A DNA stretch of 64,000 nt, taken from Actinomyces sp. HPA0247. GTDB lineage: Bacteria; Actinomycetota; Actinomycetes; Actinomycetales; Actinomycetaceae. The DNA is taken from assembly GCA_000411415.1 (NCBI GenBank), contig KE150450.1, forward strand, positions 1,066,932 through 1,130,931. Reading direction: 5' to 3'. Shown here piece after piece: positions 1 to 64,000 of the stretch. The translations under genes were made by a program, and so were the position numbers. The notes under the pieces are model-generated. The model was not told the origin of the DNA. It did no database searches and worked only from the letters and a program-made list of their open reading frames with translations. How positions within the stretch are numbered: position 1 is the stretch's first letter; each line of letters starts with the position of its first letter.

Positions 1-141
1 ACCGCCCTGCAGGACCCCCAGGCGCACGACGGCGACGTTCTGCAGCTGGTCGACGTCGAAGAGCCGACGTCGTGCGGCGGGTCCGGCTCCGTCATGCTCG
101 GCATGCCGACCATCCCGACGAGGCGCGCGGCCTTCCGCTGA
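1..141 (+). CDS. Acyl-CoA dehydratase activase-related protein, C-terminal end (partial)
   Basis: This is the last 46 codons of a gene that begins before the window. The tail ends LGMPTIPTRRAAFR. It matches the last residues of the activase remnant at 7003-7656, which end LGMPAIPPRRGAAFR, and both have a Gly/Cys-containing linker just before. The remnant is recognisable as the C-terminal domain of the large 2-hydroxyacyl-CoA dehydratase activase (HgdC-like, ATP-driven electron activator), so this partial gene is assigned by resemblance to it. A strong hairpin follows the stop. The function of the full protein cannot be checked from 46 residues. Confidence 0.6.
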   Translation, partial: TALQDPQAHDGDVLQLVDVEEPTSCGGSGSVMLGMPTIPTRRAAFR

Positions 142-158
142 CCCAGCCGTGACACCGA

Positions 159-192
159 GAGGGGGACGGAGCTCGCAGGCTCCGTCCCCCTC
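159..192. terminator. Bidirectional terminator hairpin
   Basis: A perfect 14-bp stem (159-172 with 179-192) has a 6-nt loop. It lies between the stop of the activase gene and the convergent GH2-like gene, so it can end both transcripts. Confidence 0.8.
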
Positions 193-215
193 GTGCGCAC
201 TGTCCCCGGCCGCGT

Positions 216-1826
216 CTAAGGCGCGGTCATGACCCCGCGCCCGATCTCAAACCCGGCCGGCGCCCAGCCTGTCCCATACGACAGGCGCACCGACACCTCG
301 CGCACGCCCGAGGCCGGCCACTCCACCGGGAGGAACCCCGTCTCGCCGGGCGCGACGTCCAGGAACGCCGGGAACTCCCAGGTCGGTTGCCCATCCTCGA
401 TCACCCGACACAGGAACTCCAGGTCGGCCGTCGACGTAAACGTCATGTGGTTACGCACCGTCACCCCCGAATACGAGGGAGCAACGGAGACAGGCGTGTA
501 GTGCAGCTCCTCCCTGCGTACCTCGGCGAGGTCCGGGAAGTCGCCGCCCGCGTACACCGGGCGCGTCGAGTCCAGCGCTAGGGCCGCGTGGACCTCCTCG
601 TCAATCTCGCCCACGTTCCACGCTATGACGCTCGGGTGCGCCCGATCCCTGCGGATCGCCGCCTCGATCGCCTCGTCGCGCGCGATTCCAGGCTCGTACA
701 TCGTGGAGGGCCGGTTAATGATGTACAGGCCGTACAGGTCCGCCAATTCGTAGAAGCGCGCGTGCGCGGGCCCCTGCTCGATCACAACAGTGTTCACTCC
801 GTGGCGCTTACACCACACGATGTCATCGAGCATGTCCTGCAGGCCCACCGCGAGCCCGGTGCGCCCGTCGCACTCGTTGCGGCGCACACCTTGCAACACC
901 AGAGGGCGCCCGCCCAGGTGGACCCCCTGCGGCGCGGCTGCCAAGTCGCGGAAGCCAACATACAAGGCAACCGTGTCTTGCGTGCCCGCCTCCTCGTCGC
1001 TCACCGTCACGACGAGCGCGTACAAGGCAGGCTCCTCCGCACTCCACGGAAGCACGTCCAATCCGCTCGCCTCCAGCACCTCGCCGGCGGGCGCGCTCGC
1101 GGACCATATCTCCTGCTGCTCCGCTTCACCAAGCAGTGCCGCGCGCACGCTCGAGTTGTTTGACTCCGCCGAGGCCTCGATGCGCAGCCGCAGGCTCCCA
1201 TTCCTGCCATCGTGCGAGGCCTGGGGGATCAGGTCGACAATGTGCGCGGCTGGGCGCGCCTCCAGCGACACCTCGCGGAACAGGCCGTGGCAGCACGCCG
1301 GAGAATCCATGAGAAGCACGGCGATCGCGTGAGTGTGCGTCGGCTGCAGCGCGTCCGTCACGTCGAAGGCGGTGGGGATGAAACCGTCCGCGCAAAAGCC
1401 CACGAACGTTCCGTCGACCCACGCGTACAGGGGACCCGTGAAACCACCGAAGGTCAGCGTCATGGTCCAGCCGCGCTCTGCCGCGTCCTTGAGGGGCGCG
1501 TCAAGGATGAACTCACGGCGCAGGATCGAGGCGCGCACCCGGTCCGGGCCCCCCTCCTCGTCCAGCCTGCGGGCCTCTTCCTCTCGGCGCACCCATGCGC
1601 CGTCCATCTCCAGCACGCCGGGCACCGACGTCGCCTCGAAATCACGCTGAAGGGGAGTGCGCTTGATCAACTCGGCGGGAGTGCCAGATACACCCGTGAC
1701 CTGCCAGGTGCTGGACAGCATTTGAAGTGGCCTGCGCGACCTCCACGTCGAGTGCACCGTCAGGCGGTTCACCGACGCCCCCGGGTCCCGCAGCCATGCA
1801 ACGTCTGGTTCCGGGATGTGTTTCAT
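216..1826 (-). CDS. Truncated GH2 beta-galactosidase-like protein, probably non-catalytic
   Basis: Residue patterns follow LacZ in order: N-terminal jelly-roll sugar-binding domain (about 1-190), Ig-like domain (about 195-290), start of the TIM barrel (GRPLVLQGVRRNECDGRTG, like GQPLLIRGVNRHE), then YELADLYGLYIINRP and RDRAHPSVIAWNVGEID. In active GH2 enzymes the last motif reads W(S/N)LGNE, the acid/base glutamate. Here the NE is replaced by EI. The barrel then stops, and the sequence jumps to a segment like LacZ domain 4 (NHMTFTSTADLEF...DVAPGETGFLPVEWP). The half carrying the nucleophile glutamate is absent. Length is about 536 aa against about 1000 for LacZ. The ATG at 1826 matches the family N-terminus better than the upstream ATG at 1850; neither has a clear ribosome-binding site. 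It could be a decayed enzyme or a sugar-binding protein. Confidence 0.65.
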   Translation of the reverse strand: MKHIPEPDVAWLRDPGASVNRLTVHSTWRSRRPLQMLSSTWQVTGVSGTPAELIKRTPLQRDFEATSVPGVLEMDGAWVRREEEARRLDEEGGPDRVRASILRREFILDAPLKDAAERGWTMTLTFGGFTGPLYAWVDGTFVGFCADGFIPTAFDVTDALQPTHTHAIAVLLMDSPACCHGLFREVSLEARPAAHIVDLIPQASHDGRNGSLRLRIEASAESNNSSVRAALLGEAEQQEIWSASAPAGEVLEASGLDVLPWSAEEPALYALVVTVSDEEAGTQDTVALYVGFRDLAAAPQGVHLGGRPLVLQGVRRNECDGRTGLAVGLQDMLDDIVWCKRHGVNTVVIEQGPAHARFYELADLYGLYIINRPSTMYEPGIARDEAIEAAIRRDRAHPSVIAWNVGEIDEEVHAALALDSTRPVYAGGDFPDLAEVRREELHYTPVSVAPSYSGVTVRNHMTFTSTADLEFLCRVIEDGQPTWEFPAFLDVAPGETGFLPVEWPASGVREVSVRLSYGTGWAPAGFEIGRGVMTAP

Positions 1827-2010
1827 GTAATTAAAGTACCATTTAATCATTAGTCATGAAATGGCAATATATCTGAAATGTGCGCAAATGTGCCTTGACA
1901 TGCAGAATTTCTACGGGTGACAAGTGGGATGGCGACCACATTCTGGGATTTATGGTCACGCGGATGGGCAAAATTACCGTTCCGGGGAGGTGCGGTTTGG
2001 GTATAACGAA

Positions 2011-2048
2011 CCCCGGCCTCGTCCCTGAGAGAAGGAACGAGGCCGGGG
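2011..2048. terminator. Terminator built from an inverted pair of the ACGAGGCCGGGG motif
   Basis: The left arm 2011-2022 (CCCCGGCCTCGT) and right arm 2037-2048 (ACGAGGCCGGGG) form a perfect 12-bp stem. It sits about 40 bp after the stop of the OPT transporter, which is on the minus strand. The arms are two copies of a 12-mer that recurs across the window. Confidence 0.75.
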
Positions 2049-2088
2049 CTGATGCGTGACGCGAGGCCGTGCCCCGCTGACGACGCGC

Positions 2089-4089
2089 TTACTTCGAGGC
2101 GGACTCGCGATCCGCGTCGCGCGTGATCTTACGGGCGAAGCCGTAGAGCAGCCACGTCGCACCCGCGAAGAACGCGATGCCGAGCACGTTCGCGACGGGG
2201 GTGTAGCCGTCGCCGATGAACGGCAGCGCCAGCGGGGAATCCGACCCCGTCGCGCCCGCGATGCCCGCGTAGATGACGCCGAACAGGGACTCGCCCACGA
2301 TCAGGCCCGTCGCAGCCAGCGTGCCGAAACGCTTCGCGCGCTCCGCGTCCGCTTGCTTGGAAGCCCACCTGTTGTACAGGAAGCCAATCAGGCCGCCGAT
2401 CGGGATCAGGATCGTGAGGGAAACAGGCAGGTAAATACCCATGCCGACCGCGAGCGGAGGCAGGGCCAGCTTGCCCTTCGTGGCGGGGCGCAGGACCTCG
2501 TCGATGATGATGACGACAACGCCGATCGCCGCGCCAATACCCAGGAGCTTCCAGTCGATGCCGCCGCCGAGGACGCCCTTCGCGAGCGAAGAAATCAGCG
2601 AGGCCTGCGGAGCTGCCAGCGCATCCGGGCCAGCGCCCGGCGCACCCTGGAAGCCGAAGGAGTTCTGCATGAGCTCCAGGACCGGAGGAATGATCAGCGA
2701 GCCGAAGACAACACCGATGACCAGGGCGACCTGCTGCTTCCACGGGGTCGCGCCCACCAGCTGGCCGGTCTTGAGGTCCTGCAGGTTATCGTTCGCGATG
2801 GTCGCGATGCAGAACACGATCGCGGACGTGAACAGTGTGTAGGCGATGAGCGCCGTGTTCTCCTCCGTGGTCGAACCGCGGCCGTGTACCGCGAGGATAA
2901 CAACCGCCGTGATGACGACGACCAGCAGGCCGACGCCCGACACCGGCGAGTTCGACGAACCGATGAGGCCCGCCATGTAACCGCAGACGGCCGCGACCAG
3001 CAGGCCCGCGAGCAGGATGAAGAGAACCGACACGGCAATCAGGACCGCCGTGTTGTGCTCGATCTGCGTGCCGCGCATGAACCACCACAGCAGGCCCGCG
3101 ATCGGAACCATCGCCACGAAGATAGAAACGATGACCCACTTGCCGGGGATGTCCTGCTCGGTGCGGTCCACCTGCGCGCCGTCCTCCTTGGTGCCGCGCG
3201 AGGCGCGCAGCGACTCGGACATGCCGCGGGCGATCGGGCCCATGATCTTGATGAGCGTCCAGATGGCGGCGACCGCCATGACGCCCGCGCCGATGAAGCG
3301 CACGTCCGACTTGAACACCGTGGACAGGGCCGAGGTCAGGTCATCCGCGCCCTCCAGCTGGCCGTTCGCGTACAGGGGCAGCAGAACGCCGTAGGAGGTG
3401 ATCATGCCGATCAGCATTGCGATGCCGACCGTCATGCCGACCAGGTGGCCCACGCCGATCAGAGCGAGAGACAGGGAGGTGGAAATCATCGTGCCCGTCG
3501 AGCCGATCTTGAAGGCCGTGCCAACCTCGGAGGCGACGACCTTCATGTAGCCCAGAAGCGCCATCACGGCCGAGGCCAGTGCGCCCCAGGTGATTGCCAG
3601 GAGGCCGCGCTTGTTGTCCTCGCCCGCATCCTGAGCGTCGCCGACCTTCAGGATCTCAGCGCCTGCCACGCCCTCGGGGTAGGGCAGGTCCGAGCCCGTC
3701 ACGAGCGCGCGACGCAGGGGAATCGAGTACATGACGCCCAGCGAACCGCCGACCGCGCACACGAACATGGTCTGCCAGTAGGGGAAACCGCTCCACCAAC
3801 CGACGATCACGAGGCCGGGGAGGACGAAGATGACCGCCGACAGCGTGCCCGCCGCCGACGCGATCGTCTGGACGATGTTGTTCTCCTGGACAGTGTGATC
3901 GCCCCAGAAGCGCAGAACCGCCATCGAAATGACGGCCGCCGGAATCGACGTTGCGAACGTCAAGCCGACCTTCAGACCCAGATACACGTTCGCAGCAGTG
4001 AACACCAGCGTGATAATGCCGCCGATGATGATGCCACGCAGGGTCAATTCTTTGAGCGACGTTTGCTTCGCCGCAGTTGGCGCAGACAC
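2089..4089 (-). CDS. OPT family oligopeptide transporter
   Basis: This is a 666-residue polytopic membrane protein of the OPT superfamily (prokaryotic type), expected to import small peptides by proton symport. Typical family segments are visible: ELTLRGIIIGGIITLVFTAAN at the N-terminus, GLKVGLTFATSIPAAVISMA, then EGVAGAEILKVGD, with some 14-16 hydrophobic helices spread along the chain. The start is taken as GTG at 4089 because AAAGGA lies 6 nt upstream. The ATG at 4185 would add a non-conserved 32-residue leader. The gene stands alone, with the inverted-pair terminator downstream. Substrate range (peptides or siderophore-like chelates) cannot be told from sequence. Confidence 0.9.
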   Translation of the reverse strand: MSAPTAAKQTSLKELTLRGIIIGGIITLVFTAANVYLGLKVGLTFATSIPAAVISMAVLRFWGDHTVQENNIVQTIASAAGTLSAVIFVLPGLVIVGWWSGFPYWQTMFVCAVGGSLGVMYSIPLRRALVTGSDLPYPEGVAGAEILKVGDAQDAGEDNKRGLLAITWGALASAVMALLGYMKVVASEVGTAFKIGSTGTMISTSLSLALIGVGHLVGMTVGIAMLIGMITSYGVLLPLYANGQLEGADDLTSALSTVFKSDVRFIGAGVMAVAAIWTLIKIMGPIARGMSESLRASRGTKEDGAQVDRTEQDIPGKWVIVSIFVAMVPIAGLLWWFMRGTQIEHNTAVLIAVSVLFILLAGLLVAAVCGYMAGLIGSSNSPVSGVGLLVVVITAVVILAVHGRGSTTEENTALIAYTLFTSAIVFCIATIANDNLQDLKTGQLVGATPWKQQVALVIGVVFGSLIIPPVLELMQNSFGFQGAPGAGPDALAAPQASLISSLAKGVLGGGIDWKLLGIGAAIGVVVIIIDEVLRPATKGKLALPPLAVGMGIYLPVSLTILIPIGGLIGFLYNRWASKQADAERAKRFGTLAATGLIVGESLFGVIYAGIAGATGSDSPLALPFIGDGYTPVANVLGIAFFAGATWLLYGFARKITRDADRESASK

Positions 4090-4264
4090 GAAAAATCCTT
4101 TCGCTGCGTTGAGTAGATACCCTGCAAGAGTAGAGCATGTATGCACGCCCGTGAATGGTATGCGGTCGCTTAATCTCGTTTTCAATCAATCTAAACGGTG
4201 AGGTTGTGTCCGTTTCATGTGCGGTGTGTGATCCTGTGGCTGTGTGGCTCTGGTTGTCGGTTGT

Positions 4265-4336
4265 GGTGTGGCCCGGCTTCTGGACTGCTGTGTGGCCCTG
4301 CTTTCAGGCTGCGGTGTGGCCCTGCTCCCAGCACGC
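4265..4336. repeat. Three tandem 24-bp units upstream of tRNA-Ser
   Basis: Three imperfect copies of a 24-bp unit with core GTGTGGCCCNGCTTYNGG lie at 4265-4288, 4289-4312 and 4313-4336. They lie just upstream of the tRNA-Ser promoter. No coding potential is evident. Confidence 0.7.
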
Positions 4337-4345
4337 CCGGTCGAT

Positions 4346-4376
4346 TTGCGCGCGCGGGGGGAGGGTGTAGTAGAGT
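4346..4376 (+). promoter_or_regulatory. tRNA-Ser promoter
   Basis: TTGCGC at 4346-4351 and TAGAGT at 4371-4376 are separated by 19 bp and end 10 bp before the tRNA. The tRNA-Thr gene has the same two hexamers, which supports the call. Confidence 0.6.
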
Positions 4377-4386
4377 ATCCGGGTAA

Positions 4387-4476
4387 GGTAGCGTGTCCGA
4401 GCGGCCGAAGGTGCAGCACTCGAAATGCTGTGTGGTGTCACAGCCACCCTGGGTTCAAATCCCAGCGCTACCGCCA
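4387..4476 (+). tRNA. tRNA-Ser (anticodon CGA)
   Basis: This is a class II tRNA. The acceptor stem GGTAGCG (4387-4393) pairs with CGCTACC (4466-4472), followed by discriminator G and an encoded CCA at 4474-4476. The anticodon loop CTCGAAA puts CGA at 4421-4423, reading UCG. A long variable arm and the T-loop GGTTCAAATCC are present. A rho-independent terminator follows. Confidence 0.95.
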
Positions 4477-4479
4477 CCG

Positions 4480-4510
4480 CCGCCCGGCCCCAATGGGGCC
4501 GGGCGGTTTT
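4480..4510 (+). terminator. Terminator of tRNA-Ser
   Basis: The 12-bp stem CCGCCCGGCCCC / GGGGCCGGGCGG has a 3-nt loop and is followed by TTTT. Confidence 0.85.
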
Positions 4511-4605
4511 GTTATGCCGACGCGGCGTGCGTGGGTTGCTTGTGACGCCGCTGGTGGGCCGGGCTGCTTTGTGTGCCCGTGGGCGGCGGCCCGCCCGCAG
4601 TGCCT

Positions 4606-4900
4606 TGTTTGTGGCCCCGCTGGTGTTCCGGGCGCCGGAGGGCCCGGCTGTGGGGCCGGGCTGCTTGGTGTGCCCGTGGGCGGCGGCCCGCCCGCGAGCC
4701 GTCCGCGCCGCGAGCTTCGCTCGGCGCGTCGCCTCGAAGCCCGGCCAGGCCCCGCCACCGCCCACGGGCACCGCAGCCAGGCCCCTCACGGCCCTCCGGC
4801 GCCCTTCACACCGGTGGGACCTGGTGTGTTGACGTGTGGCTTGGCGCGTCGGCTCGTTGTCCGGGCAGGCCCCGACGCCGCCCGCGGGCACCGCAGCCTG
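4606..4900. repeat. GC-rich hairpin repeat, copy 1, with extra half copies
   Basis: The segment 4606-4795 is nearly the same as 22018-22195, and both lie just after a tRNA gene. The core (4655-4784) is a long inverted repeat: a left arm containing GTGCCCGTGGGCGGCGGC and a right arm containing CCGCCCACGGGCACCGC flank an inner hairpin GCGCCGAGC...GCTCGGCGCG-like loop. A further right-arm copy is at about 4845-4900. The six-frame reading frames here are side products of high GC with no family resemblance. Bases 4511-4605 hold only a related partial left arm. Confidence 0.75.
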
Positions 4901-4964
4901 TCTCCTACTTGAACCCCATCTCTGGCAGCCAACCCTAACGCACATCATTTCTGCGCCCACACCC

Positions 4965-5009
4965 AATTTCGCATGCAATTCCCCCACACCCCTTTCAAAT
5001 TCGAGTAGT
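4965..5009. repeat. 110-bp palindromic element, copy A (left part only, cut by the IS)
   Basis: AATTTCGCATGCAATTCCCC at 4965-4984 is the left terminal arm of the element found complete at six other places in this window. The copy stops where the IS256-family element begins. Its right half is not found on the other side of the IS. Confidence 0.75.
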
Positions 5010-6405
5010 GTCCCGCATAGTGGTGTAACCGTGTGGTGGTCGGCCCGTTTGATATGGGTGCGGTCACCGTGTGATCCTTCGAGAAAGCTCTCTACTTCTG
5101 ACTCGAAATGATTTGGAGGCACAACGATGACCGCTCCTCATATTATCGACCCTGCTGGCCTGCTTGGCGAGGCGTTATCCCAGGCGTCCCCGGATTTGAT
5201 GCGTTCCCTGCTCCAGCACGTGATTAACGCGTTGTTATCAGCGGACGCTGACACCGTGTGCGGGGCCCAGTGGGGCCAACAAGACCCGCAGCGTCAGACC
5301 AGGCGCAATGGGTATCGCTACCGGCCCCTGGACACCAGGGTCGGCACCATTGACGTGGCGATCCCCAAGCTGCGCTCAGGAACCTACTTTCCAGAGTGGT
5401 TGTTGCAGCGCCGCAAACGCTCCGAAAGCGCCTTGATCACAGTGGTCGCTGACTGTTACTTAGCGGGAGTATCCACGCGCCGCATGGACAAGCTCGTCAA
5501 AACCCTGGGGATCACAGGACTGTCCAAGTCCCAGGTCTCACGCATGGCAGCCGACCTGGACGAACACGTGGACGAGTTCCGCCATCGCCCCCTCCACGAC
5601 GCTGGGCCTTTCACGTTCGTCGCCGCTGACGCACTGACCATGAAAGTGCGCGAAGGAGGGCGCGTCGTCTCGTGCGCGGTCCTAGTTGCCACCGGAGTCA
5701 ACAATGACGGACACCGCGAAGTACTGGGGGTGCGCGTATCCACCAGCGAGACCGGTCCAGCCTGGAATGAGTTCTTCGCTGACCTAGTCGCCCGAGGCCT
5801 GACCGGCGTGCGCCTGGTCACCAGCGACGCCCATCTGGGCCTAGTTGAGGCCATCGCCGCCAACCTGCCCGGAGCCGCCTGGCAACGATGCCGCACCCAC
5901 TACGCCGCGAATCTCATGTCCGTCACCCCCAAAGCGCTATGGCCCGCCGTCAAAGCAATGCTGCACTCGGTGTACGACCAGCCCGACGCCGCCTCAGTCA
6001 ACGCTCAATACGACCGGCTCTTGGACTACGTGAACGACAAGCTCCCCGCCGTGTGTGACCACCTCGATCAAGCCAGGGCAGACGTCCTCGCGTTCGCATC
6101 CTTCCCCACCGGGGTATGGACCCAGATCTGGTCCAACAACCCCAATGAGCGCCTCAACCGCGAAATCCGCCGACGCACCGACTCCGTGGGGATCTTCCCC
6201 AACCGCCAGGCCATCATCCGCCTGGTCGGAGCCGTCCTCGCCGAACAAAACGACGAATGGGCAGAAGGCCGACGCTACCTCAGCCTCGACATCCTCACCA
6301 AATCACGACTCACACCCCAACCCACCCAACAGGAGGAACCCACACTCCAACTCAGCGCATAACCCACCCCGAAGGACACAAAACGATTACACCACTCCAC
6401 AGGAC
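5010..6405 (+). mobile_element. IS256-family insertion sequence
   Basis: A transposase gene lies between imperfect 23-bp terminal inverted repeats: 5010-5032 (GTCCCGCATAGTGGTGTAACCGT) and the complement of 6383-6405, with 17-18 of 23 positions shared (core AGTGGTGTAA). The element is about 1.4 kb, normal for the family. No 8-9 bp target duplication is seen. The left flank is a truncated repeat element and the right flank is unrelated, so a deletion or rearrangement probably happened at this IS. Confidence 0.85.
5127..6362 (+). CDS. IS256-family transposase
   Basis: This 411-residue mutator-type transposase cuts and joins DNA through a DDE site. The catalytic residues are D168 (FVAADALTMK), D234 (VTSDAHLGLV) and E341 (NNPNERLNREIRRR), with the family signature QRCRTHYAANLM between them. 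The usual N-terminal segment with RRNGYRYRPLDT and IPKLRSGTYFP is intact. GGAGG lies 8 nt before the ATG. Nothing is frameshifted, so the enzyme may still be active. The closest family types by eye are actinobacterial IS1081/IS1207-like elements. Confidence 0.95.
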   Translation: MTAPHIIDPAGLLGEALSQASPDLMRSLLQHVINALLSADADTVCGAQWGQQDPQRQTRRNGYRYRPLDTRVGTIDVAIPKLRSGTYFPEWLLQRRKRSESALITVVADCYLAGVSTRRMDKLVKTLGITGLSKSQVSRMAADLDEHVDEFRHRPLHDAGPFTFVAADALTMKVREGGRVVSCAVLVATGVNNDGHREVLGVRVSTSETGPAWNEFFADLVARGLTGVRLVTSDAHLGLVEAIAANLPGAAWQRCRTHYAANLMSVTPKALWPAVKAMLHSVYDQPDAASVNAQYDRLLDYVNDKLPAVCDHLDQARADVLAFASFPTGVWTQIWSNNPNERLNREIRRRTDSVGIFPNRQAIIRLVGAVLAEQNDEWAEGRRYLSLDILTKSRLTPQPTQQEEPTLQLSA

Positions 6406-6494
6406 TTGACCGGGGCGGTTTTTCTTTCACCCCAGCTCCATCCCGACCCACAGGCGGGACACAACTCACCCTGCTCGGCTCTATCAGCGCACAC

Positions 6495-6657
6495 GCGCGA
6501 AACAGTTCGCCCAGCGTCCTCTATTTCTGCTGCGGTGTGCGAAAAAGTTCGCCCTGCAAGCCCAAACGTGCGAAAAACGCTGTTTTCAGGCGTGCTGGGC
6601 GAGTTTTTTCGCGGAGATGTCGCTGGAGGGGCCGTGTCGGGCGAGTTTTTTCGCGCC
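6495..6657. repeat. Nested inverted repeat, GCGAAAAAGTTCGCCC family, copy 1
   Basis: Two direct arms (at 6495 GCGAAACAGTTCGCCC-like and at about 6537 GCGAAAAAGTTCGCCCTGC) are followed by two inverted arms (GCTGGGCGAGTTTTTTCGCGG and CGGGCGAGTTTTTTCGCGCC, ending 6657). Outer pairs with outer and inner with inner. The copy at 22923-23085 has the same length of 163 bp. Bases 6406-6494 and 6658-6841 hold no recognisable gene. Confidence 0.75.
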
Positions 6658-6841
6658 GTGGGACTGGCAGCTGGGCCCATCTACTGGCACCCCCGCTGAT
6701 GCACGGCTAAACCCCATTGGTGGCGTGGTGGGCAGCCTGCCCGCACAGTCACCCACCGGGTTAACGCGCGCAGGATGCGTTCACAGAAGCAGGTCCTGAC
6801 GGGCTCGCAGGCCTCCCGCCGCCTTCCAGATGCTCAGTGAT

Positions 6842-6883
6842 ACAACGAGAGGCGGGACCCCGAAGGATCCCGCCTCTCGTTGT
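6842..6883. terminator. Strong hairpin, likely terminator
   Basis: A perfect 16-bp stem (6842-6857 with 6868-6883) has a 10-nt loop. It probably served a minus-strand gene of which only the last codons seem to remain (stop near 6957), and it lies ahead of the truncated activase. Confidence 0.75.
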
Positions 6884-7002
6884 GTGCGGTGGCCGGGCAG
6901 TTAGTGCCCGAGCCTCAGCTCAGAAACAACGGCCGCGGCGTCAGCGCGAACGCTCAGTTCTTCCACCAGCCCTTGACGGTGTCGACCGCGTCGGACAGCG
7001 CG

Positions 7003-7656
7003 GAGTGGGATTACGAGAACCTGGGGATCGACGGTAAACAGCGCAAGATCATGCCAATGGCTCTGTGGCTGCTCAAGAAGTATGAAATCCCAGTTCACAA
7101 GGCCTTCGAAGAGACAAATGGGAAGTTTGAAGCCCATCGCGACATCGAAGAGATGATCTCGCGCTCAGAGGACATCGCGCGCCTTGGGAACCAGGCCGGT
7201 GAAGGCTGGTACTTGACGGCCGAGATGGTCGACATGATCGAACATGGATGCCCGAATATCATCTGCGCACAGCCATTTGCATGCCTACCGAACCACATCG
7301 TTGGAAAGGGCATGTTCCGCGCGCTGCGCAACCGTTACCCGCAAGCAAACATTGTCGCGGTCGACTACGATCCGGGTGCCTCGGAAGTCAATCAGCTCAA
7401 CCGAATCAAGCTGATGCTGGCAACCGCTGTCCAACAGCACAATGCCGCCGAGCGTGATGGTGAAGAAGATGGCGTGCTGCAGTTGGTCGGGATCGATTTT
7501 GATTCTGAAGACCTGGGCGGCGAGGCCGTCGCTGGTGCCTCCAGTGGTGGTTGCGGGTGTGGATCCGGTGGTGGTTCTTCTGATGGCGAGGGACACCGCG
7601 TGGTCGGCTTGGGCATGCCTGCAATTCCGCCGAGGCGGGGTGCTGCTTTCCGCTGA
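7003..7656 (+). pseudogene. 5'-truncated acyl-CoA dehydratase activase (HgdC-like) remnant
   Basis: The frame encodes the last 217 residues or so of the large activase family: MPMALWLLKKYEIPVHKAFE, GNQAGEGWYLTAEMVDMI, PNIICAQPFACLPNHIVGKG, VAVDYDPGASEVNQLNRI, then a Cys/Gly-rich tail. The family is usually over 1000 residues, with the ATPase and [4Fe-4S] parts upstream; those are missing. The frame is open up to a TTG inside the 6842-6883 hairpin, which is not a believable start, and no ribosome-binding site precedes the first internal ATG at 7051. Base use is visibly less GC-rich than the chromosome average. It is a second, diverged copy of the gene ending at 141, left near an IS. Confidence 0.75.
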
Positions 7657-7740
7657 GTTCAGCTTGCTCCTTCCTGGCGGAGTATCCTCAGGAATAACCG
7701 TGTTTAAGTAGCGGATATTTTGTGAAACGGAAGGGTAACA

Positions 7741-8736
7741 ATGCGCCTCTCAGCACTGGAACAGGTTCCGCTTTTTGACGGATCGACTCCGCATCAGGCA
7801 CTGGAAGACATGGTGTCCTTGGCTCGCGGACTAGAAGAGATGGGTTTCCATCGCTTCTGGATCGCAGAGCACCACAACACACCGGTCTTTATGTCGTCCG
7901 CTCCCGAGCTGGTGATGACTCACCTTCTGGACCGAACCTCGCGTATTCGCATTGGTTCGGGTGGCGTGATGGCTATGCATCAGGGCAGCTTACAGATGGC
8001 AGAAAAGTTCTTCACTCTGGCCACCTTGTTCCCCGGACGCGTCGACATGGGATTGGGACGAGCCCCCGGCGGTGACATGATCTCCGCCCGCGCGCTCAAT
8101 CAGGGCACAACAATTGATCCTGGTGCGATCAATGCTCTGATCGATGAAACTTTGGCTTTCATGCGAGGGACTTTGCCGGAGGGGCACCCCTACGCCTCGG
8201 TGGATGTCTACCCGCATCCCGATGAACTTCCCGAACTGTGGTTGCTGGGGTCTTCAGGCCAGAGCGCGGCCTGGGCGGGGACTCGAAACATGAACTACGC
8301 CTACGCGCAGTTCTTTAGCGGCCAGCAACAGCCCGAGGTCATGGACCACTACCGCGCACACCTGCCCGAAAATCTGGGTGAAGGTGAAGGACAGACGCTT
8401 TCCGCGCTCGCGGTGAGCGCTGCAGAAACTGAAGCGGAAGCCCTAGAACAAGCACTTCCCGCATTGAGCTTCCGCATGTGTTTACGACTGGGACGCCCCG
8501 TGCGGTTCCAGCGACCCGAGCAGATGAGCGCCGAAGACCGAGAAGACGCACTGCGATGGGCACAGCGCGATCGCTCGATCATCATCGGCACCTACGACCA
8601 GGTTGCTCAAACGATTGCGAACTTTGCGCGTAACCACCGCGTCGATGAAGTCATGCTGATCAGCTACATCGCTGATGTTCCACAAAAGCTTGCACAATAC
8701 CGAGAGCTCCAGACACGTCTGAGCTCAAGCCTTTGA
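7741..8736 (+). CDS. LLM-class flavin-dependent oxidoreductase (luciferase-like)
   Basis: This 331-residue single-domain protein of the bacterial luciferase-like TIM-barrel family (MsnO8/YhbW type) is expected to use reduced FMN or F420 and O2 on an unknown substrate. Family marks are RFWIAEHHNTP near residue 40, GSGGVMAMHQGSLQMAEKF, LFPGRVDMGLGRAPGG, LPELWLLGSSGQSA, and the late IIGTYDQVAQTI. A GGAAGGG ribosome-binding site precedes the ATG. Codon use is lower in GC than in neighbours, as in the adjacent activase remnant, suggesting both came in together. A terminator follows. Confidence 0.9.
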   Translation: MRLSALEQVPLFDGSTPHQALEDMVSLARGLEEMGFHRFWIAEHHNTPVFMSSAPELVMTHLLDRTSRIRIGSGGVMAMHQGSLQMAEKFFTLATLFPGRVDMGLGRAPGGDMISARALNQGTTIDPGAINALIDETLAFMRGTLPEGHPYASVDVYPHPDELPELWLLGSSGQSAAWAGTRNMNYAYAQFFSGQQQPEVMDHYRAHLPENLGEGEGQTLSALAVSAAETEAEALEQALPALSFRMCLRLGRPVRFQRPEQMSAEDREDALRWAQRDRSIIIGTYDQVAQTIANFARNHRVDEVMLISYIADVPQKLAQYRELQTRLSSSL

Positions 8737-8764
8737 GCAGCTGGTCACTCCATCAGTGGATAGA

Positions 8765-8798
8765 GTTGTGGCCCCGGCCTTCAGGCGGGGGCCACAAC
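8765..8798. terminator. Bidirectional terminator
   Basis: GTTGTGGCCCC...GGGGCCACAAC is a stem with one mismatched pair and a short TTCA-containing loop. It lies between the convergent ends of the oxidoreductase and the superoxide dismutase gene. Confidence 0.8.
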
Positions 8799-8820
8799 CT
8801 TTAAAACAAACAAGCAGTGA

Positions 8821-9417
8821 TCACAGGGCTGCTGCGAAACGCTCTGCGACGTTCTCCCAGTTCACCAGGTTCCACCAGGCCTTGACGTAGTCGGCCTTGA
8901 CGTTGAGGTAGTCCAGGTAGAAGGCGTGCTCCCACATGTCGATCATGAGCAGCGGCACGGTTGCGACCGGGATGTTGCCCTGCTGGTCGGTCATCTGGTA
9001 GGTCACGAGGCGCTTGCCGACGGTGTCCCACGCGAGGACGGCCCAGCCGGAGCCCTGCAGGCCCAGGGCAGCGGCGGCGAACTGAGCCTGGAAGGACTCG
9101 AAGGAGCCGAAGAACTCGTCGATGGCGGCACCGAGCTCGCCCTCGGGGCGCGAGGCGCCCTCGCCGGTCATGTTGGTCCAGAAGATGGAGTGGTTGGTGT
9201 GGCCGCCCAGGTTGAAGGCCAGGTTCTTCTCCCACAGGTTGATGGCGGCGAAGTCGCCGGCCTCGCGCGCGGCGGCCAGCTTCTCGAGGGCGGCGTTCGC
9301 GCCGGCCACGTAGTTGGCGTGGTGCTTGTCGTGGTGCAGCTCCATGATGCGCCCGGAGATGTGGGGCTCGAGGGCGGAGTAGTCGTAGGGCAGGTCGGGC
9401 AGGGTGTAGACGGTCAT
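8821..9417 (-). CDS. sodA: Manganese superoxide dismutase
   Basis: This 198-residue protein converts superoxide to O2 and H2O2 in the cytosol. Metal ligands are in place: His28 in [13 protein letters not shown], the His of [10 protein letters not shown], and Asp and His in [11 protein letters not shown]. The GGH before NH and the later Gln-containing MTDQQGN favour manganese over iron. The start at 9417 has AAAGGAG 5 nt upstream and gives the normal N-terminus [10 protein letters not shown]. The promoter region holds a 13-bp box also found ahead of dps. Confidence 0.95.
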
Positions 9418-9465
9418 GATGCTCCTTTGGGGCGTCGTGCGCGATTTGCTGATGACACTAGCGTA

Positions 9466-9478
9466 GTCCTTTAGTCCC
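9466..9478 (-). promoter_or_regulatory. GGGACTAAAGGAC box in the sodA promoter
   Basis: On the minus strand this reads GGGACTAAAGGAC, identical to 23616-23628 ahead of dps. In both promoters the box is followed six bases later by TAG, in a plausible -10 region. It resembles the DosR/DevR consensus GGGACTWWAGTCCC in its first half. Confidence 0.55.
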
Positions 9479-9525
9479 ATATTGCGAAGGGGTTGTGTGT
9501 CACCTTTCGCGCAGTGCGATCAACG

Positions 9526-9567
9526 ACGAGGCCGGGGCTCGGTCACCCGACCACGCCCCGGCCTCGT
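9526..9567. terminator. Hairpin from an inverted pair of ACGAGGCCGGGG
   Basis: ACGAGGCCGGGG (9526-9537) and CCCCGGCCTCGT (9556-9567) form a perfect 12-bp stem 13 bp beyond the stop of the DUF808 gene. Confidence 0.75.
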
Positions 9568-9580
9568 GAAACGAAAGAAA

Positions 9581-10549
9581 TCAGGCCTTGGCGTGCAAGC
9601 GGCGCACGAGCGCGGAAGCCCCGACGACGATCCACGCGATGAGGGAGCCCAGGATGACGCCGAAGATGCCGGACAGGAGGGTTTCAACCAGCCAGGTCAC
9701 GAAGCCGCCGGCCGATGCGACCGCGTGCTCGGCGGCTTCGAGGACGTGGTGGAAGACGGGCACGCCGACCTCGGCGAGGTTGGCGATGACCAGGTGGCCG
9801 CCGACCCACAGCATGGCGACCGTGCCGACGACACCGATGACGCTGAAGATGTGCGGCATGACGCGCACGATCGTGCGGCCGACGTTGTCGACGGGTCCGG
9901 GGCGGTTGTCCTTGGGGTCCAGTGCGCCGCGAGCCAGACGCGCCCCGAAATCGTCGGCCTTCACGAGCAGTGCGACGAGGCCGTACACGAAGAAGGTCAT
10001 GAAGAAGGCGACACCGATGAGGACGGCCACGCGCATGGTGCCGGTCTCGTTGGACAGGCCGGCCATGGACACGAGCATGATTTCGGCGCTGAGGATCAGA
10101 TCGGTGCGGGTCGCGGAAGAGACGATTCCCTTCTCGAGCTCCTCGGGGGAGGCCGCGCCGCCCTCCTCGTACTCCTCGTGGTGGCCGGGCAGCCAGCCGA
10201 GCTTCTCGAGGACCTTCTCGCCACCCTCGAAGCATAGGTACGCGCCGCCCACGACCAGTAGGAACGGCAGAACCTGAGGGGCCAGCCATGTGAGGAGGAG
10301 GGCGATCGGCAGGATGATGAAGAGCTTGTTGATGAGGGAGCCACGCGCGATCTTCGCGATAATCGGCAGCTCGCGCGACGGGCTCAGGCCCGACACGTAC
10401 TGGGGGGTGACGGCCGTGTCGTCGATGACGACGCCGACCGCCTTCGAGGAGGCTTTGACGGCGTTTGCCGCGACGTCGTCGATTGACGAGGCCGTGACCT
10501 TCGCGAGGGTCGCGATATCGTCGAGCAACGCGACAAGTCCACCGGACAT
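9581..10549 (-). CDS. DUF808 family inner-membrane protein (YedI-like)
   Basis: This is a 322-residue membrane protein. The N-terminus MSGGLVALLDDIATLAK and the next VDDTAVTPQYV-like segment are typical of DUF808. Hydrophobic helices lie near 80-110, 165-200, 225-260 and 280-318, and an acidic loop HHEEYEEGG sits between. AGGAGG lies 7 nt before the ATG at 10549. It is divergent from the methyltransferase gene with about 80 bp between. The role of the family is unknown. Confidence 0.88.
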   Translation of the reverse strand: MSGGLVALLDDIATLAKVTASSIDDVAANAVKASSKAVGVVIDDTAVTPQYVSGLSPSRELPIIAKIARGSLINKLFIILPIALLLTWLAPQVLPFLLVVGGAYLCFEGGEKVLEKLGWLPGHHEEYEEGGAASPEELEKGIVSSATRTDLILSAEIMLVSMAGLSNETGTMRVAVLIGVAFFMTFFVYGLVALLVKADDFGARLARGALDPKDNRPGPVDNVGRTIVRVMPHIFSVIGVVGTVAMLWVGGHLVIANLAEVGVPVFHHVLEAAEHAVASAGGFVTWLVETLLSGIFGVILGSLIAWIVVGASALVRRLHAKA

Positions 10550-10628
10550 CGGGTTTCCTCCTCTGAGCCGGGCGTGAGGCTTCTGGTTGGGTACCCGCGC
10601 ATTGTACGCGTGGGGATAGGCTTGAGTC

Positions 10629-12323
10629 ATGACGACTTCCGTACCCGTCCCCGCCCTCGATCGTGACCTCATCGCGCGCCTGCGCTTCGACGTGATTGCT
10701 TCGGCGTGGACTGTTGAGAATCTTCAGAATCTGCTCAGCCAGGGCGCGATGTCGGCGCTGATGCGCGACTCGCGTCTGCCCGCGCTCGTGGAGCTTGTGG
10801 GGTCTTCCGATCCCGCCGCGGTCCTCACGCGTTTCTTTATCCTGGGCCAGCCGGAGCGCGCCTCGGCCCTGAGTGAGGCGCTCCCGACCTTGGGCGCGGA
10901 GGGCTTGGAGTCCCTCGGCCTTGCAGCCACCATCGACGAGGCCGAGGCCGCCTCCGCTCTCACGGCGTCCCGCGCGTGTGGTGCGCCCGCGCGCGAGTCT
11001 GCGGACAAGCGCGAGGAGGAAGCCTCGGCCCCGAAGGCGCCGAGCCTGCCGACCATGCGTGATCCCGACGAGGACGCGCCCGAACCCGAGGTCGCGGAAG
11101 ACCCGTGGATGCGTGCGCTTTTCGACCTGCGTCCCCACGCTGCGACCCTGCCGGGTGGCGACCACGAGTGGTGGGTGGCCTCGGACTTGGGGGAGGTGCA
11201 GACCGGCAAGCCGCTGGCCGACGACCATGTGCTCGGGATTGGTGGCGCGACCCTGACGCTGCTGGAGATGACGGTGCGCGAGCAGGTCGACTCGGCACTC
11301 GACGTGGGTTGTGGTTGCGGCATTCAGGCCCTCTACCTGGCCACGCACGCCGAGCGCGTGGTGGCGACCGACCTGTCGGCGCGCGCGTGCGCGATCACCC
11401 AGTTCAACGCGGCCCTCAACGAGGCCGTCATCGACGTGCGCGAGGGCTCCCTCTTTGAGCCCGTCGAGGGTGAGACCTTTGACCTCATTGTCACGAACCC
11501 GCCCTTCGTGATCACCCCGGATTCGGTGCGCGGCGCGGCCGGGCTGCTCGAGTACCGCGACGGCGGCATGGATCGCGACAACCTGATCCGCGCGGTCCTG
11601 CGCGGCGCGCCCGCGTGCATGAACGAGGGCGGCACCCTGCAGATGCTCGCCAACTGGGAGATCCCCGCCGACCGTAACCCGGACACGCAGTGGTCGTGGC
11701 GCGTGGATTCGTGGCTTGAGGGCCTGCCGGTGGATGCGTGGGTCGTCCAGCGCGACGTGCTCGATCCGGCGCGCTACGTGGACATGTGGATCCGCGACTC
11801 GGGCGGCCAGCTGATGGAGCGCGCCGACTACGAGCGCGCCTTCACCTCGTGGCTGGCCGACTTCCGCCGCGCGGGCACGGGTGCGATCGGCATGGGTTTT
11901 GTGGCGCTGCGCAGACTCGACGAGGCCGAGGCCGCCTCGGGCGGCAAGCGCGCCTACGACCTGTCCCTCGATGGGCACGCCCCGCGCGGGCGCGACGTCG
12001 CGTGGGCGCTGGCCTCGCTGCGTGCCCCGGAGCTGTGGGACACCGCGCTGAGGCGCGCCTCGGACGTGCGCGAGGAGCGCCACTACGTGCCGGGCAGCCC
12101 TGACCCGGAGCTGATCATCATGCATCAGGGTGGGGGACTGGGCCGTTCTGTGCCGGTGTCGTCGGCTGTGTCGGCGGTGGTCGGCGCTTCGGACGGTGAG
12201 CTGACGGTCGGCCAGATCGCGGCGGCGGTCGCGATGCTCACGTCCGTTGAAGCCGATGATGTGCGCGCCGAGGTCGAGGCACCCCTGCGCGACCTGATCC
12301 GCTGGGGATTCCTGACGTACTGA
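10629..12323 (+). CDS. Class I SAM-dependent methyltransferase (DUF7059-type N-terminus)
   Basis: This 564-residue protein has an N-terminal helical region (1-90), an acidic linker (about 110-155), a Rossmann methyltransferase core with SAM loop DVGCGCGIQAL and catalytic NPPF (IVTNPPFVITP), and a C-terminal winged-helix-like part (about 480-564). NPPF plus this layout places it near the RlmG/RsmC/PrmC group, which methylates guanine or glutamine amide nitrogen. The actual substrate is not known. The ATG at 10629 follows a short untranslated region with no strong ribosome-binding site. A terminator lies 19 bp after the stop. Confidence 0.85.
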   Translation: MTTSVPVPALDRDLIARLRFDVIASAWTVENLQNLLSQGAMSALMRDSRLPALVELVGSSDPAAVLTRFFILGQPERASALSEALPTLGAEGLESLGLAATIDEAEAASALTASRACGAPARESADKREEEASAPKAPSLPTMRDPDEDAPEPEVAEDPWMRALFDLRPHAATLPGGDHEWWVASDLGEVQTGKPLADDHVLGIGGATLTLLEMTVREQVDSALDVGCGCGIQALYLATHAERVVATDLSARACAITQFNAALNEAVIDVREGSLFEPVEGETFDLIVTNPPFVITPDSVRGAAGLLEYRDGGMDRDNLIRAVLRGAPACMNEGGTLQMLANWEIPADRNPDTQWSWRVDSWLEGLPVDAWVVQRDVLDPARYVDMWIRDSGGQLMERADYERAFTSWLADFRRAGTGAIGMGFVALRRLDEAEAASGGKRAYDLSLDGHAPRGRDVAWALASLRAPELWDTALRRASDVREERHYVPGSPDPELIIMHQGGGLGRSVPVSSAVSAVVGASDGELTVGQIAAAVAMLTSVEADDVRAEVEAPLRDLIRWGFLTY

Positions 12324-12341
12324 GCGTTGTTGTGTGCGTGG

Positions 12342-12371
12342 GCGCCGCGGCTGCAGGGGCAGCCGCGGCGC
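12342..12371. terminator. Terminator hairpin
   Basis: GCGCCGCGGCTGC pairs perfectly with GCAGCCGCGGCGC around a 4-nt loop, followed by TT. Confidence 0.8.
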
Positions 12372-12432
12372 TTGGCGTGAGAGCGTTGTTACTCGTCTTT
12401 CGGGGTGGAATCAGCCCGGGCCTTGTGAATGT

Positions 12433-12699
12433 TTACTGGCCGTACTGGAAGCGGCAGGAAATGATCCAGAGGGCTTTGCCGTCGTCGCTGATCTGGTAGA
12501 TCAGGCGGTGCCGTGAGTCGATCCGGCGCGACCAGTACCCCGAGAACTCGTAGCGAAGAGGCTCAGGCTTGCCGATCCCCTCGTTCCCGTTGCGCTGGAT
12601 GTCCTTGATGAGGGCGTTGATGCGCTTGAGCGTCTTGCGATCCTCGAACTGCCACCAGACGTAGTCATTCCAGGCTTCCTCGTCCCATGTGATGTGCAT
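12433..12699 (-). CDS. yoeB: Txe/YoeB family toxin (mRNA interferase)
   Basis: This 88-residue RelE-fold toxin would cut mRNA in the ribosomal A site. Family residues are clear: INALIKDIQRNG, GKPEPLRYEFSGYWSRRI, DSRHRLIYQISDD. E46 and R65 match the E. coli catalytic pair. The C-terminus is CRFQYGQ, where E. coli ends CRYHY, so the general-acid histidine (H83) is replaced by glutamine and the chain runs two residues longer. Activity may be reduced or altered. It starts 2 nt after the antitoxin stop. Confidence 0.93.
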   Translation of the reverse strand: MHITWDEEAWNDYVWWQFEDRKTLKRINALIKDIQRNGNEGIGKPEPLRYEFSGYWSRRIDSRHRLIYQISDDGKALWIISCRFQYGQ

Positions 12700-12701
12700 G
12701 A

Positions 12702-12965
12702 TCAGTCCTCGTCGAGCTCAATGAGGTCATGGACGACGCCCTCGCCAGCGCGGTGACGCGCGATCGAATCGCGCAGGTGGCGGGCGTTCGCGGGGGACTG
12801 CATGAGATAGACGGTCTCCATGAGGGACTCGTACTCGTCGAGGGCGATGATGACGGCGCTTTCGTGGCCCTGTCGGGTGATGACGATTTCCTCGCGGTCG
12901 TTGACGACCTGGTCGAGGACCTCGGCGTAGCGTGCGCGCGACTCGGTGTAGGTCATGGTCTTCAT
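12702..12965 (-). CDS. yefM: YefM/Phd family antitoxin
   Basis: This 87-residue antitoxin binds the YoeB toxin and represses its own operon. The N-terminal DNA-binding part MKTMTYTESRARYAEVLDQV and VITRQGHESAVIIALDEYES is typical. The acidic C-terminus (ending DLIELDED) is the toxin-wrapping tail. An operator with two TGTACA hexamers lies just upstream. Confidence 0.95.
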   Translation of the reverse strand: MKTMTYTESRARYAEVLDQVVNDREEIVITRQGHESAVIIALDEYESLMETVYLMQSPANARHLRDSIARHRAGEGVVHDLIELDED

Positions 12966-12985
12966 GGGTGCTCCTCTGCTCGCCT

Positions 12986-13005
12986 ATGTACAGAACATTG
13001 TACAT
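12986..13005. promoter_or_regulatory. YefM-YoeB operator (two TGTACA hexamers)
   Basis: ATGTACA-N6-TGTACAT is a perfect palindrome. The two TGTACA hexamers (12987-12992 and 12999-13004) are 12 bp apart centre to centre. This is the arrangement described for the E. coli yefM-yoeB operator. Confidence 0.85.
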
Positions 13006-13160
13006 GAGGTGAGGGTGTGTGTCTCCAGCCGGATGGCGATGCGCGGGGGTAACGCCTCCGTGCGGGGCCAGGTACTGCGGAACTGCTGGCGCGGGGCCTG
13101 CTACTGCGGCGGCCTGCATCGTCGCGCCCTTCATCTGGGAAGGAGCAGGCTGCGCGTTCT

Positions 13161-13258
13161 GGATAGGAAAAGCCGATCTGGATAGGAAGCGCTGATCTGG
13201 ATAGGTTATTTTCCTATCCGCAACGTCATAACCTATCCAGTTCGTGGTTTCCTATCCA
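13161..13258. repeat. Nested inverted repeat, GGATAGG family, copy 1
   Basis: Three direct arms (GGATAGGAAA, GGATAGGAAG, GGATAGGTTAT) are followed by three inverted arms (TTTTCCTATCC, ATAACCTATCC, TTTCCTATCC). The sequence CTGGATAGGTTAT pairs perfectly with ATAACCTATCCAG. A related array with the same 3+3 layout is at 48330-48430. Confidence 0.75.
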
Positions 13259-13290
13259 CTTCGTGGCCGCCCGTGTACGCGCGCAAACCC

Positions 13291-13370
13291 GATCATGCGC
13301 ACGTGGGCCCGATGATGTGTACGTGGGCCCTTTCACCCGCACGTGGGCCTGATGATGTGCGCGTGGGCAG
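13291..13370. repeat. Four tandem 20-bp units
   Basis: Four exact-period 20-bp units end in RCGTGGGCCC or a close variant (13291-13310, 13311-13330, 13331-13350, 13351-13370). An inverted half (GCCCACGCGCA) follows at about 13375. There is no spacer pattern, so it is not CRISPR. Confidence 0.8.
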
Positions 13371-13429
13371 CGCCGCCCACGCGCAAGTCATGCGGTTTAC
13401 GTGCGTATCGAGGGGTTAATGTGCAGTCG

Positions 13430-13855
13430 TTAGTGGCCGCGGTGGCGAGCCTTTGCTTTCAGGCGGGCGAGTTGGCGTTTCTCTTCAGCTTTCTCTCGCT
13501 TCTTCTGTCTGGTCGTGGAAGCTCGTTCTCGTGCCGTGCGTTCGCGTTCTGCTTGAATCGCTGCCTGTGAAGCAGTGGAAGGAAGCGCGCGGCGAGCGAG
13601 GCGGGATGCTTGGCGCTGTGCGCGCTTGGGGTTGTGGTGCGTCGCCTGGCGTTGGGCCATATCGGAAGCCCAAGCGGCCTCGTCGAGGCGGGATAAGAGC
13701 GCATTGGCGTGAGTGAGGAGGAACTCGTAGAACTCCGCGTCTGAGGGCTGTGCGCCGAACATGATTCGAACGGCACGAACACGGTCGGCCTCGTGGCGCT
13801 CAATGACGCCGATCCAGAACTGGCCATCGAAATATAGTGTGGACTCCGTCTTCAT
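13430..13855 (-). CDS. YjdF family protein (DUF2992)
   Basis: This 141-residue protein matches YjdF: N-terminal STLYFDGQFWIGVIER, then VRIMFGAQPSDAEFYEFLL, NPKRAQRQASRLARR, and a long basic, charged helix ending in KARHRGH. In Firmicutes yjdF genes are linked to a riboswitch; none is evident here. The start is at 13855 with GGAG 8 nt upstream. It stands alone next to a repeat region. The function of the family is not established. Confidence 0.85.
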   Translation of the reverse strand: MKTESTLYFDGQFWIGVIERHEADRVRAVRIMFGAQPSDAEFYEFLLTHANALLSRLDEAAWASDMAQRQATHHNPKRAQRQASRLARRALPSTASQAAIQAERERTARERASTTRQKKREKAEEKRQLARLKAKARHRGH

Positions 13856-14010
13856 TACTCGTCTCCAGGTACACCACGGTGGACCCGATGACGCTGGATT
13901 CTGCTCGGGGCAGCGACGGATGCGAGGCATCGTCCAGACTTCCTACTGGACTGTGCGGTTCGCGTATCAGGACTGACGACTCATTCTACGTCCTGTGCGC
14001 GGAGGCATCG

Positions 14011-15063
14011 CTACTGGACGATCGGCTTGCCGCCGATGGACATGGGGGCGCGGGTGCGTGCGTGCACGTCCAGGTCCTGCTCCCACGCCGACGCGTAGCG
14101 CCACGCCGAGGGCGCCAGCAGTCGCAGCGCGCCCATGTCGGCGAGCGCATCGAGCAGCAGGAAACGGGTCGTCGGGTAGGGGGCGTCCCACGGGATCGCC
14201 GTCCACAGGCCCGACGCGCCGAGGAGGAACTCGCCTCGGTTACGGTCATGCAGGTCGTTGGCCGCGGTCTGCACGTCTCCCTCGGCGGCCCACAGCCAGC
14301 GGGTCGTGCGGTAGGCCTCCCAGGCCTCGTCCCACGAGGAATACGAGTGCTGTAGCGCGCGGTTGATGAGAGCGAAGGTATCCCAGGCCTCGTCCTCACT
14401 GAGCCAGCCGAGGCCCGCGCCCGCGCGCGTCAGATTCGCCGCGCGCAGGAAATCCCACGCGGCGAAATCCAGGGTCTGAATGCCGCGGTCGTTGTCCAAG
14501 AAACGGCGGATACGCCAGCGGCTCTCCCAGTCCTCCATCGACGAGTCGGCCGTCTTGCTCAGGCGCGCGATCTCGGACTCGGCCCACGACTTCTTCTGGC
14601 AGCGCTCCCGCAGCGACGCGAAACCCTCGCGTTGCCCCGCGCGCAGGAGCGAATACAGCTGGCGGATGAGCCCCTCGCGGTCCGTGATCCCCCAGTCGTG
14701 CTCCATCATGGTTTTCGTGGCCTCCGGGGCCGACAGCGCGAGCTCGTTGACCGGGTCGCCGTTACACAGCGCGTACACCATGGACGGGGCGAGCAGGCGC
14801 GCCCGAGGCTCGGTCGCCATGTCCTCGCGCCGGCCGTGGATTGTCGGGGTGTGGTGCTCGTTGAGCTTGTTCCAGTCCTTCTCCTTGCCGGCCTTGCGCA
14901 CGTCGCGCGGCGCGGGAACGGCGCCCTTCGCGCGCGCGACCGCCTGCTTGATGTAGTGATTCAGCAGGAGCACGACGACGCACCCGATGGCGAACCACAC
15001 GGGGAAGGGGATATCGGACAGGAAACTCACGCTCACGATTCTGCCCGATGACGTGCCCGTCAC
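14011..15063 (-). CDS. DUF1266 domain protein with N-terminal membrane anchor
   Basis: This 350-residue protein has one transmembrane helix at about residues 16-36, then a charged linker, then a DUF1266 domain: WGITDREGLIRQLYSLLRAG, then AWDFLRAANLTRAGAGLGWLS and SWDEAWEAY. The family is of unknown function and common in actinomycetes. The start is uncertain: GTG at 15063 is the longest, and GTG codons closer to the helix (VSFLSDIPF) also fit. None has a good ribosome-binding site. Confidence 0.75.
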   Translation of the reverse strand: MTGTSSGRIVSVSFLSDIPFPVWFAIGCVVVLLLNHYIKQAVARAKGAVPAPRDVRKAGKEKDWNKLNEHHTPTIHGRREDMATEPRARLLAPSMVYALCNGDPVNELALSAPEATKTMMEHDWGITDREGLIRQLYSLLRAGQREGFASLRERCQKKSWAESEIARLSKTADSSMEDWESRWRIRRFLDNDRGIQTLDFAAWDFLRAANLTRAGAGLGWLSEDEAWDTFALINRALQHSYSSWDEAWEAYRTTRWLWAAEGDVQTAANDLHDRNRGEFLLGASGLWTAIPWDAPYPTTRFLLLDALADMGALRLLAPSAWRYASAWEQDLDVHARTRAPMSIGGKPIVQ

Positions 15064-15111
15064 ACAAACGATGAACGCGATGGGGACACGCCACGAGGCC
15101 GGGGCTTGCCC

Positions 15112-15270
15112 CTATGTATAGGTATCGCCGGATGAGCCCACCGGTGCCTCGCCCGGGCGCGCCCGCGCGCGAGAATCCGCCACGGCCTCGTCAATGTCAA
15201 ACCCGGGCGGCGTGAGACGCGCGGAAGCGGCACCGGTACCCAGATGAGGGTGGGACGCGGTAAGGTCCAT
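15112..15270 (-). CDS. Possible 52-residue small protein
   Basis: A short frame in the gap before topA, on the opposite strand, starts with ATG at 15270 with GAGG about 10 nt upstream. Its third positions are GC-rich, as in real genes here. The product begins MDLTASHPHLGTG and contains GFDIDEAVADSRARARPG. No family is recognised. It could be chance. Confidence 0.35.
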   Translation of the reverse strand: MDLTASHPHLGTGAASARLTPPGFDIDEAVADSRARARPGEAPVGSSGDTYT

Positions 15271-15343
15271 CCCAGATGCCTCGCCGGGTGAACCACGGGT
15301 GAGGGTGCTACAAATACTGGGGAAGCAACGGAAGGGACCGGCA

Positions 15344-18088
15344 ATGTCAGCGACGAAGCTCGTGATCGTGGAGTCTCCTGCGAAGGCAGCCACCATCGAG
15401 GGATACCTGGGTCCCGACTACCACGTGACCGCCTCGATCGGCCACATCCGTGACCTCCCGCAGCCCTCCGAGCTGCCCAAAGACATGAAGAAGGGGCCCT
15501 TCGGCCGTTTCGCCGTCAACGTGGATGATGGCTTTAAGCCCTACTACGTGGTGAACCCGGATAAGAAGAAAAAGGTCACCGAACTCAAGAAGCTCCTCAA
15601 GGAGTCCGACGAACTCTATCTGGCAACTGATGAGGACCGCGAGGGTGAGGCCATCGCGTGGCACCTCCTGCAGGTCTTGAAGCCGAAGGTTCCCGTGCGC
15701 CGCATGGTGTTCCACGAAATCACGAAGGAAGCGATCCAGCGCGCCCTGGAGAACACGCGCGACCTGGACACTGACCTCGTGGACGCGCAGGAGACCCGCC
15801 GCATCCTCGACCGCCTCTACGGTTACGAGGTGTCGCCTCTCCTGTGGCGCAAGATCCGCCCCTCCCTGTCGGCAGGCCGCGTGCAGTCGGTGGCCACGCG
15901 CCTCGTGGTCGCCAAGGAGCGCGACCGCATGGCGCACGTGAGCGCCCAGTACTGGTCGATCGACACGGCTTTCACGTCGGCGGGCCAGGCCTTCGGCGCG
16001 CGCGTCTCCTCCGTGGACGGCCACGCCATCGCGACCGGCTCCGACTTTTCCGAGAAGGGCGAGCTGAGCGCGAAGGCCGCCAAGGCCGGCGTCCTCCACC
16101 TGGACGAGGCCACGGCCCGCTCGTACGCCCGCGCGCTGTCGGACGCCCCGGCCTCGGTCATCGACTCGGTGACCCGCAAGCCCTACCGTCGCCGCCCGGC
16201 CGCCCCCTTCACGACGTCGACCCTCCAGCAGGAGGCGTCGCGCAAGCTGCACTGGAACGCGTCCTCGACGATGCGCACCGCCCAGTCCCTCTACGAGTCC
16301 GGTTACATCACCTACATGCGTACCGACTCCACGGCGCTGTCCAGCCAGGCGATTCACGCCGCTCGCGAGCAGGCCACCCAGCTCTACGGGGCCGAGGCCG
16401 TGGCCGACTCCCCGCGCCTGTACGGCACCACGTCGAAGGGAGCCCAGGAGGCGCACGAGGCGATCCGACCCGCCGGCGATCATTTCCGCACGCCGGGCGA
16501 GGTGGCTGGTTCCCTGTCGAAGCAGCAGCTGGCCCTGTACGACCTGATCTGGAAGCGCACGGTCGCCTCGCAGATGGCCGACGCGCTCGGCTACACGGCG
16601 ACGATCCGCGTGCTCACCGGCATTGAGGTCGACGGTGCGCGCCACGACGTGCTGTCCTCGGCCTCGGGCACGGTTATCACCTCCCCGGGCTTCCGCCTGG
16701 CCTACCAGGAGGGCCGCGACCAGGGCCGTTACGACGCGGAAAAGAACGACGCGGAGAAGACCCTGCCGGACGTCGCCGAGGGTGATCCCGCGACGCTGAC
16801 CGAGGCCACCCCGGACGGCCACGAGACCCAGCCTCCGGGCCGCTACACGGAGGCAACGCTGGTCAAGACCATGGAGGAGCTCGGCATCGGCCGTCCCTCC
16901 ACCTACGCGGCCACCATCCAGACGATCGGGGACCGCGGGTACGTGACGCACCGCGGCCAGTACCTGGTGCCCACGTGGCTGGCCTTCTCCGTGACACGCC
17001 TGCTCGAGGAGAACCTCGCGAACCTCGTCGACTACGACTTCACGGCCTCGATGGAGGGCGACCTGGACCGTATTGCCGCGGGCGAGGAGAACGGCACGGA
17101 CTTCCTGACCGGCTTCTTCTTCGGCCCCGACGGCACGGGCGAGAACGGCGGCCTGCGCCACGACGTCGCCTCCCTCGGCGACGACATCGATGCGCGCGCC
17201 GTCAACTCGATCGACCTGGGTCGCGGCGTGACGCTGCGCGTGGGCCGTTACGGGCCCTACATGGAAAAGGCCGACGGGACGCGCGCGAACGTGCCGCCGG
17301 AGGTCGCCCCCGACGAGCTGACGGATGAGCTGATCGATCAGCTCTTCTCCCGCGCCGCCGACGACGGCCGCGAGCTGGGCGTCGACCCCGCGACCGGCCA
17401 CACGATCATCGTCAAGGACGGCCGCTACGGCCCCTACGTCACCGAGGTCCTGCCCGAGGCGGCCGAGGGGGCCGAGGAGAGCGCGAAGAAGACGAAGAAG
17501 GCCGCCGTCAAGCCTCGCACCGCCTCGCTGTTCAAGACCATGGACATCGCTACCGTCACCCTCGAGGATGCGCTGAATCTGCTGTCCCTGCCGCGCGAGG
17601 TGGGCACGGACCCGGCCTCGGGCGAGGTCATCACCGCGCAGAACGGCCGCTACGGCCCCTACCTGAAGAAGGGCACGGACTCGCGCACGCTGGCCTCGGA
17701 GGATCAGTTGCTCACGATCACTCTGGACGAGGCCCTGGCCATCTACGCTCAGCCCAAGACCCGCGGCCGTGGCACGGCCCGTCCGCCGCTGCGCGAGTTC
17801 GGCGAGGATCCGATCTCGGGCAAGAAGGTCACCGTCAAGGACGGCCGCTTCGGCCCCTACGTGACGGACGGCGAGACCAACGTGACGGTGCCGCGCGCCG
17901 AGACGGTCGAGGACCTGACGGCTGAGCGCGCCTACGAACTCCTGGCCGATAAGCGCGCTAAGGGCCCCGCCCCCAAGCGCACGCGCAAGACGGCCGCAAA
18001 GAAGACGACGGCCAAGAAGACCGACGCGAAAAAGACCACCGCGAAGAAGACGGCCACCAAGAAGGCCGCGACGAAGAAGGACAGCTGA
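15344..18088 (+). CDS. topA: DNA topoisomerase I
   Basis: This 914-residue type IA enzyme relaxes negative supercoils. The TOPRIM domain starts KLVIVESPAKA and holds DEDREGE. The active-site tyrosine is Tyr324 in GYITYMRTDST. Four TopoI C-terminal repeats are visible (cores GRYGPYM, GRYGPYV, GRYGPYL, GRFGPYV), followed by a Lys/Thr/Ala tail (AKKTTAKKTDAKK...) typical of actinobacterial TopA and needed for processivity. The ATG at 15344 has GGAAGGG upstream. Its stop overlaps the tmk start by 1 bp. Confidence 0.97.
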   Translation: MSATKLVIVESPAKAATIEGYLGPDYHVTASIGHIRDLPQPSELPKDMKKGPFGRFAVNVDDGFKPYYVVNPDKKKKVTELKKLLKESDELYLATDEDREGEAIAWHLLQVLKPKVPVRRMVFHEITKEAIQRALENTRDLDTDLVDAQETRRILDRLYGYEVSPLLWRKIRPSLSAGRVQSVATRLVVAKERDRMAHVSAQYWSIDTAFTSAGQAFGARVSSVDGHAIATGSDFSEKGELSAKAAKAGVLHLDEATARSYARALSDAPASVIDSVTRKPYRRRPAAPFTTSTLQQEASRKLHWNASSTMRTAQSLYESGYITYMRTDSTALSSQAIHAAREQATQLYGAEAVADSPRLYGTTSKGAQEAHEAIRPAGDHFRTPGEVAGSLSKQQLALYDLIWKRTVASQMADALGYTATIRVLTGIEVDGARHDVLSSASGTVITSPGFRLAYQEGRDQGRYDAEKNDAEKTLPDVAEGDPATLTEATPDGHETQPPGRYTEATLVKTMEELGIGRPSTYAATIQTIGDRGYVTHRGQYLVPTWLAFSVTRLLEENLANLVDYDFTASMEGDLDRIAAGEENGTDFLTGFFFGPDGTGENGGLRHDVASLGDDIDARAVNSIDLGRGVTLRVGRYGPYMEKADGTRANVPPEVAPDELTDELIDQLFSRAADDGRELGVDPATGHTIIVKDGRYGPYVTEVLPEAAEGAEESAKKTKKAAVKPRTASLFKTMDIATVTLEDALNLLSLPREVGTDPASGEVITAQNGRYGPYLKKGTDSRTLASEDQLLTITLDEALAIYAQPKTRGRGTARPPLREFGEDPISGKKVTVKDGRFGPYVTDGETNVTVPRAETVEDLTAERAYELLADKRAKGPAPKRTRKTAAKKTTAKKTDAKKTTAKKTATKKAATKKDS

Positions 18089-18936
18089 TGACAGCGCGAG
18101 GAGTGTTCATCACCTTCGAAGGTGGCGACGGCTCGGGGAAGTCCACGCAGATCCAGTCGGTGCGCGACTGGTTCGAGAGCCGTGGCCGCGAGGTCATCGT
18201 CACCCGCGAGCCGGGCGGCACCGAGCTGGGCACGGAGATCCGGCGCCTCGTGCAAAACGGCCCCGAAGACGTCGACGCGCGCACGGAGGCCCTCCTGTAC
18301 GCGGCCGACCGCGCCTACCACGTCGCCACGGTCATCGCTCCCGCCCTCGAGCGCGGCGCGGTCGTGCTGGGGGACCGCTACATTGACTCCTCCCTGGCCT
18401 ACCAGGGCGCGGCCCGCTCCCTCGGCGTGGACGAGATCGCCTCGCTGAGCGCATGGGCGACCCGCGGCCTCTACCCGTCCCTGACCTTCCTCCTGGACCT
18501 GCCCCCGGAGGTCGGCGCGCGCCGCCGCACCGACGCCCCGGACCGCATGGAGCGCGAGTCCATGGACTTCCACGAGCGCGTGCGCCACGAGTACCTGCGC
18601 CTCGCGGATGCCGAGCCCGACCGCATCGTCGTCATCGACGCGGTGGGCACGGTCGACGAGGTCTTCTCTGAGATCCGCGGCGTCCTCGTCGAGCGCTTCG
18701 AGGGCGGCTCCGTCACCATCGACGAGGCCTCCGACTCTGTTCCCGCGCCCGCTCGGGACACCCCGGCCTCGTCCTCATCTGAGGTGCCCGCTGCGTCTGA
18801 AGCATCCGAAGCACCTGAGACTGATCGTGACTCTGAGAAGCAGCGTCAGAAGAACGCGGACAAGGGCAGCGCCCGCAAGCCCGCCACCATGGTGGGAGCC
18901 CTGGGCGAATCCCAGGGTGCGCTCTGGGATGAATGA
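18088..18936 (+). CDS. tmk: Thymidylate kinase with C-terminal extension
   Basis: This enzyme phosphorylates dTMP to dTDP. The P-loop is GGDGSGKS (residues 12-19), the DR pair lies in GDRYIDSSLAYQG, and the lid is around ARRRTDAPDRMERE. The catalytic domain ends near residue 212. About 70 more residues rich in Ser, Glu, Ala and Lys follow, with no known domain. The stop overlaps the holB start (ATGA), so the operon topA-tmk-holB is probably translationally coupled. Confidence 0.95.
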   Translation: MTARGVFITFEGGDGSGKSTQIQSVRDWFESRGREVIVTREPGGTELGTEIRRLVQNGPEDVDARTEALLYAADRAYHVATVIAPALERGAVVLGDRYIDSSLAYQGAARSLGVDEIASLSAWATRGLYPSLTFLLDLPPEVGARRRTDAPDRMERESMDFHERVRHEYLRLADAEPDRIVVIDAVGTVDEVFSEIRGVLVERFEGGSVTIDEASDSVPAPARDTPASSSSEVPAASEASEAPETDRDSEKQRQKNADKGSARKPATMVGALGESQGALWDE

Positions 18937-20126
18937 TGAGCGTCTGGTCCTCGCTGGTCGGGCAGGAAGCGGCGGTCGCTAAGCTCTCCGAGGCCGCTGC
19001 CTCCGCTCGCGCGATCGTCGCCTCCCGCGGTGGCGCGCACGACTCCGACGACGCGCGTTCCATGAGCCACGCGTGGCTCATCACCGGCCCTCCCGGCTCG
19101 GGGCGCTCCGTCGCTGCGCGCGCCTTCGCGGCCGCCCTGCAGTGCACGGGCGAGACCGTGGGGTGTGGCCAGTGCGCGGGATGCCGCACGACGATGGGCC
19201 GCACGAACGCCGACGTTGTCTTCGCGGCCACCGAGACCTCGATCATTAACGTGGAGACCGCGCGTTCCCTCGTGCTGCAGGCGCAGTCCTCGCCCTCCCA
19301 GGGGCTGTGGCGCGTCATCGTCGTCGAGGACGCGGACCGCCTCGGCGAATCCGGCGCGAACGCCCTTCTCAAGGCCATCGAGGAGCCGCCCGAGCACACC
19401 GTGTGGCTCCTGTGCGCCCCCAGCCCCGAGGACATGATCGCCACGATCCGCTCGCGCTGCCGTCACCTCGGCCTGCGCATTCCCACCGCGGCTGCGGTCG
19501 CCGACCTGCTCGTGCGCGAGGGCGTCGCTACCCCCGAGGTCGCTCTCGAGGCCGCGCGTGCCGCCCAGTCGCACATCGGCCTGGCGCGCGCGCTCGCCCG
19601 CGACCCCCAGATGCGTGAACGCCGCCGCGCCATCATTACCGCGCCCGCGTCCGTGCGCAGCGTCGGCGAGGCCGTCATGGCCGCCGACCGCCTCCTCGAG
19701 ACCGCGAAAGCCCAGGCCGACGCGCAGGTCAGCGAACGCAACGCCCGCGAAAAGGCCGAACTGATGCGCCAGCTCGGCATGGACGAAGGCGAGAGCGCCA
19801 CCAAGGCCTCGCGCACGATGATCCGCCAGCTCGAGGAAGACCAGAAGCGCCGCTCCAAGCGCGCCCTCACCGACGCGATCGACCGCGCCCTCATCGACCT
19901 GCTCGCGATCTACCGCGACGTCCTCATGGTCCAAGTGGGCGGGGACGGCGAACTCATCAACACCGACCTCGCCGACCTGGTGGGCCAGATTGCCCGCGAT
20001 TCCACGCCCCGCCAAACCCTCGCGCGCGTCGACCACATCGAAACCGCTCGCAAGCGCCTTGTGTCGAACGGAAACCCCCTGCTGGTCCTCGAAGACATGG
20101 CGATTTCGCTGCGCCCCCAGGCGTGA
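18933..20126 (+). CDS. holB: DNA polymerase III subunit delta' (clamp loader)
   Basis: This 397-residue AAA+ clamp-loader subunit has a P-loop-like GPPGSGRSVAARAF and a zinc module CGQCAGC (with the first Cys upstream in ETVGC). The strand-3 region is RVIVVEDADRLGESGANALLKAIEEPPEHTVW, and LRSRC-like sensor IRSRCRHLGLR follows. Two adjacent ATG codons (18933, 18936) could each be the start; the first overlaps tmk by 4 bp. Third gene of the topA operon. Confidence 0.95.
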   Translation: MMSVWSSLVGQEAAVAKLSEAAASARAIVASRGGAHDSDDARSMSHAWLITGPPGSGRSVAARAFAAALQCTGETVGCGQCAGCRTTMGRTNADVVFAATETSIINVETARSLVLQAQSSPSQGLWRVIVVEDADRLGESGANALLKAIEEPPEHTVWLLCAPSPEDMIATIRSRCRHLGLRIPTAAAVADLLVREGVATPEVALEAARAAQSHIGLARALARDPQMRERRRAIITAPASVRSVGEAVMAADRLLETAKAQADAQVSERNAREKAELMRQLGMDEGESATKASRTMIRQLEEDQKRRSKRALTDAIDRALIDLLAIYRDVLMVQVGGDGELINTDLADLVGQIARDSTPRQTLARVDHIETARKRLVSNGNPLLVLEDMAISLRPQA

Positions 20127-20162
20127 AAACTGACCCGGCGTTTCTCCGTTACAATCGGGGCC

Positions 20163-21779
20163 ATGAAGACTCGCTCCATCGCGGCCGGCGCCGTCGCTAT
20201 CCTCGCCGTCGTCGCGATCGTCCTGACCGTCATCGGCTACTACGGAACCCAGCGCAAGGGTCCGGTACCCCAGACGACGGCCACCTCCTCGTCCGCGCCG
20301 ATCCCAGTCCAGTCAGGCTCCACCCAGTCCTACTACGAGCAGCAGATCTCCTGGGGCGCGTGCGAGCAGGGAACCTTTGATTCCTACCAGGGCGTCGACT
20401 CCTCCGACGCGAGCGAGTACCAGTGCGCCTTCCTCAAGGCACCCCTCGACTGGTCCAACCCCGACGGCGACCAGATCACCCTCGCGCTCGCCATCCACCG
20501 CTCCGGCGTCGAGGGCGCGCCCGCCCTCTTCATTAACCCGGGCGGCCCCGGTGGCGCCGTCGTCTCCTCGCTGCCCTACTACGCGGCGCAGGGAATCGGC
20601 GAGGCCATCGTCAAGTCCTACGACATCGTCGCCCTCGACCCGCGAGGAGTCGGCGACTCGACCCCCGTCTTCTGCATGACCGACGCGGAGAAGGACGAAC
20701 GTAACGCCGGCGAAGACGAGGACATCGACACCGGCGACGAATCCCCCCAGTCCGCGGTCGCCGCCGCCCAGGAGGACTCGCGCACCGTCGCGGCGGGCTG
20801 CCGCGAACACTCCGGTAGCCTGTTCGAACACATCGACACCGTCAGCGCAGCGCGCGACTTTGACATGGTGCGAGCCGTCCTCGGCCAGGAGACGCTCAAC
20901 CTCCTCGGCTACTCCTACGGCACCTTCCTCGGCGCCACCTACGCCGGGCTCTTCCCCGAGCGCGTCGGCCGCTTCGTCCTCGACGGTGCCCTCGACCCCA
21001 CCCTCAGCGTGAACGAGGTCTCAGCCCTCCAGATGCGCGGCCTGGACGCCTCCCTCCAACACTGGATCTCCGACTGCGCCACCCAGTCCACCTGCCCGAT
21101 GGGACGCAGCCTCGACGAGGGCATCCAGACCGTGCGCTCCTTCCTCGACTCCCTCGAAGACAGTCCGATGCGCACGAACGACCCCGCGCGTCCCCTCACC
21201 GAAAACCTGGCCGTCACCGCGCTGACCGGCGCCATGTACAACACCCAATGGTGGCCGCAGCTGACCCAGGCCTTTGGCATGGCGTGGCAGAAGGGGGACG
21301 GCAGCGGCCTGCTGGCCATCGCCGACACCCTCAACTCGCGCAACCCCGACGGCACCTACCAGGACAACTCCACGGACGCCATCAACGCGATCAACAACCT
21401 GGACTACACGCCCGAAGGAAACATCGACCAGTGGGCCGCGCAGGTCGCGACCCTCAAGAGTGAACTGCCGATCCTCGGCAAGTACGTGGGCTACCCGTCG
21501 GCCGCCCTCGAGGCCTGGCCGACGAAGCATGCTAAGCGCTCGCGCATTACCGCCCAGGGCGCCGCCCCCATCGTCGTCATCGGCACCACCCACGACCCGG
21601 CGACACCCTACTCCATGGCGCAGGGCCTGTCCGGGCAGCTTTCCAGCGGTGTTCTGGTGACCGTCGAAGGATGGAACCACACCGCGTACCGCCGCGGCGC
21701 CAACCAGTGCGTCACCCGGGCCGTCGAGGACTACTTCGTGAAGGGGACCGTCCCCGCCGACGGCCTCATGTGCCAGTAG
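20163..21779 (+). CDS. Secreted alpha/beta hydrolase, tripeptidyl aminopeptidase-like
   Basis: This 538-residue exported serine hydrolase has an N-terminal hydrophobic helix (residues 7-28) that is a signal or anchor; no lipobox cysteine follows. The oxyanion segment is NPGGPGG. The triad is Ser in GYSYGT, Asp in GTTHDPATPY and His in GWNHTAY. The C-terminal TAP-like cap ending with a Cys (GLMCQ) is typical of mycobacterial and actinomycete proteases. It is 36 bp after holB and may be co-transcribed. The substrate is likely small peptides from outside the cell. Confidence 0.9.
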   Translation: MKTRSIAAGAVAILAVVAIVLTVIGYYGTQRKGPVPQTTATSSSAPIPVQSGSTQSYYEQQISWGACEQGTFDSYQGVDSSDASEYQCAFLKAPLDWSNPDGDQITLALAIHRSGVEGAPALFINPGGPGGAVVSSLPYYAAQGIGEAIVKSYDIVALDPRGVGDSTPVFCMTDAEKDERNAGEDEDIDTGDESPQSAVAAAQEDSRTVAAGCREHSGSLFEHIDTVSAARDFDMVRAVLGQETLNLLGYSYGTFLGATYAGLFPERVGRFVLDGALDPTLSVNEVSALQMRGLDASLQHWISDCATQSTCPMGRSLDEGIQTVRSFLDSLEDSPMRTNDPARPLTENLAVTALTGAMYNTQWWPQLTQAFGMAWQKGDGSGLLAIADTLNSRNPDGTYQDNSTDAINAINNLDYTPEGNIDQWAAQVATLKSELPILGKYVGYPSAALEAWPTKHAKRSRITAQGAAPIVVIGTTHDPATPYSMAQGLSGQLSSGVLVTVEGWNHTAYRRGANQCVTRAVEDYFVKGTVPADGLMCQ

Positions 21780-21818
21780 AGACGTGACCCACGACATCCC
21801 GTTGTGGGGTGTCCTGGT

Positions 21819-21848
21819 TTGCGCTCGGCGCGATTTGTCCAGTAGAGT
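21819..21848 (+). promoter_or_regulatory. tRNA-Thr promoter
   Basis: TTGCGC (21819-21824) and TAGAGT (21843-21848) are spaced 18 bp apart, the same hexamers as ahead of tRNA-Ser. Confidence 0.6.
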
Positions 21849-21894
21849 TGTGCCGTTGCCTGCACGCCCCGGAAACGGTGGAACGGCAGGCGCG

Positions 21895-21967
21895 GCCGCC
21901 TTAGCTCAGTCGGCAGAGCGATTCACTCGTAATGAATAGGTCGTGGGTTCGATTCCCACAGGCGGCT
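21895..21967 (+). tRNA. tRNA-Thr (anticodon CGT)
   Basis: The acceptor GCCGCCT (21895-21901) pairs with AGGCGGC (21960-21966), discriminator T. The anticodon loop CTCGTAA has CGT at 21928-21930, reading ACG. D-arm TTAGCTCAGT and T-loop GGTTCGATTCC are canonical. CCA is not encoded. Confidence 0.95.
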
Positions 21968-21973
21968 CAGAGA

Positions 21974-22002
21974 CGCCCACCCGTTAACGGGTGGGCGTTT
22001 TT
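21974..22002 (+). terminator. Terminator of tRNA-Thr
   Basis: CGCCCACCCGTT pairs with AACGGGTGGGCG and is followed by TTTTT. Confidence 0.9.
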
Positions 22003-22017
22003 GTATGCGCGTGTTGC

Positions 22018-22255
22018 TTGTGGCGTCGCTGGTGTTCCGGGCGCCGTCTGGCCCGGCCGTGGGGCCGGGCTGCTTGATGTGCCCGTGGGCGGCGGCCCGC
22101 CCGCTCGCCGTCCGCGCCGCGAGCTTCGCTCGGCGCGTCGGCTCGAAGCCCGGCCAGGCCCTGCCGCCGCCCACGGGCACCGCAGCCTGGCCCCGCCGTC
22201 GCCCACGGGCGCTGCAGCCTGGCCCTGCCATCGCCCACGGGCACCGCAGCCTGGC
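22018..22255. repeat. GC-rich hairpin repeat, copy 2, with two extra right arms
   Basis: This is nearly the same as 4606-4795 and again directly downstream of a tRNA. The left arm has GTGCCCGTGGGCGGCGGC (about 22078). Three right arms in a row contain CGCCCACGGGCACCGCAGCC or variants (about 22165-22190, 22200-22222, 22231-22253). Confidence 0.8.
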
Positions 22256-22297
22256 CCTGGGTTGTTGTATGTGGCTCAGCGGTGGCTATCAATCATC

Positions 22298-22410
22298 AAT
22301 TTCGCATGCAATTCCCCAGTAGCTTGTTCAAATATTGAATTTGCATCGTTGGAATTGCAACGTTTTCAGGGTTTGTTGAAATTTGGTCCAATCGAATTGC
22401 ATGCGAAATT
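22298..22410. repeat. 110-bp palindromic element, copy B
   Basis: The left arm AATTTCGCATGCAATTCCCC (22298-22317) pairs with the right arm GAATTGCATGCGAAATT (22394-22410). A central near-palindrome CGTTGGAATTGCAACG is shared with other copies. Confidence 0.85.
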
Positions 22411-22565
22411 TATCTGGAGCTAGCCCCGCCAACCCATGCTGGCCCTGCCAACCGGCCGCAGCCTGCGCCGCGGCCGGGCCCTGTGGTTCCTCCGGTGCCT
22501 TCTGCTTCATACCTGTGGTGCCTGGAGTGTTGTTGTGTTGGCTAGCTCGATCTCTGCCTTGCGTT

Positions 22566-22736
22566 CGGTACAAAATTCTCCCTGCTTGGCTTCTTGGTGG
22601 TGAGAACGGTATAAAACTCTCCCTGCATGCAGAACAAGCGCGAAATTGGGCCATTTCGGGGGAGCAGGGAGAATTTTGTACCGGACATGCGGTGAGAAGG
22701 GGAGTGCGGGGAGAGTTTTGTACCGGAGGGGCCCGG
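22566..22736. repeat. Nested inverted repeat, CGGTACAAAATTCTCCCTGC family
   Basis: Left outer arm CGGTACAAAATTCTCCCTGC (22566) and left inner CGGTATAAAACTCTCCCTGC. Right inner GCAGGGAGAATTTTGTACCG and right outer GGGGAGAGTTTTGTACCGG, ending 22736. This is the same 2+2 layout as the family at 22923 but unrelated arm sequence. Confidence 0.8.
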
Positions 22737-22922
22737 TGCGGTTCTTGTTGGGAGAGTTGTGTTGTGCTCTCGCGTAGTCTTTGTGCCGGTTGGTGGGCTT
22801 ATGGCAGTGCCCTGGCGCTGCTCATGGGCACTGCGGCTGGGCTCTCCGGGTCCTCCGGTGCCCCCCATGCCGGTGGGGCTGGGTCGCTGATGGGTAGTGC
22901 ACTGGAGGGCCTACGTCTGCAC

Positions 22923-23085
22923 GCGCGAAAAAGTTCTCCCTGCGTCGCTGGTAGATCGTGAAAGCGCGAAAAAGTTCGCCCTGCGCGCTCAAATTGGCCC
23001 AAATTTGGTGTTTTTGCGCTTGCTGGGCGAAATTTTTCGCGGAAATGTCACTGGAGGGCTGGTGTTGGGCGAAGTTTTTCGCGCC
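22923..23085. repeat. Nested inverted repeat, GCGAAAAAGTTCGCCC family, copy 2
   Basis: Left arms GCGAAAAAGTTCTCCCTGC and GCGAAAAAGTTCGCCCTGC. Right arms GCTGGGCGAAATTTTTCGCG and TGGGCGAAGTTTTTCGCGCC. Length is 163 bp, equal to the copy at 6495-6657, and the text between the two right arms is also alike. Confidence 0.8.
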
Positions 23086-23148
23086 AACCGGTGCTGTGCC
23101 AGGCCTTGTAGGCGACGCGGCGCACTTCAGGCGGCTGTGATGGGGGTT

Positions 23149-23210
23149 TTGCACTACACGAAGCCTTCTGGCGGCGTGTCGCCGGCGTGTCGAACCCCCG
23201 TGTAGTGCAA
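23149..23210. repeat. Inverted repeat TTGCACTACACG
   Basis: TTGCACTACACG (23149-23160) pairs perfectly with CGTGTAGTGCAA (23199-23210). The inside holds two copies of GGCGTGTCG. A diverged copy in the other direction is at 63385-63460. Confidence 0.75.
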
Positions 23211-23265
23211 TTCCCCCCGATTGGTGGCGGTGAGCTCGCAGTTTGCGGTGGTGTGGCGCCCACAT

Positions 23266-23324
23266 CGCAGACCACCTCGGTGAAAAACGCTGACAACGGG
23301 CTGCTAGTGGTGAAGTGGTCTGCG
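23266..23324. repeat. Inverted repeat CGCAGACCAC
   Basis: CGCAGACCAC (23266-23275) pairs perfectly with GTGGTCTGCG (23315-23324). From here to 23583 no gene is seen. Confidence 0.6.
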
Positions 23325-23583
23325 TTTTGGGCGAATCGGCACCCGCGAGGTGTGTTGTGCGCATGAGAGGGGTTTGTTGAAATTCCGGTTGCATATCGGC
23401 GCGTCGCGCTGTCGTGCTCGCGCAGGTGCCACGGCCCAAATGCCGACCCTCGATCGCGGGAGGCAACCGTGGCCTCGGGCAAGATTGGTTAGGCGAACCT
23501 GGCCCTGAAAACGTAAGCGTCAATGACGATAAAACGCTGAAATCCGAGGAATATTCCCTCACAGCAACGAGATAGTGAAACAT

Positions 23584-23628
23584 TTGACTAAAGGGCTGTT
23601 AGCACTAGAAATCACGGGACTAAAGGAC
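23584..23628 (+). promoter_or_regulatory. Two tandem GACTAAAGG boxes ahead of dps
   Basis: Box 1 is TTGACTAAAGGGC (23584-23596). Box 2 is GGGACTAAAGGAC (23616-23628), 32 bp downstream, about three helical turns. Box 2 is identical to the box in the sodA promoter. Both resemble a DosR/DevR half-consensus. Confidence 0.55.
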
Positions 23629-23706
23629 CAAGATAGATGTGTCTGAAGGGCACAGCCCCACAAGGGAGAGCCCCGTACCGAATACACATGCAGAGGAGAA
23701 ACAAAC

Positions 23707-24177
23707 ATGACCGTTGAGTCCACCGGCTTCAAGGCTTCCGACGTTCTCGCAGGCAACCTGCAGAAGGTCCTCACCGACGTGACCGCTCTGTCCCTCGTGG
23801 GCAAGCAGCTGCACTGGAACATCACCGGCGACGGCTTCCGCTCGCTGCACCTGTTCCTGGACGACGTCGTTGACATCGCCCGCGAGGCCTCCGACGAGAT
23901 CGCCGAGCGCATGCGCGCCCTCCAGGTCGTCCCCAACGGCCTGCCCGAGGTCGTCGCCCAGCGCAACACCCTGCCGACCATCCCCGAGACCATCATCAAG
24001 ACCGATGATGCCGAGGAGCTCGCCGTCGCCGCCATCAACGCGACCGTCGGCACCATGCGCGACGTGCACGAGAAGGTCGACGCTGAGGACTCCGCCTCCG
24101 CCGACATCCTCAACGACTACATCCGCCGCTTCGAGCAGCAGGCGTGGTTCATCCGTTCGCAGAACGGCCAGGCCTGA
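23707..24177 (+). CDS. dps: Dps family ferritin-like DNA-protection protein
   Basis: This 156-residue protein would form a 12-mer that stores iron using H2O2 and shields DNA. Ferroxidase ligands at the dimer face are the His of KQLHWNI, the His of RSLHLFLD, and Asp/Glu in DDVVDIAREASDEIAER. GGAG lies 8 nt before the ATG. There is no long basic tail, so DNA binding may be weak. The promoter shares a 13-bp box with sodA, suggesting shared stress control. Confidence 0.95.
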   Translation: MTVESTGFKASDVLAGNLQKVLTDVTALSLVGKQLHWNITGDGFRSLHLFLDDVVDIAREASDEIAERMRALQVVPNGLPEVVAQRNTLPTIPETIIKTDDAEELAVAAINATVGTMRDVHEKVDAEDSASADILNDYIRRFEQQAWFIRSQNGQA

Positions 24178-24233
24178 GCCTGACTCCTCCGTGAGGAGGA
24201 CGCGAGTCGCCTAGGCTCGCATCAAACAACGTG

Positions 24234-24264
24234 GGGTGCCCCGCCTCTTGCAGGCGGGGCACCC
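24234..24264. terminator. Terminator after dps; no gene seen in 24265-24524
   Basis: GGGTGCCCCGCCT pairs perfectly with AGGCGGGGCACCC around a 5-nt loop, followed by TTGT. The next 260 bp to hemH are GC-rich with no believable gene. Confidence 0.8.
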
Positions 24265-24524
24265 TTGTATGTGGGCGCGAGGCGCGTGGTGCAGATGTGC
24301 GCTGGGTGTCAGGCGTCGAGTCACCGGCGGTGGGGTAGCAAGCACCCCTGTCGCATGCTGGCGTGACCTGCGGCGCGTGGGTCGTATCGGGGATTGAAGC
24401 CCGACGCAAGGCTTTGACGCTACCCAAAGCAAACAAGCCCGGGTCGTTGCGTGCAGCGCGAACATGTCCCGGGAGGTGACACAGCGTCAGCGACATGGCA
24501 GAACGCGAACATTAGGCTGGTGGC

Positions 24525-25598
24525 GTGACGAACTCCCAGGACGTAGCAGCCACCACCTCGACCTCGATCCGCGTGCAGACCGGCGCAGCGCAGACCGGCG
24601 AAATGCACACCGGCGAACCCCGCCCCGCCCTCGTCCTGGTGAACCTGGGGACGCCGACCGCGCCCGAACCCGGTGCCGTCCGCTCCTTCCTGCGTGAGTT
24701 CCTCTCCGACCGTCGCGTCGTCGAGATGAGCCCGCTCCTGTGGAAGCCGATCCTCGAGGGCATCATTTTGCGCGTGCGTCCGCGCGAGGTCTCCCGCAAG
24801 TACCGCAGCATCTGGATGGATGAGGGCTCGCCCCTCATGCACTACACCCGCGAGCAGGCCCGCCTCCTCGGCGAACGCCTGCCGGGCGTGCGCGTCGAGG
24901 TCGCGATGCGCTACGGGCAGCCGTCCATCGGCTCGGTCCTGGACCGCCTCCACGCTGAGGGCGTGCGCCGCGTGGCGATCCTGCCCGCCTATCCGCAGTA
25001 CGCGGCCTCGACGGTGACGACGATCAACGACGCGGTCGCGAGCTGGATCGGCCGCAACCGCGACGGCTTCGAGCTGCGCCTGCACCGCTCCTTCCCCGCC
25101 GCCCCCGCGTACATCGACGCGCTCGCGACCGCCCTCGAGCGCCATTGGGAGCGCGTGGGACGCCCGAACTTCCTGATGGGGGACCGCGTCGTCGTGTCCT
25201 TCCACTCGATCCCGGTCGCCATGGACGAGGCCGGGGACCCCTACCGCGCCGAGTGCCGCCGCACGGTCGCGGCCCTCGAGTCGCGCCTGGGCCTGGCGAT
25301 GGGGTCGCTGACGGCGACCTTCCAGTCCGTGTTCGGGCGGGCCGAGTGGCTGGGCCCGCAGACGATCGAGGAGATGGCCGAGCTGGGCGCCGCGAAGTGC
25401 CCGCGCGTGGACGTCATCTGCCCGGGCTTCATGGCGGATTGCTTGGAGACGCTCGAGGAGATCGACCAGCTGAACCGCGAGACCTTCGTCGAGGCCGGGG
25501 GAGGGGACTTCCACTACGTGCCCTGGGGCAATGACTCCGAGGGAGCGGTTGCGTCCCTGGAAGAGCAGGCGCGCATCGCTCTCGCCGGCTGGGTGTAG
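24525..25598 (+). CDS. hemH: Ferrochelatase (probably coproporphyrin III type)
   Basis: This 357-residue enzyme inserts Fe2+ into the porphyrin in the last part of heme synthesis. Motifs are ALVLVNLGTPTAPEPGAVR, LSDRRVVEM, RYGQPSI, LPAYPQYAASTVTT, the active-site His in VVSFHSIPV, and CPGFMADCLETLEEI. Actinobacterial members act on coproporphyrin III (CpfC), which is inferred here. The GTG at 24525 gives a loose, TG-rich N-terminus of about 33 residues before the family start. Confidence 0.95.
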   Translation: MTNSQDVAATTSTSIRVQTGAAQTGEMHTGEPRPALVLVNLGTPTAPEPGAVRSFLREFLSDRRVVEMSPLLWKPILEGIILRVRPREVSRKYRSIWMDEGSPLMHYTREQARLLGERLPGVRVEVAMRYGQPSIGSVLDRLHAEGVRRVAILPAYPQYAASTVTTINDAVASWIGRNRDGFELRLHRSFPAAPAYIDALATALERHWERVGRPNFLMGDRVVVSFHSIPVAMDEAGDPYRAECRRTVAALESRLGLAMGSLTATFQSVFGRAEWLGPQTIEEMAELGAAKCPRVDVICPGFMADCLETLEEIDQLNRETFVEAGGGDFHYVPWGNDSEGAVASLEEQARIALAGWV

Positions 25599-25669
25599 GC
25601 GCGCTGTCACAATCGACCGGCGGACGAAACCCTTCGGCGAGGGCGGCCCCGGCCTCGTAGCGTGGAGGC

Positions 25670-26872
25670 ATGAGCACGCCTGACTGTACGAACCTCTCCA
25701 CGCTGGCCATCCACGCTGGGTTTGACCCGGACCCGATCACGGGTGACGTGGTGCCGCCGATTCACGTCGCATCGACGTTCGTGCAGGATCGGCCCGGAGA
25801 GCTGCGAGAAGGCTACGAGTACGGGCGCTGCGGCAACCCGACGACCAACGCGTTCGCGGGTGCGCTCGCGGCCTTGGAGGGGGCGACGCACGGCTTCGCG
25901 TTCCCCTCGGGCATGAGCGCCGAGGACACGGTGATCCGCCTGCTGGCGCGCCCCGGCGACCACGTCGTGCATTCGACGGACGTGTACGGGGGCACGCACA
26001 AGCTCCTGAGCGTCATCAAGCCCGCCGAGGGCATCACCTCCGAGGCCGTGGACCTGACCGACCTGGCCGAGGCCGAGCGCGTCATCCGCGCCTCGCGCCC
26101 GCAGATCGTGTGGGTCGAGACGCCGTCGAACCCGTTCCTGCTGGTCACGGATATCACTGCGATCGCGGCCCTCACGCACGAGGTGGGTGGCCTGCTGGTC
26201 GTGGATAACACCTTCGCGACGCCGGTCCTGCAGAGGCCTCTCGAGCTGGGCGCGGACGTCGTCGTGCACTCGACGACCAAGTACGTGGGCGGCCACTCGG
26301 ACGTGATCGGTGGCGCTTTCGTCCTGCGCGATGGGCTGGAGCTGCCCGCGCACGTCGAGCCCTTCTTCGGCGACCGCGATGCCGCCGCCGAGGCCGTGAA
26401 GCTGCAGATGGCCCTCGGGCACGTGCCCTCCCCGCGCGACACGTACCTGGCGCATCGCGGCCTGAAGACCCTGGCACTGCGCGTGCAGCGCCACTGTGAG
26501 AACGCGCAGAAGGTCGCCGAGTTCCTGGCCTCCCACCCGAAGGTCACCGCGGTCCACTATCCGGGGCTGGCCTCGGATCCGGGCTACGAGCTGGCGCGCG
26601 CCCAGAACCCTGCTGGGGTGGGTGGCGTGCTGTCCTTCCAGGTCGCCACCGAGGAGGCGGCGATCGAGCTGACGACGCGCACGCGCGTCTTTGCGCTCGC
26701 GGCGTCCCTGGGTGCGCCGGAGTCTCTCATCGAGCACCCGGCGATCATGACGCACTCGACGCGCGTGGGCGGCGTGGGCGGCGTGCCCGGCACGCTCCTG
26801 CGCCTCGCGGTTGGCCTGGAGGATGCGCAGGATCTGATCGCGGACCTGGATCAGGCGCTCGCGCAGATCTGA
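25670..26872 (+). CDS. Trans-sulfuration PLP enzyme (cystathionine gamma-synthase/lyase family)
   Basis: This 400-residue Cys/Met-metabolism PLP enzyme carries the PLP lysine in VVHSTTKYVGGHSDVIGG. Other marks are YEYGRCGNPT, AFPSGMSAEDTVIRLL, YGGTHKLL, VWVETPSNP and the C-terminal HPAIMTHST. MetB (synthase) and MccB/CTH (lyase) cannot be separated with confidence. It stands about 70 bp after hemH; co-transcription is possible. Confidence 0.92.
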   Translation: MSTPDCTNLSTLAIHAGFDPDPITGDVVPPIHVASTFVQDRPGELREGYEYGRCGNPTTNAFAGALAALEGATHGFAFPSGMSAEDTVIRLLARPGDHVVHSTDVYGGTHKLLSVIKPAEGITSEAVDLTDLAEAERVIRASRPQIVWVETPSNPFLLVTDITAIAALTHEVGGLLVVDNTFATPVLQRPLELGADVVVHSTTKYVGGHSDVIGGAFVLRDGLELPAHVEPFFGDRDAAAEAVKLQMALGHVPSPRDTYLAHRGLKTLALRVQRHCENAQKVAEFLASHPKVTAVHYPGLASDPGYELARAQNPAGVGGVLSFQVATEEAAIELTTRTRVFALAASLGAPESLIEHPAIMTHSTRVGGVGGVPGTLLRLAVGLEDAQDLIADLDQALAQI

Positions 26873-26884
26873 CGTCTCTTAGAT

Positions 26885-26975
26885 GCCCATTTGGTGCCTC
26901 ACTGGCGCCTCACGGATGCCTCACCGTGCCTCACGGATGCCTCACCGGTGACTCACTGGTGACGCACGGATGCCC
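26885..26975. repeat. Degenerate tandem repeat (TGCCTCAC-rich)
   Basis: About seven loose copies of a 10-15 bp unit around GCCTCACNGRTG. Not coding. Confidence 0.6.
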
Positions 26976-26987
26976 TGGGTTCCCCAC

Positions 26988-27101
26988 AAATCTCGCAGGT
27001 AATTTAATTTGGTCAGTTTTTGATTATGCTCAAAAACGTTGCAATTCCGGGGCTGTAATTTAAGACCTTGAAGTATTCGCGATGGAATTGCATGCGAAAT
27101 T
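26988..27101. repeat. 110-bp palindromic element, copy C (opposite orientation)
   Basis: Read on the minus strand it matches the other copies: AATTTCGCATGCAATTCC at one end, GGAATTGCAACGTTTTT in the middle, AAATTACCTGCGAGATTT at the other. The arms are less well matched than in other copies. Confidence 0.75.
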
Positions 27102-27107
27102 GAGGGG

Positions 27108-27207
27108 GACGAGGCCGGGGTGCCCAGGGTGGTGATGCGCGGTTAGCGGCGGCGCGGCGGCTCAGCGAGGCCGGGGCGTCCAGGGGGATGACGCGCGGTT
27201 AAGGGCG
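27108..27207. repeat. Two direct copies of a roughly 45-bp segment
   Basis: GAGGCCGGGGTGCCCAGG...GATGCGCGGTTAGCGGCGG (27111-27155) and GAGGCCGGGGCGTCCAGG...GACGCGCGGTTAAGGGCGG (about 27163-27207) are similar along their length. Each begins with the recurrent GAGGCCGGGG motif. Confidence 0.6.
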
Positions 27208-27208
27208 G

Positions 27209-28453
27209 CTACTGGACCTGACGGCCTACTGCCCGGCGGGTCAGCCAGGCCGCGGCGGCCGTGGCGCCGCCGACGGCGAGGACCGCGGGCACGAGGATCG
27301 TGGCGCCTTGGCCGGTGAACTCGATGACGAGGATGAGCCCCGTAAAGGGTGCCTTCATGGAAGTCCCGAGGAACGCTGCCGCGCCAATAAAAGCGAAGGC
27401 GGCGACCTCCGAGCCTGGCCATGCGGCCGCCCACGGCAGCCCTATGACAGCTCCCAGCCCGGCGCCGAGAGCGACCGCGGGGGTGAGGACGCCGCCCCAG
27501 CCTCCCGCGCCGATCGTCAGGAACGTGGTGGCCGTCTTGGCGAGGAGAACCAACAGTGCGAACGCGAGCCCCGCGCCAGCCGCCCACGTCGCGTCAAACT
27601 GCGTCTGCGCGCTGGCCTGCCCGTTGCCGAGCACCGAGGGAATACGGGTGGAGACCAGGCCGACCACGACAAACGCGATCGGCAGCGTGATGAGGATGCG
27701 CCAGTCGCGCGGCCGGATTGCCCCGGTGCGCGCGACGGCCTGTTTGAACGCCCATCCAGCGGCGCCGAGCACCGGCCCCATGAGCGCGCCGAAGACCGTC
27801 AAGGACAGTGACGGCGTGAGGGTCGGGACCGTGTAGAAGAAGGCCGGCCTCGTGAACCCCGTGGAGATGAGGACCGCGATCCCCGAGGTGATGAGCGCGG
27901 GGGCGACGGCGCGCGCCGAGAGTGACACGAGGAGGATCTCGAGGGTGTAGATCGCGCCCGACAGGGGGATCGAGTAGACGGCGGCCAGGCCTGCGCCCGC
28001 GCCGCACGCGACGATGATGCGCCGATCCTCGGGGGTGAGCCCCAGCCGGTCGGCGGCGGCCGCGCTGAAGGCGGCGGCCATCTCTCGCGGGGCGACCTCG
28101 CGCCCCACGGACGCGCCGAGGCCGACGATGAGGACCTGGGTCAGGGCGTGCCAGGTGGCGCGCAGGGGAGGCATGGGGGCGCCGCCCACCGCGCCGGCCA
28201 CGGAGGTGACGGCCTTGTTGCGGCGGAAGAGCAGGAACCAGGACAGGGCGCCGATGACGCCGGCGAGCGTGAGGACAGCGACGCGACGGGCGGGGGAGAC
28301 GGCGCTGACGGCCTCCAGGAGGGTGCCGCCGTGCATGTCCCAGGCAGCCGCCTGGATCCAGTGAAGCAGGTGAATGCACGCCAGGCCGACGAGGCCGGCG
28401 ATGACCCCGGTGAGGAGTGTTGCGACCGCGAGGCGGCGCGTGCTCACGGACAT
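27209..28453 (-). CDS. ClC-family chloride channel/transporter
   Basis: This 414-residue membrane protein has a ClC core. The selectivity segment GLGASVGREVAP carries the gating glutamate, GAGAGLAAVYSIPLSG and YTLEILLVS follow, and GAGGWGGVLTPAVALGAGLG is the GxFxP-like segment near the N-terminus of helix N. No CBS domains. The ATG at 28453 overlaps the end of the MarR gene by 10 bp, so translation is coupled. Anion preference cannot be fixed from sequence; no fluoride riboswitch is seen upstream. Confidence 0.9.
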   Translation of the reverse strand: MSVSTRRLAVATLLTGVIAGLVGLACIHLLHWIQAAAWDMHGGTLLEAVSAVSPARRVAVLTLAGVIGALSWFLLFRRNKAVTSVAGAVGGAPMPPLRATWHALTQVLIVGLGASVGREVAPREMAAAFSAAAADRLGLTPEDRRIIVACGAGAGLAAVYSIPLSGAIYTLEILLVSLSARAVAPALITSGIAVLISTGFTRPAFFYTVPTLTPSLSLTVFGALMGPVLGAAGWAFKQAVARTGAIRPRDWRILITLPIAFVVVGLVSTRIPSVLGNGQASAQTQFDATWAAGAGLAFALLVLLAKTATTFLTIGAGGWGGVLTPAVALGAGLGAVIGLPWAAAWPGSEVAAFAFIGAAAFLGTSMKAPFTGLILVIEFTGQGATILVPAVLAVGGATAAAAWLTRRAVGRQVQ

Positions 28454-28905
28454 GGCGTGTCGGAGTCGAGGCGCTCGCTCACTCGCGTGAACAGCCCGGT
28501 GAGCATGTCGATCTCCTCGGGCGTGATGTCGTCGAGGAAGAGGCGGCGGATGACGTCGCGCTGGACCAGGGCGGCCTCGTCGAAGAGGGTCTTGCCGGCT
28601 GGCGTCAGGGTGACGAGGCCTCCGCGCCCGTCGCCCTCGCATGGGCGGCGCTCGATGAGGCCGCGGGATTCGAGGCGCTTCATCGTGTGGGTGAGGCGCG
28701 AGCGCGAGAAGACGACCTGGTGGGCGAGGCGGGAGGGGCGCACGCCTTCTTCCCCGGCGCGGTCGGTCATGAGGAGCACGGAGTATTCGGGCATCGACAG
28801 GCCGGCCTGGCACTTGAGGGCGGCTTCGATGCGCTCGGTGAGGCGTGCGGTCGTCGTGAAGTAGAGCTCCCAGGCCGCCGCTCGGGGGTGGTGTGCTCGG
28901 CTCAC
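28444..28905 (-). CDS. MarR family transcriptional regulator
   Basis: This 153-residue winged-helix regulator shows the recognition helix VVFSRSRLTHTMKRLESRGLIERRP and the wing GDGRGGLVTLTPAGKTLF. It is first in an operon with the ClC gene and probably controls it and itself in response to an unknown ligand. Confidence 0.92.
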   Translation of the reverse strand: MSRAHHPRAAAWELYFTTTARLTERIEAALKCQAGLSMPEYSVLLMTDRAGEEGVRPSRLAHQVVFSRSRLTHTMKRLESRGLIERRPCEGDGRGGLVTLTPAGKTLFDEAALVQRDVIRRLFLDDITPEEIDMLTGLFTRVSERLDSDTPCP

Positions 28906-29128
28906 TGGGTCTCCTCGTATCGTGCGGCATTTCGACGAGGCCGAAGTGGCCTCGGGCGTCTACGAGTATAACTTTCAATTACTCCGATCAATAAATCGGT
29001 GCTGCGTAGCTCACGTTCTCACGATGAATTGTTTATGGGCAGGAATTGTATGAATTGCGATATCCTCATGATAGGAATTGACTTTTTTAGAAATTCCCCG
29101 TCTCTTTTTCTCTGAAAGGACAGACATC

Positions 29129-29458
29129 GTGAAGAAGACAAAGAAGATTGTGGAAGTCGTCGATGATTTCGACGGCACCCCCGCAGATCAGACCGTTCGT
29201 TTCGCATTCAATGGTGCGTCGTACGAAATTGATCTGAACCGAGCCCACTTCGAGGAATTCGCCGAGGCCATTCAGCCCTACATTAAGGCTGGCCGTAAGA
29301 CGGGGACGACTCGTCGCCGCGGCAACGCCGGTAACCCCACGCAGCGCCTGGAGAACGCGAAGATTCGCGCCTGGGCGAAGGAAGAGGGACACGACCTGTC
29401 CGACCGTGGTCGCATCCCCGCTCCGATCGTTGAGGCCTACCGCAAGGCACACGCCTGA
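29129..29458 (+). CDS. lsr2: Lsr2 family nucleoid-associated protein
   Basis: This 109-residue H-NS-like protein bridges AT-rich DNA and silences foreign genes. The N-terminal dimer domain begins KKTKKIVEVVDDFDGTPAD. The C-terminal DNA-binding domain has WAKEEGHDLSDRGRIPAPIVEAYRKAH with the AT-hook-like RGR. The GTG at 29129 has AAAGGA upstream and gives the standard N-terminus. The promoter region (about 29000-29110) is strikingly AT-rich, as for a gene that may bind its own promoter. A terminator follows. Confidence 0.95.
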   Translation: MKKTKKIVEVVDDFDGTPADQTVRFAFNGASYEIDLNRAHFEEFAEAIQPYIKAGRKTGTTRRRGNAGNPTQRLENAKIRAWAKEEGHDLSDRGRIPAPIVEAYRKAHA

Positions 29459-29470
29459 TTCGTGGCAAAC

Positions 29471-29503
29471 AATTGCGGGCGCACACTACGTGCGCCCGCA
29501 ATT
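29471..29503 (+). terminator. Terminator of lsr2
   Basis: AATTGCGGGCGCAC pairs perfectly with GTGCGCCCGCAATT, followed by CTTTCTC. Confidence 0.9.
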
Positions 29504-29517
29504 CTTTCTCGATGCAC

Positions 29518-29553
29518 TGAAGGGGTAGCACGCATCTGCGTGCCACCCCTTCA
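29518..29553 (-). terminator. Terminator of the DUF3060 gene
   Basis: TGAAGGGGTAGCACGCA pairs with TGCGTGCCACCCCTTCA (one mismatch). Confidence 0.85.
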
Positions 29554-29566
29554 GTCGTGGATAACG

Positions 29567-30058
29567 TCAGTTCTTGGTGACGGCGTTATTCGCGCCCGAG
29601 TCGGCGCCGGTCTGCGGGGCGTTGCCCTCCTCGTACTGAACCGAGTTGTTGGAGCCCGTGAAGGACACCTTCTGGACGGACTTCACGGCAATGGCGTTCG
29701 CGGAGCCGTTAACGGTGATCTCGGAGACGGCCTCGCCCTCGATGTGGTTGTTCGAGCCGTTGATGACGACGGTCTTGGTGCCCGCGGGGATCTCGACGTG
29801 CGTGTTGGACTCGTCGATCGTGAAGGTGCCGGCAGCGTCGGACTTGCCGGAGTCCTTGGAGGTGTCCGACTTGCCGGAGTCGCTGGATGCGTCGGTCTTG
29901 GTGTCCGTGCTCGGGTTGCTCGAGGCCTCGGGGGCGGACGAAGCCGCGGGGGTGGAGGAGTCGCCGCCGGACACGTTAGCGGTCTGGGAACAGCCGGTGA
30001 GGGCCACGGTGGCGACGGCGAGAGCGGCCGCAGCGGGAAGGAGGGACTTCAGGGACAT
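29567..30058 (-). CDS. DUF3060 lipoprotein
   Basis: This 163-residue secreted lipoprotein has signal peptide MSLKSLLPAAAALAVATVALTGC with lipobox LTGC. A long Ser/Asp/Lys/Thr linker (with DSGKSD repeats) spans about 25-76. A DUF3060 domain follows, with NGSNNHIEG, NGSANAIAV and TGSNNSVQY repeats typical of a small right-handed beta fold. AGGAGAC lies just before the ATG. It lies downstream of an OmpA-like lipoprotein, so both may act at the cell wall. Confidence 0.88.
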   Translation of the reverse strand: MSLKSLLPAAAALAVATVALTGCSQTANVSGGDSSTPAASSAPEASSNPSTDTKTDASSDSGKSDTSKDSGKSDAAGTFTIDESNTHVEIPAGTKTVVINGSNNHIEGEAVSEITVNGSANAIAVKSVQKVSFTGSNNSVQYEEGNAPQTGADSGANNAVTKN

Positions 30059-30067
30059 GGTGTCTCC

Positions 30068-30105
30068 TTTTCGTTGATCGGTCGTATTTTCGTTGATCGG
30101 TCGTA
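30068..30105. repeat. Exact 19-bp tandem duplication
   Basis: TTTTCGTTGATCGGTCGTA occurs twice back to back (30068-30086, 30087-30105) in the 67-bp gap between the OmpA-like gene and the DUF3060 gene, just ahead of its ribosome-binding site. Confidence 0.85.
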
Positions 30106-30125
30106 GGTAAGCCCTAGTTGGGGTA

Positions 30126-31337
30126 CTAGAAGGCGGGGATGAAGATTTCGACGCGGCGGTTGAGCGCGCGACCCGAGGGGTTGTCGGAACCGTCGGCGTT
30201 CTCGTTGGGAGCCACCGGCTTGGACTCGCCGTAGCCGGTCGCGTCCAGGGTGGAGCTCACGCCGTCCTTCTTCAGTTCGGCCACGACGGCGTCCGCGCGC
30301 TCCTGGGAGAGCTGCAGGTTGAAGGCCTCGTCCGAGATGGAGTCGGTGTGCCCGTAGACGTGTGCTGCGGGGACCTTGTTGCTGGAAAGCACGGTCGCGA
30401 GCGACTTAATCGTCTGGGCGGCCTCGGGACGGATGTCGGACTTGCCGAAGTCGAAGAGGACGCCGTCTTCGAGGGTGATGACGGTGCCGCAGGATTCCAC
30501 GGGCTTCAGGTTGGCGACGGGCGGGAACTTACCGAGCTTGCCGAGCTTGTCGACCTTCGGGGCGTCCTTCACTTCCTTGCCGTTGACGGTCGCGGTGCCG
30601 TCGCCGTTGTTCTGGATCGTCAGCTTGTCGTCCGAGTAGCTGCCGGTGCCGTCGCCGTTGTTGATGATGGTGACGGTGCCCTTGGAGTACACGCCGGAGC
30701 CGTCGCTTTCAACGGTGATGGTTTCCGAGGTGGAGGAGTTGGAGTAGTTGCCGCCGCCCTGGCCGTCCAAGACGATGCTCGTGGTGGGGGTGGTGTAGGT
30801 GCCGGAGCCGTCGGTGCTCACGACGAGGGACACCATCGTATCGGCGTTGGAGTAGGTGCCGGAGCCGTCGCCGCCGTAGATGATCGAGATCGGGCCCTCG
30901 GTGATCGTGCCGCCGCCCTGGCCGTCGTTGACGACGGTGCCGTTGTCCGAGGAGGAGACGACTGAGCCGTCGCCGCCGAAGACGGTGGAGCCGGACACGA
31001 GGGAGGTGCCGTCGCACTTGGCGGGCGAGATGGTCACGCCGGGGACGGTGTTGAGGGACTTGGAAGCGGAGTCGACGATGGCCTTATCGGCGTTGGAGGC
31101 GAAGACGTCGACGGACGGGACGGAGAACAGGGGGATGGCCGGGATTTCGCCGGGGCGGTATCCGGACACGGTCGGGACGGACGAGGCCGTGGCCGACTGG
31201 GTGGCCGCCGGGGTCGTCGGGTCCGCGGCGGGGGATGCATCGGTGGCCTGGGGCTTCGAGGAGCCGCAGGCGCCGAGGGCGAGAGCGGTCGCAGCGATGA
31301 GAGTGGAGGCTGCCAGGGTGCGTCGTGTGATGTTCAT
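30126..31337 (-). CDS. OmpA-like peptidoglycan-binding lipoprotein with Gly/Asp repeats
   Basis: This 403-residue lipoprotein has lipobox LGAC at residues 21-24. The middle (about 120-255) is made of short repeats around GDGSGTYS, NDGQGGGTIT and NNGDGTGSYS, likely a beta-helix. The C-terminal OmpA domain holds GVLFDFGKSDIRPEAA, HVYGHTDSISDEAFNLQLSQ and ATGYGESKPVAPNENADG...NRRVEI, with residues for binding diaminopimelate-type peptide. It probably sits on the outer face of the membrane, tied to peptidoglycan. Confidence 0.9.
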   Translation of the reverse strand: MNITRRTLAASTLIAATALALGACGSSKPQATDASPAADPTTPAATQSATASSVPTVSGYRPGEIPAIPLFSVPSVDVFASNADKAIVDSASKSLNTVPGVTISPAKCDGTSLVSGSTVFGGDGSVVSSSDNGTVVNDGQGGGTITEGPISIIYGGDGSGTYSNADTMVSLVVSTDGSGTYTTPTTSIVLDGQGGGNYSNSSTSETITVESDGSGVYSKGTVTIINNGDGTGSYSDDKLTIQNNGDGTATVNGKEVKDAPKVDKLGKLGKFPPVANLKPVESCGTVITLEDGVLFDFGKSDIRPEAAQTIKSLATVLSSNKVPAAHVYGHTDSISDEAFNLQLSQERADAVVAELKKDGVSSTLDATGYGESKPVAPNENADGSDNPSGRALNRRVEIFIPAF

Positions 31338-31382
31338 GAAGCTAACCGTACGGGAAAATATGAGGGGTGCACACTGTTCCGG

Positions 31383-31409
31383 TAATTATGTAAAACCGCG
31401 GAATGTCAA
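31383..31409 (-). promoter_or_regulatory. Possible promoter of the OmpA-like gene; no gene in 31338-31605
   Basis: On the minus strand TTGACA (31404-31409) and TAATTA (31383-31388) are spaced 15 bp apart, shorter than ideal. The rest of the 268-bp gap holds a few loose GGGTGAATCAGG-like repeats. Confidence 0.4.
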
Positions 31410-31605
31410 GGCTGTCAGGGGTAAATTTCGGGTGAGTCAGGGGTGAATCAGGGTATGCCCGGGGTCTGAGTCTGATTGAGGGCGCGTGGCTTGCGGGTGA
31501 GTCGGGCGGGAAGGTGAGCCGTGAGGTGGAGAAGTGTCCAAGCTGTGGCGTGATCAACCCCACGGGATGTATGAGGGGTGCCTCCACCTGTGGAAGAATG
31601 GAGAC

Positions 31606-32343
31606 ATGAGCTACAAACTGGTGCTGCTCCGCCACGGCGAGAGCGAATGGAATGCAAAGAACCTCTTCACCGGTTGGGTGGATGTTCCGCTGTCGGACAA
31701 GGGCCGCGCGGAGGCTACCCACGGTGGTGAGCTCCTCAAGGAATCCGGCGTTCTCCCGGATCTCCTGTTCACGTCGATGCTGCGTCGCGCCATCATGACC
31801 GCGAACCTGGCTCTCGACGCCGCCGATCGCCACTGGATTCCCGTTGAGCGCAACTGGCGCCTCAACGAGCGTCACTACGGTGCGCTCCAGGGAAAGAACA
31901 AGAAGGAAATCCGCGACGAGTACGGCGAGGAGCAGTTCATGCTGTGGCGCCGTTCCTTCGACGTGGCTCCGCCCGCCATCGAGGCTGGCTCCGAGTTCTC
32001 GCAGGATCAGGATCCCCGCTACGCCGGTGAGCCTGTTCCGATGAGCGAGTGCCTCAAGGACGTCATCGCGCGTCTGCTGCCCTACTGGGACGAGGCCATC
32101 GTTCCCGCGATCAAGACCGGCAAGACCGTCATGATCGCCGCGCACGGCAACTCCCTGCGTGCCATCGTCAAGCACCTGGATGAGATCTCCGACGAGGACA
32201 TCGCCGGCGTCAACATCCCCACCGGTATTCCGCTGGTGTACGAGCTCGACGAGGAGACACTCAAGCCCATCAAGAAGGGCGGCACCTACCTGGATCCCGA
32301 GGCCGAGGCGAAGATCGCCGCGGTCGCCAACCAGGGCAAGTGA
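31606..32343 (+). CDS. gpmA: 2,3-bisphosphoglycerate-dependent phosphoglycerate mutase
   Basis: This 245-residue glycolytic enzyme interconverts 3- and 2-phosphoglycerate. The phospho-histidine is in [12 protein letters not shown], with [38 protein letters not shown] and [15 protein letters not shown]. The ATG at 31606 gives the family N-terminus, with GGAG close upstream. Confidence 0.97.
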
Positions 32344-32354
32344 CCTGACGCCAG

Positions 32355-32388
32355 GCCCCGGCCTCGTTGATGCTGACGAGGTCGGGGC
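32355..32388. terminator. Terminator from an inverted CCCCGGCCTCGT pair
   Basis: CCCCGGCCTCGT (32356-32367) pairs with ACGAGGTCGGGG (32376-32387), one G-T mismatch. Another use of the recurrent 12-mer. Confidence 0.75.
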
Positions 32389-32617
32389 TTCGCTATGCCC
32401 GGAAACTCGGGACTTTCGTGGTGTGATGCTGTCCTTATGTTGCACGTTTGATCGTGACCAGGGTCGCATGCTGGGACGAAGTGCGGTCGTGCTTGAAGTT
32501 GGTTTGTGTCGTTCCTTGTATACGTGTAACCTTGAGCTTTCGCACTGTATGGGTCCGATTCTCTCGCCAGCTGGTAGAATAATTGTGCTATCCACGCAAG
32601 CATCCAGGAGTCAATCC

Positions 32618-33136
32618 ATGTCGTTTGAAATCGGTCAGACGGTCGTCTACCCGCACCACGGCGCAGCCACGATCGAAGAGGTCATGACGCGCACCATTCG
32701 TGGTGAGGAGCGGACGTACCTGAAGCTGCGTGTGAACCAGGGCGACCTCGAGATTCAGGTCCCCGCCGAAAACGTTGACATGGTCGGCGTTCGTGACATC
32801 GTCGATGAGGATGGCCTCGAAGAGGTCCTGTCCGTCCTGCGCGCCCCCTACATTGAGGAGCCGACCAACTGGTCGCGTCGTTTCAAGGCGAACCAGGAGA
32901 AGATCGCCACCGGTGACATCGTGAAGGTCGCCGAGGTTGTGCGCGACCTGACCCGCCGTGATGACCTGAAGAAGCTGTCCACGGGCGAGAAGCGCATGCT
33001 GACGAAGGCCCGTGGGATCCTGACCTCCGAGCTGGCCCTGGCTCGCAACATCGAAAAGTCTGCTGCCGCCGAGCGCCTTGATTCCGTCCTGGCCGAGGGC
33101 CGCATCGAAGTCGAAGAAGATGCCGTCGCAGAGTGA
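32618..33136 (+). CDS. carD: CarD family transcription factor
   Basis: This 172-residue essential actinobacterial factor binds RNA polymerase beta and stabilises open complexes at rRNA promoters. The RNA-polymerase interaction domain begins [20 protein letters not shown]. The helical C-terminal domain has [17 protein letters not shown] and SAGEKRML-like [11 protein letters not shown], with the promoter-contacting Trp. AGGAG lies 7 nt upstream. A -10-like TAGAAT is at about 32574. ispD follows with a 17-bp overlap. Confidence 0.95.
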
Positions 33137-33836
33137 CGCTCGCGCCGTCCTGACGGCCGCCGGCTCCGGCTCTCGCCTCGGCTGCGAGTGTCCGAAGGCC
33201 CTCGTTGAACTCTCGGGTCGCCCCCTGGTCTGGTGGGCGGCCCGCGGCCTACGCGCCGGGGGAGTGGGTGCGATCGTCGTGACGGCGCCGGCCTCGGCGA
33301 TCGAGGAATTTCGCTCCGCCCTATCCGATATCGACGACCTCACCGTCGTCGCTGGCTCCGATCGTTCGCGTCAGGAGTCCGTGGCCCTGGGACTTGCTGC
33401 TCTCGGGCAGTGCGAGGCGGACACGGTCGTCCTCGTGCATGACGCGGCGCGCCCCCTGACGCCCCCGCAGGTCACCGAACGCGTCATTGATGCAGTGCGC
33501 GGCGGCGCGGGCGCGGTCATCCCCGTCCTGCCGGTCGCCGACACCCTCAAGACGGTGGACGCCTCGGGCGTCGTGACGGGCACGCCGCGGCGCTCCGACA
33601 TGGTGGCCGTGCAGACCCCGCAGGGTTTCCGCTGGGATGTGCTCACGCGCGCGCACGAGGCGGGCGCCTCTCTGGGTGCGGACGAGGCCCGGGCGGCCAC
33701 GGACGACGCCGGCCTCGTCGAGGCGATCGGCGGCACCGTGCACACGGTCGCGGGCGACGAACGCTCCATGAAGGTCACGCGCCCCCTTGACCTAGCGCTT
33801 GCGCGCCTCCTCGCTGCTGAAGAAACGGGTGCCTGA
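33120..33836 (+). CDS. ispD: 2-C-methyl-D-erythritol 4-phosphate cytidylyltransferase
   Basis: This 238-residue MEP-pathway enzyme makes CDP-ME. Motifs are [11 protein letters not shown]...[33 protein letters not shown] and [10 protein letters not shown], and [17 protein letters not shown] at the end. The ATG at 33120 lies inside the end of carD. In mycobacteria ispF follows directly; here ispF is 8.4 kb away on the other strand. Confidence 0.95.
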
Positions 33837-33938
33837 ACAGCGTTTTTCGATCACGCATGGTGGCTGGGCAATCGCAGTCAGGTCGCGCAGGCGCTTCCCC
33901 GGCCTCGTTCCTGGTGTGGCCCGAGGAGAGCGTCACAC

Positions 33939-33958
33939 GTGAAACGTGGTAGTTTCAC
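33939..33958. promoter_or_regulatory. Operator-like palindrome ahead of the MFS gene
   Basis: GTGAAAC-N6-GTTTCAC is a perfect 7+7 inverted repeat, about 50 bp before the start codon. The regulator is unknown. Confidence 0.5.
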
Positions 33959-34009
33959 CCTGGACGCACACGCGCCACCGAGAACTCCCCACTGAAGGAG
34001 CCCGATTCC

Positions 34010-35359
34010 ATGAGCACAACGCCCATCGCCCGCCGCCGCGTGATCACGCGCCAAGTCGTCGAATGGGCGGCCTGGGACTGGGGCAGCGCCGCCTTCAACG
34101 CGGTCGCCACGACCTTCGTGTTCACGACCTACCTGACCAGCGACGGTGTCTTCACCGACTCGGGCACGGCCTCGACCTGGCTCAGTAACGGTATGACGAT
34201 CGCGGGCCTGTTCATCGCCCTCCTCGCCCCCATCACCGGCCAGCGCGCCGATCGACGAGGCCGGGGCGGAGTCTGGCTCGGATGGTTCACCGGGTTGGTC
34301 GTCGCCTGTATGCTCGCCATGTACTTCGTGCACCCCGAGTCGGTCCTCGGGCCCCGCGGCGCCCTCATGCTGGGTATTGCGCTGCTCGGCCTGGGTAACG
34401 TGTTCTTCGAGTTCGCCTCCGTCAACTACAACGCGATGCTGAACCACCTGGGGGAGAAGGAGGACCGCGGCAAGATCTCGGGCTTCGGCTGGGCGTCCGG
34501 CTACATCGGCGGCATCGTCCTGTTGCTCATCCTCTACGTGGGCCTCATCGGCGCGAACCTGCTGGGCGTGCCCACGGACGAGTACCTGCCCATCCGAATC
34601 TCTATGGTGATCGCGGCCCTGTGGTTCGGCGGCTTCGCGATCCCTGTCATCCTCCACCCGCCGCTGCCCAAGAAGGTCCACACCGGCGGCGATCACGAGT
34701 CGATCATCGACTCCTACAAGCTCCTGTGGCGCACGGTGCGCACCCTGAAGAACGAGGCCCCGCACACCCTCTTCTTCCTCATCGCCTCCGCCGTCTTCCG
34801 CGACGGCCTCGCCGGCGTCTTCACCTTCGGCGCGGTCCTAGCCAAGACCGCCTTCGGTTTCAGCGCCGGACAGGTCATGATCTTCGCGATCGCCGCGAAC
34901 ATCGTCGCCGGCCTCGCGACCGTCGCCTTCGGCTGGGTCGACGACAAGATCGGCCCGAAGAAGGTCATCATCCTGTCCCTGTGCGCGATGGTCGTCGCCG
35001 GCTTCGGCGTCTTCTTCCTGCACGCCCGCGGCCCCATCGTCTTCTGGACCCTCGGCCTGACCCTGTGCGTCTTCGTCGGCCCCACCCAGTCCGCGTCCCG
35101 TTCCTTCCTGTCGCGCATAATCCCCGCGGGCCGCGAGGGCGAGGTCTTCGGCCTCTACGCGACGACCGGCCGCGCCGTGTCCTTCATGGCGCCCGCGATG
35201 TACAGCCTGTTCCTCATGCTCGGCAAGCGTATGACGCCCGCCGGAGCGGATTACACGTACTGGGGCATCCTCGGCATCATGCTGATCCTCGGCATCGGCC
35301 TGGCCCTCACGATCCCCGTGAAGGCAGACCGCGCGACCCTGCACCACATGGAGGGCTGA
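34010..35359 (+). CDS. MFS transporter, UMF1/Atg22-like
   Basis: This 449-residue protein has 12 transmembrane helices. The N-terminal EWAAWDWGSAAFNAVATTFVF, the loop GQRADRRGRGG, NVFFEFASVNYNAMLNHL and the GFGWASGYIGG segment are typical of the UMF1 group. The substrate is unknown. GGAG is seen about 10 nt before the ATG. It contains one copy of the ACGAGGCCGGGG 12-mer within coding DNA (34255-34266). Confidence 0.88.
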   Translation: MSTTPIARRRVITRQVVEWAAWDWGSAAFNAVATTFVFTTYLTSDGVFTDSGTASTWLSNGMTIAGLFIALLAPITGQRADRRGRGGVWLGWFTGLVVACMLAMYFVHPESVLGPRGALMLGIALLGLGNVFFEFASVNYNAMLNHLGEKEDRGKISGFGWASGYIGGIVLLLILYVGLIGANLLGVPTDEYLPIRISMVIAALWFGGFAIPVILHPPLPKKVHTGGDHESIIDSYKLLWRTVRTLKNEAPHTLFFLIASAVFRDGLAGVFTFGAVLAKTAFGFSAGQVMIFAIAANIVAGLATVAFGWVDDKIGPKKVIILSLCAMVVAGFGVFFLHARGPIVFWTLGLTLCVFVGPTQSASRSFLSRIIPAGREGEVFGLYATTGRAVSFMAPAMYSLFLMLGKRMTPAGADYTYWGILGIMLILGIGLALTIPVKADRATLHHMEG

Positions 35360-35441
35360 GCTCCTCGACGAGGCGCCCGCACCCGCGCGCGACGTCCCCG
35401 GCGCAACCGAGTGATCCTCGGGCGTCGGGGACGATCCTGTA

Positions 35442-36872
35442 TCAATGCGCTGATGGCGATGCGGGGGTGAACGCGACGAGGCTCTCCTTTGTGACTCCCA
35501 CGAGGAGATCGTCGTAGACCCACGTGAGGTTGGTGGCCTCGTCGAGTTGCTCCGACCTGTTCGTCACGTTGTCCGCCATCGCAAACACGAACGCGGGAGT
35601 GCCTGCGGGACCCGCGCCCCGAAGGTAGAGGACGCTGCCGTCAGCGCTGGAGCGCATCGCGACGGACGAGAAGAAGTTGGGCTGGCTGCTCTCCTTCAGG
35701 AATGCCCCGTCAGGTTGCATGCTGAGGGACTCGCCGGTGGACGTGGAGACCTCAAGTGATGGTGGCGAGTGATCGGTGGCTCCCTCGGCGCTGACGAAGC
35801 TCGTCGTCCAGGGGGCGGTCTCCTTCGTATAGAAAGATCTGAGCTGCTCGAGCGTCGGCAACGAGGCGTCGCTCGTGGGACGGACCCAGTCGATTGTTAT
35901 CTTGTACGTGTCGACGACGGTGCCGCTCGGATCGTAGGCGGTCACCGTGTTGCCGTCTCTCAGCACGGCCACGCCGTCGCTCGCAAGCGTGACCTGAGGC
36001 TTGATCTCCTCGTCCTTCGACGGGGGCGTGCCGAGGGTCCGTAGCTCCCCGGTGCGCGGATCGATGAGCTGCGGGGCAGCGTGCGACACATCGACGGGCA
36101 CGAGTACCGAGGTGTTCTCCCCGCTGCCAGTGAGCGCGTCCGTCGGGTGTGTGATGGGGGAGAGGAACGTTAATCCGGTGCGGTTTTGAGGCGAGGTCCT
36201 CGTGCTCCATCGTTGGGTCCACGTGCCCGCCTCGTTCGTCCAGCCGCTGCAGGTTTCGACGGTGTCACACGTGACCACGACGCCCTGGGTGAACCCCATG
36301 GGCAGGTCGTCGCCCCAGGGGACGTGGGTCTGATCGCCGGTCGTCTTATCGACGAGGAGTGGGCCGATGATGAGGTGTGTGTCGGTGGAGAGAAACTCGG
36401 GGAATACGTAGGTGCGCAGACGCGGTGGGCGTGGCCCGGTGGACGTCCACAGGGCGCTCGGCTCGGTGCCCGACACGTCGTAGGCCGAGATCGTCGTGAC
36501 GGGATTCGAATTTGGGCCGTAGGACACGGCGTAGAGCGTGGAGCCCTCCGCGAACAGCCGCGGTGGTACGGCGGCGGCTGCAGCATCGAAGGGCTGCGTC
36601 CATGCGACGGCAACTCCCGAGGCCCACTCCGGGGAGATGGTGCGCGTGTCCTTCGCTGTACCGTGGTAGCCCGTCAGAGAGGAATTCCCCCAGTTCACGT
36701 CTGCGCTCGGCCAGGTGCGCCGCACGACGTGCTGGTCGCACATGTTCAGGATGAATGCCAGTATGAAGGCCACCCAGGTGAGGAGAAAAAAGCTCAGCCA
36801 CGGGACGTGACTCCGTCTGCGAGGAGCGCGTGACGCCTCGGGGTGCGTGTCCATCGAATCGTTGCTGCTCAC
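35442..36872 (-). CDS. Membrane-anchored paralogue 1 of a five-member family (unknown function)
   Basis: 476 residues: a short basic cytosolic head, one transmembrane helix at about residues 22-43, then an extracellular domain of about 430 residues built of repeated beta-strand segments, probably propeller-like. Shared family marks are TISPEWASGVAVAW, YDVSGTEPSALW, VDKTTGDQTHVPWG, LIDPRTGELRTL and the C-terminal TWVYDDLLVGVTKESLVAFTPAS. The GTG start at 36872 has AAGGAA upstream and gives VSSNDS, like MSNDD in the sisters. Last gene of the minus-strand run. Confidence 0.75.
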   Translation of the reverse strand: MSSNDSMDTHPEASRAPRRRSHVPWLSFFLLTWVAFILAFILNMCDQHVVRRTWPSADVNWGNSSLTGYHGTAKDTRTISPEWASGVAVAWTQPFDAAAAAVPPRLFAEGSTLYAVSYGPNSNPVTTISAYDVSGTEPSALWTSTGPRPPRLRTYVFPEFLSTDTHLIIGPLLVDKTTGDQTHVPWGDDLPMGFTQGVVVTCDTVETCSGWTNEAGTWTQRWSTRTSPQNRTGLTFLSPITHPTDALTGSGENTSVLVPVDVSHAAPQLIDPRTGELRTLGTPPSKDEEIKPQVTLASDGVAVLRDGNTVTAYDPSGTVVDTYKITIDWVRPTSDASLPTLEQLRSFYTKETAPWTTSFVSAEGATDHSPPSLEVSTSTGESLSMQPDGAFLKESSQPNFFSSVAMRSSADGSVLYLRGAGPAGTPAFVFAMADNVTNRSEQLDEATNLTWVYDDLLVGVTKESLVAFTPASPSAH

Positions 36873-36903
36873 GAATCGTTCCTTCCGCTCAGGAGTGCCA
36901 CTG

Positions 36904-38364
36904 TCACGCCGTGTGCGGCGTAAAAGCCACGATCGTGTCGTCGACGACGCCGACGAGGAGGTCATCGAACACCCAGGTGAGGTACTCGGCGCCGTTGAGC
37001 TCCTCAGAGACGTACGCGGCCCCGGTCCTCGTGTCGACGAAGACGAATCCGCCCTGCCCCTGCTGTGTGTTGAACTTCGCGAACACCACATCCGCTCCGG
37101 GGCTGACGCGAATTTCAGAGGGGACGTAGGCCACGTATGTGCGGCCCAGGTTGTTGTCGTTGGGGCACACCGGGCGGCTGGGGCTACCGTCGGTTGGAGT
37201 GATCGTGAGGATGGGGCATCGCTCTCCCTGCGCCCTGTTGACCTGTGTCACCGTTGCCGTCGCCCACGTCGGGGCATCCCCGGCGAAGAACCCCTGAATG
37301 TCGGAGGTGGAGGGGAGGGTGTCGTCGTTTGTCGTCATGCGCCCGCCCGTTGAGGCAGGCTGCATTCCCACGAGGAACCCACCCGCATCGAAGGTGAGAG
37401 CCGTGTACGCGTCGTAAGTGACGACGCCGTCGCGCGCGAGGAGCACATTACGAGGGTTGTTCGTGTCATAGGAGGCGGGATCCTCGAGGTCTGTCACCAC
37501 TCCTGTGCGCGGATCGATGAACTGGGCCGGATGCTCGCTTGTTTTGATCGGCAGGAGTACGCTCGTCGTCTCATTGTCTGTGACGACCCTGCTGGTGGGA
37601 TGGGTGATCCTGTCTGAGCTCAGATTGTCGAAGGACTGCATCGCCGTCCAGGAGCTCCACTGTTGCGTCCATCCGGAGGAGACCCGTGCCCAGCCCTTGC
37701 ACGTCCATATCCCGTCGCAGGTCACGACAATGCCGTCAGCGAAGGCGATCGGCTTCGTGTTCTCCCAGGGTGTAGAGGCAATGTGACCGGTGGCCTTGTC
37801 GATGGTGAGGGTGTTAAACGCGATGTCCGTGTCGGTGACGACGAATTCAGAAGTTTCGACGTAACGGGTGTTCTGCGCGGTTGCGGACCATAGTTGGCGG
37901 GGCTCGGTGCCGGACAGGTCGTATGCCTGCGCCACGACGGTCGGAGAGGACCCCTGCCGGGACTCAAAGGTGGCATAGAGCGTGCTTCCTTCGGCGTGGA
38001 GGAAGACGACGGGGCTCGTATCGCCTGGGGTGAGGGGGATGCGCCACGCCGTCTCGATGCCCGAGGCCCAGTTGGGAGACAGGAGGTGCGTATTGATCGC
38101 CTGCCCGCCATAGCCTGCGGTCGGGGCGTTCGTGTCGTACGTCCGCGCAGTGCGCTGCAACGACGGATCGTTGGAGTGGGAGGGCCAGATCCACGAGCCG
38201 ACGAGAACAACGAGAATGACGACGGCGAGTGTTGTCACGATGTGCGGCAGCGAGAACAGATGTTTCTCGCGAGAAAACTGCTCGGCGGGCGCGTGACGCA
38301 CCATCCCCGTGCCCTGCTCGCGCGAGGGGACGCGTGGGGGTGGGGTGTGATCGCCATTGCTCAT
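36904..38364 (-). CDS. Membrane-anchored paralogue 2 (unknown function)
   Basis: 486 residues. The transmembrane helix is at about 39-60. Shared marks are TGYGGQ-like AGYGGQAINTHLLSPNWASG, YDLSGTEPRQLW, IDKATGHIASTPW, VVTCDGIWTCKGW, FIDPRTGVVTDL and LTWVFDDLLVGVVDDTIVAFTP. The paired cysteines in VVTCDxxxTCxGW occur in all five members and may form a disulfide outside the cell. The start is preceded by GTGATAGAAAC, a leader motif also ahead of paralogues 4 and 5. Confidence 0.75.
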   Translation of the reverse strand: MSNGDHTPPPRVPSREQGTGMVRHAPAEQFSREKHLFSLPHIVTTLAVVILVVLVGSWIWPSHSNDPSLQRTARTYDTNAPTAGYGGQAINTHLLSPNWASGIETAWRIPLTPGDTSPVVFLHAEGSTLYATFESRQGSSPTVVAQAYDLSGTEPRQLWSATAQNTRYVETSEFVVTDTDIAFNTLTIDKATGHIASTPWENTKPIAFADGIVVTCDGIWTCKGWARVSSGWTQQWSSWTAMQSFDNLSSDRITHPTSRVVTDNETTSVLLPIKTSEHPAQFIDPRTGVVTDLEDPASYDTNNPRNVLLARDGVVTYDAYTALTFDAGGFLVGMQPASTGGRMTTNDDTLPSTSDIQGFFAGDAPTWATATVTQVNRAQGERCPILTITPTDGSPSRPVCPNDNNLGRTYVAYVPSEIRVSPGADVVFAKFNTQQGQGGFVFVDTRTGAAYVSEELNGAEYLTWVFDDLLVGVVDDTIVAFTPHTA

Positions 38365-38397
38365 GAGTAGTTTCTATCACACCCGGGGTGGGTGGTG

Positions 38398-40230
38398 TTA
38401 CGACGACGCCGGCACGAATGCCGTGAGTCCACTGTCGGTCATCCCGATGAGCATGTCATCGAAGACCCACATGGTCTTATCCATCGCATTGAGTTCGGAT
38501 GACGTATAGGTGAGCCCGTTGGCGATGTCGATGAAATACTTGCTCTTGTCCTCGCGCGTAAAAGCGTCGATATAGAGAGCTGATCCGTCGGCGCTGACGC
38601 GCAGCTGGCGTGGTTTCATCACGCAGTACTCGGTCGCGTAACGGCGAAGCTCCTCCGGGAGGTGGGTCTTACGCGTCGATCCGCCAGCGGAGAGAGTGGC
38701 CACAAGCTTGCAGTCGTTGTCGCGGTCCAGTTCGACCGTACCGCTCGACCATTTCGCTTCCCCCTCGGTCATGTACTTTTTGAGTCCTGAGATGCTCGGG
38801 TACGTCCCGTCATCACTGACCACCGGCAGAAGAAGCATGCGCGGCGCGCTGAACGTGGACTGCAAGGTTCCGTCACTGTCGAAGAGAGAGCCATGCGACT
38901 TGACGTTGTCGAAGACGAGGTAACCGTCGGACGCGACTTCGACGCTCGGGGACTTACTGTCTTCGTCTGAGCCGCTCAGGGTGGTCAGCTCGCCCGTATG
39001 GATGTGAATGATCTGGGGACGTTGCGAAAAGCGCGTCGGGAGCAGGGCGGAGGTGTGCTCCCCGCTACCCGAGAGCACGAACTGAGAGGGCACGTAATCC
39101 AAGAAATGTTGCTCCAACCCGCTTTCACTCAGCTGCCCTGTTGGTGTTGTCCACAGGGTCGTCCATTCGCCGGCCGCCCTCGTCCACCCGTTGCAGGTGG
39201 ACGGCGGTGTGCAGGTCACGAGGATGCCGTCGGCATATGCGAGGGGAAAAGCCGCACCCCAGGGGGCTTGGGTCTGCTCACCAGTCGTCTTGTCGATGAT
39301 GACGTCGCGGAAGAAGACGCTGTCGTCGCTCGAGACAAACGCGGGCGTGTAGGGGCTGGATACGTCACTCGCTGAGGGGCCGGTCGAAGACCATAGGAGG
39401 GCGGGTTGTTCCCCTGACACATCGTAGGCAGTGACGGTGACGGCTTGGCTGGAGTCGCCCTCGGGAGAGCCTGGACCGACGAGGTAGACGGTCGAACCGT
39501 CGACGTACATCTGGGGTGGGAGAGCGGAGTGCTGCTCCGGAATGGGCAGCGTCCATGCGGTGGCCACGCCCGAGGCCCACTGAGGCGATATCGAGTGCGT
39601 GTTCGTGGCGCTCCCGCGGTATCCGGGTGCGCGGGCGGGCAGGTTCGCCGCATGTTCGCGCGCGTCCGTGCTCGTCGCGGCGGTGGAGTCCGCCGACGGC
39701 TTCGACGAAGGCGCCGACGAGGACCCGAACAGGCCGGGAGCGAAGAGAACGATCCCAAAGTTGAGCGTGGCGACGCAGGCGAGCACGATCATAACGACGG
39801 ATGGCTTGCGCTTGACAGCTTCCGTGTCGACCCGCGTCCCGGAGGACTCCGGCCTCGGGGTGTGGAGCGCCGTCGGTGTTTCATCGCCAGCGGGCTGCTC
39901 CTGAGACGAGGCCGTGGCGACGGTCGGGGAAGCGGTGTCGTTCGAGGTGGGCGCAGTCTCCTCCGAGGAGAGCCCGTCCGGCGTCAGAGCGTCTACGGGC
40001 AGGGCGGCGTCGGCCTCGTCGGTGAGCGGTGATGGGGTCTCGGCGAGGAGATCATCCAAGTCCGGCAGTGGCGCCAACTCCGGCAGAGGCGCGAGGTCAG
40101 GCAGCGGCGTGAACCCGGGCAATTCCCCGAACTCGGGGAAGTCGGGCGCGTGTATATCCGCGTTCGGCGTATCGGAGGGGCGAGTGCGCGCCTCGTCGTC
40201 GGAACCGCGGTGGAGGTCATCGTTGCTCAT
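38398..40230 (-). CDS. Membrane-anchored paralogue 3 with acidic Pro/Leu-rich cytosolic head
   Basis: 610 residues. The cytosolic part (1-140) is acidic and carries a repeat based on PLPELAPLPDL (about 36-65). The transmembrane helix is at about 148-170. The outer domain has YRGSATNTHSISPQWASGVATAW, YDVSGEQPALLW, IDKTTGEQTQAPWG, VTCTPPSTCNGW and MWVFDDMLIGMTDSGLTAFVPASS. The last segment is almost the same as in paralogue 4, so these two are the most recent duplicates. Function not known. Confidence 0.75.
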   Translation of the reverse strand: MSNDDLHRGSDDEARTRPSDTPNADIHAPDFPEFGELPGFTPLPDLAPLPELAPLPDLDDLLAETPSPLTDEADAALPVDALTPDGLSSEETAPTSNDTASPTVATASSQEQPAGDETPTALHTPRPESSGTRVDTEAVKRKPSVVMIVLACVATLNFGIVLFAPGLFGSSSAPSSKPSADSTAATSTDAREHAANLPARAPGYRGSATNTHSISPQWASGVATAWTLPIPEQHSALPPQMYVDGSTVYLVGPGSPEGDSSQAVTVTAYDVSGEQPALLWSSTGPSASDVSSPYTPAFVSSDDSVFFRDVIIDKTTGEQTQAPWGAAFPLAYADGILVTCTPPSTCNGWTRAAGEWTTLWTTPTGQLSESGLEQHFLDYVPSQFVLSGSGEHTSALLPTRFSQRPQIIHIHTGELTTLSGSDEDSKSPSVEVASDGYLVFDNVKSHGSLFDSDGTLQSTFSAPRMLLLPVVSDDGTYPSISGLKKYMTEGEAKWSSGTVELDRDNDCKLVATLSAGGSTRKTHLPEELRRYATEYCVMKPRQLRVSADGSALYIDAFTREDKSKYFIDIANGLTYTSSELNAMDKTMWVFDDMLIGMTDSGLTAFVPASS

Positions 40231-40280
40231 GAGTTGTTTCTCTGAGAGGGCAGTCGTGGTCTGGTCATAGGACGGTGATC

Positions 40281-42215
40281 TCAGGAGGACGCTGGCACGA
40301 ATGCCGTGAGTCCGCTGTCGGTCAAGCCGATGAGCATGTCATCGAAGACCCACATGGTCTGTTTCGGCAGGTTGAGAAGGTTTGATGTGTAGGTGAGCCC
40401 GTTGGCGGTATCGATGAAGTACCGGCTCTGGTCCTGGTAGGTGAAGGTATCGGCGTAGAGGACCGAACCATCCGCGCTGACGCGGACCTCCTTCGGGCTG
40501 AAGAGGCACGTGCTGGTCATGTATGGGCTCAGCACGCCGGGGACTGGAGTCGTGCGCGTCGACCCGTCGGAGGTGAGGGTGACCTGGATGGAACAGTCGT
40601 CCTTATCCACGAGGCCTACTGTTCCTGTCGCCCAATTCGCGGTCTTCTTCGTCATGAAGGTCTTGATGTCAGCGGTGCTCGGCTGGTTGCCGTCACGGCT
40701 GACTGCGGGTAGACGCAGATATTCATCGTTTGAGTATGTGGATTGGCGGGCCCCCGAGCTGTCGGTGAGGAACCCCTGCTTCTTGCTGACGTCGGTGATG
40801 ACGAAGCCGTCGGTCGCCACCTCGACGTATTGGCCCAAGCCTGACTGGGCGGGGCTGGGCAGGTACGTTGTCTTACCGGTATGGATGTTGATGATCTGCG
40901 GGGTTTCCTGATAGCTGGAGGGGACCAGGACGGAGGCGAGTTCACCCGTGCCGGAGCGTGTGGTGCCTGCGGGCGCATAGTCCAAACCCTGGTTACTCAA
41001 CCCGTAGGACGTCTGTGGATTCGTTGTCGTCGTCCACAGATTCGTCCACTCGCCGGAGGTTTGCATCCACCCGCGGCACGAGGATGTCGTCGAGCAGGTC
41101 ACCACGATGCCGTCGGCCTGCGCGAGGGGAAAATCATCGCCCCACGGGGCCTGTGTCTGCTCGCCGGTCGCCTTGTCGATGACCACGTCGTGGAAAAAGA
41201 GCTGGGTCTCGCTCGACACGAACGCGGGTGTGTACGTCATGATCGCGGAGTTTTCCGTGGGGCCGACCGTGTCCCACAGGAGGGTGGGTTCCTCCCCGGA
41301 CAGGTCGTAGGCCTGAGTTCTGACGGCGGAACCGCGCTGGCCCTCGATCGTGTCGTCGCCGGCGATGTAGAGGACCTGACCCTCGGCGAACATCTGCGGT
41401 CCGAACTCAGTCATTTCTGACGGCAGCTCGAGCGTCCACGCGGTGGCCACGCCCGAGGCCCACTGAGGCGATATTGAGTGCGTGTTCGTGGCGCTCCCGC
41501 GGTATCCGGGGGAGCGGGTCCGCAGATCCGCCGCATGCTCGCGCACCTCGGAGTCCGCCTGTGTGCTGGCGCTCGACGAGGTCTGCGTACCCCAAGGTGT
41601 CGATGATGAACCGTCGCGAGTGGACGAGAGAAACGACGCGCCCAAGCCGATCGCGATGAGAGCGACGAACGCGATGAGGAGGTTCGGCTTTTTCTGCCTC
41701 GGGGGCACCGAGGCTCGCGGGGTCCTCGCGGGCGTGGGCCCGACGGTGATGGCCGGCTGCGGTGCCTGCGTGGCTGCGGGCTGCCTCCTCGGCGAGGCCG
41801 TGGCGGCGGTCGGACGCGATTCCTGCTTGTTTGCGGACCGTTTTTGCGACGAGGCCGTGGCGGCTTTGTGGGAGGCGCTGTGCGTCCGGGCTGTCGCAGC
41901 TCCCGCCGTCGGTGCAGATCCCGTCTCAGGGACTGCGTCTGGCTGAGGGACGTCGGTCGGCACGGGCGGTGTGACGCGAAGGAACTCGTCGAGGTCCGGC
42001 ATCTCCAGGTCCGGCATCACGATCTCTGGCATCGCCGACTCCTGCAACGCGTCCAACTCTGGCAGCGGCGCAAGTTCGGGCAGATCTGCGAACCCCGGAA
42101 GATCCCCAAAGCCGGGGAGTGCTGAGATATCGAGCTGCGACAGGTCATCCCACGCGTCGGAAGAGTGAACGCGTGCTGCGTCGTCGGACGTGTGGCGGAG
42201 GTCGTCGTTGCTCAT
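40281..42215 (-). CDS. Membrane-anchored paralogue 4 with acidic Pro/Leu-rich head
   Basis: 644 residues. The head has GFGDLPGFADLPELAPLPEL and then EIVMPDLEMPDLDEF, a Ser/Thr/Ala-rich stretch and a transmembrane helix at about 178-197. The outer domain mirrors paralogue 3 (GYRGSATNTHSISPQWASG, IDKATGEQTQAPWGDDFP, TMWVFDDMLIGLTDSGLTAF). The upstream leader is GTGGTAGAAAC a few nt before the ATG. The long head may sense or bind a cytosolic partner; this is speculation. Confidence 0.75.
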   Translation of the reverse strand: MSNDDLRHTSDDAARVHSSDAWDDLSQLDISALPGFGDLPGFADLPELAPLPELDALQESAMPEIVMPDLEMPDLDEFLRVTPPVPTDVPQPDAVPETGSAPTAGAATARTHSASHKAATASSQKRSANKQESRPTAATASPRRQPAATQAPQPAITVGPTPARTPRASVPPRQKKPNLLIAFVALIAIGLGASFLSSTRDGSSSTPWGTQTSSSASTQADSEVREHAADLRTRSPGYRGSATNTHSISPQWASGVATAWTLELPSEMTEFGPQMFAEGQVLYIAGDDTIEGQRGSAVRTQAYDLSGEEPTLLWDTVGPTENSAIMTYTPAFVSSETQLFFHDVVIDKATGEQTQAPWGDDFPLAQADGIVVTCSTTSSCRGWMQTSGEWTNLWTTTTNPQTSYGLSNQGLDYAPAGTTRSGTGELASVLVPSSYQETPQIINIHTGKTTYLPSPAQSGLGQYVEVATDGFVITDVSKKQGFLTDSSGARQSTYSNDEYLRLPAVSRDGNQPSTADIKTFMTKKTANWATGTVGLVDKDDCSIQVTLTSDGSTRTTPVPGVLSPYMTSTCLFSPKEVRVSADGSVLYADTFTYQDQSRYFIDTANGLTYTSNLLNLPKQTMWVFDDMLIGLTDSGLTAFVPASS

Positions 42216-42257
42216 AACACGTTTCTACCACGCTGCGTCCCGGCGGGCGCTCGCGGG

Positions 42258-42752
42258 CTAGCCCTCGGCGCGCACCATGAGGGCACTGGCGAGCGCGGCC
42301 ACGCCCTCGCCTCGTCCCGTGAAACCCAGGTGATCCGAGGTCGTCGCCGACACGGTGACCGTGCCGCCCACGATCTCGCTCATGACGGCGCAGGCCTCGG
42401 GCAGGCGAGCCGCCATGCGAGGCCGGTTCCCCACGACCTGCACGGTCGCGTTGCCCAGAACCCAGCCGGCCTCGGCGGCCATGCGGCGCACCTCCTCAAG
42501 CAGTGCGCGCCCCGACGCCCCCGCCCACTCCGGGCGATCCACGCCAAAGACCGTGCCGAGCTCGCCCAGACCCGTCGCCAGCAGCATCGCGTCGCACAGC
42601 GCGTGCGCGGCCACATCCGCGTCCGAATGCCCCTCAAGAGGACGCTCTCCCGGCCACTCCAGGCACGCGACCATGAGCGTGCGCGGCGAGTCGGGAGCGG
42701 CGAACGCGTGGACGTCGACCGCTTGGCCGATGCGGAAAGGAAGTTCAGTCAT
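42258..42752 (-). CDS. ispF: 2-C-methyl-D-erythritol 2,4-cyclodiphosphate synthase
   Basis: 164 residues; it closes CDP-ME2P to MEcPP in isoprenoid synthesis. Metal-binding DVHAF and the [17 protein letters not shown] segment are present, as is the C-terminal [17 protein letters not shown]. It lies between paralogue 5 (15 bp upstream) and paralogue 4 (42 bp downstream) on the same strand, so it is probably co-transcribed with them rather than with ispD. Confidence 0.95.
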
Positions 42753-42767
42753 GGCACCAGGGTAGCG

Positions 42768-44291
42768 TCAGGCGGAAGCCGGCGTAAAGGCCGTGACCTG
42801 GCCGTTCGACACCGCGATCAGGAGGTCATCGAACGCCCACGTCAGCTGATCCACGGTGCCCAACTCCGTGTCCGTGTGGACGACGTCCCCGTTCGTGTCG
42901 AGGAAGTAGACGTGCTCGATCTCCCTCCCGGTGTCATCCGCGATGTACGCTGCACCGCCGTCGGTGCTCACGCGCACCTGAGCCATCCTCGCGTAGCAGG
43001 GCTCGCTGGAGGTGTCCGACAAGTCCTTCACGTTGTGCACGATGCGCGAGGAGCCGTCCGACGTCAGGGAGACCGTGACGTCCTTGCACTTACTGCCCGA
43101 CACCTCGACCGTGCCCGTCGCCCACGGGCTCTTCCCGTTCTTCAAGTAGGCCTGCAGCTCCTCGATGGTCGGGGCATTTCCTCCGTCCGCGACCCCCGGC
43201 AGGGTGGGAGCGGCCTCGAAGGAATTAATGAGTGTCCCAGAGGCGTCGTAGAAGCGCACCATGTTGTTGCTGTCCCTGATGGCGACGCCGTCGCTCGCTC
43301 GATAGACGCCGCGTCGGTAGGTGGAGGGGTCCCACCGAGTGCTCTCACCGAGCGTCGTGACCGTGCCCGTGCGCACGTCGATCAGCTGCAGGGATCGCTT
43401 GTCTTGAACGGGTACCAGGATCGACATATTGTCGCCGCTGCTCACCGCCGGGCCGCCGGGAATGTCCCAGATGCTGCTGTGTACGTCCTGTAGCGAGGTG
43501 ATCGACTTCCACTGCTGCTTCCACTCGGAGGACTCCCACGTCCACCCGGTGCAGGTTTCCGCGCCCGAGCACGTCACGAGGACATCTCCGACCACCGTGA
43601 GGGGAGCATCATCCAGCCAGGGGGCATCCTCAACCTCGCCCGTCGTTGTATCGACCGTGGAGTTGCCGACGATGAGCTTGTCGCCGATCGTGACCAAGCG
43701 CAGCGAGAAGCGGTAGGAATCCCGCTTCACCTGCGGGTTACTGGAATCCCAGATGACCTGCGGCTGCGAGCCTGAAATATCCACGGCGGCGACGTCGAGA
43801 CCCTCACCAAGGGATGGGGTCGCGGCCACGTACAGGGTCGTGCCGTCGACCAGGGTCGTCACCTCCTGGTGCTCCCCGCGGACCGCGGAGACGTTGTCGA
43901 GGGTCCACGCCGTGCCGATGCCCGCCGCCCAGGCGCTGGAGATGTTCCCGGTGCTCGTGGCTGCCCCGGCGTAGCCCTGAGCGCTCTTCTTCTGCTCGCG
44001 CGGCGTCGAGCCCCACGGCCCGAAGAAATAGCCGAGGACCATGAGGACGACGATGAGGAACGCGAGGATCGACAACGCGATGAACCATGCGCGCTTCGAC
44101 GACATCCCCGAGGGAGCGCCCGGATCGTTCGGGCGCACGGTGGGGTTGGGGATCGGCGTCGGCGAGGCAAACACGTTCGTCGACGAGGCGGGCCCACTCG
44201 CGTACGGGGTGCCCGTCGGCGGCGGGGGAACCGGGGCGCTCGAGGAATCGACAGCGGTGGGCTGCGTCCACTGGGAATCGTTCGTACTCAC
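42768..44291 (-). CDS. Membrane-anchored paralogue 5 (unknown function)
   Basis: 507 residues; first gene of the run. The Pro/Ala/Ser-rich head (1-60) is followed by a transmembrane helix at about 70-92 and the outer domain: GYAGAATSTGNISSAWAAGIG, VDISGSQPQVIW, VDTTTGEVEDAPW, VTCSGAETCTGW, LIDVRTGTVTTLG and LTWAFDDLLIAVSNGQVTAFTPAS. It is the most diverged member. The GTG start at 44291 is preceded by GTGGTAGAAAC. Confidence 0.75.
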   Translation of the reverse strand: MSTNDSQWTQPTAVDSSSAPVPPPPTGTPYASGPASSTNVFASPTPIPNPTVRPNDPGAPSGMSSKRAWFIALSILAFLIVVLMVLGYFFGPWGSTPREQKKSAQGYAGAATSTGNISSAWAAGIGTAWTLDNVSAVRGEHQEVTTLVDGTTLYVAATPSLGEGLDVAAVDISGSQPQVIWDSSNPQVKRDSYRFSLRLVTIGDKLIVGNSTVDTTTGEVEDAPWLDDAPLTVVGDVLVTCSGAETCTGWTWESSEWKQQWKSITSLQDVHSSIWDIPGGPAVSSGDNMSILVPVQDKRSLQLIDVRTGTVTTLGESTRWDPSTYRRGVYRASDGVAIRDSNNMVRFYDASGTLINSFEAAPTLPGVADGGNAPTIEELQAYLKNGKSPWATGTVEVSGSKCKDVTVSLTSDGSSRIVHNVKDLSDTSSEPCYARMAQVRVSTDGGAAYIADDTGREIEHVYFLDTNGDVVHTDTELGTVDQLTWAFDDLLIAVSNGQVTAFTPASA

Positions 44292-44413
44292 CCGTCGTTT
44301 CTACCACACGCTCCTGGCGCAACTCCGCCCAGCCCGGCCCCGGCCTCGTCCATCCGTGTGACGAGGAACGGGCGCCCTCGCAGGCCACGCCCCCTCTCCG
44401 ATAGGATCGACCC

Positions 44414-45871
44414 GTGCGCTACATTTCGACACGACGCGGCCCCAACACGCCCACCCGTTCTTTCAGTGACATCCTCCTGGAAGGTCTCGCCCCCGACGGC
44501 GGCCTCTACCTGCCCGAGGAGTACCCGACGCTGTCTCGCTCCGACCTGGACGAGCTGCGCATCGTCCTGCGCGAGGACGGCTACGCGGCCATGGCCGCCG
44601 GCATCATCTCCCTCTTCGTCGACGACATCCCCGCCGGCGACCTGAGCGCGATCACGGCCCGCGCCTACCGCACCCCCTCCTTCTCCGACCCCCAGATCGT
44701 CCCCGTCGACGCCCTGGAAGGCACCGGCCTGCACATCGCCCACCTCTCGAACGGCCCCACGGCCGCCTTTAAGGACATGGCGATGCAGCTCCTCGGCGAG
44801 CTCTTCGAATACGAGCTCACCCGCCGCGGCGACTGGCTCACCATCGTCGGCGCCACCTCCGGCGACACCGGCTCCTCCGCCGAGTACGCGCTGCGCGGCC
44901 GAAGCGGACTTTCCGTCGTCATGCTCACCCCCGCCGGGCGCATGACCGCCTTCCAGCGCGCACAAATGTTCTCCCTCCTCGATGAGAACATCGTCAACGT
45001 CGCCGTCGACGGCGTCTTCGACGACTGCCAGGACCTCGTCAAGGCCATCAACATGGACGCCGATTTCAAGGCCACCTGGCACGTGGGCGCCGTCAACTCC
45101 ATCAACTGGGCGCGCCTGCTCGCCCAGGTCTGCTACTACGTGGCCACCTGGCTGCGCGTCACCGAGGAAGGGGCCGACGCCTCGTCCACGGTCAGCGTCG
45201 TCGTGCCGTCGGGTAACTTCGGCAACGTGTGCGCCGCCCACATCGCCCGCCAGATGGGCGTGCCGCTGGGCACCCTCGTCGTCGCCACGAACGAGAACGA
45301 CGTCCTCGACGAGTTCTTCCGCACCGGCGTCTACCGCCCCCGCTCCTCCGCGGACACGCTGGCCACCTCCAGCCCGTCCATGGACATCTCCAAGGCCTCG
45401 AACTTCGAGCGCTTCATCTTCGACCTGCTGGGACGCGACGGCGACGCCACCCGCGCTTTGTTTGACGAGGCCCTGGCCCGTGACGGCTCCTTCGACCTGT
45501 CCGGTACGCCCGAGTTCGCCTCCCTGCGAGACACCTACGGCTTCATCTCCGGCACCTCCACGCACGCCGACCGCCTCGCCGAGATCGCGCGCACGGAAAA
45601 GGAAAGCGGCTACCTCCTCGACCCGCACACGGCCGACGGCGTGCACGTCGCCCGCGCCGTGCGCTCGCAGATCGAGGGCCCGCTCGTCGTCATGGAGACC
45701 GCGCTGCCCGTCAAGTTCGCCGATACCATCCTCGAGGCCACCGGCCACCTCCCGCCCGTGCCCGAGCGATTCGCAGGCATCGAAGGACGCGAAGAGCGCG
45801 TCACGCCGCTCGCCAACTCCGCCGAGGACCTCAAGGCCCTCATTGCCGAGCGCGTGCGCCCCGGCGCCTGA
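44414..45871 (+). CDS. thrC: Threonine synthase
   Basis: 485 residues; a PLP enzyme converting O-phosphohomoserine to threonine. The N-terminal MRYISTRR and [22 protein letters not shown] mark the long (E. coli/yeast-type) class. The PLP lysine is in [30 protein letters not shown] and [15 protein letters not shown] follow. The start is GTG at 44414. It is divergent from the five-paralogue run. Confidence 0.96.
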
Positions 45872-46011
45872 GTTCTCGTTCACTCGACGAGGCCCGAGCC
45901 CTCACCCGCGAAACCGCGCCGTTTCGCCCGTCGGGGCCCGGGCCTCGTTACATACTCCCGGAGAGTGCCCGCGTCGCTCCCCGCCGCGCCTCGCCAGGTA
46001 GGATTGGTGCC

Positions 46012-47469
<1,458 letters not shown>

Positions 47470-47495
47470 TCGGCGATTTCTGACAGCTGTCGCCA

Positions 47496-47523
47496 GGCCC
47501 CGGGAGCGTGAGCTCCCGGGGCC
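47496..47523 (+). terminator. Terminator of cysS
   Basis: GGCCCCGGGAGC pairs perfectly with GCTCCCGGGGCC around a 4-nt loop, then TTGTG. Confidence 0.85.
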
Positions 47524-47529
47524 TTGTGC

Positions 47530-47700
47530 ATGTCGGCGGGACGGGCGCCGCAGCCAGGCCCGGCCGCCGCCCACAGGCACCGCAGCCAGGCCCGCGTCTC
47601 GCAGTTTCCGCGGTTGCTCTTGTGATTTGGTGCGCTGCACCCGATCCGTAGGCAGTGCACCCCTTCTGATCGGGTGTCGCGCCCCGTAACGGGTGTCGCG
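47530..47700. repeat. GC-rich right-arm copies and a CACCCGATC inverted repeat
   Basis: Two partial copies of the tRNA-linked GC-rich repeat (GCCGCAGCCAGGCCCGGCCG and CACCGCAGCCAGGCCC) are followed by CACCCGATC (47638 on) paired with GATCGGGTG (about 47668-47676). No gene. Confidence 0.6.
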
Positions 47701-47714
47701 GCCCTCGCCATAGC

Positions 47715-47826
47715 AATTTCGCACGTAATTCCCCTGCGAGTACTTCAAATATTGAATTCATGTCGTTGGGATTGCAACGTTTTCGGGCTATCTCCAAAAG
47801 TGACCGTGGGAAATTATGTGCGAAAT
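47715..47826. repeat. 110-bp palindromic element, copy D
   Basis: The left arm AATTTCGCACGTAATTCCCC pairs with GGGAAATTATGTGCGAAAT. The arm change CATGCA to CACGTA relative to copy B is matched on the other side (with one wobble-type pair). The GC-rich repeat continues right after it (47840-47915). Confidence 0.85.
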
Positions 47827-47931
47827 GTGTCTGGGGCGGGCGCGTCGACTCGTTGTCCGGCCAGGCCCCGCCCCCGCCCACGGGCACCGCAGCCAGGCCC
47901 GGCGCGTTGCCTCACGGGCTGCTCTCCCATC

Positions 47932-48044
47932 AATTTCGCATGCAATTCCCCTGAGGGTATTTCAGGTCTTGAAATCTGATCGTTGATATTCTGCGGTTTT
48001 TGGGCTTGTGTTGGATCGTGCCGTGGGGGAATTGCATGCGAAAT
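47932..48044. repeat. 110-bp palindromic element, copy E
   Basis: The left arm AATTTCGCATGCAATTCCCC pairs perfectly with GGGGAATTGCATGCGAAATT. The middle is more diverged. A GC-rich repeat copy (48065-48125) follows. Confidence 0.85.
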
Positions 48045-48221
48045 TTGTCTGGGGTGGTCTAGGCGTTGCGTCTCGAAGCCCGGCCAGGCCCTGTCTCTGC
48101 CCGCGGGAGCCGCAGCCAGGGCCTGCGTTTCGCAGCCCGCCCGTGCCCTCCGGGCCCCTCCGGTGCCCTCCACAGTGGCGTGGCCACCAAGGGGCCGCGT
48201 TTTCGCTTGTTGATCGGTGGT

Positions 48222-48290
48222 ATTGCACTACTTAGGGAGGCATTGCACTGCCTAGTAGCTAGTGCATTGCTGCCCTATCTAGTGCATCGC
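48222..48290. repeat. Nested inverted repeat, TTGCACT family
   Basis: Two direct arms (ATTGCACTA, ATTGCACTG) are followed by two inverted arms (TAGTGCATT, TAGTGCATC). Again the 2+2 layout. Confidence 0.65.
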
Positions 48291-48329
48291 TTCCTCAAGC
48301 AGCACATTCCTGCTCATGCCCACGGGTAC

Positions 48330-48430
48330 GCGGATAGGTTGTTGCTTCATGGATAGGTTATGAGCATGCGGATAGCTTATTTTCCTATCCGCGTGGCGAT
48401 AACCTATCCGCATCATCACAACCTATCCGC
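48330..48430. repeat. Nested inverted repeat, GGATAGG family, copy 2
   Basis: Left arms are GCGGATAGGTTGT, TGGATAGGTTAT and GCGGATAGCTTAT. Right arms are TTTTCCTATCCGC, ATAACCTATCCGC and ACAACCTATCCGC. The outermost pair (TTGT with ACAA) and the middle pair (TTAT with ATAA) match each other exactly, so arm changes are kept in register. Confidence 0.8.
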
Positions 48431-48512
48431 GCAGGGGCTTTCCTGGGCTCGGGTACCGCAAAAATGCTTGTCGCAGTGAGGTGTGCACCCGATCGGGAAG
48501 ATTCAACCCCTT

Positions 48513-48607
48513 CCGATCGGGTTGAATCCTGCCGATCAGGTTGAATCCTGCCGATCGGGTTGAATCCTGCCGATCGGGTTGAATCCTGCCGATCAGGTTG
48601 AATCCTT
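48513..48607. repeat. Five tandem 19-bp units
   Basis: The unit CCGATCGGGTTGAATCCTG (G or A at one site) is repeated at 48513, 48532, 48551, 48570 and 48589. An inverted half unit (GATTCAACCCCTTCCGATC) stands just before. No spacers, so not CRISPR. Confidence 0.9.
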
Positions 48608-48670
48608 CGGAAAGGCGTTCCCTTCTGAGCAGACGTGGCCTCGGCGCTGTGTCTAGCCCGGCGCTCACCC

Positions 48671-48782
48671 ATTTCGCACGTAATTCTCCCGCGACTCGTT
48701 CAAAACCTGAAATCGCATCGTTGGAATTGCAGCGTTTTAAGGCTGTCTTAAAAAGTTACCGGATTAAATTACGTGCGGAATT
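48671..48782. repeat. 110-bp palindromic element, copy F
   Basis: The left arm ATTTCGCACGTAATTC pairs with AATTACGTGCGGAATT; the centre has CGTTGGAATTGCAGCG. Bases 48783-48995 hold the promoter region of the next gene. Confidence 0.8.
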
Positions 48783-48995
48783 GAGGTTGGGGGGCGTGGA
48801 CAGGGTGCTTCAGGAGAACCGATGTAATTGCCCCGAGAGAGTCCGTGGGCAGTGTCGTCAGCTAGGCCTCTCTACGGGCTGGGATCACCCTGCAATCGGT
48901 GCTATACCAACGTGCGCGATCGGCCCGATGCTAGCCGAGGCTCTACCCTGGTGTCAGGTCGACGACGCGAGGCGTCACCAACACGGGAGGAACGC

Positions 48996-49556
48996 ATGGA
49001 ATACGTGGCGCTGCTGCGCGGTATCAACGTCGGCGGCACGAACAAGGTCGTCATGAGCGAGCTGCGCGAGCAGATTGCCTCCGAAGGCTTTACGAACGTG
49101 CGCACATACATCAACAGCGGCAACCTCCTCTTCGAGGCCGAGGCCGGTGCCGGGCCCAACACCCCGCACGAGGACGTTGCCCGCACAGTTGAGGATCTCC
49201 TGGCGCGCCGCTATGACTTCCCGATTCGGCTGGCCCTCCTGACGGCGCAGGACTACGTCGCGGAGCTGCGCAACCTGCCCGACTGGTGGCATGGCGAGGT
49301 CTCCCGCCGTGATGCGCTCTTCTACACGCGGGGCTTGGACCGGGACCACGTGCGCGAGCGCATTGAGGCGATGGAGCTGGGTGACGAGGCGGTTCACTTC
49401 GGTCAGCACGCAGTGTTCTGGGCAAAGTTTGACGAGAAGACCTTCCTGAAGACCGCCTACCACAAGCGCCTCCTGCGCGAGGACTTCTACCGCCAGGTGA
49501 CGATCCGCTCCGGCTCGACGGTCGGGAAGATCGCGGCCATGCTGTCGCGGGGTTGA
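48996..49556 (+). CDS. DUF1697 family protein
   Basis: 186 residues. The N-terminal MEYVALLRGINVGGTNKVVMSELRE and VRTYINSGNLLFEA are the DUF1697 signature; HFGQHAVFWAKF and TIRSGSTVGKIAAML close the domain. GGAGGAACGC precedes the ATG. The family is widespread and of unknown function. Confidence 0.92.
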   Translation: MEYVALLRGINVGGTNKVVMSELREQIASEGFTNVRTYINSGNLLFEAEAGAGPNTPHEDVARTVEDLLARRYDFPIRLALLTAQDYVAELRNLPDWWHGEVSRRDALFYTRGLDRDHVRERIEAMELGDEAVHFGQHAVFWAKFDEKTFLKTAYHKRLLREDFYRQVTIRSGSTVGKIAAMLSRG

Positions 49557-49646
49557 CGGGCGCGGAGTCCTTGGCGATGGCGCAGGTGGGGAACTAGACT
49601 GAATCGGGAGAACACTGACGTAGGCCGTTCGCCGGAAGGAATACGG

Positions 49647-50528
49647 ATGACAACCGCTGCCCCGACCCTGTGTGTTTTTACCCCGACATACAACCGAGCG
49701 TACATTTTGCCTGCGCTGTACGAGTCCCTGCTGGCTCAGACGTCGACGGATTTCCAGTGGATGATCGTGGATGATGGATCCACTGACGACACGGAGTCCC
49801 TCGTCCAAGGCTGGATTGCTGAGGGGCGTCTGTCGATCGACTATGTCAAGCAGGAGAACGGCGGGAAGCCTCGCGCAACCAACACGGGTGTTGCCCGCTG
49901 CCAGAGCGAGCTTTTCTTCGTCGTGGATTCAGACGACCACCTCGTGCCGACCGCAGTGGAGCATGTTCTCACGCGTTGGGAAGAGATCCGAGGCGACGAC
50001 TCCTTCGCGGGAATTGTCGCCTTGCGCGGCACTGACGAGCACACCCCCATGGGCACGTGGATGCCTGACGGGGTGCGCGCGGTGACGCTGTGGGATCTGC
50101 ACGAAAAGATGGGTTTCCGTGGCGATACGTCGCTGATTCACCGCACTGAGATTCTGCGTCGCTACCCCTTCGACGTGGCTCCCGGTGAGAAGTTCGTCGC
50201 GGAATCCTCCGTGTGGTTCCTCATTGACGAGAGCTACAACATGCTGGCGGATAACGAAATCCTCACTATTTGCCACTATCTGCCCGACGGTCTGACGCAG
50301 AATTTTGCGTCCAATGCCAAGAGGAATCCGATTGGCTATTGGAAGCACAAGCGTTACTGCGCGGCGCGTTCCACCACTCTGAAGTCGCGTGCCCGCGAGA
50401 CGAGTCTGTTCCTCGTTGGATGCATGCTCGCCCATCAGAAGGGGGCTATTTCCATGGCGCCGAGCAAGGCACTCGCGGTTGTCTGCTACCCGGTTGCGCT
50501 CGTTGCGCGCTATACGATCTTCCGCTGA
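49647..50528 (+). CDS. Glycosyltransferase family 2 protein
   Basis: 293 residues. The GT-A fold motifs are CVFTPTYNRAYILPALYESL, VDDGSTDDTESLV, ENGGKPRATNTGV and the metal-binding FFVVDSDDHLV. A C-terminal hydrophobic stretch (about 262-290) may touch the membrane. The nucleotide sugar and acceptor are unknown. It is followed after 9 bp by a flippase gene, so the pair probably builds and exports a surface glycan. Confidence 0.92.
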   Translation: MTTAAPTLCVFTPTYNRAYILPALYESLLAQTSTDFQWMIVDDGSTDDTESLVQGWIAEGRLSIDYVKQENGGKPRATNTGVARCQSELFFVVDSDDHLVPTAVEHVLTRWEEIRGDDSFAGIVALRGTDEHTPMGTWMPDGVRAVTLWDLHEKMGFRGDTSLIHRTEILRRYPFDVAPGEKFVAESSVWFLIDESYNMLADNEILTICHYLPDGLTQNFASNAKRNPIGYWKHKRYCAARSTTLKSRARETSLFLVGCMLAHQKGAISMAPSKALAVVCYPVALVARYTIFR

Positions 50529-50537
50529 GGGGGGTTT

Positions 50538-51965
50538 ATGGAAATGCCGCAGGATATCGCTCGAGAGGGCGCATTCCCGGACGAGGCAGTGGCGACCGAT
50601 GAGGCCGTGGTGACCGACGAGGCCGTGACGACCAACGAGGCCGTGGCGACCAACGAGGCCGTGGCGACCGACGCGGAAAGCGCTGAGGCGCCTGAGAAAC
50701 TCTCGCTGAAAGCCAACATGATGTGGAGCTCCGTGGGCTCCCTGACGCGCCTGGGCTGCAACTACCTCGTCTCGTCGGTGTTGGTGGTGCGCCTCGCGAC
50801 TGGCTTTGATGCTGCGGGCATGCTCGCGCTCGCGATGGCGATAGCGAACCTCGTGAACCCGATTGCGGATTTCCGCCTGCGCACGGTCCAGGTGACGGAT
50901 GTGACGGGGGAGCGCACCTCGCGTGAATACGTTGGGCTGCGCTCGGTGCTGTCTATCGTGGCATTCCTGGTCGGCGTCGTCTATTCCGTCGTGACGACGT
51001 CCTATGATGCTTTGCCCGTTATTTCGTTGTATCTCGTGTACTCGTTGGCGACGAATTTCATTGAGGTTTTCCACGCGATTGACCAGAGGCACCTGCGCCT
51101 TGATTTTGCTGGAAAATCCTACGTGATGCAGGGTATTGGCACGCTCGTTGCTTTCGCGGTGGGCCTGTGGTTTTTTGATTCCTTGCTCGTTGCTGTGGGT
51201 CTCATGACGGCGGTCGTCATCCTGGTCGGCGCTCTGTATGACGCGCCTCGCGCGTGCGTGTTTGAGCCGATTCGTCCGCAGGTGCGCTTTGGGCGTGCGG
51301 CGAAGACTCTCGTTTCGTTGGCGCCTCTCGTCGTGGCTCAGATTGCAGCGACGTCGGTTTTGACTGTCCCGCGTCAGATGCTTGCTGCGAGCGATGGTGC
51401 TGAAGCTTTGGGCGTGTATCAGGCTGTCGCGTCGCTCGCCGTCATTGTGCAGATGGGTGCCACCTACGTCTACAGTCCGCTGATGGGTGTGTTCGCTGAG
51501 CGTTTTCATTCGAACAAGCGCTCGGCCCTCACGCTGTTGTGGAAGACGGTCGGCGCGATCGTTGCCATTGCTGCCGTGGCCGCACTGGGGTTGGAGATTG
51601 TTGGTGAGCCGGTCTTGACGCTCCTGTTCGGTGAGAAGATCAGGGGTAATACTTTCCTGCTCCAGCCCGCGGTTTTGTGCACGGTGATCACGGCCTTTGG
51701 CTGGTTCTTTAATGACTTGCTGCTGTCTGTGCGTGATTATGTGGCGAGTTTTGTCGGCAATGTTGTTGCGTGCATCGTTGCTCTCGTGCTGGCTCGCCCG
51801 TTCGTGAATTGGTTCGGTATGAACGGTGTCTCGTGGGTGGGTGTTGCCGGCTACGCGTCGGGTGTTCTCGTTTTGGCTATTTTCCTCGCCGTCGACTATC
51901 GCCGGCTGAAAGATGCTCCCGTTGATCGTGACGAGGAGGGTGGGGAAGCTCTGCAGGGGGCGTGA
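50538..51965 (+). CDS. Polysaccharide flippase (Wzx/MOP-like) with N-terminal hexapeptide repeats
   Basis: 475 residues with about 12-14 transmembrane helices from residue 55 on, beginning LSLKANMMWSSVGSLTRLG as in Wzx-type lipid-linked sugar flippases. The cytosolic head has five hexapeptide repeats (DEAVAT-like, residues about 15-44) coded by an 18-bp tandem repeat. Codons are less GC-biased than in nearby core genes, hinting at transfer. Works with the GT2 gene just upstream. Confidence 0.88.
   Translation: MEMPQDIAREGAFPDEAVATDEAVVTDEAVTTNEAVATNEAVATDAESAEAPEKLSLKANMMWSSVGSLTRLGCNYLVSSVLVVRLATGFDAAGMLALAMAIANLVNPIADFRLRTVQVTDVTGERTSREYVGLRSVLSIVAFLVGVVYSVVTTSYDALPVISLYLVYSLATNFIEVFHAIDQRHLRLDFAGKSYVMQGIGTLVAFAVGLWFFDSLLVAVGLMTAVVILVGALYDAPRACVFEPIRPQVRFGRAAKTLVSLAPLVVAQIAATSVLTVPRQMLAASDGAEALGVYQAVASLAVIVQMGATYVYSPLMGVFAERFHSNKRSALTLLWKTVGAIVAIAAVAALGLEIVGEPVLTLLFGEKIRGNTFLLQPAVLCTVITAFGWFFNDLLLSVRDYVASFVGNVVACIVALVLARPFVNWFGMNGVSWVGVAGYASGVLVLAIFLAVDYRRLKDAPVDRDEEGGEALQGA
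50580..50669. repeat. Five in-frame 18-bp tandem units inside the flippase gene
   Basis: Units begin at 50580, 50598, 50616, 50634 and 50652, consensus RACGAGGCCGTGGCGACC. The last two are identical. Copy-number change would keep the frame. Confidence 0.9.
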
Positions 51966-52070
51966 CCGTTGCGCGCAGCGTGATTTTGGCCCCCGCGCGC
52001 GCCCCGGTGGCCCCGATGCGGCCTAAAACCCGTACGCTTGTGTCAGTTCACGAGAAAACGAGGAGACACC

Positions 52071-53048
52071 ATGGCCTCACACAGCGGGCGCCCCGGCGCC
52101 ATCCGTAAGAAGGGCACCAAGAAGGGCGCGCAGGTCGGTACCGGCGGGCACTCGCGCCGCCGCCTCGAAGGTAAGGGCCCGACCCCCAAGGCCGAGGATC
52201 GCACCTACCACCCGGCCCACAAGCGCAAGGTGAAGCGCGAGGCCCGCGAGGCCCAGGAGGCCGCGATCGCTCGTGCCCGCGCCAAGTCGTCGATCCGCGT
52301 CAAGCCCGGCCACGAGCTGATCGCGGGCCGCAACCCGGTCGCCGAGGCCGCCCGCGCCTCGGTCCCGATCGAGCGCGTCTTCATCCTCGACAACGTGAAG
52401 GATGACCGCGTGGAGGAGGTCGTGCGCCTCGCCTCCGCGATGGGTGCGCCCGTGTACGAGGTCACCCGCCGTGATCTGGATGTCGCGACCGACGGTGCCG
52501 TCCACCAGGGCGTCGCCATCGAGGTGCGCGGCTACGAGTACGCCGATGCCTCGGATCTGATCGCGGGCTCTCTGCAGCAGCTGGGCCACCCGCTCCTCGT
52601 CGCCCTCGACCAGGTGACGGACCCCCACAACCTGGGCGCGGTTCTGCGTAGTGCGGGCGCGTTCGGCGCGGACGGCGTCATCATCCCCGAGCGCCGTAGC
52701 GCGGGCGTCAACACGACCGCGTGGAAGGTGTCGGCCGGTGCGGCCGCCCGCGTGCCCGTGGCTCGCGCGACGAACCTGGTGCGCGCCCTCGAGGAGGCCA
52801 AGGCGGCCGGTTACTTTGTGGTCGGCCTCGACGGCGGCGGCGACGCGCCCCTGCGCGGCCTGTCGCTGGCGGACGGCCCCCTCGTGGTCGTGACTGGTGC
52901 CGAGGGCGCGGGCCTGTCCCGCCTCGTGCGCGAGACCTGCGATCAGATCGTGTCGATCCCGATCGCGTCGACCGTCGAGTCTCTCAACGCGGCCGTCGCC
53001 ACGGGCATTGCCCTGTACGAGGTGGCCTCCCTGCGCGCGCAGGGCTGA
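52071..53048 (+). CDS. rlmB: 23S rRNA (guanosine-2'-O-)-methyltransferase, RlmB/TrmH family
   Basis: 325 residues. A basic N-terminal extension (1-75, with RKKGTKKG and KRKVKREAREAQEAA) precedes the substrate-binding domain (HELIAGRNPVAEAARA) and the SPOUT knot: LVALDQVTDPHNLGAVLRSAGAFGADGVI, VVVTGAEGAGLSRLVRE and VSIPIASTVESLNAAVATGIALYE. It methylates 23S rRNA. AGGAGAC precedes the ATG at 52071. Its usual neighbour cysS is displaced. Confidence 0.93.
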   Translation: MASHSGRPGAIRKKGTKKGAQVGTGGHSRRRLEGKGPTPKAEDRTYHPAHKRKVKREAREAQEAAIARARAKSSIRVKPGHELIAGRNPVAEAARASVPIERVFILDNVKDDRVEEVVRLASAMGAPVYEVTRRDLDVATDGAVHQGVAIEVRGYEYADASDLIAGSLQQLGHPLLVALDQVTDPHNLGAVLRSAGAFGADGVIIPERRSAGVNTTAWKVSAGAAARVPVARATNLVRALEEAKAAGYFVVGLDGGGDAPLRGLSLADGPLVVVTGAEGAGLSRLVRETCDQIVSIPIASTVESLNAAVATGIALYEVASLRAQG

Positions 53049-53067
53049 GCCTTTCGGACTGTTTGTT

Positions 53068-53106
53068 GTCTCGCCGCGGGTGCTTGAAACGCGCCCGCGG
53101 CGAGAC
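53068..53106 (+). terminator. Terminator of rlmB
   Basis: GTCTCGCCGCGGG pairs perfectly with CCCGCGGCGAGAC, followed by TCTTT. Confidence 0.9.
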
Positions 53107-53154
53107 TCTTTAATGTGATCACCGGTGGTGCGGGCGTCAATGCGCACGCACGCC

Positions 53155-53769
53155 TCAGTATCCCGAGAATCGAATGGGATGGCGGCCGTGTTCCTTTTTG
53201 GCGGCGCGCCGCATTGTGAGGATGCCGTCCATGGTGAAGAGGTGGTCTTTCGGCAGGTCGCCGCCGTAGAAGAATCGTGGGGCTTCCAGGAGGAGCCCTT
53301 GGTGCTGGAAGGCGCCAGCGAGTTCACGGAAGGACATGTCCATGAACGCGTCTGTGCCCCAGCGGTCATCGTGCAGGATGCGAGCCTCGCAGCACCAGAG
53401 TTCGGACGCTGGGCGTCCCCCAACCGAGCAGGATCGTGCCGCGACGAGGATCTCGGTCCTCTCCTGACTGGTGCGTTTGAGTGGCGTGGGTGTCGCGGAG
53501 GGAACGAGATTAACGCCGGGGATGGCGTCGAGGAGAGGCCTGATCGCGAGGCCGCGCAGGTCGCTGCCGATGATGATCTCCGCGCCGACCCACCCGTGCT
53601 GGGCGAGCTGCTCGCGCATGCCGTTCGTCTCACCCCAGGCACCTTTGGACACCCAGTAGTCGACAGCGTGCGTGACCGCCTGATTCGGGTCTGCCGCGAT
53701 CAGCGCGTAGAAGTACCTGCGGTGGTTAAGGGCTCGGCGGAGAGAGAAACCTGAATGACCCGCGCCCAT
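53155..53769 (-). CDS. Unknown-family paralogue A near the type VII locus
   Basis: 204 residues, no signal peptide or membrane helix. Marks shared with paralogues B and C are DPNQAVTHAVDYW, GMREQLAQHGWVGAEIIIG, ILVAARSCSVGGRPASELWC, DAFMDMSFRELAGAFQHQGLLLEAPRFF and GGDLPKDHLFTMDGILTMRRAA. GAGGAGGG precedes the ATG. It is the last gene of a minus-strand run that begins with type VII secretion substrates. It could be an immunity, chaperone or effector family; none is recognised. Confidence 0.7.
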   Translation of the reverse strand: MGAGHSGFSLRRALNHRRYFYALIAADPNQAVTHAVDYWVSKGAWGETNGMREQLAQHGWVGAEIIIGSDLRGLAIRPLLDAIPGVNLVPSATPTPLKRTSQERTEILVAARSCSVGGRPASELWCCEARILHDDRWGTDAFMDMSFRELAGAFQHQGLLLEAPRFFYGGDLPKDHLFTMDGILTMRRAAKKEHGRHPIRFSGY

Positions 53770-53932
53770 GAATACCCTCCTCGAGGAAAGACAAGTGTCA
53801 ACAACAAGCGTCAGCACTCTGCCGCGGTGCATTGCTGCTGAGATCCGCTGCCCACCAGGATACTAGCCGCAGTGAATTATCGGGATTGACGAGGCATGGG
53901 AACCCGCGCGGTGACCTGCCGAAGAGGGGTGG

Positions 53933-54529
53933 CTACCCTCTGTTCTTCTGAGCCGCCTGACGCAGTGCTCGGAGGGCGGGAAGGGTCAGCGGAACGTCCG
54001 TCGGCAGTTCGCGGCTCGACAGGTGCTCCAACGGTGCCAGCATGACCTGATCCGACTGGAACGATTGCTCGAGCTTACCCAACACCGATGCGAAAAAGTC
54101 CTCTTGGAAGAATGTTTCATTCGTTGACGTGTAATCGAGGCGGCACCATAGCTCGCACATGCGCCCCCCGCTTCCAGGGAGTGGCCGGGCGATTATCTCG
54201 ACAAACGTCTTTTCAACGAAAGCTCGCCTGACTCGGTCAGGTATCGCTTTCGGAAACAGTTCGGCAACGGCGGCGGTCGCGCTCGACGTGGCGATCGCAT
54301 CGGCAAGGAATGCCTTGCCGTTGTTTCCGATGACGAGTTCTGTCCCCACCCAGCCAGCCAGCGCGAACTGCTCGCGCATGCCAGGAGTCTCGGACTGGAT
54401 TTTGAACGTGCGCCAGTGAGTGACGCAGCGCGCCACGGCCTCGTCAGGAGTGAGCGACAGGCGGAAGACCATAAAGGGTTGCTTGACCATCGAAAGGTTA
54501 CGGCCTATGCGTGAGAAGAGCGGAGTCAT
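53933..54529 (-). CDS. Unknown-family paralogue B
   Basis: 198 residues. It is the most diverged of the three: TPDEAVARCVTHW, GMREQFALAGWVGTELVIG, VEIIARPLPGSGGRMCELWC and QVMLAPLEHLSSRELPTDVPLTLPALRALRQAA align with A and C along the whole length. AAGGAG lies 5 nt before the ATG. No known domain. Confidence 0.7.
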   Translation of the reverse strand: MTPLFSRIGRNLSMVKQPFMVFRLSLTPDEAVARCVTHWRTFKIQSETPGMREQFALAGWVGTELVIGNNGKAFLADAIATSSATAAVAELFPKAIPDRVRRAFVEKTFVEIIARPLPGSGGRMCELWCRLDYTSTNETFFQEDFFASVLGKLEQSFQSDQVMLAPLEHLSSRELPTDVPLTLPALRALRQAAQKNRG

Positions 54530-54635
54530 AGTTCTCCTTGGCGTTGAAAGCGAAAGGACGACAGCCTGTCGACGTGTTGCCTGCGCGGCGTATGGTCGCG
54601 AGACCGCAGGGCGCAGGGGGTGATCCTCGGGCAGT

Positions 54636-55241
54636 TCACTGGCGGTGTGACTGGTTGCGAACGAAAGCTGCGGCGTCCCTTCGCAATGCGAGGAGACTCA
54701 TGTCGGAGAAGACGTGATCGCGGGGGAGATCTCCGCCTCGGAAGAAATGCGGGGCACCTAGCAAGATGCCTTGTTGGGCGAAGGAATCTCTTATTCCCTC
54801 CACAGAGGACTTCATGAATGCGTCCGTGACGAAGGGTTCCCTGAGGGCATCTTTCGCGAGGAAACACCACAGCTCTGATGCCGGTTGCCCACCCGCTGAA
54901 TATGGGCGGGCGGCAACCATGATGCTGGTCGGCTCCTGGATAGAGTCCCTAAATTTCTTGGGCATGAGCTTCGGGAAGGCACTCATCACCGGGAATATAT
55001 CCTCCAGGGAACGGAACGCGTAGTATCGGCCGGTCCCACCGATCGTGAATTGGGTGCCGAGGAAACCGCGGCGCGCAAGCTGCTCGCGTACCCCAGCCTG
55101 CTCGGTAAACCCCCCGATTGAGCGCCAGAAACCCAGGCAGCAGTCGACTGCCTGCTGCGGCTCGAGCGCGACGAGGTACGTCGCGTACTGGCGCTTATCC
55201 CAGCGGTTGCGAGACTGCCCTCGTGAGGCTTTGTTGATCAT
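54636..55241 (-). CDS. Unknown-family paralogue C
   Basis: 201 residues. EPQQAVDCCLGFW, GVREQLARRGFLGTQFTIGG, IMVAARPYSAGGQPASELWC, DAFMKSSVEGIRDSFAQQGILLGAPHFFRGGDLPRDHVF and LLALRRDAA are close to A. It is first of the three, about 115 bp beyond the WXG100 gene. Function unknown. Confidence 0.7.
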   Translation of the reverse strand: MINKASRGQSRNRWDKRQYATYLVALEPQQAVDCCLGFWRSIGGFTEQAGVREQLARRGFLGTQFTIGGTGRYYAFRSLEDIFPVMSAFPKLMPKKFRDSIQEPTSIMVAARPYSAGGQPASELWCFLAKDALREPFVTDAFMKSSVEGIRDSFAQQGILLGAPHFFRGGDLPRDHVFSDMSLLALRRDAAAFVRNQSHRQ

Positions 55242-55358
55242 GGTGATGAGCTGACGCGCGCGTCGCCAGCCGACACCTCCCTCCCCAAACGGTGCCCGTG
55301 ATCGGTTGCCGCCGTGACGGCCGCCGGGCGCTCGCTTTGATCAGGTTGACTCGACGCC

Positions 55359-55649
55359 TTAGAGGGACCAGAGGGAGGAAACGCTTTGCTCCGTTTCCTC
55401 GTAGGTCTGGATCGCCTCGTCGAGGAGCTGCTGAGCCTTGGCAAGTACGTCAGCCATGTAGCGAAGTTCCTCCTCGTCGATCTGCATGCGGTTGAATGCT
55501 GCGCGAGCTGCCTCGCCCTCCCAGGTGCTCGCAAGGAAATTCTGCGTCTGTGGGATGGTGTCGATGATCGTTTCCATCTGATCCACGCGCTGCCTCAGCG
55601 TGCTGGACAGGGACTGGAGTTCGCCCTCGTCGACGTAGAGATCTGCCAT
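55359..55649 (-). CDS. WXG100 family type VII secretion protein (EsxA-like)
   Basis: 96 residues, helix-turn-helix with Trp43-Glu44-Gly45 (STWEGEAARAAF) at the turn. The C-terminal YEETE (Tyr83 to Glu87) fits the YxxxD/E export signal. GGAGTC precedes the ATG. WXG100 proteins are exported as dimers by an FtsK/EccC-driven machine, which is not in this window. Confidence 0.92.
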   Translation of the reverse strand: MADLYVDEGELQSLSSTLRQRVDQMETIIDTIPQTQNFLASTWEGEAARAAFNRMQIDEEELRYMADVLAKAQQLLDEAIQTYEETEQSVSSLWSL

Positions 55650-55673
55650 AATGACTCCTTCGGGATTAGCTTG

Positions 55674-56087
55674 TTAGAAGCCCTGAAGATTGCGGACTCG
55701 CTCTTCAGTTGCCTTGCTGAGAGCGGTGAGACTCTCCTGCATCGCAGTGAAAGGGTCCTCTTCATCGTTCTCTTCAGCCTCTTGGCGTGCCTGCTGCATC
55801 GCTCGCGCGATGTTCTGTTGGGCTGTTTGTCGCAGAGCGTCTGCAGCCTCGGATGTATCCTTCCCGGAGAACACATCACTCAGTGTCGTCTCGCCTTTAT
55901 CGATACGTTCCTGAATCTTCTTCCAGTCTTCGCCGAGCTCTCCGTTTCGGGCAGCCTCAGCGCGTTCCCGTCTGTGTTCAGCGTTATCGCGCTCGTCTTG
56001 TTGGCGCTCTCGCGTAATGCTGTCTGACACGTCTCGAAGTGAACGCATCAGCTCTTCGATCCTGTTGAAATAGTCCTGATTAGTCAT
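55674..56087 (-). CDS. Small charged helical protein of the type VII locus
   Basis: 137 residues, almost entirely predicted helix, rich in Glu, Arg and Gln; no Cys or Trp pair. It starts TNQDYFNRIEELMRSLRDVSDSI, suggesting a partner helix for one of the WXG-type proteins. Overlaps the preceding gene by 4 bp, so the two are translated together. No family name is certain. Confidence 0.7.
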   Translation of the reverse strand: MTNQDYFNRIEELMRSLRDVSDSITRERQQDERDNAEHRRERAEAARNGELGEDWKKIQERIDKGETTLSDVFSGKDTSEAADALRQTAQQNIARAMQQARQEAEENDEEDPFTAMQESLTALSKATEERVRNLQGF

Positions 56088-57304
56088 GCTCGTGCTGCAA
56101 TTCCTCGTGCGGCCGCTTCTGCGAGGTTGGACAGGGTAATGCGGGTCTCCAGAAGCTGATCCTTACCCTGGACAATGGACTCAAAAATATCAAAGAGGAA
56201 ATTAAGGATCTTGTAGGCCTTCATGATCCATGTCGTGATCTTCCAGGCATACTTCGCGACATCGATAACGCCCTTGATCCATCCGGCAATGGGGACGGAA
56301 GCATCAACAAGGATGTCTACGCAAGCTAGCTGGAGTTCAATGAGTACGTCCCCGATTGCGCCCGCAGCTTCCTTGATGGCAAATTTAACGGCCATGAGGA
56401 TCAAGGACATTGTGCTTGTTGCGCCCTGTAGCGCCTGAGTTCCCATGGCAAGGGCTGCGATGAAGGCATTAGCCGCTTCCGAGCCTTTTCCGGTCCACTC
56501 CGACAGGGCAGGCAGAATTTCGGAGTCGTTTTGTGCGACGGCGACGAGGGCGTCGCCGATCTCCGACCAGGCAGTTTTAGCGCGGTCAACGACGCGCCAG
56601 TCGCCGACGGTGTACTTGAAAATGATGTCGTTCAAGAACGAGACGCCCGTCGCCTTTTCAATCAGCCAGTCGTAGGCTCCGAGGATAGGCCCAGCCTTCC
56701 AGCGCAGATTCTCCATTTCTGATGTCGGAGACTCAGGTGGAACAAGGTAGGAGCTTGCGTCCTGGGACTCGGAAATTGAACGGTTTGCGGACATCGCTTT
56801 TTCAAGCCGCTGATTGAATCTACCCGGAAGGTCCTTCGCGTAATCGCGGAGCGCCTCGATGTCCTGCCCCATCTGCTCAATTAGGTGGGGATCAGCGCCG
56901 CCGTACCACTTCGATGCGCGTTGTTCTGCCGCTCCGAGGGTTGGCAGTGATGAACGAGGATCGTTGAAGGGAAGTGCAGACCCGCCGAGAGCTTGGGTCG
57001 CTGCTGTCAATGCGTTATGGATCTGCTCGTCAGCGTCGATGTAGGCGTCTAGGGTCTGCCCTAGATGATTGGCTGCTCCACTATGAGCTTTCTCGAGGAG
57101 GCCGAGGACGATATCGCCAGCAGCAGCGGCAGCCTCGTTGTAAGGGTAGAGCACCATCAAGAGTTGACCGGAGGCCTCGGTGCCTAGGTCAAGGCTGCAC
57201 CATTCCTTGAGGAACGACCGCATATTTGCGAGGTGTTGGGAGGACTGGCGTTCCAGCACCTGCTGTGCCAGCGACAGGTCCGCGTATTCGACAGATAAAG
57301 GCAT
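56084..57304 (-). CDS. Type VII secretion substrate-like protein with a WTG turn
   Basis: 406 residues, nearly all helical. The C-terminal half holds a WXG-like turn at Trp270-Thr-Gly (LSEWTGKGSEAANAF), followed by hydrophobic helices (about 285-385), with GWIKGVIDVAKYAWKITTWI. The N-terminal 100 residues could form a second helical hairpin. No toxin domain is visible at the end. GAGGG precedes the ATG. First gene of the run 57304 to 53155. Confidence 0.75.
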   Translation of the reverse strand: MPLSVEYADLSLAQQVLERQSSQHLANMRSFLKEWCSLDLGTEASGQLLMVLYPYNEAAAAAGDIVLGLLEKAHSGAANHLGQTLDAYIDADEQIHNALTAATQALGGSALPFNDPRSSLPTLGAAEQRASKWYGGADPHLIEQMGQDIEALRDYAKDLPGRFNQRLEKAMSANRSISESQDASSYLVPPESPTSEMENLRWKAGPILGAYDWLIEKATGVSFLNDIIFKYTVGDWRVVDRAKTAWSEIGDALVAVAQNDSEILPALSEWTGKGSEAANAFIAALAMGTQALQGATSTMSLILMAVKFAIKEAAGAIGDVLIELQLACVDILVDASVPIAGWIKGVIDVAKYAWKITTWIMKAYKILNFLFDIFESIVQGKDQLLETRITLSNLAEAAARGIAARA

Positions 57305-57469
57305 CTTCCCTCGCTATGTCTCGAATCTTCGATGGTGGATCCTCGCCGGTGAGGTGCGCTGTGGCGCTCAGCGGTGAGCCGATCATAATGTCCACCAAAA
57401 ATAACACAGGTTGTCAAAGTTCGTAGCGGCCTTCTTGATGGTGGTCTGTGCCGCACGTATGATCGCTCC

Positions 57470-57964
57470 ATGAGTGTCCTGGGAACCGTCATTGTTGGCA
57501 TCGTCATCCTCATTGGAGTGATCGGCGCGGTCGTGCAGATCTGGCCGTCCGCGCCCGTCGTTGGGGGTGCGATCCTGGTGTGGGCGTGGCTGACCGGCAC
57601 GAGTGCCGCGTGGATTATCTTCGCTATCGCGGCCGTTGTCCTGATCCTTGGAACGGTCCTGAAATACGTGATTCCCGCGCGCGGCATGAACAAGGCGGGG
57701 ATCCCGCAATCCACGCTCGTGTGGGGATCGCTGGGTGGCGTTGTCGGCTGGTTCATCGGCCTGCCCCTCGGCCTCGTCCTCGGCATGATCGCCGCGATCT
57801 TCGTCGTCGAGTACCTGCGCAGCAAGGACACAGCGACCGCCTGGAAAGCGACGGTTCAGGCCCTCAAGGCCTTCGGGTGGACGATTGCCATCGAGCTGAT
57901 CGCCGCCCTCACGTGCGCCACGCTGTGGGGCGTCGGCGTCGCCCTGGTCGCCGCAGGAAACTGA
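57470..57964 (+). CDS. DUF456 family membrane protein
   Basis: 164 residues with four or five transmembrane helices. GVIGAVVQIWPSAPVVGGAILVWAW and GGVVGWFIGLPLGLVLGMIAAIFVVEYL match DUF456, a Gly-rich membrane family of unknown function. It is divergent from the type VII locus and ahead of purA. Confidence 0.85.
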   Translation: MSVLGTVIVGIVILIGVIGAVVQIWPSAPVVGGAILVWAWLTGTSAAWIIFAIAAVVLILGTVLKYVIPARGMNKAGIPQSTLVWGSLGGVVGWFIGLPLGLVLGMIAAIFVVEYLRSKDTATAWKATVQALKAFGWTIAIELIAALTCATLWGVGVALVAAGN

Positions 57965-58046
57965 CGCGACCAGCCGGTGCCCCGGCCTCGTCGTTCCTCC
58001 GGTAGGATGGGTCTGTTGCGCGCGCCCGCGTAACAGACCCAACTAA

Positions 58047-59339
<1,293 letters not shown>

Positions 59340-59357
59340 CGGTTCGCTGAGACGACA

Positions 59358-59394
59358 GTGGGGGCCGGTGCTGCGACGCAGCACCGGCCCCCAC
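59358..59394 (+). terminator. Terminator of purA; no gene in 59395-59732
   Basis: GTGGGGGCCGGTGCTGC pairs perfectly with GCAGCACCGGCCCCCAC around a short GAC loop, then TTGTTT. The next 338 bp keep an open frame but show no ribosome-binding site or family resemblance. Confidence 0.9.
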
Positions 59395-59732
59395 TTGTTT
59401 CACGCGCCACCATTGGCACGCACATACGACAAAGCACGCCGAACCGAATGCGCCTGTCGGCGCGAAGGCCGCTCGTAGCGGCAGAGTTTGGAGCCCGGGG
59501 CATACCGGTCCGGCGTGCCCCTAAACTTTACGGCCGCACCCGCGGGGCCGCATCCCGTGGCGGCGTGCATCAACCCACACAGGGCATCCGCCACAGCGCG
59601 CATCCCGTCGCCGTCGCCGAGGCCGTGGCTGGCCCATGCGGTGCCGTGCCCCCGCCCCGCACACGCGAGAGCCGACCCGCGCGGGCGGCCCCTGCCTCGT
59701 CAGGCGCGCACATGTGGGACCATGGAAGCGTG

Positions 59733-60653
59733 ATGACTTCGACCCCGCCCACGCGATCCCGAACCCGCCCGAACCGCGGGCGTCGCCGCGAGACCCTGGC
59801 GACCCGGCACGTGCCCAACGGAATCGGTACCCTCACCGTCACCCTGCTGGCCGTGGCGACCATCGTCGCCTGGTGGCTGCCCGGTTCGCGTTGGAGCGTC
59901 GGTCCCGTCGTCGCCATCGCTTCGTTCCTGCTGGCCCTCGGCTGGCCGACGCTCGCGCGCCTGCACATGCCGTGGCTCGCGCAGGCGGTCCTCGCCCTGG
60001 GTGGGGCGCTGACCCCGATGGCCGTCGCCTACTGGAAGAACCTCGACATCGCCGTACCCCTGACGGGCATCACCCTGGTCGCCCTGGTCGCCGCCACGAT
60101 CCTGGACGCGCCCGCGCCCCGCGACCACTCCGTGGGCCACACGAGCGAGCACTGGGGCTCCACCTCGCTGACTGCCGCCCTCGCCTCGTCGGTGACCGGC
60201 CTCCTCATCGTCACCTCCGGGTCCATGTGGGTCTCCCTCACCGTCCACGAGCGCTGGTCCGTCATCGTCCCCATGGCCGCCCTCATCGCGATTATCGCGG
60301 CGGCGTCGGCGCGCTCGGGACGCAGCGCGAAGGCGGGCGTCGTCTACGCGATGCTCACCGGCATCGTCGCTGGCCTCGTCGCCGCGTCAATCGCGTGGAT
60401 CCTCGGACAGACGTCGGACCTGCTGCCCGTCGTCTTCCCCTTCATCGCCAAGCGTTTCGGCGAATTCGTCGCTTTCCTGACCCTCGGCGGCGTCACCGGC
60501 TTCGGCGTCGGCTTCGCCGTCTCCGTCGTCGACGCGCTGCTGGGCGAGCGCGCCGCCTCCGCGCAGCTCGCCAACGTTCTGGGCCGAGGCGCCGCGAAGT
60601 TCCTCGTCGCAGCCCTGCCCGTCTACGCGATGATCCGCATCGGCGGCATCTGA
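59733..60653 (+). CDS. Polytopic membrane protein, unknown function
   Basis: 306 residues with a basic N-terminus (SRTRPNRGRRRETLATRH) and about eight hydrophobic helices from residue 35 on. The last helices contain GGVTGFGVGFAVSVVDALL and LVAALPVYAMIRIGG. The ATG at 59733 is chosen because upstream sequence is not conserved-looking; GTG at 59730 is possible. No family is recognised. Confidence 0.7.
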   Translation: MTSTPPTRSRTRPNRGRRRETLATRHVPNGIGTLTVTLLAVATIVAWWLPGSRWSVGPVVAIASFLLALGWPTLARLHMPWLAQAVLALGGALTPMAVAYWKNLDIAVPLTGITLVALVAATILDAPAPRDHSVGHTSEHWGSTSLTAALASSVTGLLIVTSGSMWVSLTVHERWSVIVPMAALIAIIAAASARSGRSAKAGVVYAMLTGIVAGLVAASIAWILGQTSDLLPVVFPFIAKRFGEFVAFLTLGGVTGFGVGFAVSVVDALLGERAASAQLANVLGRGAAKFLVAALPVYAMIRIGGI

Positions 60654-60850
60654 AGCGCTGCATCTGAGTCGTGGCGCCCGGTGAGCCGCTGCGACCTCCG
60701 GTGAACCGCGGTGTCTGAACAGCCGCAACCGAGGCTGCACCCGGGTCAGGTTCGCGCGCGGTCGTGCCCCGGCCTCGTCCCTGTTCGCTGCCAGCTGCGT
60801 GCGCCGCTGCTCGCGCGGTGAGCGTCCACCCGACGCGTTAGGCTGGAGCC

Positions 60851-61522
60851 ATGATGGTGATACCTGCTGACCTGCCCGCACTCGTCGCTCCCGTCGCGTG
60901 GATGCTCGGAACCTGGGAGGGGTGGGGCATGCACGCGCAGCCCGCCGCGCCCGGCCAGGAGGCTTCCGCCGAGGTGCCCGCGGATTCGCCCGTCATCGAG
61001 GAGATCCGCGGCGACGTCGTCGGCGATCAGATGCGCCTGGTGACCCGCGTGTACGCGGGCGAGGCCTCGGCTCCGATCGACCCCACGTGGGACGCCGCGC
61101 AGGGCTTGGCCGCCATCCAGAAGGGCGACCTGATCAGCGAAGAGACCCTGTACGTGTCCGTCGCCCCCTCCGACGCGCCGCTGCCGCCTCCCGGTCAGTA
61201 CAACCCGCGCGAGTTCACGGCGACCTCCGCTTCCACCGAGGGCCACAGCGCTGTCTGGGACGGCGTGAGCGTCGGCCCGCGCGTGCAGATGGTGTCCGAC
61301 GCGATCGCGCTCGGCGCGGATGCCACCCGCGTTACGCACCTGGGCCGCATGTTCGGCCTGGTCGCGGGCGAGCTCATGTGGACGCAGGAGCACACGCTCG
61401 ACGGCGAGGACGAGGCCGACGTCGAGATCTCCGGCCGCCTGCACCGCACCGAGCAGGCCTCGACCGCCTCCGGCGAGGTCATCGAAGGCATCGACGACTC
61501 CCAGGATGGTTTCCTTGTCTGA
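60851..61522 (+). CDS. FABP/nitrobindin-like beta-barrel protein lacking the heme histidine
   Basis: 223 residues. The start of the barrel, VAWMLGTWEGWGMH, is the THAP4/nitrobindin pattern (as LLGSWAGRGAG in mycobacterial Rv2717c), and RMFGLVAGELMWTQEHT with a final strand EISGRLHRTEQ follows. In nitrobindins the last strand carries the proximal heme His (DHLAAVLHR in Rv2717c). Here that position reads VEISGRLHR, so the His seems replaced by Glu. It probably binds something other than heme. Overlaps the YgfZ gene. Confidence 0.8.
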   Translation: MMVIPADLPALVAPVAWMLGTWEGWGMHAQPAAPGQEASAEVPADSPVIEEIRGDVVGDQMRLVTRVYAGEASAPIDPTWDAAQGLAAIQKGDLISEETLYVSVAPSDAPLPPPGQYNPREFTATSASTEGHSAVWDGVSVGPRVQMVSDAIALGADATRVTHLGRMFGLVAGELMWTQEHTLDGEDEADVEISGRLHRTEQASTASGEVIEGIDDSQDGFLV

Positions 61523-62684
61523 GTCTGCGCTCGATTCCGAGTTCGTCGACGAGGCCGTGGCCTCCTTCGGCGCGACCCCGCACTTCGGGGACCCGTCGGG
61601 GGAGCAGTGGGCCCTCGAGGGTGGCCGCGCGCTGGTGCGCCGCCCGGACCTGGCGGTCATCTCTGTGTCGGGGGCAGATCGGCTCACCTGGCTGACGTCG
61701 CTCGCCTCCCAGATCGTCACCGACCTCGTCCCCGGTGAGAGCCGCGAGCTGCTCATCCTTTCGCCCGAGGGGCGCGTCGAGCACTGGGCGGGCGCGAGCG
61801 ACGACGGAGAGACGCTGCACCTGATCGTGGAGCGTTCAGACGTGTCGGGGTTCGTGGCGTTCCTTGATTCGATGCGTTTCGCGCTGCGCGTCGCTGTTTC
61901 TGAGAGCGACGTCGTCGTGTTCTCCTCGGTCCGCGCGGGCGCGAACATGCCCGACGCCGTGGCCGACCTGCCCGGACTCCTGTGGACCTGGGAGGACCCG
62001 TGGCCCGGCGTCGTGGAGGGCGGGGCCGCCTATTTCCAGGGCGAGCGCCACCCGGGCGCGCGCACGCCCATGATGTTTCACGCTGTTTCACGCGAGGCCG
62101 CGGACGAGTTCGAGGCCGCGTGGCTGGCTGCTTCGCCGGAGGCTGGCTCTCGTCGCCGCGGCGGATACCTGGCGTGGGAGGCCATGCGCATCGCCGCGTG
62201 GAAGCCGCGCCTTGGCCGCGAGACCGACGCCCGCGCGATCCCGCCCGAGGTGGACTGGCTGCGCACCGCCGTCCACACGTCGAAGGGCTGCTACCGCGGC
62301 CAGGAAACCATCGCGCGCGTCCTCAACCTCGGCCGCCCCCCGCGCCGCCTGACGTACCTGCAGCTGGACGGCTCGCGCGGCGACCTGCCCGCGCCCGGCA
62401 CGCCCATCGAGGTGGGAGGCCGCCAGGTTGGCGTCATCACCTCCTCGGCGCGTCACGCGGACGAGGGCCCGATCGCCCTCGCGCTGATCGCCCGCGCCGT
62501 GCCTGTGACGACGGTCTTCGACATCGACGGCGTCGCCGCCGCCCAGGAGGAAATCGTGCCCGTCCACGGCAAGTCCTCCGTGTCCCCGGAAACCCGCCCG
62601 GGCGCCGACCTCTCCCGCGAGGCCGGCCAGCGCGGCGGTTCCACGGGCTTCGGTGGCCTCGGCTCGGCCCTGGGGGCGCGCTGA
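61506..62684 (+). CDS. ygfZ: YgfZ/GcvT-like folate-binding protein
   Basis: About 392 residues. The YgfZ signature [21 protein letters not shown] is intact, with [21 protein letters not shown] near the N-terminus. YgfZ proteins help repair or build Fe-S clusters with a folate. The start is either ATG at 61506 or TTG at 61515; the TTG has AGGATGG as a possible ribosome-binding site. Its stop overlaps the dtd start by 1 bp. Confidence 0.92.
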
Positions 62685-63196
62685 TGCGCGCCGTCATCCA
62701 GCGCGCCACCTCCGGCGAGGTGCGGGTCGGCGGCGAGGTCGTCGGTCGCCTTGCTGTTTCTGCTGGTTCTGCCGGTTCTGGTGGCGCTGCTGGTTCTGTC
62801 GGCTCTGCTGGCGACGAGGCGGGGGAGGGTGCCGGCGGAGCGCGCCAGGGCCTCGTCGTCCTCCTGGGCGTCCAGCGTGGTGACGGCCTTGAGCAGGTTG
62901 CCACGGTCGCCCGCAAGATCGCCGAGCTGCGCATCCTTGACGACGAACGTTCCGCCCTCGACGCGGGTGCTCCGATCCTTGTGATCTCGCAGTTCACCCT
63001 GTACGGGGACACGCGCAAGGGGCGCCGACCCTCGTGGGCGCATGCCGCGCCCGGGGATGAGGCTGAGCCCCTCGTCGACGCGGTCGTTGCGGATCTGCGC
63101 GGCCGGGGCCTGCACGTCGAGACCGGCCAGTTCGGGGCCATGATGGAGGTTTCGCTGGTGAACGACGGGCCGTTCACGGTCCTCGTTGAGGCGTAG
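62684..63196 (+). CDS. dtd: D-aminoacyl-tRNA deacylase with Gly/Ser/Ala-rich insert
   Basis: 170 residues. It removes D-amino acids wrongly attached to t[54 protein letters not shown] and the Gly-cisPro loop NDGPFT are intact. Between the first and second blocks (about residues 25-55) is an insert made of [19 protein letters not shown]-like text, coded by a GGTTCTG-rich tandem sequence. Most Dtd proteins have only a short turn here. Confidence 0.93.
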
Positions 63197-63208
63197 TTCC
63201 CCCACAAC

Positions 63209-63315
63209 GTCGCACGTAATTTCCCTATCAACTTTTCATGTTTTGAAATGCTGTCGTTGCAATTGCAACGTTTGTGGGGCCTGTTGAAAACTGACCGAGG
63301 GAAATTACGTGCGAC
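63209..63315. repeat. 110-bp palindromic element, copy G
   Basis: GTCGCACGTAATTTCCCT (63209-63226) pairs perfectly over 18 bp with AGGGAAATTACGTGCGAC (63298-63315). The centre CGTTGCAATTGCAACG is itself a perfect palindrome. Both arms carry the same changes relative to copy B. Confidence 0.9.
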
Positions 63316-63384
63316 TTTTGGGTGAAGCTCCCAAAGATACCTGCCGATAGCCTGCCGATAGTTCGTACCTCGCCTCGGCCTCGT

Positions 63385-63620
63385 TCTGCGGGGGAATTGC
63401 AGCACTAGAGACCTGACACGCCGGCGACACGCCGTCACGAGGCTTCTAATGACGCCAAACCCCCCTGAGTCTGAATGACTTGCCCAGTGTGGGCCCGGAC
63501 TCGCTTGCCGCAGCCCCGCATGCCTCACCTGCCCCGGCCTCGCCCCTGGTCCAACGCTGACGCCGTGCCCTGGCCCAGCGCCGCACCGCGATCCCCTCCG
63601 TGCCCTGGCCCAGCGCCGCC
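63385..63620. repeat. Diverged TTGCACTACACG-family copy and a 20-bp direct repeat; no gene in 63316-63774
   Basis: Around 63389-63460 the sequence resembles the reverse of 23149-23215 (GGGGGAATTGC, then CACGCCGGCGACACGCCG). GTGCCCTGGCCCAGCGCCGC occurs twice (about 63567 and 63599). Confidence 0.55.
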
Positions 63621-63730
63621 CCATCCCCCGAACGGACGTCTCCGCCCCTCGGCCCTGCGCCGAGGGCGAAAGCGCGCGCACGTCGCCCGCGGTTTTCGTA
63701 GTCTGTAACCAGTCAACTGGGACGGGTGTA

Positions 63731-63744
63731 CGCCGAGCTCGGCG
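63731..63744. promoter_or_regulatory. Perfect 14-bp palindrome ahead of clpC
   Basis: CGCCGAGCTCGGCG is self-complementary and about 30 bp before the start codon. The spacing of CGC and GCG differs from the ClgR box, so the regulator is uncertain. Confidence 0.35.
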
Positions 63745-63774
63745 AAGTGCCCGTCCTGCACAATGAGGAGAGGC

Positions 63775-64000
63775 ATGTTCGAACGCTTTACCGACCGCGC
63801 TCGCCGGGTCGTCGTGCTCGCGCAGGACGAGGCTCGCGGTCTCAAGCACAACTACATCGGCACGGAGCACCTGCTGCTCGGCCTGATCTCCGAGGGTGAG
63901 GGCGTCGCTGCCAAGGCCCTGGAGACGATGGACATCAAGGGCGAGGCCGTTCGCGCCTCGGTCATTGAGATCATCGGCGAGGGCGAGAAGCCGGTCGAGG
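63775..64000 (+). CDS. clpC: ATP-dependent Clp protease ATPase subunit ClpC (partial)
   Basis: The first 75 residues of an AAA+ unfoldase that feeds ClpP; the gene runs past the window. The N-terminal Clp repeat is clear: MFERFTDRARRVVVLAQDEA, HNYIGTEHLLLGLISEGEGVAAKALE. GAGGAG lies a few bases before the ATG at 63775. Confidence 0.95.
   Translation, partial: MFERFTDRARRVVVLAQDEARGLKHNYIGTEHLLLGLISEGEGVAAKALETMDIKGEAVRASVIEIIGEGEKPVE

Follow-up and report, generated by a model that had tools for sequence, protein, structure and literature searches.

Oral Schaalia carry dozens of intergenic repeat arrays, far above chance, in which arms occur several times in direct orientation and then inverted. 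The arrays have a regular layout and strict spacing. One class has A/T tracts in phase with the DNA helix, and in Schaalia odontolytica one kind clusters about the origin, with composites whose order is consistent along the chromosome. They were examined starting from the window, a stretch of 64,000 nucleotides (G000:C1:1066932-1130931) that is part of a 2.43-Mb, three-contig genome. Judging from the sequences, we lean tentatively towards reading the arrays as multi-site protein-binding scaffolds on phased, probably curved double-stranded DNA, with a role that is probably architectural. The main rival is that they are mosaic repeats of the BIME kind.

All of the arrays named in the original prediction (type 1, type 2, GGATAGG and TTGCACT) are present in the window where it had placed them. 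The type-1 element lies on the + strand at 22566..22725, with direct arms F1 and F2 at 22566-22585 and 22607-22626, a centre at 22627-22663 and inverted arms R1 and R2 at 22664-22683 and 22706-22725 (steps 41/37/42). The type-2 element at 22924..23083, also on the + strand, has the same steps (F1 22924-22943, F2 22965-22984, centre 22985-23021, R1 23022-23041, R2 23064-23083). The proposed layout of two direct and two inverted arms thus holds for both of these elements, but not for the array at 6455..6655 (+ strand), where a type-2 element at 6496-6655 has an extra type-1-like direct arm at 6455-6474, giving a 3+2 array with steps 41/42/36/42. Nor does it describe the GGATAGG arrays at 13161..13257 and 48332..48428 (no strand assigned to either), which are both 3+3 with steps 19/19/14/19/19, the third arm of the latter reading GGATAGC. 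The TTGCACT array at 48223..48287 (no strand assigned; steps 20/18/20) is 2+2, but it is a single example in which each inverted arm has one mismatch, and no second copy was found among the own-genome stretches scanned for it. GTACAAAATTCTCCC and GCGAAAAAGTTCGCCC, which had been presented as unrelated families, proved to be related subtypes. The claim that outer arms match outer and inner match inner was not borne out either: in 23 type-1/2 elements nested arms agreed at 16.65 and 17.22 of 20 positions and crossed arms at 17.17 and 17.00, and the spacers of 48 GGATAGG arrays are not nested-complementary (z 0.2 and -0.3). Same-side spacers in those 48 arrays are alike (z 8.9 and 6.3).

Types 1 and 2 belong to what we term layout A, in which arms of 20-21 bp follow the order F-F-centre-R-R. 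Across 56 islands from the own genome, G028 (S. odontolytica FDAARGOS_732) and G034, the F-to-R step was 37 bp in 86/98 cases and the same-orientation step was 41 or 42 in 196/208. Read on one strand, 23 type-1/2 elements of the own genome, chosen for a 37 step (leaving out two others that departed from the pattern), run arm, 41 (40 in one), arm, 37, inverted arm, 42, inverted arm; by eye, extra arms are mostly on the 42 side. Four arm sets use this layout, namely the related GTACAAAATTCTCCC and GCGAAAAAGTTCGCCC and, unrelated to these, TGTTACAAACGTCGTCA and TGAAACCGCCATCGCC. With arm ends that are our own cut, type 3 (TGTTACAAACGTCGTCAATCC) had a same-orientation step of 52 in 11/11 and an F-to-R step of 37 in 5/6, and type 4 (TGAAACCGCCATCGCCTTTGC) had a same-orientation step of 42 in 31/33 and an F-to-R step of 37 in 12/13. 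In composites of types 4 and 2 the R-to-F step is usually 67, which is also the most frequent R-to-F step overall (17/48). By eye, the type-2 arm GCGAAAAAGTTCGC is a quasi-palindrome, and the arms of types 1, 3 and 4 are not.

GGATAGG arrays, our layout B, are usually 3+3 with a period of 19. Same-orientation steps were 19 bp in 281/299 and the F-to-R step was 14 in 60/69 across 59 arrays. Among the 48 whose steps are exactly 3+3, the GGATAGG core is near-invariant and the spacers vary; the extended site is ATSYGGATAGGWWA. As a period of 19 bp does not correspond to whole helical turns, layouts A and B have the direct-then-inverted plan in common but differ in geometry. The argument that one layout with changing sequence points to a selected structure therefore stands in part: it gains from two more unrelated arm sets with the 37-bp centre and from strict, mostly helical spacing, but since GGATAGG and TTGCACT have another geometry, there is no single layout for all families.

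A scan for FFRR arrays by exact 8-mers, which misses the 22566 and 6495 arrays because they are too imperfect, returned three in the window (13160, 22924 and 48330) and 2 in 400 kb of the relative G028; 100 dinucleotide shuffles of the window and G028 stretches returned 0. The pattern TTCKCCCNGC-N(35-39)-GCNGGGMGA had 39 matches at 29 places in the own genome, 10 of these places on both strands, and its reversed control had 0 matches in the own genome and 1 over six genomes (in G025). The arrays recur elsewhere in the genome, as the original prediction required, with 47, 39 and 44 own-genome BLAST matches to the 22566, 6495 and 13161 arrays, counts that include partial and both-strand matches. 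A few arrays overlap our own ORF calls, and we take those ORFs to be spurious. Within the genus, the type-1 probe matched 7/35 genomes and the GGATAGG probe 12/35, the own genome included; with matches in part of the genus only, the arrays look dispensable. With one genome per species, the GGATAGG array pattern was found in 28 stretches, from S. odontolytica FDAARGOS_732, Schaalia sp. ORNL0103, Actinomyces bouchesdurhonensis and records titled Xylanimonas and Sanguibacter, the last two of which are probably mislabelled Schaalia. Two genus members lacking BLAST matches (G016 and G003) gave 0 arrays in 200 kb each by the exact-8-mer scan, which is weak evidence, as that scan yields 1 to 2 arrays per 400 kb in G000 and G028. 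Our searches of an open-access paper library showed no description of the arrays. GGATAGG pairs with 12-base spacing occur in six viral contigs (L127-L132), perhaps by chance.

The centres of layout A hold three A/T tracts phased at about 10.4 bp. In 32 non-redundant of the 59 unique centres examined, which include the 37-bp type-1 centre of the window (22627..22663, + strand), A/T-tract autocorrelation relative to letter shuffles was highest at lag 10 (z=16), with a second peak at lag 20 (z=8.7). Over whole elements (22 of the 23 of type 1/2, L012 left out), seven strong tract blocks at 12.8, 53.7, 74.9, 85.0, 95.4, 116.4 and 158.4 lie near whole multiples of 10.4 bp apart, on whole turns with a best period of 10.38; an eighth block above the cut, at 44.5, is weak (occupancy 0.32). 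In statistics that pool related elements, the distinct R-to-F spacings >40 bp (47, 56, 67, 77, 86, 97, 100, 109, 129) are phase-locked at 10.4 bp (p=0.0006), or at p=0.0037 when the value 22 is added, which occurs 4 times, is out of phase and falls below the 40-bp cut. The same-orientation spacings 42, 52, 62 and 83 are likewise phased (p=0.0017; 0.0022 to 0.0026 on recount), and F-to-R spacings alone show no helical phase (p=0.28). A wedge model gave the type-1/2 elements a contour to end-to-end ratio of 1.22, versus 1.085 for 300 random 160-bp windows (95th percentile 1.189). Model curvature exceeded that of >95% of own shuffles for 11/23 whole elements, 4/23 inner 77-bp parts and 11/23 centres, and the predicted curvature of these elements is moderate.

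In G028, where dnaA is at 262.5 kb, all 13 places with the strict type-1/2 pattern (13/13) lie within 416 kb of dnaA (KS p=4.8e-6), and one type-1 array missed by the strict pattern lies at -682 kb. The ten strict-pattern places of G034 range from -398 to +288 kb from dnaA. Origin confinement is clear for the strict pattern in these two genomes only; own-genome type-1/2 matches extend on C1 from about -390 to +437 kb, with others on C2, whose order is unproven. Long intergenic space was rejected as the cause of the confinement in G028, the difference being too small (intergenic fraction 0.137 in 7 near stretches versus 0.109 in 13 far stretches; long gaps 0.093 versus 0.060). The origin bias of GGATAGG arrays is weak (p 0.05-0.08), in position lists that merge near neighbours (27 of 40 in G011, 13 of 14 in G025) and use a rounded length for G025.

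Composite arrays follow a consistent order relative to the origin. Among 16 stretches of G028 that were read, 14 held both types, and type 4 was origin-proximal to type 2 at 14/14 (p=1.2e-4 if loci are independent). Both types were present in 10/11 stretches of G034, which represent largely the same ancestral loci as in G028, with type 4 origin-proximal in 10/10, and three C1 loci of the own genome with types 4 and 2 agree in order (L013 and L016 to the right of dnaA; L063 to the left). A polarity of the 41/42 steps that follows replication, seen on C1 of the own genome, was discarded, as it fails in G028 (2/4). The polarity of GGATAGG arrays (32/40), which we do not rely on, was scored post hoc on asymmetric centres, with symmetric or mixed centres omitted (those of G011 lacked clear polarity by eye) together with 8 like centres, of which one is from G031 and the others are from the own genome (6 on C2, evenly divided at 3/3, and 1 on C3; order unproven).

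Between orthologs, arrays differ by the gain or loss of exact units, as in the 13161 array, which has three F arms in the window and four in G011. Between G028 and G034, divergence per site was 0.063 in arms versus 0.106 in spacers (p=7.5e-5) over eleven blast pairs, two of which are paralogous and two cover no element; with the paralogous pairs removed, the values were 0.054 versus 0.093 (p=0.0008). Arms were less diverged than spacers in only 4/7 orthologous loci, which makes the scaffold reading slightly less likely and the mosaic-repeat rival slightly more. Centres diverge at 0.12, as much as spacers, noncoding DNA >300 bp away is less diverged (0.054) than arms (0.063), and gap columns are commonest in arms (0.149), partly from gain or loss of whole arms. 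We regard arm constraint as weak. Upstream of a dps-like gene, no island was seen in G011 and G031, where the flanks have diverged too far for an empty site to be defined.

Three explanations had been offered originally: paired protein-binding sites, a folded RNA, or ends handled by a shared enzyme. The first fits best. Handling by a shared enzyme is without support, as arm number varies between orthologs and a Y1/RAYT transposase (PF01797) was found in 0/35 genus genomes (2/58 of all genomes searched; 5/14 control genomes). Folded RNA is disfavoured, and it is very improbable that the arrays are transcribed long RNA hairpins serving as 3' ends, RNase III substrates or small RNAs. Their folding is strong (for the 22566 element z -9.8 on the + and -8.0 on the - strand; for the 13161 array z -8.1), but strong folding energy is expected of any inverted repeat. 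Differences between nested arms are more often G-U compatible (67) than of the A-C type (10), besides 64 transversions, but crossed arm pairs show a like G-U bias (65 to 7), and the strand concerned is rich in G+T (0.71 and 0.70 in unpaired spacers; 0.58 in flanks), a skew sufficient to explain the bias. The nested register is favoured neither by the type-1/2 arms nor by the GGATAGG spacers. Checked for covariation, helices were not kept by compensatory changes in 28 orthologous arm pairs of G028 and G034: single changes turned Watson-Crick pairs into mismatches 17 times and mismatches into Watson-Crick pairs 21 times, and no double change led from one Watson-Crick pair to another, the double changes being one from mismatch to Watson-Crick and one from mismatch to G-U. 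Gene strand and array orientation are unrelated in the own genome, and the window and six island loci have no Rfam matches at gathering thresholds other than tRNA.

Interspersed intergenic repeats are common in bacteria, and REP/BIME mosaics, as found in E. coli and others, are the closest known kind. They too are short intergenic alternating repeats in mosaic islands with tens to hundreds of copies, and the Schaalia arrays are intergenic, high in copy number and mosaics of alternating orientation, as demanded of REP/BIME. It is a serious possibility that the arrays are passengers with no cellular function, multiplied in permissive intergenic DNA through copying, gene conversion and the tandem duplication of units, and oriented by replication-strand-biased spread. 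Their presence in part of the genus only, the near-identical flanks at different loci (window 22880-22943 versus L027, by eye), the ortholog differences of exact 19-bp units, the likeness of same-side spacers, the mosaic arms and the weak arm constraint all speak for such an origin. If the arrays are selfish, they would be REP-like repeats that spread without RAYT. The lack of such a transposase in the 35 genus genomes, the quantisation of different spacings in helical turns and the sharing of one centre length by unrelated arm sets argue against passenger repeats, and the arrays also differ from REP/BIME in having m direct and then n inverted arms at fixed, mostly helical spacing; they resemble groups of protein sites on phased DNA more than an RNA. 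Nucleoid-occlusion and segregation sites (SlmA SBS, Noc NBS, ParB parS) are single short palindromes, and like the arrays they provide many protein sites biased to the origin half; the arrays differ in having four or more arms each and composites ordered along the replication direction. It is unlikely that the arrays are clusters of operators through which ordinary transcription regulators control the neighbouring genes. Repeated, sequence-specific sites between genes would suit operators, but the order of the composites follows replication, gene-pair orientations are used about equally (8/7/6/5 over 26 own-genome arrays, no preference) and distances to predicted genes run from tens of bases to >1.6 kb. 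In the own genome the arrays are not coupled to gene strand (13 versus 12 and 10 versus 15), and by a simple gene caller 4/8 G028 loci whose two neighbours share a strand run against it.

We hold it equally improbable that the arrays are strong sites of DNA gyrase or another wrapping protein, absorbing supercoils near forks. The elements are about 160 bp long and dyad-like with 10.4-bp A/T phasing, and gyrase strong sites such as the Mu SGS and the E. coli gyrase motif are likewise long modules with about 10-bp A/T-G/C phasing and centres of 36-37 bp; the E. coli motif covers 130 bp, of which the centre takes 36 bp, its G/C content is phased at 10 bp, and BIMEs too are bound by gyrase (PMC6379681). 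In the published motif, however, the periodic parts flank the centre, whereas the Schaalia phasing is densest in the centre, and gyrase would not be expected to need four fixed-sequence 20-bp arms or different arm sets, of which the arrays have four kinds. The TAACTGA repeat sets of Beggiatoaceae, described in PMC4679880 as short intergenic direct repeats in many sets with one exception, differ from the Schaalia arrays, which are direct and then inverted.

In the scaffold reading that we favour, a sequence-specific protein would bind each 20-bp arm or each GGATAGG site, different arm sets being read by different, perhaps paralogous, proteins. In the class with 37-bp centres, the A/T tracts of arms and centre would lie on one helical face, so that the centre probably bends and may let the inverted arm groups assemble one nucleoprotein complex. 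Most likely, such complexes would serve chromosome architecture in the origin half or mark that half. The fuller proposal, that helically phased scaffolds with interchangeable protein-binding arms, a bent 37-bp core and a fixed order away from the origin organise the origin half of the chromosome in oral Schaalia, is doubtful. Were it correct, nearly base-pair-exact helical spacing, exchangeable arms, origin confinement and replication-direction order would together offer a handle on chromosome organisation in a small actinobacterium. A saturated transposon library has been published for S. odontolytica XH001, the host of the epibiont TM7x (PMC12369343), and with this library removal and binding tests look feasible.

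Other repeats lie near the arrays in the window. An inverted pair, TTGCACTACACG / CGTGTAGTGCAA, at 23150-23212 adjoins the type-2 element and by eye also occurs in L027. At 13268-13400 a 20-bp direct array (CACGTGGGCCCGATGATGTG) is followed by inverted units, with similar arrays in L009, L010, L011, L013, L054 and L063, and at 48480-48610 lies a 19-bp array of CGATCGGGTTGAATCCTGC whose left end carries an inverted copy; the own-genome loci scanned contain no other example. A repeat of about 110 bp that has AATTTCGCATGCAATTC at its ends and palindromes inside, among them CGTTGGAATTGCAACG and TTCAAATATTGAA, is present at 22300-22410, 47717-47827, 47934-48045 and 48670-48782 (the copy at 48670 by eye only); its end-to-end step is 93 or 94 in most listed copies and 71 in two. 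Judged from text common to other copies, an IS256-type element (Transposase_mut) at about 5003-6411 is inserted inside one such 110-bp repeat, and long matches to this element also occur in G011, G020, G023, G025 and G028.
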